Origin: an uncultured Pelagibacteraceae bacterium
GTDB taxonomy: Bacteria > Pseudomonadota > Alphaproteobacteria > Pelagibacterales > Pelagibacteraceae
Length of the DNA stretch: 64,000 nucleotides
NCBI GenBank assembly: GCA_902593845.1
Contig: CACJJV010000004.1
Location: forward strand, 1-64,000
Direction: 5' to 3'
The notes below the pieces were generated by a model that saw only the letters and a list, made by a program, of their open reading frames with translations, searched no databases and had not been told where the DNA came from. Below are positions 1 to 64,000 of this stretch, one piece after another. Position numbers and translations under genes: made by a program. Each line of letters starts with the position of its first letter. Position 1 is the first letter of the stretch.

Positions 1-132
1 AAAATAAAATTAAACTATAAACACGATGAAAGTTTAATAGGAGGTCTGGTAGTTCAAGTTGGAAGTACTATGGTTGACTCCTCAATTAAAAATAAATTAC
101 AGCAAATCGAAAATAGAATGATAGAGGCATAG
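1..132 (+). CDS. atpH: ATP synthase F1 subunit delta, C-terminal fragment (5' truncated by window)
   Basis: In-frame translation KIKLNYKHDESLIGGLVVQVGSTMVDSSIKNKLQQIENRMIEA* directly upstream of atpA; IGG..V.VG....D.S...L..I motif typical of the delta subunit C-terminus. Confidence 0.9.
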   Translation, partial: KIKLNYKHDESLIGGLVVQVGSTMVDSSIKNKLQQIENRMIEA

Positions 133-1668
133 ATGGAAATAAATCCTTCAGAAGTTACAAAAATATTAAAAGAACAAATTAAAAATTTTGGTGAAAAAGC
201 CGAAGTTGCAGAAGTAGGGCAGGTATTATCAGTTGGAGATGGTATCGCAAGAATTTATGGTTTGGATAATGTACAAGCTGGTGAAATGGTGGAATTTGCA
301 GATGGATCAAAAGGGATGGCTCTTAACTTAGAAAGTGAAAATGTTGGTGTTGTAATTTTTGGTGATGATAGAAATGTAAAAGAGGGTGATGTAGTAAAAC
401 GTACAGGTAACATTGTTGATACCCCTGTTGGAAAGGAATTGTTAGGAAGAGTTGTAGACGGTTTAGGTAATCCTATTGATGGAAAAGGTCCATTTGATAA
501 AAATATTAAAAAAACTAGAGTAGAAGTGAAAGCACCAGGAATTATTCCTCGTCAATCAGTCAATGAACCAATGCAAACTGGATTAAAATCAATCGATAGT
601 TTGGTTCCAATTGGAAGAGGTCAAAGGGAATTAATTATTGGTGACAGACAAACAGGTAAAACTGCAGTTGCTGTGGATGCAATTATTAATCAAAAAAAAA
701 TAAATGAATCCGGTGATGAAAAGCAAAAATTATATTGTATTTATGTTGCAGTTGGACAAAAAAGATCAACGGTAAGACAAATTCAAAAAACTTTAGAAGA
801 AGCAGGTGCAATGGAGTACACAACTATTGTTGCAGCTACAGCATCAGATTCTGCGCCATTACAATTTTTAGCACCATATACAGGATGTGCTATGGGTGAG
901 TATTTTAGAGATAATGGAATGCATGCACTTATTATCTACGATGATTTATCTAAACAAGCTGTTGCGTACAGACAAATGTCTCTATTATTGAGAAGACCTC
1001 CAGGCCGTGAGGCTTATCCGGGAGATGTATTTTATCTACATAGTAGATTACTTGAAAGAGCCGCAAAGTTAAGCGATGAGCACGGTGGTGGTTCATTAAC
1101 AGCACTTCCAATTATTGAAACACAAGGAGGAGATGTTTCTGCATTTATTCCTACTAATGTAATTTCAATTACTGATGGTCAAATATTCTTAGAAACAGAA
1201 TTATTCAACCAAGGTATAAGACCAGCAATTAACGTTGGGTTATCAGTATCTAGAGTTGGATCATCAGCTCAAACAAAAGCTATGAAAAAAGTTTCGGGAT
1301 CGATGAAACTAGAATTAGCTCAATACAGAGAAATGGCAGCATTTGCTCAATTTGGATCTGATTTGGATGCATCTACACAACAACTTTTAAATAGGGGCTC
1401 AAAACTAACTGAACTTCTAAAACAAAAACAATACTCACCATTGACTGTTGCTGAACAAGTAATATCAGTTTTCTGCGGTGTTAAAGGATATCTCGATGAT
1501 ATTGATTTAAAAGATGTATCGGAGTTCGAAAACAAAATTATTAATAAATGTAAATCAGATAAACCTGAAATAATTGAAGCAATTCAAAGCACTGGAAAAC
1601 TTGATGAAGATAAAGAAAAGCTATTGGTAGAAGTAATTAATCAGCTGAAAGGAACCTTTAAATCTTAA
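133..1668 (+). CDS. atpA: ATP synthase F1 subunit alpha
   Basis: 511 aa, [15 protein letters not shown] Walker [24 protein letters not shown]. Confidence 0.98.
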
Positions 1669-1674
1669 TATAAT

Positions 1675-3967
<2,293 letters not shown>

Positions 3968-3968
<1 letters not shown>

Positions 3969-4360
3969 TGAGTGAAGAATTTAAAATTGAAATTGTAAAC
4001 CCAGAAAAATCTTTTTTAGTTAAAGAGGATGTTATAGAGGTTGTTGTACCTGCATTTGAGGGTGAAATGGGAATTTTAAAAGATCACATATCTATTATTT
4101 CTTTTTTAAAACCTGGGATAATTAAAGTATTTTCGAAATCAGGTGATGAAAATTATTATGTAGAAGATGGGATTATTGAATTTAAAAATAATAATTTATC
4201 TATCTTAACAAGCACAATAATCTCTGTGACAGATTTAGATAAATCTAAACAAGGGGATTTACTCAAAAAAGCTGAAGCGGAAGCAAGCAAATCTGAGATA
4301 AGTGATCAGGCTAAATATTTAGCAGATCAAAAAGTTGAAGTTTTAAGATCGATTAATTAA
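3968..4360 (+). CDS. atpC: ATP synthase F1 subunit epsilon
   Basis: 130 aa, VVPAFEGEMGILKDH motif; operon position. Confidence 0.93.
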
Positions 4361-4828
4361 TAATAACTCTAATTTTTTTTTAATTTCTTGATAGACGTGT
4401 AATTTAAAATCTACCACAACTTTTGTTAAGGACTCTAAATCAATCCATTTCCATTCAAGAAATTCAGGTTTTTTTGTTTTAATATTTATTTCACTATCCT
4501 CTCCAGTAAACTTCATTATAAACCATTTCTGTTTTTGTCCTTTATACTTACCCTTCCAAATTATACCCAATAAGTGATCTGGTAATTCATATGTTATAAA
4601 ACCATCTAATTCTTTAATAAGCTTTACTTTTGTAATACTAGTCTCTTCCTTTAACTCCCTGTATGCGGCGGTAAGAAAATCCTCACCTTCATCAATACCT
4701 CCTTGTGGCATTTGCCAAAAGTTTTTTGGGTTGTCTATTCTTCTTGCAACGAAAATTTTATCTTCTTCATTAAGAACAACAATTCCTACACCACTACGGA
4801 GTGGTAGATGTTTATATTGCTCTTTCAT
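4343..4828 (-). CDS. rppH: RNA pyrophosphohydrolase (Nudix)
   Basis: LPLRSGVGIVVLNEEDKIFVARRID, Nudix box GGIDEGEDFLTAAYRELKEET. Confidence 0.92.
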   Translation of the reverse strand: MKEQYKHLPLRSGVGIVVLNEEDKIFVARRIDNPKNFWQMPQGGIDEGEDFLTAAYRELKEETSITKVKLIKELDGFITYELPDHLLGIIWKGKYKGQKQKWFIMKFTGEDSEINIKTKKPEFLEWKWIDLESLTKVVVDFKLHVYQEIKKKLELLLINRS

Positions 4829-5968
4829 TTAACCGTTTAAAAGTTTTAATGCGTAGCTTAGTTGATTATCAGTGTCGGTCTTAATCCTAAATTCATCCGT
4901 ATCTTCATCAATCTCAATGTCAGGACTTACTCCAACTTCAGAAATTGATTTGCCTGACGGTAGGTAATATTTTGCAACAGTGAGTCTTATTGCTCCTTTA
5001 TTCTTTAGTGGAATAATTGATTGCACTGAACCCTTTCCATAACTATTTTCGCCTAAAATAATTGCTCTTTTATGATCTTGTAGTGCTCCAGCAACTATTT
5101 CTGAAGCAGATGCAGAACCGTAATTAATTAATACAACCAAAGTTTTGCCACCTATCAAATCTCCTTTTTTGGCAAACCATTTTCTATTTTCAGAGGCCTT
5201 TCTACTTTTGGTAGATACAATCTCCCCATTATCTAAAAAAAAATCTGATATTCTTATAGCTTGTGATAACAACCCTCCAGGATTATTTCTTAAATCTAGT
5301 ATATATGAATTTATATTTCCATTTTTTTCAAATTCTCTAATTTGCTCTCTTATTTGATCACCACTATTTTCATTGAAAGATGTTAATCTAAGATAACCAA
5401 CATTATTTTTTAAAAGATCGGCTTTTACTGATTTAATTTGAATTATTTCTCTTACGATTTCAAATGTTAAAGCTTTTTTTTGTCCAATTCTTCTTACAGT
5501 TAAAATAATTGATGAACCTACAGGTCCTCTCATTAAATCTACAGCTTCACTTAGAGATTTACCTTGTACCTGAATATCATCTATCTTTATGATGTAGTCA
5601 CCAGCTTTAATTCCAGCTCTAGACGCTGGAGTATCGTCAATAGGGGAAATTACTTTTACAACTCCAGACTCCATATTTACCTCTATTCCCAAGCCACCAA
5701 ATTCACCACTTGTTTCAGTCTGCATTTCGTTGAAAATTTCAGGTGACATATATGCTGAGTAAGGATCTAGTGATTGTAGCAAACCATCTATTGCAGCATC
5801 CATGCTTTCAGATTGATTTATTTCATCGACATATTCCTTATTAATTTTTTCTAATACCTCTCCAAATAAATCTATTTTCTTATAAACATCATTTTCAGCT
5901 GCAACGACAGGATTAAAAGTTGAAAACTTCAGGAAAAATATACTGATAATAAAAAAAATTTTCCTCAT
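4829..5968 (-). CDS. ctpA: S41 family C-terminal processing peptidase (start likely at internal Met, MRKIFFIISIFFLKF)
   Basis: PDZ region plus GSASASEIVAGALQDHKRA, GKGSVQSI; signal peptide begins at the 13th codon of the ORF-track call (4829..6004). Confidence 0.92.
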   Translation of the reverse strand: MRKIFFIISIFFLKFSTFNPVVAAENDVYKKIDLFGEVLEKINKEYVDEINQSESMDAAIDGLLQSLDPYSAYMSPEIFNEMQTETSGEFGGLGIEVNMESGVVKVISPIDDTPASRAGIKAGDYIIKIDDIQVQGKSLSEAVDLMRGPVGSSIILTVRRIGQKKALTFEIVREIIQIKSVKADLLKNNVGYLRLTSFNENSGDQIREQIREFEKNGNINSYILDLRNNPGGLLSQAIRISDFFLDNGEIVSTKSRKASENRKWFAKKGDLIGGKTLVVLINYGSASASEIVAGALQDHKRAIILGENSYGKGSVQSIIPLKNKGAIRLTVAKYYLPSGKSISEVGVSPDIEIDEDTDEFRIKTDTDNQLSYALKLLNG

Positions 5969-6315
5969 ATTATAAGTTTTTCTTTTGGAATAAATTCTGA
6001 CCACATTTTTTCTAGTTCATAAAACTTTCTTTTTTCTGGATGAAATATGTGGACAATTAGATCTATTCCATCTACCAGTTTCCACTCAGTACTATCTTTT
6101 CCCTCGATTTTTGAATCTTTCATTCCATAATCTTTGAATTTTTCTAAAACTTGCTCAGAAAGTGACTGGATATGTCTAGACGACGTACCACTTGCAATAA
6201 TCATGTATTCAGCCATTGAACTTTTATCTTTAAGATCAATGCTAACAATGTCTAAAGCTTTATTGATATCTAAAGTTTGAATTATGATTTTTTTTAAATC
6301 AGAAATTTTGTCCAT
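5965..6315 (-). CDS. rsfS: Ribosome silencing factor
   Basis: DIVSIDLKDKSSMAEYMIIASGTSSRH; located next to nadD. Confidence 0.93.
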   Translation of the reverse strand: MDKISDLKKIIIQTLDINKALDIVSIDLKDKSSMAEYMIIASGTSSRHIQSLSEQVLEKFKDYGMKDSKIEGKDSTEWKLVDGIDLIVHIFHPEKRKFYELEKMWSEFIPKEKLII

Positions 6316-6332
6316 TAATTAATTAAACCATA

Positions 6333-6875
6333 TCAAATTTTTCTCAATTGAGAAGAAGAAATATTGACCTTTTCAAATTCAATAAATTTCAAATTTTCTC
6401 TATTTAATCTTTTATATGTAGTTGAATTTAATGATTTTTTTTTATAACCATGCCTATCAAATACTATTATTTTACATTTCTGTGAAATTAATTTCCATTT
6501 ATACCATTTGTGAAATTTTATTAAATTATCAGCGCCCATTATAAAATAAATTTTGTTTTTTTTGTTCTTTGAAATATGATTTATCAAATCAAAAGTTTTA
6601 TTCGATTTAATTTTGTCCTCATAAAATTTTACTTTAATCAATTTACTTGATCCAATAATTTTTTTGCAATGCTTGATTCTATTATTCAAACTTGTATGCG
6701 TCTTTTTTTTAAAAGGATTTTTTTTTGTTATTGCCCAAATAAAATTTCGTAATTTAAATCTTTTAATTGCTTCTTTTGAGATAGTTAAGTGACCTTTGTG
6801 TGCAGGATCGAAGGTTCCACCTAGGATCCCAATTTTGTTTCTTCTTGTAACCAATTTACTTTCTAATTTTACCAT
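6333..6875 (-). CDS. nadD: Nicotinate-nucleotide adenylyltransferase
   Basis: GILGGTFDPAHKGHLTISKEA, SSSQLRKI C-terminus. Confidence 0.92.
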   Translation of the reverse strand: MVKLESKLVTRRNKIGILGGTFDPAHKGHLTISKEAIKRFKLRNFIWAITKKNPFKKKTHTSLNNRIKHCKKIIGSSKLIKVKFYEDKIKSNKTFDLINHISKNKKNKIYFIMGADNLIKFHKWYKWKLISQKCKIIVFDRHGYKKKSLNSTTYKRLNRENLKFIEFEKVNISSSQLRKI

Positions 6876-8105
6876 TACTTGTTACTTGATATTTGTAGGA
6901 AATTAGTTGTCCAAGTCCTACAGGGCCTCTTGGTGGAAGAACATTTGTCGAAATTCCAACCTCACCACCAAATCCAAATTCACCACCATCTGCAAATTGT
7001 GTAGATGTATTGTGCATCGCTATTGAACTTTTAACTCCCATTAAAAATTTTTTAGCAGTTTTTTTGTTTTTAGTAATAATACAATCAGTATGCATAGTTC
7101 CATATTTATTAATATGAGAAATAGCCTCTTGTAAGTTTTTGACAGATTTTACAGAAACGGTAGCAGACAAATATTCTTTTGACCAATCTTTGATTGATGC
7201 TTTTTTGATTTTACCTTTATAAATTTTTCGTATTTTATTATCACCAATAATCTGACAACCTTTTTCCTCTAATATCTTTAATATATGAGCTCCAAACTTT
7301 TTGATAATACGCTCATTAAGCAAAATTGTTTCAGTTGCTCCACAAATCGCTGTATTTCTTAATTTTGCATTTACTATTACTTTGGTAGCAATTTTGGGAT
7401 CCGCATCTTTATCTACATATGAATGACAAACACCTTCTAAGTGACCAATAGTTGGAATTTTAGAAATGTTTTGTACTTTTTTAACTAAATTTCTACCCCC
7501 TCTTGGTATGATTACATCAATAAAATTTGTCATTTTAGTAAGTAAAAAATCTACCACTTTTCTATTCTTTATATCGATGAATTGAACAAAGTTTTGATTA
7601 ACTTTATTAATCTTCAAAGCTTTTCTGAATAAATTTGATAAAATTTTATTAGAATAAAAGGCCTCAGAACCACCTTTTAAAATAACTGGATTTCCAGATT
7701 TAAAACATAATGATGCTACATCCGAGGTTACATTTGGTCTACTTTCATAAATTACACCTATTACTCCTATCGGGATTGATATTTTTGAAAATACAAGTCC
7801 ATTAGGTCTTTCCCATTTTTCAATAACATTGTGAATTGGATCCTTTAACTTAATTATTTTTTGGATTGAATTAATAATACCCAAGATTTTTTTTTCATTT
7901 AAAATAAGTCGATTTATTAAATTATCTCTAAGCTTAATTTTGATAGCCCGATCTACATCTTTTTTATTTTCTCTAAGAATTAAATGCTTATTTTTTTTTA
8001 TCATTTTAAGATAATCACTTAAAACTTTATTTTTTTTATAAGTATTAATTGGTTGAGCAAAAGCTTGTTTTGATCTTTCTCCAATATTAATTAATATCTT
8101 TCTCA

Positions 8106-8106
<1 letters not shown>
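6856..8106 (-). CDS. proA: Glutamate-5-semialdehyde dehydrogenase
   Basis: GVIGVIYESRPNVTSDVASLCFKSGN, STQFADGGEFGFGGEVGIST. Confidence 0.96.
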
Positions 8107-10209
<2,103 letters not shown>

Positions 10210-10212
10210 CTA

Positions 10213-10467
10213 TTAATTGGGTTTTACTGAAACAAAAGTTCTATCTGACTTTGTTTTTTTAAAAACTACTTTACCTTTTATTACTGAAAAAATTGAGTGA
10301 TCTTTACCCATTCCTACGTTTTCTCCAGGAAATATTTTTGTACCCCTTTGTCTTACAATAATGTTTCCAGGTATAACAGATTGTCCTCCATACTTTTTGA
10401 CACCAAGCCTTCGTCCAGCACTATCACGTCCATTTCGAGAAGATCCACCTGCTTTTTTTGTTGCCAT
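10213..10467 (-). CDS. rpmA: 50S ribosomal protein L27
   Basis: [29 protein letters not shown]. Confidence 0.98.
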
Positions 10468-10480
10468 AATTAATTACTAG

Positions 10481-10879
10481 TTACTTACTAGCCTCTTTTT
10501 TTGTTTCTGTCTTTTTTGTTACCTTAGAAACTTTTTCAGCCTCTGAAAGAATTTTACCATCTTTTGAAAAAATTTTATTTATTCTAATCATAGAATATTC
10601 CTGTCTATGCCCATTTTTTCTTCTTGAATTATGTCTTCTTCTTTTTTTAAAAATTAATACAGTCCTATTTTTACTATTTTTAATTAAGTCAGCTTCAACT
10701 TTTGCACCACTTACCATTGGAGCTCCAACTTCTATTTTACTGTCATCTCCATAAGCTAAAATTTCATTAAATTCTATTTTTGAATTAGCTTTGATATCTG
10801 TTAATTTCTCAATTTTCAAAATCTCCCCAGATTTCACTTTGTATTGTTTACCACCTGTTTTTATGACTGCGAATGACAT
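10481..10879 (-). CDS. rplU: 50S ribosomal protein L21
   Basis: MSFAVIKTGGKQYKVKSGE..KKRRRHNSRRKNGHRQ; adjacent to rpmA. Confidence 0.96.
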   Translation of the reverse strand: MSFAVIKTGGKQYKVKSGEILKIEKLTDIKANSKIEFNEILAYGDDSKIEVGAPMVSGAKVEADLIKNSKNRTVLIFKKRRRHNSRRKNGHRQEYSMIRINKIFSKDGKILSEAEKVSKVTKKTETKKEASK

Positions 10880-10905
10880 ATAAATACTCTAAATTTTGTT
10901 ATGGC

Positions 10906-10933
10906 AATATAGTCTGAGCAAGCCTATAGTCAA
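10906..10933 (-). promoter_or_regulatory. Putative sigma-70 promoter for rplU-rpmA-obgE
   Basis: Minus strand TTGACT-N16-TATATT, ~26 nt upstream of rplU ATG and just past the gloB stop. Confidence 0.65.
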
Positions 10934-10943
10934 GTTTTATAAA

Positions 10944-11675
10944 TCAAAAATTATCCTTTAAATCTCTTAATTTTGAAAAACTTTCAACATCTTTAGCTTT
11001 AAGAAATATATTGCATTCCATTTCATCAGATAAAATTGATGGAATGGTGGGATGGCCATTTTTTATTTTTTCTTTAATTTCTTTAATTTTACTTTTCAAA
11101 TTTGAATTATCAGGATCGTTTGACTCACTAAATTTTGAATTTTGTAATGTATATTCATGGCCGCAATATATCTGAGTATCTTTCGGAAGTTCTTTTATTT
11201 TTTTTAATGAGTTGAACATCTGTTCATAAGTTCCCTCAAAAATTCTACCACATCCTAAAGAAAATAAGGTATCGCCAGTAAAAATTATTTTTTCCAAAAA
11301 AAAATGAAAGGCAATATGCCCACTCGTATGACCTGGAATGTGATAAATTTTCGCCTCAAAATTTTCGCCTCTCCATTTTTGATTATCTTCCACAAGTACA
11401 TCAATTTCTGGAATCCGATCTTTATCTTCTTTAAATCCAACTATTTTAGAATTATATCTTTTCTTTAATTCCAAGTTGCCACCTACATGATCATAATGAT
11501 GGTGAGTATTAAGAATATATTTTAACTGAATATTATTTTTTTCAACATATTTTATAATTGGAGCTGCCTCACCAGGGTCAACAACACATCCAATATTTTT
11601 AGTGTCATCGATTAACAGGTAACTATAATTGTCTTGTAAACACTTTATTATTTCTATTCTCATCTTATTTTTCAA
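10944..11675 (-). CDS. gloB: Hydroxyacylglutathione hydrolase
   Basis: THHHYDHVGGN metallo-beta-lactamase motif, PGHTSGHIAFHF, GCGRIFEGT. Confidence 0.92.
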   Translation of the reverse strand: MKNKMRIEIIKCLQDNYSYLLIDDTKNIGCVVDPGEAAPIIKYVEKNNIQLKYILNTHHHYDHVGGNLELKKRYNSKIVGFKEDKDRIPEIDVLVEDNQKWRGENFEAKIYHIPGHTSGHIAFHFFLEKIIFTGDTLFSLGCGRIFEGTYEQMFNSLKKIKELPKDTQIYCGHEYTLQNSKFSESNDPDNSNLKSKIKEIKEKIKNGHPTIPSILSDEMECNIFLKAKDVESFSKLRDLKDNF

Positions 11676-12261
11676 TTAAGAATATACCTAATTCTGCAAA
11701 TAAATTTTTATAAAATAAATTAAAATTATTAATATTTGATATATTTTTATTTGTCAGAGCTAAAGATTTAAAGATTTTAAAGTTTAAAATTTTTGAAAAT
11801 TTAACAAAATCTTTAATCGTACACATATGAATATTTGGAGTGTTATACCAATCATTTGGTAATGATTCTGTGATTGGCATTGTTCCTTTGATAAGCAAAT
11901 TTAATCTTACTTTCCAATGACCAAAATTTGGAATTGTTATGATTGCTTTCTTTCCAACTCTTAAAAGTTCTTTTATGACAATTTCAGGATTTATGAAAGC
12001 TTGTAAAGTTTGACCTAGAACAACATAATCAAAAGAATCATTTGGAAATTGTTTTAAATCTAATTCCGCGTTTCCCTCAATTACAGTGAGTCCTTTTGAT
12101 ACGCAGGTTTGAACTTTATCCTTTGAAATCTCAATCCCTCTCGCATCAACATTTTTATTTTTTTTTAATGACTCCATTAATGTTCCATCATCGCAGCCAA
12201 CATCTAAAACTCTTGTTTTTTCCTCTATTAAATCGACTATTATTTTATATTCTGTTTTCAC
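11665..12261 (-). CDS. metW: Methionine biosynthesis protein MetW
   Basis: VLDVGCDDGTLMESL, PNFGHWKVRLNLLIKG; adjacent to metX. Confidence 0.92.
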   Translation of the reverse strand: MKTEYKIIVDLIEEKTRVLDVGCDDGTLMESLKKNKNVDARGIEISKDKVQTCVSKGLTVIEGNAELDLKQFPNDSFDYVVLGQTLQAFINPEIVIKELLRVGKKAIITIPNFGHWKVRLNLLIKGTMPITESLPNDWYNTPNIHMCTIKDFVKFSKILNFKIFKSLALTNKNISNINNFNLFYKNLFAELGIFLIEK

Positions 12262-12263
12262 TA

Positions 12264-13382
12264 TTATCTCTTTATGTAAGATTTATCTAAAAAATTTTTA
12301 AGGGTTTTCAAAAAGTCTGGAACATCTAATAAAAAAGAGTCATGACCTTTGTCAGATTTTATTTCAACAAATCCAACATCAGCACCAATTGCATTAAGAG
12401 CGATAACTATATCTTTATTTTCTTGAGTTGGATAGAGCCAGTCTGAGGTGAAGGATATTACAAAAAACTTAGCCTTAGTTTTTTTAAATGCATTAGATAA
12501 ATTACCATCAAATTGTTTAACTAGATCAAAATAATCCATTGCTCTTGTAATATAAAGATAACTATTAGCATCAAATCGATCTACAAAAACGGATCCTTGA
12601 TATCTTAGATAACTCTCTATTTGAAAATCTGCATCAAATCCAAATTTAAGAGCATCTCTTTCTTGAAGTTTTCTTCCAAATTTTTCTTGTAAACCTTTTT
12701 TAGACAAATAAGTTATATGAGCAGCCATTCTCGCCACTGATAACCCTTTATCAGGAAGAGTATTATTAGATAAATATTTTCCGTCTGACCAATTATGATC
12801 CGATGCTATCGCTTGTCTACCTAACTCATTAAAAGCAATATTTTGAGCAGAATGACTAGAGGTACATGCAATCGGCACTACTGTACTAGCTTTATCCGGA
12901 TAATTACTAATAAATTGCAAAACTTGCATTCCTCCCATTGATCCACCAACAACTGAAAAAAGTTTTTTTATCTCAAAATGATCTAATAAATTTACTTGTG
13001 CATTGACCATGTCATTAATAGTAATTACAGGAAAATCAGTTCCATAAATTTTATTTGTATCAGGATTTTTATGGCTTGGGCCAAATGAGCCCATACAACC
13101 ACCTATTACATTCGCACAAATAACAAAATATTTATTTGTATCTATTGATTTATTAGGACCCACTGCATAAGACCACCAACCATCTTTTTTTGTAACGGGA
13201 TTAATACCCGTAACAAATTGATCACCAGTAAGCGCATGAAAAACAAGGATTGCATTATCTTTATTTTTATTAAGCGAACCATAAGTTTCATACGCGAGTG
13301 GAAAATTATTGATAGTTTTACCACAATCAAGTTTCAATGGTTTTTTAATAACAAGCGTTTTTATATTCTCTTTAATATTCAT
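12264..13382 (-). CDS. metX: Homoserine O-acetyl/succinyltransferase (alpha/beta hydrolase)
   Basis: [41 protein letters not shown]. Confidence 0.95.
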
Positions 13383-13418
13383 AATTATTAATGCTAATTA
13401 TTGAATTGTGAGAAAAAA

Positions 13419-13469
13419 AACTTTTTTAGCGGTTTTTTTAAAGCGCTCGCAATTCAGTTAAATCAGCGC
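13419..13469 (-). ncRNA. SAM-II-like riboswitch upstream of metX
   Basis: Minus strand GCGCUGAUUUAACUGAAUUGCGAGCGCUUUAAAAAAACCGCUAAAAAAGUU resembles the SAM-II core (GCGCUGAUUUAAC...UUGCnAGCGC...GCUAAAAA), with a GCGCU/AGCGC P1 stem, in the leader of a methionine gene. Confidence 0.88.
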
Positions 13470-13475
13470 ATAAAT

Positions 13476-13504
13476 TTTGTACAAGATGTTATTTAGTATG
13501 TCAA
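13476..13504 (-). promoter_or_regulatory. Putative sigma-70 promoter of the metX riboswitch leader
   Basis: Minus strand TTGACA-N17-TACAAA, ending ~6 nt before the riboswitch core. Confidence 0.72.
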
Positions 13505-13577
13505 TTTTTTAAAATATTTGAACTAATTCTATATGAAAAATTGTTATTTTATTTATAAAGAGGCTAAAATTTAAAAG

Positions 13578-14663
13578 ATGACAACTATAAAATTTAAAAA
13601 ATTTAATGTTGAGGCATATCAACCTGGCAAATCAGCTATTAAGAGTTTTAATAAAATCATTAAACTTTCAGCAAATGAATCAGCTCTGGGAGTAAGTGCC
13701 AAGGCTAAGAAAGCAATATCAAATAAAAAATTAAGTCTTTTCAGATATCCTGATGGAAAGTCTAAAAAATTACGAAGTCAGATCTCAAAAAAATTTAGTT
13801 GTGACAAAGAAAAAATAATTTGTGGAGCTGGTTCAGACGAAGTTATTCAAATGTTATGCCAACTTTTCCTTAAACCAAAAGATGAAGTAATTCTTCCTCA
13901 GTTTAGTTTTTTAATGTACAGAATATATGCAAAAATAGTTGGTGCAAAAGTTGTTTTTGCCAAAGAAAAAAATTTTAAAGTTTCTGTCTCTGAAATAATT
14001 AAAAAAGTAAGTAATAAAACTAAAATTGTATTTCTTGCTAATCCAAATAATCCAACTGGTACTTACTTGAATAGTTTTGAATTGATTGATTTAAGAAAAA
14101 GATTAAGAAAAAATATCTTACTTGTTGTAGATGATGCTTATGCAGAGTACATGCAAAATAGAGACTATAAATCTGGTTTAGATTTATTCAAGAATAAGCA
14201 GAATGTTTTTATATTAAGGACATTCTCAAAAATCTACGGACTATCATCTTTAAGAATTGGTTGGGGATATGGTTCAAAAAAAATTATTGATGCTTTGAAT
14301 GTTATTAAACCTCCATTCAATGTTAACGAAGTAGCTCAAAAAGCAGCTATTGAGTCACTTAAGGATAAAAAATTTATTTCACGTTCAGTAAAACATAATC
14401 ATATTTATGCAACAAAACTGAAAAATTTTTTGAGCAATTATGATATTAGCTCAAATAAAGTTTCTGCTAACTTTCTATTATTGAATTTTAATAAATGCAA
14501 ACTAAGAGCTAATAGTTTCTATGAAAAATTAAAAAAAAAGGGAATTATTTTAAGGTCTACTGAAGAAGGTTATAAAATAAAAAATATGCTAAGATTAACG
14601 ATTGGGTCAAAAGAGGAAAATATGAAATTTATCAAAGCAACACAAAATATATTTAGAAAATGA
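13578..14663 (+). CDS. hisC: Histidinol-phosphate aminotransferase
   Basis: KLSANESALGVS, FLANPNNPTGTYL, RTFSKIYGLSSLRIGWG; coupled to tyrC. Confidence 0.92.
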   Translation: MTTIKFKKFNVEAYQPGKSAIKSFNKIIKLSANESALGVSAKAKKAISNKKLSLFRYPDGKSKKLRSQISKKFSCDKEKIICGAGSDEVIQMLCQLFLKPKDEVILPQFSFLMYRIYAKIVGAKVVFAKEKNFKVSVSEIIKKVSNKTKIVFLANPNNPTGTYLNSFELIDLRKRLRKNILLVVDDAYAEYMQNRDYKSGLDLFKNKQNVFILRTFSKIYGLSSLRIGWGYGSKKIIDALNVIKPPFNVNEVAQKAAIESLKDKKFISRSVKHNHIYATKLKNFLSNYDISSNKVSANFLLLNFNKCKLRANSFYEKLKKKGIILRSTEEGYKIKNMLRLTIGSKEENMKFIKATQNIFRK

Positions 14664-15556
14664 GAAATATATTAATTATAGGCTGTGGGTTATTAGGTTC
14701 TTCTTTAGTAAGGAGGATTTCAAAAAAAAAAATAGCAAAAAAAATATTTATTTATGAAAAATCAAAATCTAATATCGCTAAAATAAAAAGTCTTAGATTA
14801 CCTGGAACAATTGTTAAGTCTCTTAAAGATGGTTTGGTAAATTCAAACTTAGTGATTGTTTGCACATCAACGAGTGAATATAAAAAACTTATTATTAAAA
14901 TTAATAAAACTATTTCGCCAAAGACACTTATTACTGATGTTGGATCTTCAAAAATAGAGTCATCAAAAATTATTAAAAAATTTTTGAAGCGTGGTGTAAA
15001 TTGGATAAGGAGTCACCCTATCGCTGGATCAGAGGTGAGTGGACCAGAATTTGGAAAAGCTGATATGTTTGAAGATAAATGGTGTGTATTAATTAAGGAT
15101 AAAAAAACAAGTTCTAAGAATTTAAAATTTTTAATTTCTTTTTGGAAAAAGATGGGCTCAAAAACTGTTATTATGAACTCTGAAAAACATGACAAAGTTT
15201 TTTCTATCACAAGTCATTTACCACATTTAATAGCCTATAATTTGGTTAAATCAGCTCAAGATTTTGAAAAAATACTCAAATTTGGGCTTATCAAATACAG
15301 TGCTGGGGGGTTGAGAGATTTTTCAAGAATAGCTGCTTCAAATGAGATTATGTGGAGAGATATTTTCTTTGATAATAAGGTTAACGTTACAAAAGCGATA
15401 GACTTATTTATCAAAAATTTAAAATCTTTCAAAAAAGACATAAATTCTAAAAATAATAAATCAATTTTAAAAAAATTATCTCAGACTAAAAAAGTTAGGT
15501 CTAAAATTATTAAATTAAAACAGGATGTAAACAAACCTGACTTTGGGAGAGATTAA
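14660..15556 (+). CDS. tyrC: Prephenate/arogenate dehydrogenase
   Basis: IIGCGLLGSSLVRRI, TDVGSSK, RSHPIAGSEVSGPEFGKADMFEDKW. Confidence 0.92.
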   Translation: MRNILIIGCGLLGSSLVRRISKKKIAKKIFIYEKSKSNIAKIKSLRLPGTIVKSLKDGLVNSNLVIVCTSTSEYKKLIIKINKTISPKTLITDVGSSKIESSKIIKKFLKRGVNWIRSHPIAGSEVSGPEFGKADMFEDKWCVLIKDKKTSSKNLKFLISFWKKMGSKTVIMNSEKHDKVFSITSHLPHLIAYNLVKSAQDFEKILKFGLIKYSAGGLRDFSRIAASNEIMWRDIFFDNKVNVTKAIDLFIKNLKSFKKDINSKNNKSILKKLSQTKKVRSKIIKLKQDVNKPDFGRD

Positions 15557-16305
15557 ATATTACTAATATTACTTACTTTTTTAACTTTCAGATTTGCGGT
15601 TTTATCAATTAATTTAATTGTTTGCACTGTTGGCATTATTATCACCTTTTTTTTTGGTCCATAAGCATGAATAAATCTAGACTTATTTAGACATATACCG
15701 ACATGTCCTTTCCAAAACACGATGTCTCCTTTAAGATGATTTCTACCTCTTTTTCTTTTACAAAATCTTATTTGATCTTTTGTATCTCTTGGAAAAAATA
15801 TTCTATTGTAATAAAAATAGATTTGAATTAATGCTGAACAATCAATTCCAACACAGGTTTTTCCGCCCCATAAGTATTTTGTGTTTAAAAAACATTTGAA
15901 TATTTTAATATAATTTTTTTCATGATGATCAATATTTTTGACATCAGTTTTTTTGATCCATTTATTTTTTTCAAATTCTATATACTTTTTATTTTCATTT
16001 CGTTTACAAACACCAGATCCATAATATAGATAATGGTTTGAAGACAAAAATCTTTTACCTCTTTTAAAGAAAATTCTAGATTTAATTTTTGAAATTTTAT
16101 GCGAGGGTTTAAAATTTTCTAAAAACTTATCCTTTTTTATATATCCAATATAATTGTCATAATGAGTTTTTATTTTTATATATTTTTTTCTTTTCAATAG
16201 AATCTTAAATTTCTCTCCATATAAAATTTGTGAAACTACCTCAGAATTTGGAGATGGTTTAAAGTAAATGTTAGCTACAGATTTATTTAAAAAATTATTT
16301 TTCAC
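15553..16305 (-). CDS. SH3-domain NlpC/P60 family cell-wall hydrolase
   Basis: TKYLWGGKTCVGIDCSALIQIYF catalytic Cys region, RDTKDQ, HVGICL; N-terminal SH3-like. Confidence 0.85.
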   Translation of the reverse strand: MKNNFLNKSVANIYFKPSPNSEVVSQILYGEKFKILLKRKKYIKIKTHYDNYIGYIKKDKFLENFKPSHKISKIKSRIFFKRGKRFLSSNHYLYYGSGVCKRNENKKYIEFEKNKWIKKTDVKNIDHHEKNYIKIFKCFLNTKYLWGGKTCVGIDCSALIQIYFYYNRIFFPRDTKDQIRFCKRKRGRNHLKGDIVFWKGHVGICLNKSRFIHAYGPKKKVIIMPTVQTIKLIDKTANLKVKKVSNISNI

Positions 16306-17686
16306 TTAGTTGTAGTTTATTTTTCATAATCCATAGGATTATTAAAGAAGGAATGACCATTAGCGCAGTTAAAATAAAAAATATTCCCCAATCACCATTT
16401 AACCAATCAACAAGGGCGCCCGAGGAGGAGGCTAAAGTTGTTCTACCAGCGGTGCCTATTGAGGCTAAGAGCGCATATTGAGTTGCTGTATAGGCTCTGT
16501 CTACGAGCATAGATATAAAGGCTACAAAAGCTACTGTTGCAAATGCAGCAGCTATATCGTCAAAAATAACTGCAATAGCAAATAAAAATTCTGATTTATC
16601 GCTCCAGGCCAATACACTAAATAAAAGGTTTGTACTTGCCATCATTACTCCAGCAAAAAACATCGCTTTTAAAACACCGGATCTTATTACAAAAAGTCCA
16701 CCTAAAAGAGTAAACGTCACAGTAGTGATCCAACCTAACGTTTTAGAGTAAATAGCGATATCCGACTTACTAAAACCTATTTCTTTATAAAAAATTATAG
16801 ACATCCTTCCAAGAAATGCTTCGCCCACTTTAAATAAAAAAACAAATCCTAAAATTCCTAAAGCAATCGAAAAGCCATTTTTTTTAAAAAAACTAATGAT
16901 TGGACCACTAATTGTTCCAGCAACCCAGGTTATCAATTTTGTAAATATATTTTCTTTTTTAAATTGAGATGATATCAATTTATCATTTTCTTTTTGTTGA
17001 TTTTGTCTCTCTAAATTTCCAGCCTCGTTAACGAACATTAAGCCAATGTTCATTAAAATTACTAAAATCCCCAAAATTAAGAAAGTTAGTTGCCAATAAT
17101 TTTCAAAACCAATGTTTTGTAGAATATCTGCTGCAAATAATGATAGTACCCCACCTAACTTGTATCCTGTCCACCAACCGACAACCGCCATTGCGGCTCC
17201 AGCAGCCATGGATTTTCCCTCATTCTCACCAATCTGTTCAATTCTTAAAGCATCAACTGTTATATCTTGAGTTGATGATGCTATAGCAATTATTAAGCCT
17301 ACTGAAACAACTAAAGCTAAATTTTCAGATGGATCGAGTAAACTCCAAAGAGCGAGTGAGAGTAAGATGATAATTTGCATCAAAACAATCCATCCTCTTC
17401 TGTGACCTATTTTTTTTGTTAAATATGGTATTTGTATTCTATCTATTAAAGGTGCCCATAAATAATTAAATGCGTAAACTGCAAAAATTAATCCAGCCCA
17501 TCCAACAGTTGATCTACTTAATCCATCTTCTTTTAACCATAAACTTAGACTACTTCCAATCAAAACCCATGGAAAACCTGATATTGCACCAAGCAATAAA
17601 ATTTTGAGCATTCTTTTGTCAAAATAAACCGAGAACATTTCAGAAAGAGAATTTTTTTTAATTTCTATCAAATTTAATTCCTCCAA
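16295..17686 (-). CDS. AmpG-like MFS transporter (muropeptide permease family)
   Basis: GAISGFPWVLIGSSLSLWLKEDGLSRSTVGWAGLIFAVYAFNYLWAPLIDR, multi-TM. Confidence 0.8.
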   Translation of the reverse strand: MEELNLIEIKKNSLSEMFSVYFDKRMLKILLLGAISGFPWVLIGSSLSLWLKEDGLSRSTVGWAGLIFAVYAFNYLWAPLIDRIQIPYLTKKIGHRRGWIVLMQIIILLSLALWSLLDPSENLALVVSVGLIIAIASSTQDITVDALRIEQIGENEGKSMAAGAAMAVVGWWTGYKLGGVLSLFAADILQNIGFENYWQLTFLILGILVILMNIGLMFVNEAGNLERQNQQKENDKLISSQFKKENIFTKLITWVAGTISGPIISFFKKNGFSIALGILGFVFLFKVGEAFLGRMSIIFYKEIGFSKSDIAIYSKTLGWITTVTFTLLGGLFVIRSGVLKAMFFAGVMMASTNLLFSVLAWSDKSEFLFAIAVIFDDIAAAFATVAFVAFISMLVDRAYTATQYALLASIGTAGRTTLASSSGALVDWLNGDWGIFFILTALMVIPSLIILWIMKNKLQLSEK

Positions 17687-19113
17687 AAAGATGGTAAAAA
17701 TAATACAAGGATTGCAAATAATTCCAATCTACCCAAAATCATACCAAAGCTTAAAATCCACTTAGAGACATCAGGTAGGGATGAAAAATTTCCGTTTGGC
17801 CCAATAGTTGAACCTAGGCCAGGTCCTACATTTGAAATAGATGTTGCAGCACCAGAAATTGAGGTAATAAAGTCAAGACCCGTCAAAGATAACAATGCTG
17901 TAATCGCAAAAAAAATTACCAAGTACATATAAATGAAAGAGATAATTGATGCAGTAAATTTATCATCAACAGGACTTTGATTATATTTTAGAACAAAAAT
18001 GCCCTTAGGATAAATAATTTTTTTAAGTTGATTCAAAACAAATGAATAAAGTATTTGAAATCTAAATATTTTTATACCACAGGTTGTTGAGCCAGCACAT
18101 CCACCAATAAACATTAGACCTATAAATATAATTAAAGGAAATCCACCCCAGTTATCAAATTGCGCATTTACATATCCAGTTCCTGTTAAAATTGAGATTA
18201 CATTGAATAAAACTGTTCTGAAGTTTAGTTCAGACGATTTATCTAAAAACAAATAAATTGATAAGATCAAAATACTTATTAAGATTATTTTCAAAAAAGT
18301 TCTAATTTGAATATCTGAAAAAAATATTCTTCTATTACCGTTTAAGAATTTGATATAAGCGATAAAAGGTAAACTTCCCAAGATAATAAAAATCATTGCT
18401 GAAATTTCTATTGAAAAACTGTTAAAGAAACCAATGGACTCGTTATAGTTTGAAAAACCCCCAGTTGCTATTGTTGTCATAGAATGGGTTATACTATCAA
18501 AAGTATTCATCCCAAGAATTTTATATGATATTGCGCAAAGAGTAGTGAGACCTGAATAAATATAAATTAATCTCAATGCAATTTCTTTTGATTTAGGAAG
18601 AATTTTTTCCGATGAGTCACTGTTAGAAATTTTGAATAATTGCATACCACCAACATTCATTATTGGCATCAAAGTGATCGCCATAACAATTATTCCAATA
18701 CCACCCAACCATTGAAGAATTGCTCTCCAAAGCAAAATTGCTTTGGGCATCTCCTCTAAATTTGGAATGATTGTTGAACCAGTTGTTGTAATGCCTGACA
18801 TACTCTCAAAAAATGCATTGGTAAACGAAAAATTGACTTCAGAAAATATTAGAGGAAGTGAGCCAAAAATTGCGATACTTAGCCAAGATAACGCAGTCAA
18901 TAAAAAAGCTTGCTGTAAATTTAACTTCTTATCATGATCAAGATTAGATAAAAAAAATAGTGTACCAAAAATAATTGTAATAATTGAGGCACCAAAAAAA
19001 GAGGAGTCGATTTCTTTAAAAAAAAATTGAACAAATATTGGGATCAACATAAAAATTCCAAGAATTATTTGAAGAATTCCAAGTGTAAAAAAAACAGTTT
19101 TATAATTAGACAT
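17674..19113 (-). CDS. trkH: TrkH family potassium uptake protein
   Basis: SGITTTGSTI, LQWLGGIGIIVMAITLMP, GGCAGSTTCGIKIFR. Confidence 0.92.
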   Translation of the reverse strand: MSNYKTVFFTLGILQIILGIFMLIPIFVQFFFKEIDSSFFGASIITIIFGTLFFLSNLDHDKKLNLQQAFLLTALSWLSIAIFGSLPLIFSEVNFSFTNAFFESMSGITTTGSTIIPNLEEMPKAILLWRAILQWLGGIGIIVMAITLMPIMNVGGMQLFKISNSDSSEKILPKSKEIALRLIYIYSGLTTLCAISYKILGMNTFDSITHSMTTIATGGFSNYNESIGFFNSFSIEISAMIFIILGSLPFIAYIKFLNGNRRIFFSDIQIRTFLKIILISILILSIYLFLDKSSELNFRTVLFNVISILTGTGYVNAQFDNWGGFPLIIFIGLMFIGGCAGSTTCGIKIFRFQILYSFVLNQLKKIIYPKGIFVLKYNQSPVDDKFTASIISFIYMYLVIFFAITALLSLTGLDFITSISGAATSISNVGPGLGSTIGPNGNFSSLPDVSKWILSFGMILGRLELFAILVLFLPSFWRN

Positions 19114-19201
19114 TTTGATAGAACATTATTTTATGGTAAATAAATTTCAACTCTATAAGAATAAGTTAAAGCGTTAATTTAAGATTTTATTTGAATTAAT
19201 C

Positions 19202-20764
19202 ATGATTAAAAAAGAGAATTTTGATAAAACAAGTGCATGGCCTTTCGTTGAAGCAAAAAAAATGCTTCGAGAAAGAAAATCTTTTATAGAAAAAAAAGGC
19301 AAAATAATTCTCCAAACAGGTTATGGTCCTAGTGGCCTTCCACATATAGGAACTTTTGGAGAAGTTGCAAGGACATCAATGATTGTAAATGCACTAAAAC
19401 ATTTGACTGATTTACCAACTGAAATCATTACTTTTTCAGATGATATGGATGGTCTTAGAAAAGTACCTGACAACGTTCCACAAAAAGAATTATTAGAAAA
19501 AAATTTACACAAACCACTTACTAATGTGCCTGATCCCTTTCAAAAATTTAATAGTTTTGGTGAGCATAATAATGAAATGTTAAAAAAATTTTTAAACAAT
19601 TTTAAATTTAAATATAGTTTTAAAAGTTCAACATCACTTTATAAATCAGGTTTCTTTAACTCTTCTCTACAAATTATTTTAGAGAATTATGATGGTATAA
19701 TGAATATAATACTTCCTACACTAGGAAAAGAGAGACAAAAAACTTACAGTCCATTTCTTCCAATTTGTCCGGTTACAGGTCATGTTCTAGAAATACCTGT
19801 AAAAAATATTAATAAAGAAAAATCTATTATTGTTTTTGATAATAATGGAAAAGATTTGGAAACAAGCATTTATGATGGAAATTGCAAATTACAGTGGAAA
19901 GTTGATTGGGCTATGAGATGGTATGCACTAGATGTTGATTTTGAAATGTATGGAAAAGATCTTATAGAGAGCGCAATACTTTCAACAAAAATTATCAAAT
20001 TGATTGGAAAAACAAATCCCTCAGGGTTTGCATATGAACTATTTTTGGATGAAAAAGGAGAGAAGATTTCAAAATCAAAGGGAAACGGCATTACTATTGA
20101 TCAATGGTTAGAGTATGCTTCCCCTGAAAGTTTGTCGCTGTATATGTATCAAAATCCAAAAAGAGCAAAAAAACTTTATAAAGAAATAGTTTCAAAAACT
20201 GTCGATGATTATTTGGATCTGATTGAGAAAGCAAAAAATCAAAATGAGTTGCAGCTACTTATGAATCCTGTGTGGCATGTTCATAATAGTTTGGTGCCTA
20301 AAGAAAATATGATTATGTCGTTTTCGATGTTATTAAACTTGGTCGAAACAAGTAATGCTGACAGCAAAGAACTTCTTTGGAAATTTGTTAAAAAATATAA
20401 AAAAGACATTTCTGAGAAAGATAATCCTATCTTTGATAATTTAGTAGGATATGCAATAAAATATTTTAACGACGTAATAAAATTGAAAAAAAAATATAAA
20501 AAGCCTAATGGTGAAGAAAAAAAAGCTTTAGAAGCTCTGGTAAAAACTTTAGATAAATGTGACGACAAAATGAAACCAGAAGATATTCAAACAATGATAT
20601 ATTCGACTGGTAAAGAAAATGGATACACTGAGAACCTTCGAGATTGGTTTAAATTAATTTATGAAGTAGTTTTTGGAGACGAAAATGGACCAAGGATGGG
20701 TTTTTTTATAAGTTTTTTTGGTGTGAAAGAAACAAAAGATCTTATATTAAATAAAATTAAATAA
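19202..20764 (+). CDS. lysK: Lysyl-tRNA synthetase, class I
   Basis: TGYGPSGLPHIGTFGEVART (HIGH-like), EKISKSKGNG (KMSKS-like), WPFVEAK. Confidence 0.94.
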   Translation: MIKKENFDKTSAWPFVEAKKMLRERKSFIEKKGKIILQTGYGPSGLPHIGTFGEVARTSMIVNALKHLTDLPTEIITFSDDMDGLRKVPDNVPQKELLEKNLHKPLTNVPDPFQKFNSFGEHNNEMLKKFLNNFKFKYSFKSSTSLYKSGFFNSSLQIILENYDGIMNIILPTLGKERQKTYSPFLPICPVTGHVLEIPVKNINKEKSIIVFDNNGKDLETSIYDGNCKLQWKVDWAMRWYALDVDFEMYGKDLIESAILSTKIIKLIGKTNPSGFAYELFLDEKGEKISKSKGNGITIDQWLEYASPESLSLYMYQNPKRAKKLYKEIVSKTVDDYLDLIEKAKNQNELQLLMNPVWHVHNSLVPKENMIMSFSMLLNLVETSNADSKELLWKFVKKYKKDISEKDNPIFDNLVGYAIKYFNDVIKLKKKYKKPNGEEKKALEALVKTLDKCDDKMKPEDIQTMIYSTGKENGYTENLRDWFKLIYEVVFGDENGPRMGFFISFFGVKETKDLILNKIK

Positions 20765-21810
20765 TGTTTTCAAATTTAAGATCTTTAATTTTTAAATTAG
20801 ATCCCGAGACGGCTCATAGTTTAGCGATAAAGTCACTAAAATTTAATTTTATTCCAAATATTTTAGATGAAGAAAAAAATAATCCTCTTTTTAAGACTAA
20901 ATTATTTAATAAAGAAATAGAAAATCCAATTGGTATGGCAGCAGGATTTGATAAGAATGCCGAGGTATATAATTCATTGTTCAATTTAGGGTTTGGTTTC
21001 GTCGAAGTAGGAACTGTTACACCATTAGAACAATACGGAAATCCCAAACCTAGAGTTTTTAGACTAGTAGAAGATGAGGCCCTGATAAATAGACTTGGTT
21101 TCAATAATCAAGGTTCAAAAAATATTGCAGATCGAATTAAAAAAAATAATCCAACTGGATTACTTGGAATAAATATTGGACCTAATAAAGACTCAGAAGA
21201 TAGAACAAATGATTATATACAGTGTTTAAAAATGTTTAACGGGGTCTCTGATTATATCACTGTTAATATTTCCTCACCAAACACCGAAGATTTAAGAAAC
21301 TTTCACGATCAAAAAAAATTAGATGATCTTTTAAAACTAATAGAAAAAGAGAAGAGAAATCTTAACTCTAAAACACCTATAGCGGTAAAAGTATCACCAG
21401 ATATTAATGATAAAGAAATTATGAAAATTTCTGAAGTGCTTTTAGATAACAAGATAGAAGCTGCTATAATTTCTAACACATCTGATACAACAAGAGAAAA
21501 TTTACAAAATACTCAAAGCCATCAAAAAGGAGGATTATCCGGGAAACCTATTGAGTTAAAGTCCTCAGAGTTAATCAGAAAATTTTATAAAGTTTTAAAA
21601 GGCAGAATTAAAATTATAGGCGTAGGTGGTGTGGACTCTGGCAGATCTGCTTATCAAAAATTTTTAGCAGGAGCTGATTATTTACAACTTTATACAGGCA
21701 TGGTTTTTAGAGGTCCAAATATTGTTGGTCTAATTAAAAAAGAACTAAAGGAAATACTATTAAAAGATGGTGTAAAAAACTTTAATGAAATAGTAGGAAA
21801 AAAGGATTAG
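20764..21810 (+). CDS. pyrD: Quinone-dependent dihydroorotate dehydrogenase
   Basis: NPIGMAAGFDKNAEVYNSLFNLGFGFVEVGTVTP, GVGGVDSGRSAYQKFLAGADYLQLYTGMV. Confidence 0.96.
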   Translation: MFSNLRSLIFKLDPETAHSLAIKSLKFNFIPNILDEEKNNPLFKTKLFNKEIENPIGMAAGFDKNAEVYNSLFNLGFGFVEVGTVTPLEQYGNPKPRVFRLVEDEALINRLGFNNQGSKNIADRIKKNNPTGLLGINIGPNKDSEDRTNDYIQCLKMFNGVSDYITVNISSPNTEDLRNFHDQKKLDDLLKLIEKEKRNLNSKTPIAVKVSPDINDKEIMKISEVLLDNKIEAAIISNTSDTTRENLQNTQSHQKGGLSGKPIELKSSELIRKFYKVLKGRIKIIGVGGVDSGRSAYQKFLAGADYLQLYTGMVFRGPNIVGLIKKELKEILLKDGVKNFNEIVGKKD

Positions 21811-21825
21811 AATAATCTAATAAAC

Positions 21826-21854
21826 TTGACGCCATCAATATCTCACTTTATATA
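21826..21854 (+). promoter_or_regulatory. Putative sigma-70 promoter for rpmB
   Basis: TTGACG-N17-TATATA, only 12 nt between the -10 and the rpmB ATG. Confidence 0.7.
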
Positions 21855-21866
21855 GTCGAACAAATT

Positions 21867-22181
21867 ATGACAAAAAAATGTGAATTAACTGGAAAAAATC
21901 CAATGAAAGGTCATAACGTTAGTCATGCTAACAATAAAACAAAAAGAAGATTCTTACCTAATTTAAAAAAAGTAAAATTTACAAGTGAACTTTTAAAAAG
22001 AAGCTTAAAATTAACAGTGAGTAATGCAGGGGTTAGATCAGTAGATAAAAAAGGTAGTTTTGATGAATTTCTAAAATCTGTAAAAAATAAAAATTTATCT
22101 CCTAGATTAAAAAAACTAAAAAAAAGTTTATTAATTAAATCTCCATTTCAAAAAAAAACTGCACAATCTAAAACAGCTTAA
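21867..22181 (+). CDS. rpmB: 50S ribosomal protein L28
   Basis: [30 protein letters not shown]. Confidence 0.96.
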
Positions 22182-22735
22182 TGAGTAAATCATTTTTACT
22201 TCTATCATTTTTGATGGGTGTTGTTGTCCTATCCTCTAATTATCTTGTTCAATTTCCAATTAATTATTATGGTTTAAATGAAATATTAACCTACGGAGCT
22301 TTCTCTTATCCGATCGCTTTTTTAATTACAGATTTAGCTAATAGATCTTATGGAAAAAGAGTTGCAAGAAAAATTGTATATTTTGGCTTTGTACTAGGAA
22401 TTGGTTTTACAGTTATATTTTCTACTGATTTTGCAGATCTTATATCTATTCGTATAGCTATTGGGTCTGGAATTGCATTTTTAACTGCACAATTATTAGA
22501 TGTCCAAATATTTGATAGATTAAGAAAGAAAGAATGGTTTGTTGCACCATTAACATCTTCAATGATTGGTTCAACAATCGATACATTTTTGTTTTTTTCG
22601 ATATCATTTTATGGGACTGGTGTGCCATGGGTTACACTTTCTCTCGGAGATTTGATTGTAAAAGTAATAGTAGCTTTGATAATGTTAATACCATTCAGAT
22701 TACTTTTAAAAACTTTCAAGCCAATTAAAGCTTAA
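22181..22735 (+). CDS. VUT/YhhQ family (queuosine precursor) transporter
   Basis: FSYPIAFLITDLANRSYGKRVARKIVYFG, AFLTAQLLDVQIFDRLR. Confidence 0.85.
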   Translation: MSKSFLLLSFLMGVVVLSSNYLVQFPINYYGLNEILTYGAFSYPIAFLITDLANRSYGKRVARKIVYFGFVLGIGFTVIFSTDFADLISIRIAIGSGIAFLTAQLLDVQIFDRLRKKEWFVAPLTSSMIGSTIDTFLFFSISFYGTGVPWVTLSLGDLIVKVIVALIMLIPFRLLLKTFKPIKA

Positions 22736-23607
22736 ATCAAAAACTTATAAGACAATATTTTATAAGCGAGCTTTGCAACAAGAAAGTTATATGAATTAAA
22801 ACCTTTAATAGGTGCTAATTCATTGATGTCAGCACCAACAATGTTTGAATTTTTTGCAGCAATTTTAATTATATTGAGTGTCTCATCCCATAATAATCCA
22901 CCAGGTTCAGGAGTCCCAGTGGCTGGCATGATACTTGAGTCGAAACCATCGACATCAAATGTTAAATAAACTGTCTTATTTTTTATAAGTTTTTTAAATT
23001 TTGTTAAATCCCACTTTGATTTATCTTTTGCCCAAAAAATATTTATTCTTGATTTATTCTTTTTTAAAAATGGAATTTCACTCTCTGATATATTTCTGAT
23101 CCCAAAAGATATTAATGATATATTTTTATGGTCTAAGCACCTTCTAATTGCTGATGCATGAGAGAACTTTTCACCATTGTAACTATTTCTTAAATCAGCA
23201 TGGGCATCGAAATGTAAGAGACAAATTTTTTTGTATTTTTTAACAAATGGATAAATACATCCGGGTGTAATTGAATGTTCTCCTCCAAACGTGATTGGAA
23301 AAAGTCTTTTATCTAAAATTTCTTTATTTATATTTGACATTTTCTCAAGAGCCTTTTTGATATTTCTATGAATCTTAAAGGGCTTTAATGTTTTAATCCC
23401 AATTTTTTTATAAGGCTCACAATTTAGCTCTTCATCATATAATTCCACTTGATGAGAAGCCTTTATAATTTCTTTAGGTCCATTTCTGGTGCCACCACCA
23501 TAACTAACAGTTTTCTCAAGTCCAAATGGAACCACAACAACCTTTTCTTTGAAATTAAATTTATTGTCGACTCCTAAAAATCCATTTCTGTTTGATAAAT
23601 ACTTCAA
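22732..23607 (-). CDS. speB: Agmatinase/ureohydrolase family protein
   Basis: FGGEHSITPG, LLHFDAHADLRNSYNGEKFSHASAIRR, LTFDVDGFDSSIMPATGTPEPGG. Confidence 0.82.
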   Translation of the reverse strand: MKYLSNRNGFLGVDNKFNFKEKVVVVPFGLEKTVSYGGGTRNGPKEIIKASHQVELYDEELNCEPYKKIGIKTLKPFKIHRNIKKALEKMSNINKEILDKRLFPITFGGEHSITPGCIYPFVKKYKKICLLHFDAHADLRNSYNGEKFSHASAIRRCLDHKNISLISFGIRNISESEIPFLKKNKSRINIFWAKDKSKWDLTKFKKLIKNKTVYLTFDVDGFDSSIMPATGTPEPGGLLWDETLNIIKIAAKNSNIVGADINELAPIKGFNSYNFLVAKLAYKILSYKFLI

Positions 23608-23609
23608 TT

Positions 23610-24653
23610 TTACTCAAAAATTTTTGTGAATTTTTTCTTGTCTCTATTTTTCCACTCACCTCTGTGATAAGCGTCACTAGCTATTAGGGGTAGTACACTA
23701 GTGGCTTCAGCAAATACCATTTGTTCTTTTGTGACATCAACTTTACCCCATGAACTTGCTTCTTTTAATGTTGAACTACTGCATGCACCGTCTCTAGAGT
23801 CGGCTACTGTGATTTGCACCGCATATTTATGCATGTCAACTTCCTTGCCTAATAATTCAGCACAAATTACGGTGTCTTGAATAAAATTTTTTGGAACACC
23901 ACCACCAATCATAAATAGACCTGATCCCTCCGAGCGTATTTTAATTTCAGTCAATTCTCTAAATTCTCTTATAGAGTCAATAGTCATATGCTTTTTTGGA
24001 TTTTTTTCTTGATGTATAACTAAACCAAATCCAGCACTGGAGTCGGTGAAAGCTGGGCAAAAAATTGGAACATCATTATCGTATGCTGTTTCAATCAAAG
24101 AGTCTTTTTTAATAGAATTTTTTTTTAAATATTTACCCATTTCTTTAATAAATTCTCTAGACGTATAGCTTCTAGGCTCCAAGGTATCCGCGATTTCACA
24201 TATTTTTTTATCACAAATCTGTAACTCATCTTCGTCTATGTATGTGTCGTAAATTCTATCGATATAATTTTTTCTTAATTCAGTATCATCTTGGAATTGA
24301 GATCCTTGATAGTGTTTAAAACCAAGAGCTTCAAAAAAATCCATATCAATTATTGAAGCGCCAGTCGCTACTATTGCATCAACCATATTATATTTAACTA
24401 AATCTTTATAAATATTCATACAACCGGCAGCAGATGTTGAACCTGCTAATGTTAAAAAAATTGTACATTCTTTGTCTTTCAACATTTCATTATAAATATT
24501 GGCTGCGTTTGCTGTTTCTCTTGAAACAAAAGACATTTTTTCCATGGAAGAGATAATTTTTCTAGAATCGAATGATGTAATATCAATATGCTCTACAGGT
24601 TTTTTTAAGAAATCTTTTTTACTGTTGTGACCAAGATTTTTATTTTCTGACAT
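23610..24653 (-). CDS. Deoxyhypusine synthase-like (probable homospermidine biosynthesis) protein
   Basis: FLTLAGSTSAAGC, GGGVPKNFIQDT, SRDGACSSSTLKEASSWGKV (SWGK matches the DHS catalytic lysine region). Confidence 0.85.
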   Translation of the reverse strand: MSENKNLGHNSKKDFLKKPVEHIDITSFDSRKIISSMEKMSFVSRETANAANIYNEMLKDKECTIFLTLAGSTSAAGCMNIYKDLVKYNMVDAIVATGASIIDMDFFEALGFKHYQGSQFQDDTELRKNYIDRIYDTYIDEDELQICDKKICEIADTLEPRSYTSREFIKEMGKYLKKNSIKKDSLIETAYDNDVPIFCPAFTDSSAGFGLVIHQEKNPKKHMTIDSIREFRELTEIKIRSEGSGLFMIGGGVPKNFIQDTVICAELLGKEVDMHKYAVQITVADSRDGACSSSTLKEASSWGKVDVTKEQMVFAEATSVLPLIASDAYHRGEWKNRDKKKFTKIFE

Positions 24654-25837
24654 TAAGCAACTAGAGTAGCTTTGTCTGAATTCTTATCATACATAGACAT
24701 TATTGGTTTATCCTCAACTTCATAAATCTCATTAGAGTAATAACCATTAAATTGAGTTCTAAAAGTTAAACCATATGATCCTAATTGACCAAGTTCAATG
24801 TAATCATTTTCTTTAATATTATTCGGAAGTAGGAAAGGACCTTTCATATAATCCATACTGTCACATGTTGGTCCATAAAAATCAAATGCAGTCATTTTCT
24901 TGGAAATAATCTTACTTGAATTTTCTTTAATTAATTTTGAGGGAAAAACTATATTAGGTGTTCCAGCATCAAAAAGTGTACCGTAAGTACCATCATTTAT
25001 ATAAAGTTTTTGTTTTTTTCTCAAATTAACTCTGACAATTGTTGATCCACTTTCTGCAACCAAAGCTCTCCCAGGTTCACAAATTATTTGAGGCATACTC
25101 TTTAGATTTAAATTTTCTAAACTTTTTTTAATTTCCTCCATATAACTTTCCAAAGATAGAGGCACAAGATCAGGATAAATTGTCGGGAAGCCTCCACCGA
25201 TATTAATATAATCTGGAATTATTTTAGTTTTTTTAATTATATTTCCCACTTCATTAATTCCTTTAGAGTATGAAATTGGATGCATACATTGAGAACCAAC
25301 ATGAAAACTTAAGCCAATTTTTTTTGAATGAAGTTTTGCAAGTCTTAATAGCCCTGAAGCTTCAGAATTCAAAGCTCCAAATTTTTTTGATAAATCTATT
25401 TCAGCATGCTCATTGGAAACAGCAACTCTAATAAATAATTCTAAATCTTTAGCATTGTCTGTTGTTTCGATAATTTTTATTAATTCATCTTTAGTATCTA
25501 AAGCGAAAGTTTTTATTCCAAAACCGTAATAAGCTTCCTTTATACTTTCTCTGCTTTTAACAGTATGCATAAAAGAACATTTTGCAGTATTATCAAATTT
25601 CCTCACTGCTTTGATTTCTTCGATAGACGCAACATCAAATTGATTAATTCCACTTCTAATCAAAGTTTTGATAACTTCAGGATGGGGATTAGTTTTTACA
25701 GCATATAGTATTTTTCCTGGAAATTTTTTTTGAAAGAATTTTGAAGCAGAAAGAATAGAATTCTTCCTTATACAATAGACAGGTTTTTCCGGTTTCAGTT
25801 GATTTACTAATTCTTCAACTGACTTAAATTTTTGCAT
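24653..25837 (-). CDS. PLP-dependent ornithine (fold III) decarboxylase
   Basis: ILYAVKTNPHPEVI PLP-lysine motif, HVGSQCMHP, CEPGRALVAESG, GPTCDSMDY. Confidence 0.9.
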   Translation of the reverse strand: MQKFKSVEELVNQLKPEKPVYCIRKNSILSASKFFQKKFPGKILYAVKTNPHPEVIKTLIRSGINQFDVASIEEIKAVRKFDNTAKCSFMHTVKSRESIKEAYYGFGIKTFALDTKDELIKIIETTDNAKDLELFIRVAVSNEHAEIDLSKKFGALNSEASGLLRLAKLHSKKIGLSFHVGSQCMHPISYSKGINEVGNIIKKTKIIPDYINIGGGFPTIYPDLVPLSLESYMEEIKKSLENLNLKSMPQIICEPGRALVAESGSTIVRVNLRKKQKLYINDGTYGTLFDAGTPNIVFPSKLIKENSSKIISKKMTAFDFYGPTCDSMDYMKGPFLLPNNIKENDYIELGQLGSYGLTFRTQFNGYYSNEIYEVEDKPIMSMYDKNSDKATLVA

Positions 25838-25914
25838 TTTAAATGCCCCCCAAAAAAAAATTTAACAAAAAAAAAGTCTTTTATTTAAAAAAAACTTTAA
25901 TATTCGAGCAATTA

Positions 25915-25932
25915 ATTGAATAGTTATTCAAT
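25915..25932. promoter_or_regulatory. Palindromic putative operator between ornithine decarboxylase and regA
   Basis: ATTGAATA-GT-TATTCAAT, perfect 8-bp arms; further half-site TATTGAAT at 25951-25958. Confidence 0.45.
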
Positions 25933-25986
25933 GTAAAGCAAATAATGGCCTATTGAATTGTGGAAAAAAATATCCATATAAAGCTA

Positions 25987-26550
25987 ATGAAAAACCAAGC
26001 TCCACTACAAAATCTGGCTGATTTTGACAATAAATCCTTATTAATAGTGGATGATGACAATCCTTTTAGGGAGAGATTAGCGAGAGCAATGGAAAAAAAG
26101 GGGTTTGAGGTCTTACAAGCTGAGAGTGTGCAAAAAGGTAAAGATATGGTTAAAGTGAAAAAACCAGGTTTTGCAGTAGTTGACCTTAGGTTAAATGATG
26201 GAAATGGATTAGAGGTTGTAAAAGAAATTCAATCATCAAATTCACTAAGTCGAATCATAATGCTTACTGGATACGGAAATATTCCAACTGCTGTAGCTGC
26301 AATCAAAGAGGGTGCTATTGACTATTTAGCTAAACCAGCAGATGCGGACGATGTAGAAAAAGCGTTATTAGCAGATCCATCAAAAAAAGCTGCACCTCCT
26401 GAAAATCCAATGTCAGCAGATCGGGTTAAATGGGAACATATTCATAGAGTATTTGAATTATGTAATAGAAATGTTTCTGAGACTGCAAGAAGGCTTAAAA
26501 TGCACAGAAGAACTCTTCAAAGAATATTATCTAAAAGATCGCCTAAATAA
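25987..26550 (+). CDS. regA: ActR/PrrA/RegA family redox response regulator (start moved from GTG 25960 to internal ATG)
   Basis: LLIVDDDNPFRERLARAMEKKGFEV receiver, AADPS..PENPMSADRVKWEHIHRVFELCNRNVSETARRLKMHRRTLQRILSKR Fis-type HTH. Confidence 0.9.
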   Translation: MKNQAPLQNLADFDNKSLLIVDDDNPFRERLARAMEKKGFEVLQAESVQKGKDMVKVKKPGFAVVDLRLNDGNGLEVVKEIQSSNSLSRIIMLTGYGNIPTAVAAIKEGAIDYLAKPADADDVEKALLADPSKKAAPPENPMSADRVKWEHIHRVFELCNRNVSETARRLKMHRRTLQRILSKRSPK

Positions 26551-27094
26551 ACTTTCTAAATTTTATAATTTTCTTCGCTAAAAAAGTAAGTAGACAAATT
26601 TTGAAAATTTCAGCAACTAAAAAAGGCAATACACCTAATTTTAAAATAGGTTTATCCCACCCAATTATTGTGCCTAGCCATAGAATACCTAGGATATAAA
26701 TTGTTGAAACTGAAAATATTAATTTGAAAAAAATTAAAAAATAATTATCATCATTTTTAACGAATGAGGCTAAAAAACACGCTGATAAAAATCCAATTAA
26801 ATACCCCATTGTTGGACCTGTAAAATAAGCCAAACCAATTCCTCTTTCAGGAGAATTAGAAAATACTGGTAAACCCAATATACCTTCCAATAAGTACAAA
26901 CCCACAGTGGCTAGAGCTATTTTATATCCGAAGCTGATACCTAAAAATAAAACTATGAATGTTTGCATAGTCATTGGAACTGGATAAAAAGGTATCTTGA
27001 TTTTGGCGGAAATCGTAAGAATTATTGAACCTATAAAGATAATCAATAATGATTTTATAAGTTGGTTTTGAGTATTTTGCTTTATAAGTTCCAT
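26543..27094 (-). CDS. bioY: Biotin transporter BioY
   Basis: KIPFYPVPMTMQTFIVLFLG, GLPVFS..GIGLAYFTGPTMGYLIGFL. Confidence 0.93.
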   Translation of the reverse strand: MELIKQNTQNQLIKSLLIIFIGSIILTISAKIKIPFYPVPMTMQTFIVLFLGISFGYKIALATVGLYLLEGILGLPVFSNSPERGIGLAYFTGPTMGYLIGFLSACFLASFVKNDDNYFLIFFKLIFSVSTIYILGILWLGTIIGWDKPILKLGVLPFLVAEIFKICLLTFLAKKIIKFRKFI

Positions 27095-27140
27095 AAAAAA
27101 TAATACTCTTATTTTTATCTTTAATCTATATTAAATTTTA

Positions 27141-29915
27141 ATGAATAAGATTCAAAAAACAGATCATTTTTATCTTATTGATGGATCAGGTTATATATTT
27201 AGAGCATATTATGCCTTACCACCATTAACTCGAAAAAGTGATGGATTACCGACTGGAGCAGTAAGTGGTTTTTGCAGTATGTTGTTTAAACTTCTTGAAG
27301 ACTCAAAATCAAATGAAAATCTTCAGAAACCAACTCATTTTGCTGTTATTTTTGACTCAGCGAGAAAGACTTTTAGAAATGAAATCTATAGTGATTATAA
27401 AGCCAATCGATCTGAGGCACCAGATGACTTAGCACCGCAATTTGAATATATAAGAAAATCAGTTTTAGCCTTTAATTTACCCTCTGTTGAATTAGTTAAT
27501 TATGAAGCAGACGATTTAATCGCAACTTATGTTGATAAGATTTTAAAAAAAGGAGCAAAGGTAACAATAGTTTCATCAGATAAAGATTTAATGCAATTAT
27601 ATAGAAAAGATGTTCGTATTTTTGATCCAATGAAAAATAAGTTCATCTCTAATGAGGATGTAAAAAACAAATTTGGAGTAGATCCAGATAAAGTTATAGA
27701 TGTTCAGGCTCTAGCTGGGGATAGCAGTGATAACGTACCTGGTGTTCCTGGAATTGGTGTAAAAACTGCAGCAGAGTTAATTAATAAGTATGGTGATTTA
27801 GAGACACTTTTAAAATCAGCAGATGAAATCAAACAAAATAAGAGAAGAGAGACTTTACTAAACAACAAAGATAAAGCTTTAATAAGTAAAAAATTAGTAA
27901 CATTAAAGCACGATGCTCCAATTGAAATGAAACTCAATGATTTTGAATTAAAGAGAATTGATAAAGATAAACTTTATAAATTTCTAAGAGAAATGGAGTT
28001 TAATAGGTTACTTAGCTCTGCTATTTCTGCTTATGGGGAGCCAGATTTTAGTGGTGAAAAAAAAGATATTCAATTAAAGGAAAAAAAAGTTGAAATTGAT
28101 AAAAAAAATTATTTTCTAATAACAGAGCACAGTAAAATTGATGAATGGATTAAGGAGGCTGAAGAAATAGGAGAAGTTGCAGTTGATACAGAAACAAATT
28201 CTTTAGATCCTCATCAAGCTGATTTAGTAGGAGTATCTTTGAGCTCTAAGATTGGAAAAGCTTGTTATATACCAATAGGACATAATTCAAATGAGTGCAT
28301 TGATAAAGACATAGTGCTTAAAAAATTAAAACCTTTACTTGAAGATCCAAGTATCAAAAAAATAGGTCAGAACATTAAATTTGATTTTATTGTATTTTTT
28401 AATCATGGGATAACGCTATCAGCGATGGAGGATACCATGCTAATGTCTTATGTGCTTGATGCTGGAAAAAATAGACACAACATGGATACGTTATCTGAAA
28501 TTCACCTGAATCATAAAACAATAAAATTTAAAGAATTAGTTGGCTCTGGAAAGAAACAGATAAATTTTAGCGAAGTCGATTTAGAAAAAGCAAAAGATTA
28601 TGCCGCTGAGGACGCTGACATAACTTATAGACTATATAAAAAATTCTATAAAAGTTTGAAAGAAGAAAAAATGATTAATATTTATGAAATTTTTGAAAAG
28701 CCATTACTTAGAATTTTAGCTGATATGGAAATACACGGTATTAAAGTTGATAAAAAGTTTCTCAAAACATTATCTACTAAATTTGAAAAAAAGATCGAAA
28801 AAATTCAGAAAGAAGTTTTTAAACTCTCCAAGAAAGAGTTTAATATTGCTTCTCCAAAACAACTGGGTGAAATTTTATATAATGATCTTAAGATTGCAGA
28901 CTTAAAAAAAACTAAAAAGGGAAGTTTTGCAACAAGTGCCTCGGTATTAGAAGATCTAGCTTTTAAAGGTCATAAATTTCCACAATTAGTCCTGGACTGG
29001 CGGCAAGTTTCAAAACTAAAAAATACCTATTCAGACTCATTACCCGAACATATTAATCCTGATACAAAAAAAGTTCATACTTCTTTTTTATTAGCAGCAA
29101 CGACTACAGGACGATTAGCTTCAAGTGATCCTAACTTGCAAAATATTCCAATTAAATCAGAAGATGGTAGAGATATTCGTAAAGCTTTTGTTGCTGACAA
29201 GGATAATATTTTGATTTCTGCAGACTATAATCAAATTGAAATGAGAATTTTAGCTGATTTGGCTGATGTTAAAGAATTAAAAAAAGCTTTTCAAAATAAT
29301 GAGGATATTCACTCTCTAACTGCTAGCCAAATTTTTAATATTGATATTAATAAGGTGAATCAAGATCAAAGAAGAAAAGCTAAAGCCATAAACTTTGGAA
29401 TAATTTACGGAATTTCACAGTATGGATTAGCGAAGCAAATAAATGTCTCTAATTTTGAAGCTGAAGAGTTTCTAAATTCATATTTCTCAAAGTTTCCTGA
29501 AATAAAAGTTTATATGGATCGAACAATTAAATTTTGTAGAAAAAGTGGTTATGTAAGTAACATTTTTGGAAGAAGATCTCATTTTATAAATATAAATGAT
29601 AAAAATTATAATGTGAGAAACTTTCAAGAACGTGCAGCAATTAATGCTCCAATACAAGGTTCGGCTGCTGAAATAATGAGATTAGCAATGATAAGAATTG
29701 ATAAAAAATTAAAAGAGCAAAAACTCAACAAAACAAAGATGTTACTTCAAATCCATGATGAACTAATTTTTGAAAGTCCCAAAAATGAAGTAAAAAAAAT
29801 ATCCAAAGTGATAATTGATGAAATGTCTAGCGTTGCTAAGAGTGATCAACATTCTTTCTCAATACCTCTTACAGTAGATTTAAACACTGGAGAAAATTGG
29901 GGTACATTACATTAA
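27141..29915 (+). CDS. polA: DNA polymerase I
   Basis: 924 aa; 5' nuclease, 3'-5' exonuclease-like VAVDTETNSLDP, polymerase DPNLQNIPIKSEDGRDIRKAF and QIHDELIFE. Confidence 0.97.
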   Translation: MNKIQKTDHFYLIDGSGYIFRAYYALPPLTRKSDGLPTGAVSGFCSMLFKLLEDSKSNENLQKPTHFAVIFDSARKTFRNEIYSDYKANRSEAPDDLAPQFEYIRKSVLAFNLPSVELVNYEADDLIATYVDKILKKGAKVTIVSSDKDLMQLYRKDVRIFDPMKNKFISNEDVKNKFGVDPDKVIDVQALAGDSSDNVPGVPGIGVKTAAELINKYGDLETLLKSADEIKQNKRRETLLNNKDKALISKKLVTLKHDAPIEMKLNDFELKRIDKDKLYKFLREMEFNRLLSSAISAYGEPDFSGEKKDIQLKEKKVEIDKKNYFLITEHSKIDEWIKEAEEIGEVAVDTETNSLDPHQADLVGVSLSSKIGKACYIPIGHNSNECIDKDIVLKKLKPLLEDPSIKKIGQNIKFDFIVFFNHGITLSAMEDTMLMSYVLDAGKNRHNMDTLSEIHLNHKTIKFKELVGSGKKQINFSEVDLEKAKDYAAEDADITYRLYKKFYKSLKEEKMINIYEIFEKPLLRILADMEIHGIKVDKKFLKTLSTKFEKKIEKIQKEVFKLSKKEFNIASPKQLGEILYNDLKIADLKKTKKGSFATSASVLEDLAFKGHKFPQLVLDWRQVSKLKNTYSDSLPEHINPDTKKVHTSFLLAATTTGRLASSDPNLQNIPIKSEDGRDIRKAFVADKDNILISADYNQIEMRILADLADVKELKKAFQNNEDIHSLTASQIFNIDINKVNQDQRRKAKAINFGIIYGISQYGLAKQINVSNFEAEEFLNSYFSKFPEIKVYMDRTIKFCRKSGYVSNIFGRRSHFININDKNYNVRNFQERAAINAPIQGSAAEIMRLAMIRIDKKLKEQKLNKTKMLLQIHDELIFESPKNEVKKISKVIIDEMSSVAKSDQHSFSIPLTVDLNTGENWGTLH

Positions 29916-29960
29916 TTTATTTGCCCAAATTAGAACAATTTAGTATTTTTATAATTAAGT

Positions 29961-30668
29961 ATGCAAAAACAAACAATTGCCTTAGTAGATGATGACAGAA
30001 ATATTCTAACTAGCTTAAGTATTGCTCTTGAAAAAGAAGGTTTTAAAGTTCAGACTTATATTGATGGAGAGAGTGCATTAATTGGATTAACCAGGACACC
30101 GCCAGATCTAGCTATTGTTGATATAAAAATGCCAAAAATGGACGGTGAGGAATTGCTCAAGAAATTGAGAAAAAAAACCTCATTACCAGTTATTTTTTTG
30201 ACTTCTAAAGATGATGAAATTGACGAATTACTAGGACTAAAATTAGGTGCTGATGATTTCGTAAAAAAATCAGGTGGTTTTTCAATTAAAGTTTTAATTG
30301 AAAGAATTAGAGTTCAACTTAGAAAAAAAGATTCCAAAGAAACTCTTGAGGAAAATAAAAGTATTATATCGCATGGAAAATTAAAACTTGATCCGTCCCA
30401 ATTAGAGTGCGAATGGAATGGGAAACAATTGCCTGATAAATTGACTACCACAGAATTTTTACTTGTAAAAGAGCTAGCCAAAAGACCAGGAATTATAAAA
30501 GAGAGAGCTCAATTGATGGACATAGCTTATAGAGAAGATACAGATATTGAGGACAGAACGATTGATAGTCATGTTAAAAGAATCAGAAAAAAATTCAAAA
30601 AAGTTGATCCTGAATTTTCAGCTATAGAAACTAGATATGGAAGCGGATATAGATGGAATGTTAGTTAA
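29961..30668 (+). CDS. chvI: ChvI-like OmpR-family response regulator
   Basis: LVDDDRNILTSLSIALEKEGF, winged-helix DSHVKRIRKKFK; followed by ChvG-like kinase. Confidence 0.85.
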   Translation: MQKQTIALVDDDRNILTSLSIALEKEGFKVQTYIDGESALIGLTRTPPDLAIVDIKMPKMDGEELLKKLRKKTSLPVIFLTSKDDEIDELLGLKLGADDFVKKSGGFSIKVLIERIRVQLRKKDSKETLEENKSIISHGKLKLDPSQLECEWNGKQLPDKLTTTEFLLVKELAKRPGIIKERAQLMDIAYREDTDIEDRTIDSHVKRIRKKFKKVDPEFSAIETRYGSGYRWNVS

Positions 30669-32209
30669 TGCTCAGCAATTTTCTTAAGAACTTATCAATT
30701 TTAAAAAAATTTTTATTCATAAATTCTATTTTTTTTACAATAATAGGCCTGTTCACATTCGTTTATTTGAAAAATGTCCAACCAAATTTGATTAAAAAAA
30801 AATCCTCAAATCATATTGAAGTTATCAATAATACAATTGATAATCTAACAAGATTAAATGTAAAATTTGTTGAAAAAGATATTAGAAAATTTTTGTTTTC
30901 AACGAGATTTCTTTTTCAGAACTTAGATAGAGTAATATTTTTTGATAATAAACTTAATCTGATAGGAGACACTGATACATTAGACTTGGATCCAAGATCA
31001 TTTTCACAAAGGTTGGATACTATTGAGTTAGAGGTATTAGACTCAACAACAACAAAAAAAATTACCGAAGAAAAAAATATAGATATTGGAAATGAAAATA
31101 ATGTGTCTTTAAATGATGTTCTTCTAAATTACGCAACGTCTAAAAATTTTGGAATCCCTTTTACATTTACCGAGGAAGAATTTAATAAATTTAAATTGAC
31201 TACCATCAAAAATGTGATGAAGGATGGAGAAAATATAGGATATTTAGCAATAACAGAAAATGCCAATGATATAAAAGCTGCCATAGATGAAAGAAAATCT
31301 TTTATAATTAGGACTGCAATTGCAGTTGGTATCGTAATATTGATTTTTTCGTTTGTTTTAAATAGATATTTTTTAAAACCAATTAAAAATTTAGTTAGTT
31401 ATACCAAAATCATAAAAAATAAAGACACAAAAAAAACAAATATAGATACATTAAAATTAAGAAATGATGAACTTGGTTTACTCTCTAATTCTTTGGATGA
31501 TATGACTTTAGAATTACAAAAAAGAATTTCACATGCAGAAAATTTTTCAACTGATCTTGTACATGAAATTCGTAATCCATTGGCATCATTAAAAAGCGCA
31601 TCAGAAATTTTACATGATGCACAAGACACTGAACAGAGAGTTAAATTGATTAATATTTTAAGCCACGATGTACAAAGAATTGAGAGATTGATTACTGATT
31701 ACTCACAAATGTTAAAAGATGAAGTTGCATTAAGTAAAGAAAAAATAAAAAAAATAGATATTGAGCCAATAATTAAGTCAGTAGTAGATGATTTTAATAA
31801 TATTTATAAAGTAAAAAGAGGGATTAATATTTCTTATAAAAATGATGGTAAAAATAAATATTTAATTTATGGAATCGAAAACAGAATTGAACAAATCATT
31901 GCAAACCTTTTAGATAATGCGATTTCTTTTAGTGATGATGATAAAGATGTAATTGTTCAAGTTTCGAAATCAAAGGATAATAAAGTATACATAAAGATAT
32001 TAGATGAGGGACAAGGTTTTAAAGAAAAAGATACAAATAAAATATTTAAAAGGTTCTACAGTAACAGACCAGACAAATTTGGACAGCATTCTGGTCTAGG
32101 GTTAAATATAGTAAAAAATTTAGTTGATTTACATAATGCCACAATCAAAGCAACTAATAGACAAGATAAAAAAGGAGCGAGTATGGAAATAGAGTTTCCA
32201 AAAGTTTAA
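30668..32209 (+). CDS. chvG: ChvG-like sensor histidine kinase
   Basis: HAMP region, FSTDLVHEIRNPLASLKSASE H-box, HSGLGLNIVKNLVDLH G-box. Confidence 0.85.
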   Translation: MLSNFLKNLSILKKFLFINSIFFTIIGLFTFVYLKNVQPNLIKKKSSNHIEVINNTIDNLTRLNVKFVEKDIRKFLFSTRFLFQNLDRVIFFDNKLNLIGDTDTLDLDPRSFSQRLDTIELEVLDSTTTKKITEEKNIDIGNENNVSLNDVLLNYATSKNFGIPFTFTEEEFNKFKLTTIKNVMKDGENIGYLAITENANDIKAAIDERKSFIIRTAIAVGIVILIFSFVLNRYFLKPIKNLVSYTKIIKNKDTKKTNIDTLKLRNDELGLLSNSLDDMTLELQKRISHAENFSTDLVHEIRNPLASLKSASEILHDAQDTEQRVKLINILSHDVQRIERLITDYSQMLKDEVALSKEKIKKIDIEPIIKSVVDDFNNIYKVKRGINISYKNDGKNKYLIYGIENRIEQIIANLLDNAISFSDDDKDVIVQVSKSKDNKVYIKILDEGQGFKEKDTNKIFKRFYSNRPDKFGQHSGLGLNIVKNLVDLHNATIKATNRQDKKGASMEIEFPKV

Positions 32210-32254
32210 AGAGTTTTATTGATTAATTAATTTTTAATTGTTAGAAGAGCCACG

Positions 32255-33541
32255 ATGGAAGATTATAAAGTAAGAGATTTATCACAAGCAGAATTTGGAC
32301 GAAAAGAAATTTCTATTGCTGAAAGTGAAATGCCAGGACTTATGGCTTTAAGAGAGGAGTATGCTGGAAAATCTCCTTTAAAAGGTGCAAAAATTATAGG
32401 TTGTTTGCACATGACAATACAAACAGCAGTATTAATTGAAACCTTAGTAGATTTAGGTGCAGAGGTAAGATGGTCATCTTGTAACATTTTTTCTACTCAA
32501 GACCATGCAGCAGCAGCAATAGCAAAAGCTGGTATTCCAGTTTATGCGTGGAAGGGAGAAACAGAAGAGGAATATGTTTGGTGTATAAAACAAACCATTG
32601 AAGGTAAGAAAAGTTGGAAACCTAATATGCTTTTAGATGATGGTGGGGATTTAACGGCAATGATGCACAATGAGTATAAAGATTTATTAAAAGATGTTAA
32701 AGGAGTTTCGGAAGAGACAACTACAGGGATAAAAGCTTTGAATAAAATGGAAAAAGAAAATTCTTTGTTGGTTCCAGCAATAAATGTGAATGATTCTGTT
32801 ACCAAATCAAAATTTGATAACTTATATGGGTGTAGAGAAAGTTTAGTTGATGGAATAAGAAGAGCCACTGATGTAATGATGTCAGGAAAAATTGCAATTG
32901 TTGCAGGCTTTGGTGATGTTGGGAAAGGAAGTGCTGCATCGTTAAGGCAGAGTGGGGCTCGTGTTTTGGTTACCGAAGCAGATCCAATATGCGCATTGCA
33001 AGCTGCAATGGAAGGTTACGAAGTTGTTTTAATGGATGAAGCAATTAGTAAAGCAGATATAGTTGTAACTGCGACTGGTAATAAAGATATTGTTACAGCT
33101 GACCATATGAGAGATATGAAGGATAGAGCAATCTTATGTAATATCGGACATTTCGATAATGAAATCCAGGTTGAAGCTTTGAAAAATTACAAATGGACTG
33201 AAGTAAAACCTCAAGTACATGAAATTGAACTACCTAGCAAAAAAAGAATAATTTTATTGGCAGAGGGTAGATTAGTAAATTTGGGATGTGCTACAGGGCA
33301 TCCAAGTTTTGTAATGAGCGCTTCTTTCACTAATCAAGTTATTGCTCAAATCGAACTATGGAATAATCATAAAAATTATGAAAACAAAGTTTATGTTTTA
33401 CCAAAACATTTAGATGAGAAAGTAGCTACACTCCATCTCAAAAAAGTTGGTGCTAAATTAACGAAACTTTCTAAAGATCAAGCAGATTATATCAGTGTAG
33501 GGGTAGAGGGACCTTTCAAACCTAATGCCTATCGCTACTAA
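32255..33541 (+). CDS. ahcY: Adenosylhomocysteinase
   Basis: [38 protein letters not shown]-terminal PFKPNAYRY. Confidence 0.98.
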
Positions 33542-33980
33542 AAGTGATTTTATAAATTTATCTTCAGAAAAAAAAACAGAGGAATTAGCTGAGAAGATTT
33601 CAAAGAAATTGAAATTAGGACATGTAGTTTTTTTTGTGGGTGAGATGGGTGTCGGAAAAACTACTTTTATTAGATATCTAATCAACAATTTTCAAAAACA
33701 AAATGGACTTAAAATAACTGAAGTAACAAGTCCTACATTCAATTTATTAAATGAGTATCAAATTAGACAAATCAAAATTAATCATTATGATTTATTTAGA
33801 ATAAATAGTTTAGATGAAATTCACAATCTAGGATTATTTGATGATATTACTAATGCTATTACATTAATTGAATGGCCACAAAAAATAAAACCAAAACCAA
33901 AAAATTTGATAGAATTAAATTTTGAATATGGAAATGATTACAAGAAACGAATATTAAAAATTAAGGGTTTAAATTTGTAA
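33525..33980 (+). CDS. tsaE: tRNA threonylcarbamoyladenosine biosynthesis ATPase TsaE
   Basis: [36 protein letters not shown]. Confidence 0.93.
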
Positions 33981-33990
33981 TTATAGATAA

Positions 33991-34929
33991 ATGCAAAATC
34001 TTAAAAAGTTAAAAGGAGACGCGTCACATAGAAAGTTTTTTAGAAAAAAAACCAATTATGGTAATTCTATTGTTATTCAAGCAAAAAAGGACAAATTTAA
34101 AAATCTTCTTGTTTATGATGCAATTAGCAGGATTTTAAATAAAAACAAAGTTCTAGCTCCAAAATTATATCATGAGAATTATAAGAATAATTATATTGAA
34201 GTTGAGGATTTTGGAAATAAAACAATTTTTCAAATTTTAAAGAAAAATAAAAATAAAAAATTATTATATTTTAAAGATGTAATAAAATTACTTAATCAAA
34301 TACAGTCAATAAAAGATAAAAAAATAAGAAATTTTAGAAATAAATATTATCGAATACCTGATTATAAAAATGAAATATTAATTAAGGAAGCTAATTTATT
34401 TTGTGAGTGGTATGTGAAAAAAAATTTGTCAAAAAATAAGAGACAAGACTTTAATAAAGAGTTTAAAAAAATAATTAAAACTTTATCTTTATGTCTTAAG
34501 ATGAAAAAAAATGTATTTGTTCATAGGGATTTTCATGTATCAAATTTAATGCTTGTTAATAACAGAATAGGTGTAATTGATAGTCAAGATGCCTTAATAG
34601 GAAATAGAGCTTATGATTTAGCTTCTTTAGTCGATGATGTAAGATTAAGAACCTCAAAAGCTCTAAAAAAAAAGATTTTTAATTTTTATATAGGTACTCA
34701 AAAAAAAATTGATAAGAAAAAAATAAAAAATGATTTTGAAATTTTATCTATTTTAAGAAACCTGAAAATAATAGGAATATTTACACGTCTGGCAATCCGA
34801 GATAAAAAAAAGGGTTATTTAAAATTAATACCTTATGCGTGGGAATTGATTTCTACAAGAATCAATGAAAATGAAATTTTCTTAGATTTAAAAAAATTAC
34901 TAAATAATAATTTTAAAAAAAATTTATGA
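33991..34929 (+). CDS. amgK: Aminoglycoside phosphotransferase-family sugar kinase (AmgK-like)
   Basis: VFVHRDFHVSNLMLVNNRIGVIDSQDALIGNRAYDLASLVDD; paired with MurU-like gene. Confidence 0.82.
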   Translation: MQNLKKLKGDASHRKFFRKKTNYGNSIVIQAKKDKFKNLLVYDAISRILNKNKVLAPKLYHENYKNNYIEVEDFGNKTIFQILKKNKNKKLLYFKDVIKLLNQIQSIKDKKIRNFRNKYYRIPDYKNEILIKEANLFCEWYVKKNLSKNKRQDFNKEFKKIIKTLSLCLKMKKNVFVHRDFHVSNLMLVNNRIGVIDSQDALIGNRAYDLASLVDDVRLRTSKALKKKIFNFYIGTQKKIDKKKIKNDFEILSILRNLKIIGIFTRLAIRDKKKGYLKLIPYAWELISTRINENEIFLDLKKLLNNNFKKNL

Positions 34930-35615
34930 AAATTAATAATGCTTTTATTCTCTGTGCTGGATTTGGCAAAAGACTAAATCCTTTAACACTTGAAAAACCT
35001 AAACCATTACTTCAAATCAAAAATCAAACAATTTTAGAGGATTGTATTAATACTGCAATAAAACTGAAAGTCGAAAATATTTTTTTAAATACTTTTTATT
35101 TAAGTGAGCAAATTATTGACTTTTTTGAAAATAAAAATTTTTCAGTAAAAATAAAGATTATAGAAGACGGTAAAGAAATTTTGGACACTGGTGGAGGAAT
35201 TTTAAATTTGATCAACCACTCAAATTGTGAAGATTTTTTTGTTTTTAATCCTGATACTATTTGGAATGAAAATTATGTGAGTGAAATTAATGATATGCAA
35301 AAATATTATTTTCAAAATAAATTAAATAATATTCTTTTATTAGTTAATAAAAAATTAAGTTTTGATAATAACCTAGAGGGTGATTTTGATTTAGAAGATA
35401 ATATAATTAAACAAAGTTTTGAAAGAAACTTTATATATACCGGTTGTCAAATTTTGAATAAAAACTTATTTAATGAATATGAAGTAGAAAACTTCTCAGT
35501 TGCTAAAATTTGGAATAAATTATTAATGAAACAAGAGTTAAATGGATTTGAGAGCACCAATAAATTTCACCATTTAACGAACTTAGAAATTTTTAAAAAA
35601 CTAAAAGGTCTTTAG
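34926..35615 (+). CDS. murU: NTP transferase, MurU-like
   Basis: AFILCAGFGKRLNPLTLEKPKPLLQIKN, DTGGGILN, NPDTIW. Confidence 0.82.
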   Translation: MKINNAFILCAGFGKRLNPLTLEKPKPLLQIKNQTILEDCINTAIKLKVENIFLNTFYLSEQIIDFFENKNFSVKIKIIEDGKEILDTGGGILNLINHSNCEDFFVFNPDTIWNENYVSEINDMQKYYFQNKLNNILLLVNKKLSFDNNLEGDFDLEDNIIKQSFERNFIYTGCQILNKNLFNEYEVENFSVAKIWNKLLMKQELNGFESTNKFHHLTNLEIFKKLKGL

Positions 35616-36306
35616 ATCTCTCTTTATCTAGATATTTACATTCATTTATTTTCAAATTTTCACCGAAATTAATTATTAAGGGATTTCCTGTTGGAATTTC
35701 TAAACTTGTGATTTGATAGTCATCTAAATTGAATAGATATTTACATAAAGCTCTTATGGAGTTTCCGTGTGCTGTGATTAATATATTTTTATTTATTAGT
35801 TTTGGCTGTATTTCTTTTTTGAAATACTCAAAAACTCTATTGTATGTATCTTTTAAAGATTCTGTGTCAGGAATGAGCTCTTTGGGTATTTTTTCGTATG
35901 TTTCAATATTTAGTGGATGATAAGAGCTTTCTCTACTTAGTTTTCCAGGTTTGATATCCCAAGATCTTCGGAATTCAAAAACTTTATCTTCACCGATTTT
36001 TTTTGCAGTCTCAATTTTATTTAACCCTGTAAGCTCACCATAGTGTCTTTCGTTTAGCTGCCATGCTCTTACAAAATCCTTTTTTGATTTTAATATTTTT
36101 TGTATTATTTTTAGAGTATGGTTTGCCCTCACTTGAAACGAAGAATAATAAAAATCTATATTTATATTTTGATTTTTGATAAGTAAACCAGCTTTCTCAG
36201 CTTCTATTTTACCTTGATCTGTAAGATCGACATCAACCCAACCGGTGAATCTTTTTTCAAGATTCCAAATACTCTGACCATGTCTTACTAATATCAAAAA
36301 ACTCAT
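35593..36306 (-). CDS. gpmA: 2,3-bisphosphoglycerate-dependent phosphoglycerate mutase
   Basis: LVRHGQSIWNLEKRFTGWVDVDLT, NERHYGELTGLNK, TAHGNSIRAL. Confidence 0.95.
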   Translation of the reverse strand: MSFLILVRHGQSIWNLEKRFTGWVDVDLTDQGKIEAEKAGLLIKNQNINIDFYYSSFQVRANHTLKIIQKILKSKKDFVRAWQLNERHYGELTGLNKIETAKKIGEDKVFEFRRSWDIKPGKLSRESSYHPLNIETYEKIPKELIPDTESLKDTYNRVFEYFKKEIQPKLINKNILITAHGNSIRALCKYLFNLDDYQITSLEIPTGNPLIINFGENLKINECKYLDKERSKDLLVF

Positions 36307-36350
36307 CTTGTCATATCTAAAAATTATTTATAAAAAAATCATTTAACTAA

Positions 36351-36746
36351 ATGTCAAAATTTTTTTCTACATATAAAGTAATATTTTATGCAATTAATGT
36401 CCTTTTAATTATTTTATATCTATATCCAGGAAGTCTATTAGGCTGGATAATTTATGACAATAAAAGTATACAACCTCAAATAACACCAGATTTTATTATA
36501 TCATCAAATCATTTTTATGTATTTGTATTAATTTCAATTATTGGTTTTTTAACTTTTGCTTATTCTAAAAAAAATATCTTATTACTATTATATTTAATTT
36601 TTCTTTCTATCACGCTTGAAATTTTTCACCTATTTATACCTGAAAGAACTTTTCAATGGTCTGATTTATTTGGAAATTTATCGGGTGTTATTGTTGTAAT
36701 TCTTCTTAATAATTTTATAAATAAATATGGTAGATTTAAAAAATAA
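36351..36746 (+). CDS. VanZ-like small membrane protein
   Basis: Multi-TM 131 aa, LEIFHLFIPERTFQWSDLFGNLSGV resembles the VanZ-family motif. Confidence 0.55.
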   Translation: MSKFFSTYKVIFYAINVLLIILYLYPGSLLGWIIYDNKSIQPQITPDFIISSNHFYVFVLISIIGFLTFAYSKKNILLLLYLIFLSITLEIFHLFIPERTFQWSDLFGNLSGVIVVILLNNFINKYGRFKK

Positions 36747-37326
36747 ATTATTAATTTTAACTTATTTTTTTACAATCAGCTGTTCATCAATTCCATCAAA
36801 CACCTCAAACAGTTGTTCAATTTTTAGTGAAAGATATCTATGGTATAAACATACAAAAAAAGTTGAGCAAAAGTGGGGCACGCCTATCTATATTCAATTA
36901 GCGATAATTAAAATGGAGTCTGATTTTGATTGGCTTGCTAAACCGGCAAGACAAAAAATTTTTAAAGTGATACCTTATAAACGACCTTCTAGTTCTTTTG
37001 GTTATTCGCAAGCAATTAAAGGAACTTGGGAGCAATATAAAAAAGAAACTGGTAATAAATTAGCAACAAGAGCAAGATTTAAAGACAGTGTTGACTTCAT
37101 TGGATGGTATACAAATAAATCAGAAAACATTTTAAAGATATCAAAGAAAGATGCTTTCAAACAGTATCTTGCATATCACGAAGGATGGGGAAATTATAAA
37201 AATTATAAAAAAAATAAAAAAGTAATTGGACTAGCTAAAAAAGTTGAGAGACAATCTAATAAATACAAAAATCAATTATTGAAATGTAAAAGTAAATTAA
37301 ATAAAAAAAAATATATTATTTTTTAG
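36727..37326 (+). CDS. Putative lipoprotein, lytic-transglycosylase-like
   Basis: Lipobox-like FTISC; YIQLAIIKMESDFDW...SSSFGYSQAIKGTWEQYKKETG SLT-like pattern. Confidence 0.55.
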   Translation: MVDLKNKLLILTYFFTISCSSIPSNTSNSCSIFSERYLWYKHTKKVEQKWGTPIYIQLAIIKMESDFDWLAKPARQKIFKVIPYKRPSSSFGYSQAIKGTWEQYKKETGNKLATRARFKDSVDFIGWYTNKSENILKISKKDAFKQYLAYHEGWGNYKNYKKNKKVIGLAKKVERQSNKYKNQLLKCKSKLNKKKYIIF

Positions 37327-40300
37327 ACAATTCTTTTTTTAGTTCTAAGTCAACTATATCAATCCTTTTAGTATTTTTTGCTAATGCGAGATACATTGAA
37401 GGAGTGACATATAAAGTAAAGAAAGTTGAAATAATCATTCCTCCTAATATTGTAGAACCAACTGCTAATCTTGAACCCTCTCCTGCACCAGGGCCGAAAT
37501 TTCCAATCACTAAAGGCATCATTGCAATCATCGTACTCAGTGATGTCATTATAATCGGTCTAAACCGAACAGCACACGCTTCTTTAACTGCTAATTCAAT
37601 AGTTTTTCCACTAGATCTAATTTGGTTTGCGTAATCTACAATTAAAATACTATTCTTAGTTGAGATACCTATTAGTATAATTAATGCAATTTGAGAAAAA
37701 ATATTTACTGAGCTATTTAAAAATAAAATAAAGACTAATCCTCCAAAAATAGCCAAAGGCACAGTTAATATTATTACAAATGGATGAATGAAAGAGTTGA
37801 ATGTTGCAGCCATAACCAAATAAGCAGTTAGTAAAGCTAAAGCAAAAATTATAAATAATTCATTACTTGTTTCTTTAATTTCCTCCGATTTTCCTTTCCA
37901 AGTAATTTGGTTTTCTGGTGCTAAATCAACCATCACATTTTCGAAGTATTTAATCGCTTCTGTTAATGTATACCCCTCACTAATATTTGCAGAAATTGTT
38001 ACAGCCCGTTGTCTATTATATCTAGCAAGTTCTTTTGCTGAACCTTCTTCTTTAAAACTAACAAGATTTGCTAAAGATATTAATTTTCCATTGGTTTCAG
38101 AGCGAACAAATATTTTTGAAACACCTTCTTTATTTCGTCGATCAGATAAATATTGCTGAACAATTATTGGATATTCTTTACCTAGTTTATTAAAAGTCGT
38201 TATTTTTTTACCCCCATAAAGTGTTTCAAGTGATTCACCAATTGATTTAGTCGAAACACCTAAATCTTTGGCTTTATTTTTATTTATTATTAACTTTACC
38301 TCTGGTTTGTTTCGATTGTAATCAGACTCGATTCTTGAGAGATTTTTATTAGATCTGAGTGTTCGTATTACTTTTTTTTGTATCGCTTCTAGTTCTTCGT
38401 AATTATTTCCATAAATGACCATTTGGACTGGTTTGTTGTAATTTGATACTCTAATGGATTGAGGAGATATAGGAAAAGCTAGGGCTTGGGGTAAAGTCAC
38501 TATTTTCCCAATTGCTTCTCTAAGAACAACTTGTTGACCTTTCTTACGATTTTTCCAATCATCAAGTAGAGCGATTATTATAAAACTATTGTATGAATTA
38601 GCTGAATTTCCAAAACCTGGAACACGCATTATAAATCTTGAATATGGACTATCCTCAGCTTGTAGCAAAGGAATAAGTCTTGCTTCAACTTTTTGGGCTT
38701 GTTCTTGAGTATATTCAAAAGAACTTCCTTCATCAGTCGAGCCAATTATTAGATATGCTCCTCGATCCTCCATAGGCAAAAGTTCTTTTTTTGAGAAACT
38801 AAATAAAAGCACTGAAGCAATTATTATAAAAACAATAAAAAAACTTACAGTTTTAGTTTTGTTAATAACGTTCACTAAAGTCTCCTCATAAAATTTTGCG
38901 AAGTTGGAAAAAATTTTTTCAAACTTTTGAATAAAAACTTTTTTTGATTTTTTTTTGTATAAAAATTTACTTGCAAGCATTGGTGACAAAGTTAATGCAA
39001 CAAAAGAAGAAACTACAATTGAAAAAGATAATGCAATCGCTGTTTCTCTAAACAATGTTCCAGAAATTCCCTCAATAAATATTAACGGTAAGAAAACTGC
39101 TACTAAAATTAGTGTGGTAGCAACGATAGCAAAAGAAATTTGTTTGGAGCCTTTATAAGCTGCAACCAGCGGTGTCTCACCATTCTCTATTCTTCTGTAT
39201 ATTGCATCTGTCATAATTACTGAGTCGTCTGTGATTATACCAATCGCTAAAATAAAACTTAAAAGGACAAAAATATTAATAGAAAGACCAAATATGTATA
39301 AGCCTAAAAAGGATGCTATTAAACTCACGGGGAGTGCAATCGCTGGTACGATGACTGCCTTTAAATTCCCTAAAAATAAATAAATTATTAAAACTACTAG
39401 GATAAACGCAATGACCAAAGTTTTATATACTTCTTCAATCGCGGCCTCAACATAGTTAGCTCTATTGAAGGAAACTCTTAAATCTAATTCCTCTGGTAAA
39501 GATTTTTTTACCTCAACAATTTTTTTTTTGATATCATTCGAAAGTTCTACCGTTGAAGCACCACTTCTTGCATAGATACCTATTCCTACAGTTTTCAAAT
39601 TTATTTGATCTTTAGTTTGAGCTTTAAAAAGAGTTTTCTCTGATACTGGGCCAAATTCAACGTTTGCTACATCTGATAATAGAATTACACGATTACTAGT
39701 TTTTTTGATGGGTATCTGCTTTATAGTATTAATATCGTTGTATGATTTATCTAGATTTAGTGTTAAATCGATATTATCTGCCTCCAACGTTCCTGCAGGC
39801 AAACTTACATTTTCGCCACGAATTGCAAATTCAACTTCTTTAATAGTTAAATCATTAGCTGCAAGTTTAATAGGATCAATCCAAACTCTAATGCTTAATT
39901 CTCTTAATCCACCAACCCTTATTCTTCCAACATTTTTAACACTTGAAAATTGGTCTACAAGATATCTCTCCGCGTAATCTCCTAATTCAAGGTCACTCCA
40001 TGAGGATGAGGATAATGACAACCACATTGTTGTTGTAAACCCTGCAGCTCGTTTAAGTATTTGTGGTGGATCCGATTCAGTTGGCAAGTTATCCACAACT
40101 CTTGCAACTCTTTCTCTGATATCATTGGCAGCATTATCTAGATCAATACTCGTATCAAACTCGACATTAATTGTGCTTCTTCCATTTTCTGATTTCGAGT
40201 CTATATTTTTTATACCTTCAGCCCCTCCAATAACATCCTCAACAACTTGTGTAACTTCTTGATCTACTATCGAAGCTGATGCAGACTTGTAGTCTACTTG

Positions 40301-40444
40301 AACTTGAACAACAGGTGGTTGAATTCCATTGGGCAATTCTCTAACGGGCAATTTCCAAAAAACAAATAAACCAAATATAATCAGTATTAGGGACATCACC
40401 CAAGATACTGTTGGTCTTTTAATACTTAATTCAGTAATAAACAT
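37316..40444 (-). CDS. RND (AcrB/HAE1-like) efflux permease
   Basis: 1042 aa; FITELSIKRPTVSWVMSLILIIFGL, LSFILAIGIITDDSVIMTDAIYRRIENG, GISTKNSILIVDYANQ. Confidence 0.94.
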   Translation of the reverse strand: MFITELSIKRPTVSWVMSLILIIFGLFVFWKLPVRELPNGIQPPVVQVQVDYKSASASIVDQEVTQVVEDVIGGAEGIKNIDSKSENGRSTINVEFDTSIDLDNAANDIRERVARVVDNLPTESDPPQILKRAAGFTTTMWLSLSSSSWSDLELGDYAERYLVDQFSSVKNVGRIRVGGLRELSIRVWIDPIKLAANDLTIKEVEFAIRGENVSLPAGTLEADNIDLTLNLDKSYNDINTIKQIPIKKTSNRVILLSDVANVEFGPVSEKTLFKAQTKDQINLKTVGIGIYARSGASTVELSNDIKKKIVEVKKSLPEELDLRVSFNRANYVEAAIEEVYKTLVIAFILVVLIIYLFLGNLKAVIVPAIALPVSLIASFLGLYIFGLSINIFVLLSFILAIGIITDDSVIMTDAIYRRIENGETPLVAAYKGSKQISFAIVATTLILVAVFLPLIFIEGISGTLFRETAIALSFSIVVSSFVALTLSPMLASKFLYKKKSKKVFIQKFEKIFSNFAKFYEETLVNVINKTKTVSFFIVFIIIASVLLFSFSKKELLPMEDRGAYLIIGSTDEGSSFEYTQEQAQKVEARLIPLLQAEDSPYSRFIMRVPGFGNSANSYNSFIIIALLDDWKNRKKGQQVVLREAIGKIVTLPQALAFPISPQSIRVSNYNKPVQMVIYGNNYEELEAIQKKVIRTLRSNKNLSRIESDYNRNKPEVKLIINKNKAKDLGVSTKSIGESLETLYGGKKITTFNKLGKEYPIIVQQYLSDRRNKEGVSKIFVRSETNGKLISLANLVSFKEEGSAKELARYNRQRAVTISANISEGYTLTEAIKYFENVMVDLAPENQITWKGKSEEIKETSNELFIIFALALLTAYLVMAATFNSFIHPFVIILTVPLAIFGGLVFILFLNSSVNIFSQIALIILIGISTKNSILIVDYANQIRSSGKTIELAVKEACAVRFRPIIMTSLSTMIAMMPLVIGNFGPGAGEGSRLAVGSTILGGMIISTFFTLYVTPSMYLALAKNTKRIDIVDLELKKELSKK

Positions 40445-41313
40445 TATTTATTTATAGGTTTTATTTTTCCAAGAGGTCTTACCTTTTTTAGACCCTCAGC
40501 TACAATTATATCCCCCGCAGTTAAGCCTGAAATTATTTCAATGTTACTATCGCCTCTAAGGCCAGTTTTTACCTCAGTTTTGTTTGCAATATTTTCTGCA
40601 TTGATTTTGTAAACATATGTTTTATCGCCTTCTATCATCACACTCGTATCGGGTACACTTAAAGAATTTCTCAAATCAAATTTAACTTTTACCTCTAAAA
40701 GTGAACCTGAAATTAATTCTAAATTTTCATTTTTCACTTTTATTCTTGATAATAAACTTCTGGTATCTGCATTTATTCTGCTTGAAACAAAATCTATTTC
40801 ACCTGAAAAAGTTTTATCTTTAAAACTAGATAAGGTCACTTCAACTGGAAGACCTTTTTTTATAAATGTAGAATAACTCTCTGGAATTTTAATATCTGAG
40901 TAAATTACTGAGTTATCATCAAGTGTAATGATAAATATGTTATTTGAAACAAGAATATCTTCAGTTAAACCTGTGTAGCCAAGAACTCCACTGTATGGAG
41001 CCAATATATCCCCACTTTTTAATTTAATTAAAACCTCTCCTTTTTTAACAAAATTTTTAAGCTTTAAATCCTCAAAAAGATCATCTTTTTTAATCTTAAA
41101 AGTTTTTGATTTTTTAGAAATTGCTGTACCGTAAGTTTCTATTTGCTCAGAGAATTCTTTTTCAATAACCTCAGTTACAATTATTCCTGGTGGTGGTATC
41201 TTACTGAATTTTTTTTTAAAATGATTGCCAATCATCGATCTTCCAACAATTACAATTGTAATTATTAAAAAAAACACAAATATTATTGAAATCGTTTTTG
41301 TAGATCTTTTCAT
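40444..41313 (-). CDS. RND efflux periplasmic adaptor (MFP), short form
   Basis: N-terminal TM, lipoyl-like FVKKGEVLIKLKSGDILAPYSGVLGYTGL, beta-barrel; coupled to the RND permease. Confidence 0.85.
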   Translation of the reverse strand: MKRSTKTISIIFVFFLIITIVIVGRSMIGNHFKKKFSKIPPPGIIVTEVIEKEFSEQIETYGTAISKKSKTFKIKKDDLFEDLKLKNFVKKGEVLIKLKSGDILAPYSGVLGYTGLTEDILVSNNIFIITLDDNSVIYSDIKIPESYSTFIKKGLPVEVTLSSFKDKTFSGEIDFVSSRINADTRSLLSRIKVKNENLELISGSLLEVKVKFDLRNSLSVPDTSVMIEGDKTYVYKINAENIANKTEVKTGLRGDSNIEIISGLTAGDIIVAEGLKKVRPLGKIKPINK

Positions 41314-41320
41314 ATTAAAT

Positions 41321-42136
41321 TTAAATTAATCCGTATTCGGCCCAAGAGCCATCATATATACAAGGAAGATATTTATCATCAATTAAAGAATAAGCTAGTG
41401 CCAAAACACACGCTGTAACACCTGAACCACATGAAAAAACAATCTTTTTTTGTTCTAAATTTTCAATGCTGGTCTTAAAAATTTTTTTAAGCTCATCTTT
41501 ATTTTTAAAAGTTTTATCCTCATTTAGACAATCATTAAACGGTATACAAAAAGAGTTTTTTATACATCCACTTCTAAGACCTTTCCTGGGCTCAGGGATT
41601 TTACCTTCAAATCTTTCTCTACTTCGAGCATCAATTAATGTGAATATTTTTTCATCTATATTTTGATCAATTGCCTGTTTACTCTTAACAAGATCTTTTC
41701 TCTCGCTACCTTTATAATCTGATTTATCTATATTTGAAATTTCATCAGTCACTTTCTTTTTTTCTTTAAGCCATTTTCTTAAACCACCATTTAAAACATT
41801 TATTAATTTTGGATCATGTCCGTAATAGATAAAATTAAACCAACCACGACATGAGCTTATAACATCTGAATTATCATAAATGACTATTTCATCATTTTTT
41901 TTAATTCCCATATTTGAAACAATTTTATCCCAATTTATTTGGTCAACTAACATATGTGGTAAAGCAGTATCTTTTCTTGAATTTTCATCTATATCAAAAA
42001 AAATTGCGTTAGGTATATGAAGAGATTTATATTCCTCAAATCCCCTTCTTTGTGTTTGAGGCATATGCCAAGAGCAGTCAATAATTTTCACCTTAGTAAG
42101 GTTTTTTTCTAACCAATCAGTTTCAACCAAAGACAT
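41321..42136 (-). CDS. sseA: 3-mercaptopyruvate/thiosulfate sulfurtransferase (tandem rhodanese)
   Basis: LIDARSRERFEGKIPEPRKGLRSGCIKNSFCIPF, SCGSGVTACVLALA. Confidence 0.92.
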   Translation of the reverse strand: MSLVETDWLEKNLTKVKIIDCSWHMPQTQRRGFEEYKSLHIPNAIFFDIDENSRKDTALPHMLVDQINWDKIVSNMGIKKNDEIVIYDNSDVISSCRGWFNFIYYGHDPKLINVLNGGLRKWLKEKKKVTDEISNIDKSDYKGSERKDLVKSKQAIDQNIDEKIFTLIDARSRERFEGKIPEPRKGLRSGCIKNSFCIPFNDCLNEDKTFKNKDELKKIFKTSIENLEQKKIVFSCGSGVTACVLALAYSLIDDKYLPCIYDGSWAEYGLI

Positions 42137-42137
42137 G

Positions 42138-42581
42138 CTATCTCTTTTCCAAGTATTTTTGATGATATTCCTCAGCTGGACAGTAATTTTTTAGTAAAGA
42201 TATTTTTGTTACAACTTTTCCAGATAAACGTTCATTGACTTCATTTAATACCTTCTCAGCTATCATTTTTTGATTGTCATTCAGATAAAATATTTCACTT
42301 CTATACTGAGTTCCAAAATCTGGTCCTTGAGAATTTAAAGTAGTTGGATCATGAATTTGAAAAAATATTTTTAAAATTTTTTCGTATGTGATAATTTTTT
42401 CATCAAAATCTAACTTTACCACTTCAGCATGATTTGTATTGCCAGTGCAAACTTCTTTATAAGTGGTGATAGAGCTATTACCTCCACAGTAGCCAACTTC
42501 TGTTTTGATTATGCCATCTATTTTACTGAATTTAATTTCAGGTCCCCAAAAACATCCAAGTGCTAAAACAGCTATTTCCAT
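42138..42581 (-). CDS. msrA: Peptide-methionine (S)-S-oxide reductase
   Basis: LGCFWGPEIKFSKIDGIIKTEVGYCGG, GTQYRSEIFY, AEEYHQKYLEK. Confidence 0.94.
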   Translation of the reverse strand: MEIAVLALGCFWGPEIKFSKIDGIIKTEVGYCGGNSSITTYKEVCTGNTNHAEVVKLDFDEKIITYEKILKIFFQIHDPTTLNSQGPDFGTQYRSEIFYLNDNQKMIAEKVLNEVNERLSGKVVTKISLLKNYCPAEEYHQKYLEKR

Positions 42582-42616
42582 TGAATAAGATTTAATTTAA
42601 TTTACAAATTATTCAT

Positions 42617-43426
42617 ATGCTAAGTAAAAATCAATTGGGATTTTTGTACATGTTTTTGTCTATTTGTGCATTTTCATTAATGGATTTAATTGTAAAGTGG
42701 TCTGTAGATTATCCTATTGGGCAAGTTTTGTTTTTTAGAGGTTTTTTTGGAATAATCTTTTATTTTTTTATAATTCCAAAAGAAAGATTTCATAATTTTT
42801 ACAAAACTCAACGACCAGGATTGCATGCTTTAAGATGCGGCTCAGGATTAATAGCTCTAATTGCGATATTTATTGCTTTAAGGCAGCTGCCATTAGCAAC
42901 TGTTGTAAGTATTTCTTTCGCTGCTCCAATATTTACAACAATATTATCTATTTTTCTATTAAATGAAAAGGTTGGAATTTTTAGGTGGTTAGCAGTGATC
43001 ATAGGCTTTGTTGGAATTCTCATAATTACAGAACCTGGCATCACTGAATTAAATATTTATTATATTTTTCCAATTATATTTTGTTTTTCCTTAGCAATTA
43101 CATTACTAAGTTTTTTAACTATCCCTCAGGGCTGGGTTATGCCTACTTTAAATCATTTCATACTTTTATCTTTGATAGGTATTTTTGGAGGTGTTGCAAA
43201 CTTGTGGTTAAGTCAATCATATAAATTTTCAGAGGTTTCTTTAGTAACTCCCCTTAAATATTTGGCTTTAGTTTTCGCTATCATATTTGGATATTTCATT
43301 TGGGACGAGATACCAACTTTTAAAACGTTAATAGGGGCTTTATTAGTAATTGTTTCAACACTTATAATTTTTAGAAGAGAGATTTATAGGAAAAAAATTA
43401 TAACATCCAGGTCAATAAATGACTAA
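42617..43426 (+). CDS. EamA/DMT family transporter
   Basis: Ten-TM pattern, FMFLSICAFSLMDLIVKW; LRQLPLATVVSISFAAPIFTTILSIFLLNEKV. Confidence 0.88.
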   Translation: MLSKNQLGFLYMFLSICAFSLMDLIVKWSVDYPIGQVLFFRGFFGIIFYFFIIPKERFHNFYKTQRPGLHALRCGSGLIALIAIFIALRQLPLATVVSISFAAPIFTTILSIFLLNEKVGIFRWLAVIIGFVGILIITEPGITELNIYYIFPIIFCFSLAITLLSFLTIPQGWVMPTLNHFILLSLIGIFGGVANLWLSQSYKFSEVSLVTPLKYLALVFAIIFGYFIWDEIPTFKTLIGALLVIVSTLIIFRREIYRKKIITSRSIND

Positions 43427-44054
43427 AGTACCCAAATATTGGAATAAGGCAAAAAAATATTTATCTAAAAAAGATCAAACTCTTTCTAAGTTAATTAAAA
43501 GTTACGAAAGTCCTTCAGAAACTGTTTTAACTTCAAGGAGAGATATTTTTTTTTCGTTATGCAAGAGTATAATTGGACAACAAATAAGTGTTGCAGCAGC
43601 GAATTCCGTCTTTTTAAAATTTAAAAAAAAATGTAAAAATAAAGTTAACGCAAAAACAGTATCTAGACTGACCTTCGCTCAATTGAAAAGCTGTGGATTA
43701 AGTAGACAGAAGGTATTAGGCATAAAGAGTTTAGCGAAGCAAACAATTGAGAAAACATTTAATCCTAAATTGATTGATAAGATGTCTGATGAGGAGGCCA
43801 TAAGTTATTTATCACAATTAAGACAAATAGGAAGATGGTCAGCTGAAATGATTTTATTATTCACATACAATAGATCAAATATTTGGCCAATTCAGGACAT
43901 TGGTCTTCTAAGAGCTATTTCTAAAAATTATAAAAAAAAATATTTACCACCCGATAGATTTGTATCGCTATTAAAAAAAAGGTTTAGTCCTTATTGTTCT
44001 GTGGCCACGTGGTATTTATGGAGAAGCATAGATCCTGAGCCTATTCAATATTAA
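43419..44054 (+). CDS. DNA-3-methyladenine glycosylase II-like (HhH-GPD)
   Basis: SIIGQQISVAAANSV, LRQIGRWSAEMILLFTYNRSNIWPIQDIGLLRAI HhH-GPD. Confidence 0.88.
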   Translation: MTKVPKYWNKAKKYLSKKDQTLSKLIKSYESPSETVLTSRRDIFFSLCKSIIGQQISVAAANSVFLKFKKKCKNKVNAKTVSRLTFAQLKSCGLSRQKVLGIKSLAKQTIEKTFNPKLIDKMSDEEAISYLSQLRQIGRWSAEMILLFTYNRSNIWPIQDIGLLRAISKNYKKKYLPPDRFVSLLKKRFSPYCSVATWYLWRSIDPEPIQY

Positions 44055-44367
44055 ACCCCTCAACCACTTGCATGTGTCTTTTGGTAGTTTTTTTTGCTAC
44101 TGCCCAACTATCTTGATATTCTTTAGAAGAGTGACACTCTAATGCTTTGGCATAACTTGGAAATTCCCATACAACAGTTCTAGTAAAATCATCACCGTTA
44201 AAAGTGTCATGCTTACCACCTCTTATTAATGGCACACCACCGTAACTTTTGATAACTGGTGTAGCTAGCTCTGAATATTTTTTTAGATTTTCTTGATTAT
44301 CTATTTTAAAATATAAACTAACCCAATATCCTTTTTTCATTTCAATCAATCCATTCTTTATAATCAT
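44041..44367 (-). CDS. DUF1330 family protein (start probably MKKGYW at ~44340)
   Basis: GYWVSLYFKIDNQENLKKYSELATPVIKSYGGVPLIRGG. Confidence 0.8.
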   Translation of the reverse strand: MIIKNGLIEMKKGYWVSLYFKIDNQENLKKYSELATPVIKSYGGVPLIRGGKHDTFNGDDFTRTVVWEFPSYAKALECHSSKEYQDSWAVAKKTTKRHMQVVEGFNIE

Positions 44368-45238
44368 TTAAGTTATCTTGCAAAAATTTTGGCAACTTGT
44401 TTGATGGATATTTCTCAAGTTTGCTACCATCACCAATTTTGTTTACTCTTTTATCAACTTTTAGATCATAAATAGCTTGTTTATTTTTTATTAAATCGTT
44501 TATTTCCTTAACAGATAAAGGATTTTCATCAAATTCTCTATGATGGAGATATGATTTGAGTTTAAATTCAATTTCGGAGGCAGTTTTTAAATTAGAAAAG
44601 TGCCATCCACCGTTAGGTATGATTTTGATGTTGATATATTTTGTATCAGAAAAAAAAGTATCTAATCTGTAAAAGGGGTATTTTCTATCTTTTATATTTC
44701 TTAACCATTGAGGTGATTTGAGAAATTTTTTTCTACATCCTTTTGTACCAGTCCAATCAAGATTTGGTAATTTAAGATTAAATTTATAATAAAACATATC
44801 TTGTTTAAAAAGAAGAATCTTTTCGTTTATTTTTGTTAAATCTAATTTTTCTAAATTTGGAATTTCGTCAACATCCGAAATTAAAATAATGTCATCATCT
44901 TTTGCTAAATCTAAACCTTTTAAGATGTAATTTCTTTGACCGTTTTCTCTATAATTGGCATTAGTAATATATTTCCAAGACTTTAAACCATCATCATCTT
45001 TTTCATTAACCTGGTTTTTTTTTATTTCTGGTGGTTCCTCGTCATAAGTAATATAGATAATTTTATCTTTAAATTTATCAAATTTTTGATGGTTAAACTT
45101 TAATTCTCTTTTATCTCCTTTATGTGTAAATGAACTTTCGACTATCACAAAATAATCTACATATTTGTTTAAAATATTTAGCCTTAATTCTAAAACTGTT
45201 TGTTCATCGAAATACATAAAACAATCAAAAATTTTCAT
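44342..45238 (-). CDS. Glycosyltransferase family 17-like protein
   Basis: KIFDCFMYFDEQTVLELRLNILNKYVDYFVIVESSFTHKGDKREL, IISDVDEIPN. Confidence 0.82.
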   Translation of the reverse strand: MKIFDCFMYFDEQTVLELRLNILNKYVDYFVIVESSFTHKGDKRELKFNHQKFDKFKDKIIYITYDEEPPEIKKNQVNEKDDDGLKSWKYITNANYRENGQRNYILKGLDLAKDDDIILISDVDEIPNLEKLDLTKINEKILLFKQDMFYYKFNLKLPNLDWTGTKGCRKKFLKSPQWLRNIKDRKYPFYRLDTFFSDTKYINIKIIPNGGWHFSNLKTASEIEFKLKSYLHHREFDENPLSVKEINDLIKNKQAIYDLKVDKRVNKIGDGSKLEKYPSNKLPKFLQDNLNDYKEWID

Positions 45239-45286
45239 AATGACTTTTTAATCTTTTTTAATTTTTTTTATATGATAAAAAAATCT

Positions 45287-45805
45287 ATGGCAGATAAATT
45301 AATAGTTAGTTTTGAAGAATATATCAAAATAGTTGAAAAATTAGCTATTGAAATTCATAAAAATTATAAACCTACAGTTTTAGTTGGAATAATGAGAGGA
45401 GCAGCACCTATAATTGATATTCTTTCAAGGATTCTAAAACTCCCAATAGCTTATATTGTCATTCAAAGTTATACTGGAAAAGGATTAGAAGACCAACAAG
45501 GCCAACTAATGTTTGCTAGAGAAATAAGTTCATTAGCTAAAGAAGAAGATTTCAAAAAAATTCTTTTAATCGATGACTTATCAGACACAGGACTAACACT
45601 TAATAAAAGTATTGAGTGGTTAAAAGGTTACGAACCAACAAAAAAATTTATTAAAGAAATTAAAACTGCTTGTTTATGGAAAAAAAAATCATCTTCTTTT
45701 GAGCCAGACTTTTGTCCAATTAAATTAGATTCAGATCCTTGGATCGTTCAGCCCACAGAACATTATGAAGAACTTTCTATTGAAGAAATTATAAAAAGAA
45801 ACTAG
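45287..45805 (+). CDS. Phosphoribosyltransferase, hypoxanthine/xanthine type (start moved from 45200 to MADKLIVSFEEY)
   Basis: PTVLVGIMRGAAPIIDILSR, ILLIDDLSDTGLTL PRPP motif. Confidence 0.85.
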   Translation: MADKLIVSFEEYIKIVEKLAIEIHKNYKPTVLVGIMRGAAPIIDILSRILKLPIAYIVIQSYTGKGLEDQQGQLMFAREISSLAKEEDFKKILLIDDLSDTGLTLNKSIEWLKGYEPTKKFIKEIKTACLWKKKSSSFEPDFCPIKLDSDPWIVQPTEHYEELSIEEIIKRN

Positions 45806-45835
45806 TTAACGGAGCTAGAAAACTAGCCCCGTTAA
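45806..45835. terminator. Bidirectional hairpin terminator between convergent genes
   Basis: TTAACGGAGCTAG-AAAA-CTAGCCCCGTTAA (one A/C mismatch), U-rich in both directions. Confidence 0.75.
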
Positions 45836-45842
45836 ATTTTAT

Positions 45843-47174
45843 TTAGCTTACAGCAAAACTTACGACACTAAGTACTGCAATCACCCATATTGCTGGAGAA
45901 GTGTTCGAAAATTTTCCAGTAAATATTTTTATCAAAGCGTATGAGACAAATGCTAAAGCAATTCCGTTACTGATACTATAAGTTAATGGCATAGCAATCA
46001 TTGCTAAAATTGCTGGAGCTGACTCAGAGATATCATTCCATTCAATGTCTGTAATATTTCTTATAAATAAAACAGAAACAAATAATAGGGCAGCACCATC
46101 AATTTGTTTTGGTAAACTAGTTGCAAGTGGCGCGAAAAATATACATGCTAAAAACAATATACCTATCACAAGGGAAGTCATTCCAGTTTTACCACCAGCT
46201 TTTACGCCAGCACCAGACTCTACATAACTAGTAACAGTTGTTGTTCCCATCATAGCTCCTGCAACAGTCCCAACGCTATCAGACAACATTGCTTTGTTAA
46301 TGTCTTGAACTTTTCCTTGTTTATCAACTTTGCCTGCAACATTTGCAACAGAAGTTAGTGTTCCAGCTGTATCGAAGAAATCTATAAATAATAAAGTAAA
46401 TATTACTGTAGACATTCCAGCAGTCATAGCAGCGGACAAGTCAAATTCAAAAAGGTATGTCATCGGAGGAGGAGCACTTGCTAGTCCATTAAATTTAGCT
46501 AGACCAGTTGCCCAAGCAACAACACTAAAAAACAAAATACCTATAATGATATTTCCTTTTACATTCATTTTCTCGAGTACAATAATTGCAATAAAAGTTG
46601 CACATCCAAGAAGAACTAATGGGTCACTTAAGTTTCCAAGCTGTACTAATGTTACAGGATTATCAACTACAACTTCCATAATTTGTAGTCCAATAATTGC
46701 AAGAAACAATCCAATACCCGCACCTATTCCTAGTTTTAAACTTTTTGGAATTGAGTTAATTAACCAGGCTCTAATAGGAGTAAGTGATATAATTAAAAAC
46801 AATACCCCTGCAACCAAAACTGCACCAAGAGCTTGTTGTGGCGTATAACCCATGCCAGCACAAACTCCAAAAGCAACAAATGCATTTATACCCATACCTG
46901 GGGCTAGTCCAATTGGCCATGTTTTTCCGTAAAAAGCCATTATAAAACAAGCTAAAGCTGTTGCCAAAATAGTTGCTGTGTACACTGCGCCGAAATCAAA
47001 GAAACCTTTTTCAGGACCGGCGAACTCCCCTGATAAGATGAATGGATTTAAAAACATTATGTAAGCCATTGTTAAGAACGTAGTTGTCCCAGCAATTACT
47101 TCAGTTTTAAAATCTGTTTTATGTTTTTTATATTCAAAATATTTTTCAAGCATGTATCCTCCTATAAATTGCAA
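45843..47174 (-). CDS. NCS2 family purine permease (AzgA/PbuG type); start likely MLEKYFEYKKHKTDFKTE
   Basis: EVIAGTTTFLTMAYIMFLNPFIL, LAPGMGINAFVAFGVC, DFFDTAGTLTSVANVAG. Confidence 0.92.
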   Translation of the reverse strand: MQFIGGYMLEKYFEYKKHKTDFKTEVIAGTTTFLTMAYIMFLNPFILSGEFAGPEKGFFDFGAVYTATILATALACFIMAFYGKTWPIGLAPGMGINAFVAFGVCAGMGYTPQQALGAVLVAGVLFLIISLTPIRAWLINSIPKSLKLGIGAGIGLFLAIIGLQIMEVVVDNPVTLVQLGNLSDPLVLLGCATFIAIIVLEKMNVKGNIIIGILFFSVVAWATGLAKFNGLASAPPPMTYLFEFDLSAAMTAGMSTVIFTLLFIDFFDTAGTLTSVANVAGKVDKQGKVQDINKAMLSDSVGTVAGAMMGTTTVTSYVESGAGVKAGGKTGMTSLVIGILFLACIFFAPLATSLPKQIDGAALLFVSVLFIRNITDIEWNDISESAPAILAMIAMPLTYSISNGIALAFVSYALIKIFTGKFSNTSPAIWVIAVLSVVSFAVS

Positions 47175-47279
47175 AATATTTGATTCTTTCCTGTTTTACC
47201 CGTCAAAACTAATTCTTATTAACAATTTTCAACTCACAAGTTTATATTTATGCCATAATTAGGTTGTTATTATTAAATT

Positions 47280-47585
47280 ATGAAAAAAATTAAGATCTCA
47301 ATTCTAAGTGTATTTATAATATTTTCTTTATTAGGTTGTCAGAAAATTAAGCAAAAAACTGACGCTATTGTTGAAAAGGAAAATAAAAAATTAAGTGCAT
47401 TTATAGGTAAGTCCTCTCAGGATTTAAAAAGCAGCTTAGGTAGTCCAGATGAAGATTTTAAAAATGAAAAAGGAAATTTAGTTTTAGTTTATAACACAAA
47501 AAAATACGGAATACCTTGCGAAAGAAGGTTCGAAGTAAACGCAAAATTGATTGTTATTGGATTTGTTTCTAACGGTTGCTTTTGA
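47280..47585 (+). CDS. Small hypothetical lipoprotein
   Basis: Signal peptide with lipobox FSLLGC, 101 aa. Confidence 0.7.
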   Translation: MKKIKISILSVFIIFSLLGCQKIKQKTDAIVEKENKKLSAFIGKSSQDLKSSLGSPDEDFKNEKGNLVLVYNTKKYGIPCERRFEVNAKLIVIGFVSNGCF

Positions 47586-47620
47586 TTACCTGCGGAGAAT
47601 TTATCTCCGCAAGCAAGGTA
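47586..47620. terminator. Inverted repeat between convergent lipoprotein and hsp20
   Basis: TGCGGAGA-ATTTA-TCTCCGCA perfect stem with outer TACC/GGTA; no clear U-tract so termination is tentative. Confidence 0.5.
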
Positions 47621-47623
47621 TAC

Positions 47624-48070
47624 TTATTTAATTTCAATAAGTTTTCTTTTTTTATGCTCTGGAACAATCCTCTCACAAGATATTGTTAAAAGACCATCTT
47701 TTAATTCAGCACCATTAACTTTCACATCATCAGCTATAGTAAATGATCTGGCAAATTGTCTTTGAGAAATACCTTTGTGAATTATTTCTCCATCAGCATT
47801 ATTATTTTCAGATTTATTAACTTGTTTAGTTCTTACAGTTAATAAATTATCTTCAAACTCAACTTCAACATCGTTTTTATTAAAACCAGCTAAAGCAACT
47901 TCAATTGCATAGTTATCCTTACCAGTTTTTCTGATGTTATAAGGCGGGTAGTTTGACTGCATAGTCAAAGAACCATTACCAAGCATATTTTCAAATTGGT
48001 CAAACATATCGTCAAAACCAATTGAAAAAGGTCTTAGTGAGTTGAATATAGATAAATCCTTACTTGTCAT
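47624..48070 (-). CDS. Small heat shock protein, Hsp20/IbpA family
   Basis: YPPYNIRKTGKDNYAIEVALAGFNKNDVEVEFEDNLLTV, DGLLTISCERIVPE. Confidence 0.95.
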   Translation of the reverse strand: MTSKDLSIFNSLRPFSIGFDDMFDQFENMLGNGSLTMQSNYPPYNIRKTGKDNYAIEVALAGFNKNDVEVEFEDNLLTVRTKQVNKSENNNADGEIIHKGISQRQFARSFTIADDVKVNGAELKDGLLTISCERIVPEHKKRKLIEIK

Positions 48071-48075
48071 AATAT

Positions 48076-48126
48076 CCTCCTTTGTTAAGCAAGTTTATTT
48101 ATTGTTAGCCCCATTAGGCGACCAAC
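48076..48126 (-). ncRNA. ROSE-like RNA thermometer candidate in hsp20 5' UTR
   Basis: Leader GUUGGUCGCCUAAUGGGGCUAACAAUAAAUAAACUUGCUUAACAAAGGAGG: hairpin 1 GUUGGUCGCC/GGGGCUAAC (loop UAAU) and hairpin 2 CUUGCUU-AACA-AAGGAG(G), with UUGCU opposite the Shine-Dalgarno AGGA. Confidence 0.68.
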
Positions 48127-48132
48127 ATTATT

Positions 48133-48161
48133 TATATGGGAATTATTTGTTTTTTTTCAAG
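48133..48161 (-). promoter_or_regulatory. Putative sigma-32 (RpoH) promoter for hsp20
   Basis: Minus strand CTTGAAA-N14-CCCATATA, near the RpoH consensus. Confidence 0.82.
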
Positions 48162-48170
48162 ATATCAAAT

Positions 48171-50246
48171 TTAAATTTTTTCAGAGATCTTTAAAATAAA
48201 TGCGTAGTCAAAAGCTATTTCTTCAATGGCACCATCTCTACCTGACTTACCTCCGTGGCCTGCGTTCATTTCAGTTTTTAACAAAAGCAAATTATTATCA
48301 GTTTTTAAATCTCTAAGTTTGGCTGTAAATTTTGCTGGTTCATCGAATAGCACTCTATTATCACTTAAGCTTGTGGTAATTAACATGTGAGGGTAATCCA
48401 TTTTTTTAATATTATTATATGGAGCATAAGAATAAATATAATCAAAATGGTCTCTTTTATCTTTTGCATTTCCGAATTCATCAAATTCTCCAACAGTAAG
48501 GGGCAAAGAATGATCCAAGTTAGTTGTTAATGAGTCAACAAACGGTACTGCCATAACAATTCCAAGAAATAATTCTGGGGATTGATTGACTACTGCTCCC
48601 ATTAACAAACCACCAGCTGATCCACCCATACCAATAATTTTTCCTTTCGATGAATATCCTTTTTCAATCAAAAACTTTGCTACATGTATATAATCTTCAA
48701 ATGTATTTTTTTTATTAAGAAGCTTTCCTTCTTTCCACCATTTCATTCCTTTTTCCATTCCCCCTCTAATATGTGCAGTTACCCAAATAATATCTCTGTC
48801 AATTAAACTCAATCTAGTTGAGGAAAAATCTGGAGTCATTGAACTTCCATATGACCCATAGCCATATAAAAGTAAATTTGCCGAACCATTAATTTTTGTT
48901 TTTTTGTGTCTGGTAATTGTAAGTGGAACTAATCTTCCATCATGAGAAGGGCACTCTAGCCTTTCGACTATATAATCATCTGGATTATGACCAGATGGTA
49001 TTTCTTGTTCTTTTACTAATTTTTTTTCTTTTGTTTTTAAATTGTATAAATAAGTTTTACCTGGTGTTTTTGGGGACGAGTATGACAAGTAAACTAAGTC
49101 AGTATCTTTATTTCTTTGTATTAATGAAACACTAGGCACAATCACAGATTCGTTAGTAAATTTTAATTCTTCCTCGATTCCTGTTTGTTTATTTCTTACA
49201 AATAATTTTCCTAATGCATTTGATTTTTCTCCTCTGATAATCCAATCGTTTAAAAATATTAATCCTCCAATTAAAACCTCCTCTTTGGCAGCTATATAAA
49301 CTTCCCACTTTTGATTTGATAAATCATCACATCTTTCGATTTTGAAATCCTCAGCATCATCATTAGTATGACAATAAAAATATCCACCCCAAGAATTGAC
49401 TGAATAAATTACACCTTTTTTTCTTTTTTTAATTAATTTTGGTTTTGGTTTTTTTTCTGTTACTTCAAAGTAGTATTGTTCGGAAGTATTATGATCTGAT
49501 GTTGTTATAAAAAAATATTTTTCATCTGAACTCAAACTTATGCCCACAGTAAATGCTTCACTTTTCTCTTCAAAAACAAGCTCATCATCTTTGACTGATG
49601 ATCCAATTTTGTGTCTAAATATTTTTCTTGGTCTATGAAATTCATCAAGCTTTGAGTAAAAAAAATATTGGTTGTCCAAACTAAAAGTAATACTTCCACT
49701 TGTTTCTTCTATTTTTTCGGTGACTAATTTTTCTGAAGCAATATTTCTTATGTAAATTGTATAATATTCTGATCCTTTTAAGTCTAAAGAATAACCTAAA
49801 AGTTTGTCATTATAACTTACCTCTAAATCACCCACCCCGAAATATTCAGTTTTTAATTTTTCTTTTTCTACATCACCATTCCAAAATTCTTCAACTGCAT
49901 TACTTCCAATCTTCTTTCTAAGTTTTATTGAATAATTTCCTACTGCAGTTGTTTTAGTCCAATATTCATATTCTTTGTCTTTAAATTTTAATGATTCATC
50001 ATCTAACTTTATTCTACCTTTAATTTCATCAAATAAGATTTTCTGACATTTTTTTGTGTCTTTTAAATTATATTCTGTAAAATTGTTTTCTTCTTCAAGA
50101 TATTTCCTTACATCTGGAAGTAGCTTGGAACTATCTTTTAAAACCTCGAGAATATTATCCTGATGGATCCAACTATAATTATCTTCCCACGTGGTATTGT
50201 GACAAGATTTAAGCTCTGGTTTTTTTTTAAGTTGTGGTATTTTCAT
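48171..50246 (-). CDS. ptrB: Oligopeptidase B (S9A prolyl oligopeptidase)
   Basis: GMGGSAGGLLMGAVVNQSPELF catalytic Ser, LLLYGYGSYGSSMTPDFS, NAGHGGKSGR catalytic His. Confidence 0.94.
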   Translation of the reverse strand: MKIPQLKKKPELKSCHNTTWEDNYSWIHQDNILEVLKDSSKLLPDVRKYLEEENNFTEYNLKDTKKCQKILFDEIKGRIKLDDESLKFKDKEYEYWTKTTAVGNYSIKLRKKIGSNAVEEFWNGDVEKEKLKTEYFGVGDLEVSYNDKLLGYSLDLKGSEYYTIYIRNIASEKLVTEKIEETSGSITFSLDNQYFFYSKLDEFHRPRKIFRHKIGSSVKDDELVFEEKSEAFTVGISLSSDEKYFFITTSDHNTSEQYYFEVTEKKPKPKLIKKRKKGVIYSVNSWGGYFYCHTNDDAEDFKIERCDDLSNQKWEVYIAAKEEVLIGGLIFLNDWIIRGEKSNALGKLFVRNKQTGIEEELKFTNESVIVPSVSLIQRNKDTDLVYLSYSSPKTPGKTYLYNLKTKEKKLVKEQEIPSGHNPDDYIVERLECPSHDGRLVPLTITRHKKTKINGSANLLLYGYGSYGSSMTPDFSSTRLSLIDRDIIWVTAHIRGGMEKGMKWWKEGKLLNKKNTFEDYIHVAKFLIEKGYSSKGKIIGMGGSAGGLLMGAVVNQSPELFLGIVMAVPFVDSLTTNLDHSLPLTVGEFDEFGNAKDKRDHFDYIYSYAPYNNIKKMDYPHMLITTSLSDNRVLFDEPAKFTAKLRDLKTDNNLLLLKTEMNAGHGGKSGRDGAIEEIAFDYAFILKISEKI

Positions 50247-50260
50247 CAGATCAAAAATAT

Positions 50261-50764
50261 ATGAATATAATAATTTATACAGTGGTTATATTAACCATTT
50301 TTTATTTTCTATTACGTTTAATAACCAACATTTCATCTAGGAAAATTTCAAAAGGCCTAAGATTTTTTATTATATTGGGATTATTTGCTTTAGCAGTATT
50401 GTTTGCTATTGGCGGAAAATTTTTATTAACCCTACCTCTTACTTTGGCAAGTTTAGCTTTATTAAAATTAAAAGGTTTATCTATTTTTCAATTAATTTCT
50501 CTTTTTAGACTTATTCAGACATTAAGAAGATCTGGTCGCTTTTCTTTTAACCAAGCAGGTACCAATAACGTTTCGTCTATATCAGTTTCAGAGGCATACA
50601 AAATTTTAAATTTAGATATGAATAAAAAAGTTACCAAAGAAGATGTTAACAAAGCATATATAAAAATCCAAAAAAAGATTCATCCCGATATATCTCCTGA
50701 AACTTCAAGATTATCCTCAATTGTTAATGAGGCTAAAGATATTGTGCTAAACGATATTTCTTAA
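50261..50764 (+). CDS. Membrane-anchored J-domain protein (start moved from 50234)
   Basis: N-terminal TM segments, C-terminal J-domain with IHPDIS (HPD). Confidence 0.8.
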   Translation: MNIIIYTVVILTIFYFLLRLITNISSRKISKGLRFFIILGLFALAVLFAIGGKFLLTLPLTLASLALLKLKGLSIFQLISLFRLIQTLRRSGRFSFNQAGTNNVSSISVSEAYKILNLDMNKKVTKEDVNKAYIKIQKKIHPDISPETSRLSSIVNEAKDIVLNDIS

Positions 50765-51723
50765 GCAATAATTTCTAAAAATCTCTCAAAAATTCTTTGT
50801 GGATTTATTTTATCTTTACCTAAAGTGTTATGTGTGACTGTGCTTTCACCTTCTGGAATTATTGGAAACATTTTTGAGCTATAATTTCCATAAATTAAGG
50901 GAGTATCAGCCATTAAAGTAATCGTTTTAATACCTAAAGCTGAGGATAAATGACTAAAACTCGAGTCATTACAAATAGATACATTACAATTCTTAATTAA
51001 TGGTAAAATTTCACTGATAGTAAAATTATCTAAACGAGTACAAAAATTCTTAAATTTAGACTGCAAAATTTCGTTTAATACTTCCTGTTCTTCTTTTGCC
51101 TTACCTGTTGCAAGAAAAAATCTGCAATTTTTCATATTTGATATTTTATCAATTACGCTTAAAAAAGTCTTTGCAGGAATTCTTTTTGTAGGTCCAGAAC
51201 CACCTATGCCCAAGAGAATATTTGTAGTGCTTTTATCTATTTGAAATTTTTGTGCTGCTTTAGAAATTGAATCATTGTCGATTTGCACTTCAGGATCTTC
51301 ATTAATGTCTAAATCTAAATTTTCTTTTAAAAATTTTTTAGGAGTCTCAATTATGTGTTGTTTATTTTTTGTGAACAATGGATATTGGTAAATTTGTGGA
51401 ATACCTGATATTTTAGCAATTAAGTTAAATCTTAAAGATGAATTAAAAATAAAAATTTTATCGAAATTATATTTTTTTAAATCGGTTGCTAATTTAAAAA
51501 TACCAAAAAAACCACCATGTCTATTATTCGTTTTATTATCTCTCTCCAGGATGAGAATTTTATCAATATATTTTGTTTGGTGTAAATATTGATTAGCTTT
51601 TGAATTTTCTTTTACCAATATATTTATTGGTGAATTAAATTTTTTGGATAAAGCCTTTATAAATGGCAAGAAAATTATGGTATCTCCAATACCCATTCTG
51701 CTCTGAATTGCTAATATTTTCAT
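50761..51723 (-). CDS. Glycosyltransferase family 9 (ADP-heptose LPS heptosyltransferase-like)
   Basis: MKILAIQSRMGIGDTIIFLPFIKALSKKF, GIGGSGPTKRIPAKTF, ICNDSSFSHLSSALG. Confidence 0.85.
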   Translation of the reverse strand: MKILAIQSRMGIGDTIIFLPFIKALSKKFNSPINILVKENSKANQYLHQTKYIDKILILERDNKTNNRHGGFFGIFKLATDLKKYNFDKIFIFNSSLRFNLIAKISGIPQIYQYPLFTKNKQHIIETPKKFLKENLDLDINEDPEVQIDNDSISKAAQKFQIDKSTTNILLGIGGSGPTKRIPAKTFLSVIDKISNMKNCRFFLATGKAKEEQEVLNEILQSKFKNFCTRLDNFTISEILPLIKNCNVSICNDSSFSHLSSALGIKTITLMADTPLIYGNYSSKMFPIIPEGESTVTHNTLGKDKINPQRIFERFLEIIA

Positions 51724-51771
51724 ATAGTATTTATAAACTTTACTGAGTATATTTTTATATAAATTTTTATT

Positions 51772-52656
51772 ATGACAAAAATAAGTGGAATTTTTGCTGC
51801 TTCGATGTCAGTGCTTAACAATGATTTAAGCTTGAATGTTGAAAAAACAATAATGCATGCTGAGAAACTTATCGATCAAGGCTGTCATGGCACGGTAATA
51901 TTTGGAAGCACAGGTCAGTCTCAATTAATACCTATTTCAGAAAAAATTGACTTACTTAACAATCTCTCAAAAAGCAAATATCAGAATAAACATATAATTG
52001 GCACAGGTCTAAACTCTTTAGGCGAAACAATAAATTTTATGAAGATAGCAATTTCAATGAATCTAAATAAATTTTTAATCATGCCTCCCGCTTATTATAA
52101 TTATGGTGATACAGAGGTTTTGGATTTTTATTCTAGAATAATTAATTCAGTGCCAGATTGTAAAATTATTCTTTATAATTTTGAAAAACTTAGTGGTTAT
52201 AAATTTAGTTTAAGGTGTGTAGAGACACTTGTTAATAAATTTCCAGAACAAATAGTTGGAGTAAAAGATAGCTCTTATAATTTATACGAAAATTTAAAAC
52301 TTAAAAATTTTTCAATTTTACCTGGTTCGGAAATTAAATTGTTAAAAGGTTTGGAAATAGGATGTTCTGGTATAATAACTGCAACATGCAACGTTACAGC
52401 AGAATTATCTAGGCAAGTTTATGATGATTTTTTTGCAGGAAAAAAGCAGTTACATAATGATAAGTTATGTGATGTTAGAAGCACTTTTGATAAATATAAT
52501 CTAATTTCAGGTTTACATACTTATTGTGCTCAAAATGACAAAATATATAAAAATATTTTACCACCACTAAGTCTTTTAAATCGAAATGATGAGGAAGAAT
52601 TAATAAATAGATTAAAAGATTTAGAATTTTATAACAAATCAACCTTGGCAGCATAA
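51772..52656 (+). CDS. Dihydrodipicolinate synthase family (DapA/NAL) aldolase
   Basis: TIM-barrel pattern, GSTGQSQLIPISEKIDLL, VGVKDSSYN Schiff-base Lys. Confidence 0.85.
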   Translation: MTKISGIFAASMSVLNNDLSLNVEKTIMHAEKLIDQGCHGTVIFGSTGQSQLIPISEKIDLLNNLSKSKYQNKHIIGTGLNSLGETINFMKIAISMNLNKFLIMPPAYYNYGDTEVLDFYSRIINSVPDCKIILYNFEKLSGYKFSLRCVETLVNKFPEQIVGVKDSSYNLYENLKLKNFSILPGSEIKLLKGLEIGCSGIITATCNVTAELSRQVYDDFFAGKKQLHNDKLCDVRSTFDKYNLISGLHTYCAQNDKIYKNILPPLSLLNRNDEEELINRLKDLEFYNKSTLAA

Positions 52657-52657
52657 A

Positions 52658-53845
52658 ATGCAATTAGCAAGATTTCTTAATAAAATTTTTAAAAAAGGTG
52701 GTTTTGTGTTAACTGATGCTAATTCTAAAGACTATATTATTGGAGAACCAGACAATGACCCTATTAGACTAAAAATTTTAAATAAAAATCTTCATTATAA
52801 ATTGTTATTTCATCCTGATTTATATTTTGGTGAAGCATATACCAACGGTGAAATTGTAATTGAAAACGGCACACTTACAGATTTTTTAGATCTTGCCTTA
52901 ATGAATTTTGGAAGGGGAGAATTAAACTTTTTCAGTTATTTAATCAATAGATTAAGGGGATCATATAGATATTTAACTAACTTTAATTTTATTAAAAAAT
53001 CCAAAATGAATGTATCTCACCATTATGATATTAAGGACGATTTGTATGACTTATTTTTAGATCCAAAAAGACAGTATTCTTGTGCATATTTTAAAAATGA
53101 GAATGACAGTTTGGAAACAGCTCAAAATAATAAAATTCAACACATAATTAAAAAATTAAATATAAAACCCAATCAAAAAGTTTTAGATATTGGATGTGGC
53201 TGGGGTTCACTTGCCATCGATATAGCCAAAAGTGCTCAATGTGAAGTAACAGGTATTACTTTATCAGAGAACCAACTTAATTATTGCACCCAAAAAGCTA
53301 AAGAATTGAATTTAGAAAATCAAGTAAAGTTTAAACTAATGGATTATAGAGAATTAAATGAAAAATTTGATAGAATAGTAAGTGTTGGGATGTTTGAACA
53401 TGTTGGAAGGAAATTTTATAAAAAATTTTTCAAACAAATCGAAAAAATGTTGAAAGAGGATGGGGTTTCACTGATACACACCATCGGATCTGTAAATCCT
53501 CCAAGAGATCCTCATCCATGGATTACAAAATATATTTTTCCTGGAGGTTATACTCCGAGTTTAAGCGAAGTAACCAACCCTATTGAAAAAGCTGGCTTAA
53601 TAGTGACAGATATTGAGGTTTTAAGGCTTCATTATGCCCACACGTTGAGACATTGGAAAGAAAATTGCTTAAAAAATAAAGATAAAATTATCCAAATGTT
53701 TGATGAAAAATTTTTTAGAATGTGGGAGTTTTATCTTGCTGGTTGTGAAATGGCATTCAAGTGGGGAGATCAAGTTGTATATCAATTTCAACTTACAAAA
53801 AATTATAGATCAACACCAGTGACTAGAGACTATATTTATCAATAA
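52658..53845 (+). CDS. cfa: Cyclopropane-fatty-acyl-phospholipid synthase family protein
   Basis: VSHHYDIKDDLYDLFLDPKRQYSCAYF, VLDIGCGWGSLAIDIAK, FEHVGRKFY. Confidence 0.92.
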   Translation: MQLARFLNKIFKKGGFVLTDANSKDYIIGEPDNDPIRLKILNKNLHYKLLFHPDLYFGEAYTNGEIVIENGTLTDFLDLALMNFGRGELNFFSYLINRLRGSYRYLTNFNFIKKSKMNVSHHYDIKDDLYDLFLDPKRQYSCAYFKNENDSLETAQNNKIQHIIKKLNIKPNQKVLDIGCGWGSLAIDIAKSAQCEVTGITLSENQLNYCTQKAKELNLENQVKFKLMDYRELNEKFDRIVSVGMFEHVGRKFYKKFFKQIEKMLKEDGVSLIHTIGSVNPPRDPHPWITKYIFPGGYTPSLSEVTNPIEKAGLIVTDIEVLRLHYAHTLRHWKENCLKNKDKIIQMFDEKFFRMWEFYLAGCEMAFKWGDQVVYQFQLTKNYRSTPVTRDYIYQ

Positions 53846-53874
53846 ATTATTGATAGGGTCATTTCTTCTTAGAA

Positions 53875-55074
53875 ATGAAAAAAAAACAAAAAAAATCAAA
53901 AAAAAAGTCAAAAACTAAAAAGAAAAATAAAGTTAACAAAGCTAAAAGAAAAATAAATAAAATTAGAAAAAGTTCTAAAAAACAAAGAAAAAACAAGTTT
54001 GTTAAAAAAAAGAAAAAAAATAAGTCTAAAAAACTCAAAAAAATAAATTATCAGCCAAAAATAAAAAAAAAACAGAAAGATAGCCTAGTCTTGAAACTAG
54101 TTAAATTTCAATTATCTCTCAAACCTCAATTTAATTTCAAATTTAATTTTGGTTTGGAAAAAAGCATTCAGAGTTTTTTTGACAAGATTTCAGAGATAAT
54201 TTCTAATTATAAGGTGTTAAAAACCTTTGAAAAAAGAAGAATAAAAATAGAAAAAATTGAAAGAGAAAGAAAAGAAAAAATCGAAGAAGCAGAGAAGAAA
54301 AAAGAAGAAGAAAATTTAAGATTAAAGCTGAGAGAGCAAACGCTAAGAGAAGAGGAAAGATTAGAAAAACAGAGAACGAAAGATATAAAATTATTTTTAA
54401 GAAAAGAACAAGCACTTTTAAGAATCGAACAAGCAGAAAAGCAAAAACAATTTTTAAAACAATTAAGATTAGATAAACAAATTGAAAAATTCAGAATAAG
54501 AGAAGTTAAAGAACTAGAAAAACTTGAGAAAATTTCCCTAAAAGAAAAAAGAGAAGATTATTCTGGACTACAAGAGAGAATCGAGAAACTTAAAGAAAAA
54601 TACAGATTACTCAGAGATCAAAAAATCAAGGAAAGAGTTGAGGCGCTAGGTGTTAAACTTCAAGGTGACGAAGACAGAGAAACCTTATTAGAAAAAGAAA
54701 AAGAATATACATTAGCAAGACAAAAAGTTGAATTTGCACTTGAGAGCTTTTATAGAAGTGCAAGTAGTTTAGTATTTCAACTCAATAAAAGACATATTAC
54801 CCGAGACATGTCTATTTTTCGATGCATAGATAGACGATTTGAAACTGGAGAGGTTTTTATTAAATGGGACGAATCATCAGATGATGAGTGGTTATTATTA
54901 ATTTATATCAAAAATAATTCTCCAGATGAAGGAATTGTCATTGAGGATAAAACAAACCCTGAAAAAAATCTTTCCCATGAGTTTAGAAATGTGGACATCT
55001 TTAAAGCTTCAGACACTATGGTAGACTCTTTAACACAGCTCATTGCAAGGAAAAGAGCCAAAAATAATAATTAA
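53875..55074 (+). CDS. Lys-rich N-terminal tail, coiled-coil protein with conserved-looking C-terminal domain, unknown function
   Basis: 399 aa intact ORF: MKKKQKKSKKKSKTKKKNK..., long E/K/R/L helix, then FYRSASSLVFQLNKRHITRDMSIFRCIDRRFETGEVFIKWDE. Confidence 0.85.
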   Translation: MKKKQKKSKKKSKTKKKNKVNKAKRKINKIRKSSKKQRKNKFVKKKKKNKSKKLKKINYQPKIKKKQKDSLVLKLVKFQLSLKPQFNFKFNFGLEKSIQSFFDKISEIISNYKVLKTFEKRRIKIEKIERERKEKIEEAEKKKEEENLRLKLREQTLREEERLEKQRTKDIKLFLRKEQALLRIEQAEKQKQFLKQLRLDKQIEKFRIREVKELEKLEKISLKEKREDYSGLQERIEKLKEKYRLLRDQKIKERVEALGVKLQGDEDRETLLEKEKEYTLARQKVEFALESFYRSASSLVFQLNKRHITRDMSIFRCIDRRFETGEVFIKWDESSDDEWLLLIYIKNNSPDEGIVIEDKTNPEKNLSHEFRNVDIFKASDTMVDSLTQLIARKRAKNNN

Positions 55075-55104
55075 ACATTTATATTTAATTAGATATTATC
55101 TTGT

Positions 55105-55398
55105 ATGATTTTAGGATCTGCCTTTTTAATAATTTTATATTTAATTTTCAGATACATTATTGCGTGGATCACATATTATAATAATTTAGACCCAAGACTT
55201 GGTGAAAGCACCTGGCGATTTACTTATGATTATCCAGTAGTCGGCGAGAGAGATATTTCTGATTTGGATGATAAGGATTTTGTTAGGTTAAGAAGAAAAA
55301 AAAATAAAATTATATTACTAATGTACTCAATAGTCTTAGTAATGTTTGTATCCTCCATGTCTTTATTAAGTAAATTTTTATTATTTTTCACAAGTTAG
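55105..55398 (+). CDS. Small two-TM hypothetical membrane protein
   Basis: 97 aa, TM helices at both ends. Confidence 0.7.
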   Translation: MILGSAFLIILYLIFRYIIAWITYYNNLDPRLGESTWRFTYDYPVVGERDISDLDDKDFVRLRRKKNKIILLMYSIVLVMFVSSMSLLSKFLLFFTS

Positions 55399-55744
55399 AT
55401 TTTTTAAGTTGCTTTTTATTTTTTAAGTAAAGAATAAAGGCTACTATTTCATATACAACTGAAAATATATTAAAGATGATTGGTAATTTAAAAAATTTAT
55501 AGAGAAATTTATATTTGGGCATTTTTTTCCATAATAATAAAAACGCCTCTGCACCTCCTAAAACTTTCTCACCATCTTTGATATGAAGCCTTCTTAAAAG
55601 TTGTTTACTGTCTTTAGAAGTTTCCTTTTCAGCCAACTCATTATCTGTAATATCAACCCAATCGATTTCATCTATTTTTTCTTTTTTATAAAGATCAATT
55701 TCGGCCTTACAAATTTTACAAGAATTATTAAAATAAACTTTCAT
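55388..55744 (-). CDS. DCC family (DUF393) thiol-disulfide oxidoreductase-like protein
   Basis: VYFNNSCKICKAEIDLYKK CxxC, VLGGAEAFLLLWKKMPKYKFLYKFFKLP. Confidence 0.85.
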   Translation of the reverse strand: MKVYFNNSCKICKAEIDLYKKEKIDEIDWVDITDNELAEKETSKDSKQLLRRLHIKDGEKVLGGAEAFLLLWKKMPKYKFLYKFFKLPIIFNIFSVVYEIVAFILYLKNKKQLKKSNL

Positions 55745-55829
55745 AATAAGTGAATTTATTACTAATTTGTCTCAGATATGTACATGCGTAAAATACTCTA
55801 GTTGAAAATTTTATGAAACAATCTATTTA

Positions 55830-57251
55830 ATGTCTCTTATGAGTAATTTCTTTGAAAAATCTGACGTATCTAGAAAAGAGGCTGAAAGCATTATTTCTGA
55901 CACTTTGCAAAAATGTGATGATGGCGAATTGTATTTGGAAAATTCAAAATCTGAGTCAATATTGTTAGATGATAACAAAATTAAAAATTCCAGTTATAAT
56001 TCAGATTTAGGATTTGGTTTTAGAGCTATATCTGATGAAGTGGTTGCTTATTCTCATTCTAATGAGATTTCTAAGAACTCTTTAAAACAATCTTCAGAAA
56101 ATTTAAAGTCAACATTAAAATCTGTCAAAGGTACTTACAACCATGAAATTCCTAAATCAAATAAAAAGTATTATGACAATATTAATCCTATTGAGCAAAA
56201 ATCTCTTAATAAAAAAATTAAAATATTGAACGATGTAAATGATTATTTACGATCTAAAGGTGATAAAGTTAAACAAGTTACAGCTAATTTTTTGGGAGAG
56301 CAAAAGTCTGTAGAAATAATTAGATCTGGTGGAGAGACTTTGTCAGATGTCCGTCCTTTAGTAAGGTTTAATGTGTCAGTTATGGTGGAGAAAGATGGCA
56401 GAAAAGAAACAGGTGTATACGGTGTTGGTGGAAGACAATCTTACGACTCATATTTGAAAGATGAGAATTGGAAAAGTGTTTGCGATGAAGCTTTAAGGAT
56501 AGCATCAGTGAATTTAGAGAGTAAACCCGCTCCAGCAGGTGAGATGAAAGTTGTACTCGGACCTGGGTGGCCTGCAATATTAATTCATGAGGCCGTTGGT
56601 CATGGTTTAGAGGGAGATTTTAATAGAAAGAAAACTTCAGCATTTCATAATCTAATGGGCCAAAAAGTTGCAAGTGAGGGAGTTACAATTATTGATGATG
56701 GTACCATTGATAAAAGAAGAGGCAGTCTTACAATTGACGATGAGGGGACACCAACAGAAAAAACTGTTTTAATTGAAAATGGAATTTTAAAAAATTTTAT
56801 GCAAGACAGGCTCAATGCACGTTTGATGAAAACAAGATCTACTGGTAGCGGAAGAAGAGAAAACTATAGACATATAGTTCTACCAAGAATGAGAAACACG
56901 ATGATGCTAAGCGGTAAGCAAACCCAAGAAGAAATGATTAAAGCAGTCGACAAAGGTATTTTCGCAGTAAGTTTTGGTGGTGGACAAGTTGACATTACAT
57001 CTGGAAAATTTGTATTTAATTGCACTGAAGCTTATGAAATTGTTAATGGCAAAATTGGATCACCAATTAAGGGTGCAACATTAATTGGAGATGGTCCTTC
57101 AATTTTAAAAGAAGTCTCTATGGTAGGAAATGATATGATGATGGACCCTGGAATTGGAACATGTGGTAAAGCTGGACAGGGTGTCCCCGTAGGTGTAGCG
57201 CAGCCATCTATATTAATAAATAAGATGACTGTGGGTGGTACAAAACTTTAA
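55830..57251 (+). CDS. tldD: Metalloprotease TldD
   Basis: LIHEAVGHGLEGDFNRKKTSAF HExxxH, GTCGKAGQGVPVGVAQPS. Confidence 0.95.
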   Translation: MSLMSNFFEKSDVSRKEAESIISDTLQKCDDGELYLENSKSESILLDDNKIKNSSYNSDLGFGFRAISDEVVAYSHSNEISKNSLKQSSENLKSTLKSVKGTYNHEIPKSNKKYYDNINPIEQKSLNKKIKILNDVNDYLRSKGDKVKQVTANFLGEQKSVEIIRSGGETLSDVRPLVRFNVSVMVEKDGRKETGVYGVGGRQSYDSYLKDENWKSVCDEALRIASVNLESKPAPAGEMKVVLGPGWPAILIHEAVGHGLEGDFNRKKTSAFHNLMGQKVASEGVTIIDDGTIDKRRGSLTIDDEGTPTEKTVLIENGILKNFMQDRLNARLMKTRSTGSGRRENYRHIVLPRMRNTMMLSGKQTQEEMIKAVDKGIFAVSFGGGQVDITSGKFVFNCTEAYEIVNGKIGSPIKGATLIGDGPSILKEVSMVGNDMMMDPGIGTCGKAGQGVPVGVAQPSILINKMTVGGTKL

Positions 57252-58568
57252 ATGGTTAAAGATCAAGAATTTTTAGAGACAAAAGCATCATATTGTTTGG
57301 GTTTAGCAAAGAAATTAGGTGCAACAGACTCAAGTGTGGTTGTAAAAAATTCAGTTTCTGAAACTGTAAATTTTAGAAATAAAAAATTGGATGAAGCTAA
57401 TAGATCAGATGATCTAGGCATAAGTATCACTACTTACATTGGTAAAAAAAAATCGTCAATATCTTCCTCTAATTTGCTTAATGATAATTTAAATATTTTG
57501 ATTGAAAAATGTATTGAGACTACAAAAAATACACCTGAGGATGAATTTAATTCTTTACCGGACAGAGATTTATTTGCAAAAGAAGTTAAAGACCTAAATA
57601 TTTATGATCAAACTCACATAGAAAATAATCAAAAAATAGAATATCTAAAAAAATTAGAGGCTGCAGCTTCCAACGATAAAAAAATTGTTAATACTGAGTC
57701 TAGTTTTACTCAAAATAAATCTAATTTTGTTTTAGCTAATAGTGAAGGTTTTTGCGATGGTTACAAATCATCTTCATTTACAGCATCAAGTGTAACAGTT
57801 GCAAAAGATGAAGAAAGCATGGAAAGAGATTATGAATATTCTAGTAAATGTTTTCTTAAAGACCTAGATGATGCAGATGAATTAGGTAAAATTGCTGCTA
57901 ATCAAACTATTAGAAAATTAAGTCCAAAAAAAATTGGGAGTGAGGAAATTGCTATAATTTTTGATAAAAGAATAGCTAAGGGAGTATTAAATACTTTTGC
58001 AAGCGCTATTTCCTCATCAGCAATATCAAGAGGAACTTCTTTTTTAAAAGATAAAGTTAATCAAAAAATATTCTCAGATAAAATTAATGTATTTGACAAA
58101 CCTGATATGCTCAAAGGATTAGGCTCAAGAAATTTTGATAGTGAAGGGGTAAAAACCGATACACTTAAATTAGTGGATCAAGGAATTTTGAAACATTATC
58201 TGATTGATACTTACAATGGAAAAAAATTAAATCTTAAATCTAATGGAAGATGTGGAGGAACAAGTAATCTTTATTTTGAAAATGGAAATATTAGTTTTAA
58301 AGATTTACTGAATTCAAATTCAAAAAGTCTTTATATTACAGAAACCATAGGACATGGAAGTAATATTGTGACTGGAGATTACTCAGTTGGAGCGACCGGG
58401 TTTTTAATTGAAAATGGTGAGTTTAAATATCCAATAAATGAAATTACTATAGCAGGTAATTTTAAAGACATGTTTCAAAATATTACCTTAGCAAATGATT
58501 TGGAGTTCAAATATGCAACTAACTCACCAACCATGTTAATAGAGGGAATGGTTGTTGCTGGTAAATGA
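57252..58568 (+). CDS. pmbA: TldD partner, PmbA/TldE
   Basis: Follows tldD; GDYSVGATGFLIENGEFKYPINEITIAGNFKDMF. Confidence 0.93.
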   Translation: MVKDQEFLETKASYCLGLAKKLGATDSSVVVKNSVSETVNFRNKKLDEANRSDDLGISITTYIGKKKSSISSSNLLNDNLNILIEKCIETTKNTPEDEFNSLPDRDLFAKEVKDLNIYDQTHIENNQKIEYLKKLEAAASNDKKIVNTESSFTQNKSNFVLANSEGFCDGYKSSSFTASSVTVAKDEESMERDYEYSSKCFLKDLDDADELGKIAANQTIRKLSPKKIGSEEIAIIFDKRIAKGVLNTFASAISSSAISRGTSFLKDKVNQKIFSDKINVFDKPDMLKGLGSRNFDSEGVKTDTLKLVDQGILKHYLIDTYNGKKLNLKSNGRCGGTSNLYFENGNISFKDLLNSNSKSLYITETIGHGSNIVTGDYSVGATGFLIENGEFKYPINEITIAGNFKDMFQNITLANDLEFKYATNSPTMLIEGMVVAGK

Positions 58569-59545
58569 GTGAATTTTGTATAATTGGTTCTGGAATATCT
58601 GGATCCACAATTGCAAATCTTCTTAATAAAAAATATTCAGTAATTTTGTTCGATAAAGCAAGAGGTCCTGGAGGTCGCGCATCTTTTAAAAGAATAAAAG
58701 GCAAAATAGGTTTTGATCATGGTACTCAGTATATTTCACCAAAAACTAAGGAATTTAAAAAATTTACTAAAGATTTAATAAAAAAAAGAATTTTAAAAGT
58801 ATGGAGAGGCGTACATGTTTTTCTTAATTCAAAAAAAAAAGAGGATAAAAAACATTTAAAAGTAATTGGTAAAAATGGAAATAATGATATTAGCAAACAT
58901 TTGCTAAAGAAAATTAATTGTAACTATCAGAGTGAATTAAAAAAAATCTATTATAAAAATAAACTCTGGTATTTGTTATTTGACGATGGAAAATTAAGAT
59001 CTTTTAAAAACTTAATTTTGACTTGTCCTTTTCCACAATTAAAAAAACTTTCTAAGAAATTTATTAATAACTCCTTTTTAAGAAAATCAATAAAAATGGA
59101 TGCAAATATTACTACTATGATTGCAATAAAAAAAAACAAGAATTCAAATAGTAGCTATCTTTTTGATGATCCAATTCTTGGTTGGGCGGGAAATGAAAAC
59201 TCAAAAAAAAGATTTAAATCAAAATATGATTTATGGACTCTTCAAAGTACATTTAAATGGGCAAATAAAAAGATTAATAAAAACAAGAATAACAAAAATG
59301 AAAATTCACAAATTATGATCGATAAATTTTTTAAACTTTCAAATATCAAAAAAACAAAAATTTATTATTCACTCAATCACGGTTGGCGATTCTCTTCAAA
59401 TTCCAGACCATTTAGAATTAAAAGTTATTGGGATCCTAAAAAAAGATTAGGTATTTGTGCCGATTGGTTTGTAGGACCTAGATTAGAGTCAGGATGGATA
59501 AGTGCACATGATTTATTTAAAAAAATCTCAAGAGAAATTAATTAA
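58565..59545 (+). CDS. NAD(P)/FAD-dependent amine-oxidase-like flavoprotein
   Basis: CIIGSGISGSTIANLLNKKYSVILFDKARGPGGRAS dinucleotide-binding, GFDHGTQYIS. Confidence 0.85.
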   Translation: MSEFCIIGSGISGSTIANLLNKKYSVILFDKARGPGGRASFKRIKGKIGFDHGTQYISPKTKEFKKFTKDLIKKRILKVWRGVHVFLNSKKKEDKKHLKVIGKNGNNDISKHLLKKINCNYQSELKKIYYKNKLWYLLFDDGKLRSFKNLILTCPFPQLKKLSKKFINNSFLRKSIKMDANITTMIAIKKNKNSNSSYLFDDPILGWAGNENSKKRFKSKYDLWTLQSTFKWANKKINKNKNNKNENSQIMIDKFFKLSNIKKTKIYYSLNHGWRFSSNSRPFRIKSYWDPKKRLGICADWFVGPRLESGWISAHDLFKKISREIN

Positions 59546-60218
59546 AATTCTTTAACTTATATTCCCAGTTACCCATTCTTGAATAGGATACTTTTAATAT
59601 CATTAAATTTTTACGATCATACCAAATGTCAAAATCTAATCTTTTATCTTTCGGTATACTCATGTCCTTAGACTTCAGTGTAAAATGATCAACGTCATAA
59701 ACTTTTCCATAAAGATCTATTTTTTCTTTACCTAAAAAAGTTACCACTTGATCCTTAATACTCCCTGAGATAGGACTTATTTGAGAACCTGCTTGTAAAA
59801 TTTTGTGATTCCACCAATTTCCAATCACGTTATCAGCTGAGGCTTCCCCAATATATGAAGAGCCTTTGATATCAAATTTTTTATTTTTTTGGTCAAATGT
59901 TAAATTAACAAACTTCTTTTTGTCATTTTGTAAAGTTTTAGAATTATAAGAAACTAATTGATCTTTGAAATATTTTTCTTCACTATAACCCTCAACTTGG
60001 AAAACGGTTGCTCCCAAAAGTTTAACTGCAAATTTAATTTGATTAGTAACAATAGTTTCTGATCCATTTCTATTAAAAAAATAATGATTATAGCCAATAA
60101 GCTCACCATTTCGAAAAATCTCCATCTCAATTTTGTTGTATTTAATGTAATGTCCAATATGAGCGATTGAATTTGTTGGATAAATAAAAAGAAATAAAAT
60201 GACTATAATTTTTTTCAT
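59538..60218 (-). CDS. Secreted DUF6134-like protein
   Basis: Signal peptide; GNWWNHKILQAGSQISPISGSIKDQ; family name from recall. Confidence 0.6.
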   Translation of the reverse strand: MKKIIVILFLFIYPTNSIAHIGHYIKYNKIEMEIFRNGELIGYNHYFFNRNGSETIVTNQIKFAVKLLGATVFQVEGYSEEKYFKDQLVSYNSKTLQNDKKKFVNLTFDQKNKKFDIKGSSYIGEASADNVIGNWWNHKILQAGSQISPISGSIKDQVVTFLGKEKIDLYGKVYDVDHFTLKSKDMSIPKDKRLDFDIWYDRKNLMILKVSYSRMGNWEYKLKNFN

Positions 60219-60268
60219 TTAACAACTAGTTTAATAGACTTTATTAACAATAGAAATAATTTATTAAA

Positions 60269-60916
60269 ATGTTTTTAAGAATTAAGAAAATACCAAGGGT
60301 CAATTGGAGCTCAGATAAGCCTTATAACTTTAAACCAAAATTCTCTACGTTCTTTTTTTTATGTTTTGGCTTGATGTTATTTGGTCTTGGAGAAGGTCTA
60401 TTAATCGTATCTTTTACTGGCGCTTCTCCATGGAGTGTTTTAGCACAAGGTATTTCTTTAAATGTTAATTTGAGTATAGGAACAATAACATTTTTGATTA
60501 GTGTTGCAGTTTTAATTTTGTGGATACCGCTTGGTCAAAAACCAGGGATGGGAACAATACTTAATGCAATCATTATTGCATTAATGATTGATCTTTGTAT
60601 AAAATTTGTTCCAACCCCATCTAATTACTTTAATCAATTAATTCTGGCAATAATTTCGGTAATAACCGTTGGGATTGGTGGAGGTATTTATTTAGTATCT
60701 AATCTTGGAGCTGGACCAAGAGATGGTTTGATGATTGGTCTCCAAAAAAAAACAAATTTACCAGTTGCTGCAGTAAGAGCATTTTTAGAGATCTCTGTTG
60801 TTAGTATTGGATGGTACTTAGGTGGAACTGTGGGTGTAGGAACTTTATTATTTGCTTTTGGTATCGGTCCTTGTGTTGCCTTAGGCCTGTATTTAGTTGA
60901 TAAAATTTTCGATTAG
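60269..60916 (+). CDS. YczE/YyaS/YitT-like membrane protein
   Basis: GEGLLIVSFTGASPWSVLAQGISL, LVSNLGAGPRDGLMIGL. Confidence 0.78.
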   Translation: MFLRIKKIPRVNWSSDKPYNFKPKFSTFFFLCFGLMLFGLGEGLLIVSFTGASPWSVLAQGISLNVNLSIGTITFLISVAVLILWIPLGQKPGMGTILNAIIIALMIDLCIKFVPTPSNYFNQLILAIISVITVGIGGGIYLVSNLGAGPRDGLMIGLQKKTNLPVAAVRAFLEISVVSIGWYLGGTVGVGTLLFAFGIGPCVALGLYLVDKIFD

Positions 60917-62739
60917 GCTGCAGCGCCTGACTTTTCACTTCTCTTTCTTTCATGTGGATCAAGAATTGCTTTTCTTAATCTACAAGAGTCTGGAGTAATT
61001 TCTAAAGCTTCATCAGTATTTAACATACTCAATTGTTCAGCAATGGACATTTTTCTTACGGGTGTTAGAACAACATTTTCATCTGTACCTTGAGTTCTCA
61101 TATTAGTTAATTTTTTGCCCTTCATAACATTAATAATCATATCTCCAGGTTTAGGAGATAATCCCACAATCATACCTGGATAAACAGGATCATTATGAGT
61201 TACAAACATCTCGCCTCTAGCCTGCAAATTGAATATTGCAAATGCGACTGCTTTTCCTTGTTCCATTGAAATAAGTGCACCGTTTCTTCTACCTTCCATT
61301 TCACCCTCAAATGGTCCGTACTTATGAAAAATTCTGTTAATTACACCATTACCTTTTGTAAGTGTCAAAAACCGACTTGTGTATCCCATTAAACCTCTTG
61401 TCGGCGCATGAAAGATTAATCTTTTTTTATTTTTACCAGTATCTTTTAATTCTATTAATTTACCTTTTCTTCTATTCATTGTGTCTATAATTTTTGATGA
61501 ATGTTCCTCGTCTAGATCCATAGTTATTTCCTCTATTGGCTCAAGTTTGTTACCATTTTCATCCTTTTTATAGAGAACTTTTGGGGGACTAACAGTCATT
61601 TCAAAACCCTCTCTTCTCATTTGAGTGAGTAAAATTTCTAACATTAATTCACCTCGACCACTTACGACAAAAGAGTCGTTACCTTCATTTTCTGCAAAAG
61701 TAATTCCAACATTATTCTGTGCTTCTTGAAGCAATCTATCTCTTATTTGAGTACTTGTAAGTTTTTTACCTTCAGTTCCTGCAAGAGGAGATGTGTTTAC
61801 AGTAATGGTAATAGACATTGTTGGTGGATCGATTGGAGTAGCTTTAATAGGATCATTTACCTCAAGATCACAAATTGTGTCAGCAACATTTGCTTTTTCT
61901 AAACCAGCAACAACCACAATATCTCCAGCCTCACCGATTTCGATTGGCACTTTTTTTGTGCCCTCATATCTAAAAATTTTAGTAAGTCTTCCTTCATCTA
62001 CTTTTTCACCTTTTAGATTTATTGCCTTGATGGATTGATTAGCTTTTGCAGTTCCCTGAGCAATTCTTCCAACTAAGCTTCTCCCTAAAAAATTGTCTGC
62101 ATAAAGAAGAGTAGACAACATCGCAAAGGGTTTTGTTTTATCAAATTCAGCTGGTTTTACATGTTCAATAATTTGATCTAATAAAGGATTTAAATTCTCC
62201 CTAGGACCATCAATTTCTTTATCAGCCCAACCAGATCTCCCACTTGCATATAAAACAGGAAAGTCTAATTGTTCTTCATTTGCGTCTAAACTTACAAATA
62301 AATCAAAAGTTTCATCTAAAACGTCATTAGCTCTTTGATCTGATTTGTCCAATTTATTTATTATTACGATTGGTTTTAAACCTTGTTTTAGAGCTTTAGA
62401 TAATACAAATTTTGTTTGAGGCATAACACCTTCAGCAGAGTCAATCAAAAGTAATGCGCCATCCGCCATGCTTAAAACTCTCTCAACTTCTGCTGCGAAA
62501 TCACGGTGACCTGGTGTATCAATAATATTTATTCTTGAATTTTTCCAATTAATAGACGCAGGCTTTGCTAAAATTGTTATCCCTCTTTCTTTCTCAAGTT
62601 CACCTGAATCCATTAATCTTTCGTCAACAACTTCATTTTCCCTAAATGAGCCACTTTGTTTCATCAGATTATCAATTAAGGTAGTCTTTCCATGATCAAC
62701 GTGAGCGATTATAGTGATGTTTCTAATATCTTTGTTCAT
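60913..62739 (-). CDS. typA: Translational GTPase TypA/BipA
   Basis: IAHVDHGKTTLIDNLMKQSG, DTPGHRDFAAEVERVLSMADG. Confidence 0.97.
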   Translation of the reverse strand: MNKDIRNITIIAHVDHGKTTLIDNLMKQSGSFRENEVVDERLMDSGELEKERGITILAKPASINWKNSRINIIDTPGHRDFAAEVERVLSMADGALLLIDSAEGVMPQTKFVLSKALKQGLKPIVIINKLDKSDQRANDVLDETFDLFVSLDANEEQLDFPVLYASGRSGWADKEIDGPRENLNPLLDQIIEHVKPAEFDKTKPFAMLSTLLYADNFLGRSLVGRIAQGTAKANQSIKAINLKGEKVDEGRLTKIFRYEGTKKVPIEIGEAGDIVVVAGLEKANVADTICDLEVNDPIKATPIDPPTMSITITVNTSPLAGTEGKKLTSTQIRDRLLQEAQNNVGITFAENEGNDSFVVSGRGELMLEILLTQMRREGFEMTVSPPKVLYKKDENGNKLEPIEEITMDLDEEHSSKIIDTMNRRKGKLIELKDTGKNKKRLIFHAPTRGLMGYTSRFLTLTKGNGVINRIFHKYGPFEGEMEGRRNGALISMEQGKAVAFAIFNLQARGEMFVTHNDPVYPGMIVGLSPKPGDMIINVMKGKKLTNMRTQGTDENVVLTPVRKMSIAEQLSMLNTDEALEITPDSCRLRKAILDPHERKRSEKSGAAA

Positions 62740-62824
62740 AAATCCTGGCTCTTATACCTTAAAATTTTTTTTTGAAAACTTTAAAAAAACCAATAAACAT
62801 TAGGATTTTGATCAAAAAATGTTG

Positions 62825-62941
62825 TTATTTTGTTTTTTTTGCCTTTTCTCTTTTTAATCTTCTTTTTTCTTTTAGTGTAAATTTAGGTTTTTTATTAACA
62901 CTTGAGTCTCTGAACGATTTTCCACTGTATCTTTTTGACAT
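62825..62941 (-). CDS. Small basic hypothetical protein, 38 aa (not in supplied ORF track)
   Basis: Minus strand ATG...TAA translates MSKRYSGKSFRDSSVNKKPKFTLKEKRRLKREKAKKTK; fills the typA-groL gap. Confidence 0.5.
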   Translation of the reverse strand: MSKRYSGKSFRDSSVNKKPKFTLKEKRRLKREKAKKTK

Positions 62942-62966
62942 TGTCTTATTTTAATATTTCAAAAAA

Positions 62967-62990
62967 AAAGGCCATCAAAAGATGGCCTTT
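62967..62990 (-). terminator. Rho-independent terminator after groL
   Basis: AAAGGCCATC-AAAA-GATGGCCTTT perfect stem with U9 on the minus strand. Confidence 0.88.
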
Positions 62991-63014
62991 AAATTTTTTA
63001 TATTAGAGGTTGGG

Positions 63015-64000
63015 TTACATTCCCATTCCACCCATTCCACCCATTCCTCCCATGCCGCCCATTCCTCCAGGCATTCCAGCAGGTGCTGCGTCTTTTTCTT
63101 CAGGTTTATCAGCTATCATAGCTTCAGTTGTTACTAATAATCCTGATATAGATGCTGCGTCTTGTAAAGCGGTCCTTACAACTTTCACAGGATCAATAAT
63201 ACCTTTAGCGAACATATCACAATACTCTTCGTTTTGTGCATCATATCCATGTGTCTTTTTATTTTGTTCTAAAAGTTTGCCAACAACTACTGATCCATCT
63301 ACACCAGCATTTTTTGTAATTTGTCTAATAGGAGCCTCTAATGCTTTTCTTACCAAATCAACACCAGCTTTTTGATCTTCACCTTTGGCTTTAACTTTTT
63401 CAAGTTCTTGAGCAGCGTACAATAATGCACAACCACCACCAGTAACGATACCTTCTTCAACAGCAGCTCTTGTCGCGTTTAAAGCATCTTCAACTCTATC
63501 TTTTCTTTCTTTAACTTCAACTTCTGTTGCACCACCAACTTTAATTACTGCAACACCACCAGCTAATTTTGCTAATCTTTCTTGCAGTTTTTCCTTGTCG
63601 TAGTCTGAAGTTGTTTCATCAATTTGTTGTTTGATTGAAGAACATCTAGCTTCTATATCTGATTTTTTACCTGAACCATTTACTATAGTGCTGTTATCTT
63701 TATCAACCTTAACTTTTTTACAAGAACCAAGATCTTCAAGTTTGACATTTTCAAGTTTAATTCCTAAGTCCTCAGAAATAACTGAACCACCAGTAAGAAT
63801 TGCTATGTCTTCAAGCATTGCTTTTCTTCTGTCACCAAATCCTGGTGCTTTCACAGCTACAACTTTTAAACCACCTCTTAATTTATTTACTACTAAAGTA
63901 GCCAATGCCTCACCCTCAACATCTTCAGAAATAATCATTAATGGTCTTCCAGCCTGAACAACTGCTTCTAAAAGAGGAACCATTGGTTGTAGGTTTGTTA
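63015..64000 (-). CDS. groL: Chaperonin GroEL, C-terminal part (gene continues beyond window)
   Basis: [61 protein letters not shown]-repeat C-terminus; frame open to window end. Confidence 0.97.

Follow-up and report, generated by a model that had tools for sequence, protein, structure and literature searches.

The hsp20 leader of SAR11 bacteria: a putative short ROSE-like RNA thermometer with two hairpins and a sigma-32 type promoter

The leader of hsp20, the sole small heat-shock gene of a SAR11 bacterium of the family Pelagibacteraceae, is most likely a short two-hairpin RNA thermometer of the ROSE-like type located behind a sigma-32 promoter, a reading to which we assign a probability of roughly 0.8. 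SAR11 bacteria are the most abundant bacteria of the sea and possess few regulators. The element lies in the window, i.e. the whole 64,000-nt stretch of DNA analyzed here, and judged by its sequence we class it as a SAR11 version of the short two-hairpin ROSE-like elements known from Pseudomonas, positioned outside the ROSE families of Rfam. If this reading is correct, a direct temperature sensor acts on the only small heat-shock gene of a lineage facing ocean warming, and the three ROSE models of Rfam fail to capture an entire, abundant branch of the class. Moreover, the family-wide conservation of the element suggests that genome streamlining has not removed the thermometer, and its anatomy raises the question of what part the coding region plays in the switch.

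The hsp20 gene, its promoter and the layout of the leader

An earlier interpretation of the DNA without database searches (the sequence-only reading) had proposed a heat-regulated small heat-shock gene in a streamlined genome, and its coordinates and letters for promoter and leader were found to be correct when the minus strand was read again. The open reading frame at 47624-48070 (minus strand) encodes an IbpA-type small heat-shock protein of 148 aa and is the single PF00011 (Hsp20) match in its genome (64.5 bits, above the cut-off), and the assignment to SAR11 and the Pelagibacteraceae bears out the claim of a streamlined genome. Orthologs were present in 259 out of 297 genomes of the order, and the hsp20 leaders of about 130 loci were retrieved and read in the direction of the gene. 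The ATG is located at position 48070 of the minus strand and is preceded by a leader of 56 nt. Like other ROSE-like elements, the structure thus occupies the 5' UTR of a gene for a small heat-shock protein.

Upstream of the leader, the minus strand carries CTTGAAA (48161-48155), followed after 14 nt by CCCATATA (48140-48133). This arrangement corresponds to a promoter of the sigma-32 (RpoH) type (48133-48161, minus strand) with CTTGAAA as the -35 box, a 15-nt spacer and CCATATA (48139-48133) as the -10 box. Among 109 distinct leaders of the family, the best-scoring -35 box was CTTGAAA or ATTGAAA in 97, the spacer measured 15 nt in 90, and the first pair of hairpin I was found 6 nt past the -10 box in 76; the predicted transcription start therefore coincides with the foot of hairpin I. 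The genome contains a gene for RpoH (match above the curated cut-off), and the same promoter type, CTTGAAA-N15/16-CTATATG, is found upstream of groES in this genome and in its relatives. A consensus promoter common to hsp20 and groES, together with the cognate sigma factor, points to a sigma-32 regulon that would include hsp20. The sigma-32 type promoter recognized in the sequence-only reading is thus backed by family-wide conservation, and the promoter, its counterpart at groES and the RpoH gene make the two-layer heat control proposed there appear well founded at the sequence level.

The leader itself begins with hairpin I (48126-48104), continues with a 10-nt linker and ends with CUUGCUUAACAAAGGAGG (48093-48076). 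Hairpin I reads GTTGGTCGCC-TAAT-GGGGCTAAC on the minus strand and forms nine pairs in the arrangement G-UUGG-UC-(G bulge)-CC-UAAU-GG-GG-CUAA-C, its first base being the predicted transcription start. The start-proximal segment, CTTGCTT-AACA-AAGGAGG, corresponds to hairpin II (48076-48093, minus strand), in which the anti-SD C-UUGCU (48092-48088) is predicted to lie opposite the Shine-Dalgarno (SD) sequence AAGGAGG (48082-48076), with G48090 either bulged or engaged in a G-G pair. The two-hairpin plan of about 56 nt that had been read from this single leader was recovered with identical architecture in every parsed hsp20 leader of the family.

Conservation of the two hairpins

Hairpin I is a covarying structure. 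Pair counts were limited to ungapped examples of this hairpin, since MAFFT, applied to the full set of leaders, had aligned the 3' outer stem wrongly where the linker was short. Across 59 distinct ungapped hairpins of the family, 96.2% of the cells in the nine pairs were paired, and two-sided changes were observed in 53 cells compared to 13.4 in shuffles. Pairing fell to about 55% or less when the partner strand was slid by 1-3 columns, and one position of the stem displayed all six standard pair types across the set. With this covariation the leader possesses the upstream hairpin that characterizes the ROSE-like class. Among the same 59 hairpins no variation occurred in the bulged G or in the CC/GG pairs at the apex, and the apex (GCC-loop-GG) is kept more strictly than pairing alone requires. 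The core of hairpin I (48104-48126), UYG-CC opposite GGGR, resembles the UYG-CU opposite AGGA of hairpin II, and both contain an irregular G.

In hairpin II it is the motif that is conserved. All parsed leaders of the family contain UUGCU or UCGCU, the latter in one genus, plus AAGGAG, and since this core is invariant, it offers no changes within the family by which the stem could be judged; the UUGCU/AGGA pairing is accordingly conserved in sequence rather than proven by covariation, and covariation of its flanks within the family was not significant (Fisher P ~0.10). The sequence elements behind the proposal that UUGCU stands opposite the SD are thus present throughout, and the start-proximal hairpin combines U(U/C)GCU with the SD as in other ROSE-like elements, in a pairing that is predicted. 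Folded in isolation, hairpin II is predicted to form at 10-37 °C with the G bulged. Weak support for the stem from outside the family is provided by the second family of the order, in which UCGCU opposite AGGA is kept and A-U flanks replace C-G. In hsp20 leaders of other orders, U-A or A-U occupies the flank where some SAR11 leaders show C-G. The second-family leaders (L032-L043) possess upstream hairpins of a different sequence, followed by an invariant AAUCGCUUAAGGAGGAUU ahead of the ATG, suggesting a replacement of hairpin I upstream of a retained ROSE core.

Relation to known ROSE elements

A scan against Rfam at the gathering score yielded no match in the window. When the scan was relaxed (4227 models), the two best matches at the leader were both ROSE families, namely ROSE_3 (RF02523, which we take to be the Pseudomonas family; 22.1 bits, gathering 43, E 0.027) and ROSE (RF00435; 19.7 bits, gathering 45), and ROSE_2 (RF01832) gave no match there. 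The leader scores below the gathering thresholds of all three models and therefore lies outside the Rfam ROSE families as modelled. ROSE_3 was also the best Rfam match in 5 out of 20 other SAR11 leaders. E-values scale with the length of sequence given, and the ROSE match is lost when the whole window is scanned at E 2; a scan of long loci produced no match at E ≤1, partly for the same reason. As a yardstick, the validated E. coli ibpA element scored 100 bits against ROSE_2 and 20.8 bits against ROSE_3, which places the SAR11 leader as near to ROSE_3 as an accepted ROSE element of another branch.

A covariance model trained on 21 SAR11 leaders (the SAR11 model) identified one site in its own genome (89 bits), with no second ROSE copy there, and scored other leaders of the family at 37-87 bits. 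Second-family leaders were matched weakly (17-25 bits) at the correct position, and the E. coli region gave no match. When 289 alphaproteobacterial genomes were searched blind with this model, seven matches fell outside the order, five of which were located directly upstream of hsp20, in five genomes belonging to three families. Together with the sub-threshold ROSE_3 match and the E. coli yardstick, these blind matches to hsp20 leaders argue for a SAR11 variant of the short ROSE-like elements.

The remaining two matches, one upstream of rpoH and the other at an ABC-F gene, are both weak and may be due to chance. The candidate directly upstream of rpoH (L177 1501-1564; G545:C86:8458-8521, minus strand) contains UUGCU plus AAGGA and scored 24.8 bits; a ROSE element at rpoH was rejected, being a single weak match in a distant alphaproteobacterium that is absent from two relatives of its family. 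At L175 (G314:C63:84299-84409, plus strand), a terminator-like hairpin GGCGGTCGCCTAATGGGGCCGCC before an ABC-F gene has an apex identical to that of SAR11 hairpin I. The simple pattern TTGCT-SD-ATG matched only hsp20 and one other place in the genome, and recurrent extra matches checked in relatives were located inside coding sequence and were discarded.

The closest counterpart is the ROSE-like element of Pseudomonas ibpA (closest Rfam model RF02523), a two-hairpin element with U(U/C)GCU and a sigma-32 promoter that is proven by experiment and in which the second hairpin melts while the first stays closed (PMC3669281). The minimal two-hairpin architecture claimed in the sequence-only reading is thus present in SAR11, but as a form it is not new, being known in Pseudomonas (PMC3669281). 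Both are restricted to two hairpins, the start-proximal one carrying U(U/C)GCU across from the SD, both belong to a small heat-shock gene with a sigma-32 promoter, and their leaders are similar in length; a bulged base in hairpin I is shared with the ROSE_3 consensus. The SAR11 leader differs by its score of 22.1 bits against the ROSE_3 gathering value of 43, by an A+T-rich outer stem, by the apex CC-UAAU-GG of hairpin I and by a conserved stretch of coding sequence complementary to the anti-SD, and unlike the Pseudomonas element it is predicted from sequence. The rhizobial ROSE element (RF00435) has the bulged-G motif in common with SAR11, and the hairpin I apex GCCUUAUGGGGC of many SAR11 leaders equals the consensus of that family, whose model is longer, with 94 positions of which about 30 are absent from the SAR11 leader. 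ROSE_2 of enteric ibpA (RF01832) concerns the same gene and the same SD-masking logic, but it is matched by the E. coli leader and not by that of SAR11.

Full-text literature searches found no ROSE element described for SAR11, apart from an unspecified mention of strain HIMB5: Stav et al. 2019 list a 'possible RNA thermometer' in this SAR11 strain, the gene and structure of which are unnamed in the main text of the paper (PMC6429828). HIMB5 belongs to the same clade, and as far as that main text allows a comparison, its candidate may be the hsp20 leader.

Predicted switching, the coding region and alternative roles of the leader

Folding was predicted with nearest-neighbour models, which lack the special ROSE G-G pair, and for this reason all folding values are to be read as indications only. 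The SD was predicted to be masked, with an unpaired probability of about 0.2 in real leaders compared to about 0.5 in dinucleotide-shuffled leaders throughout the temperatures. The change with temperature was gradual: between 5 and 45 °C the value rose from 0.19 to 0.31 for the leader alone, and from 0.30 to 0.57 when 30 nt of coding sequence were included. This slow change in SD exposure counts against a thermometer, as does the lowest-energy fold with coding sequence, which avoids the anti-SD:SD pairing. Gradual melting, and the fact that hairpin I starts at about the predicted transcription start, would also suit a static leader, whose hairpins merely stabilize the 5' end of the mRNA and set a low basal translation, all heat control residing in the sigma-32 promoter. 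We consider such a leader highly improbable, given that groES has the same promoter without a leader of this kind, that the SAR11 model detects the structure in its own genome only at hsp20, and that the feature specifically conserved is the U(U/C)GCU/SD motif known from thermometers with experimental proof.

For a ROSE-like thermometer the following course of events would apply. At normal sea temperature UUGCU would pair weakly with the SD in a stem containing an irregular G, resulting in poor translation of hsp20. Upon heat or protein-folding stress, RpoH would produce the hsp20 transcript, starting at the foot of hairpin I. Warming would open hairpin II first and free the ribosome site, and by analogy to the Pseudomonas relatives hairpin I would stay closed.

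The conserved RNA signal extends beyond the leader into codons 2-4 of hsp20, ACA AGU AAG, which are frozen at synonymous sites while the adjoining codons are variable. Ser3 was encoded by AGT in all 100 distinct gene starts of the family and Lys4 by AAG in 98 out of 99; elsewhere in hsp20, AGT accounts for 72 of 864 Ser codons (8%) and AAG for 129 of 817 Lys codons (16%), and the early codons of groES vary in the same genome group. Within these codons, AAGUAAG (48059-48065, minus strand) is complementary to the anti-SD CUUGCUU and could form a competing helix. In the lowest-energy fold of the window's leader with its coding sequence, the anti-SD indeed takes codons 2-4, and not the SD, as its partner, and the RNAalifold consensus including coding sequence contains the anti-SD:AAGUAAG helix at most temperatures. 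The best candidate for the constraint at the RNA level that conserves codons 3-4 is this predicted helix, by which the frozen AGU AAG may tune the switch.

Carried further, these observations lead to a tentative model in which the leader acts as a switch between two folds and not as a simple zipper, the anti-SD having the SD (off) and the AAGUAAG of codons 2-4 as alternative partners and temperature shifting the balance, so that the competitor within the ROSE element would come from the coding sequence of hsp20 itself. In addition to the synonymous freezing and the RNAalifold helix, this model is in line with the ability of both anti-SD forms, CUUGCUU and CCUUGCU, to form seven pairs each with AAGUAAGG. 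Between 5 and 45 °C the modelled anti-SD:SD pairing decreases from 0.46 to 0.27 and the anti-SD:coding pairing increases from 0.17 to 0.43, and recoding to TCA AAA reduces the predicted SD exposure at 10-40 °C from 0.31-0.51 to 0.20-0.33, in calculations that include no score for the special ROSE G-G pair. However, compensatory changes in the anti-SD:coding helix were looked for and none were found, and the helix is absent from the second family, the UCGCU genus and other orders. It would furthermore trap the SD together with the start codon within a closed loop, and in the model the natural codons raise the cost of opening the whole region from -15 to +15 by about 1 kcal/mol. We regard as rather doubtful the more elaborate version of a bistable ROSE element in which the SD and the frozen codons 2-4 are both conserved partners of the anti-SD and exclude each other, making the coding sequence part of a thermometer that is perhaps additionally read by Hsp20. 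We know of no description of such a coupled SD/coding-region design for ROSE elements.

A role of the protein itself has a precedent in E. coli, where IbpA binds its own leader and represses its own translation, which depends on Arg93, an aromatic residue at position 34 (Tyr34) and basic residues at 97 and 98, Lys98 being needed unless replaced by Arg (PMC10474464). By analogy, the SAR11 leader could mainly be a binding site for Hsp20, which would be drawn off onto aggregates like E. coli IbpA, in which case temperature would act via protein damage instead of RNA melting; the two mechanisms may coexist. In an alignment with IbpA, SAR11 Hsp20 keeps the equivalents of Arg93, Tyr34 and Arg97, the first of which is missing from IbpB, and the strict conservation of the hairpin I tip noted above would fit a bound protein. 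The equivalent of Lys98 is Ser in SAR11, however, the study in question tested gammaproteobacterial proteins only (PMC10474464), and self-repression alone leaves the conserved UUGCU opposite the SD unexplained, making it unlikely as the main function of the leader. The preferred reading remains a ROSE-like thermometer.

Elsewhere in the window, two further sub-threshold Rfam matches were observed. The segment 5067-5132 (plus strand) partially matches the Rickettsia sRNA Rp_sR47 (43.6 bits, gathering 60, E 7.5e-8). At 13405-13479 (minus strand), matches to the SAM_alpha (30.2 bits, gathering 36) and SAM-II (31.9 bits, gathering 44) riboswitches coincide; this segment is probably a divergent SAM-II-like riboswitch of a kind typical of SAR11.
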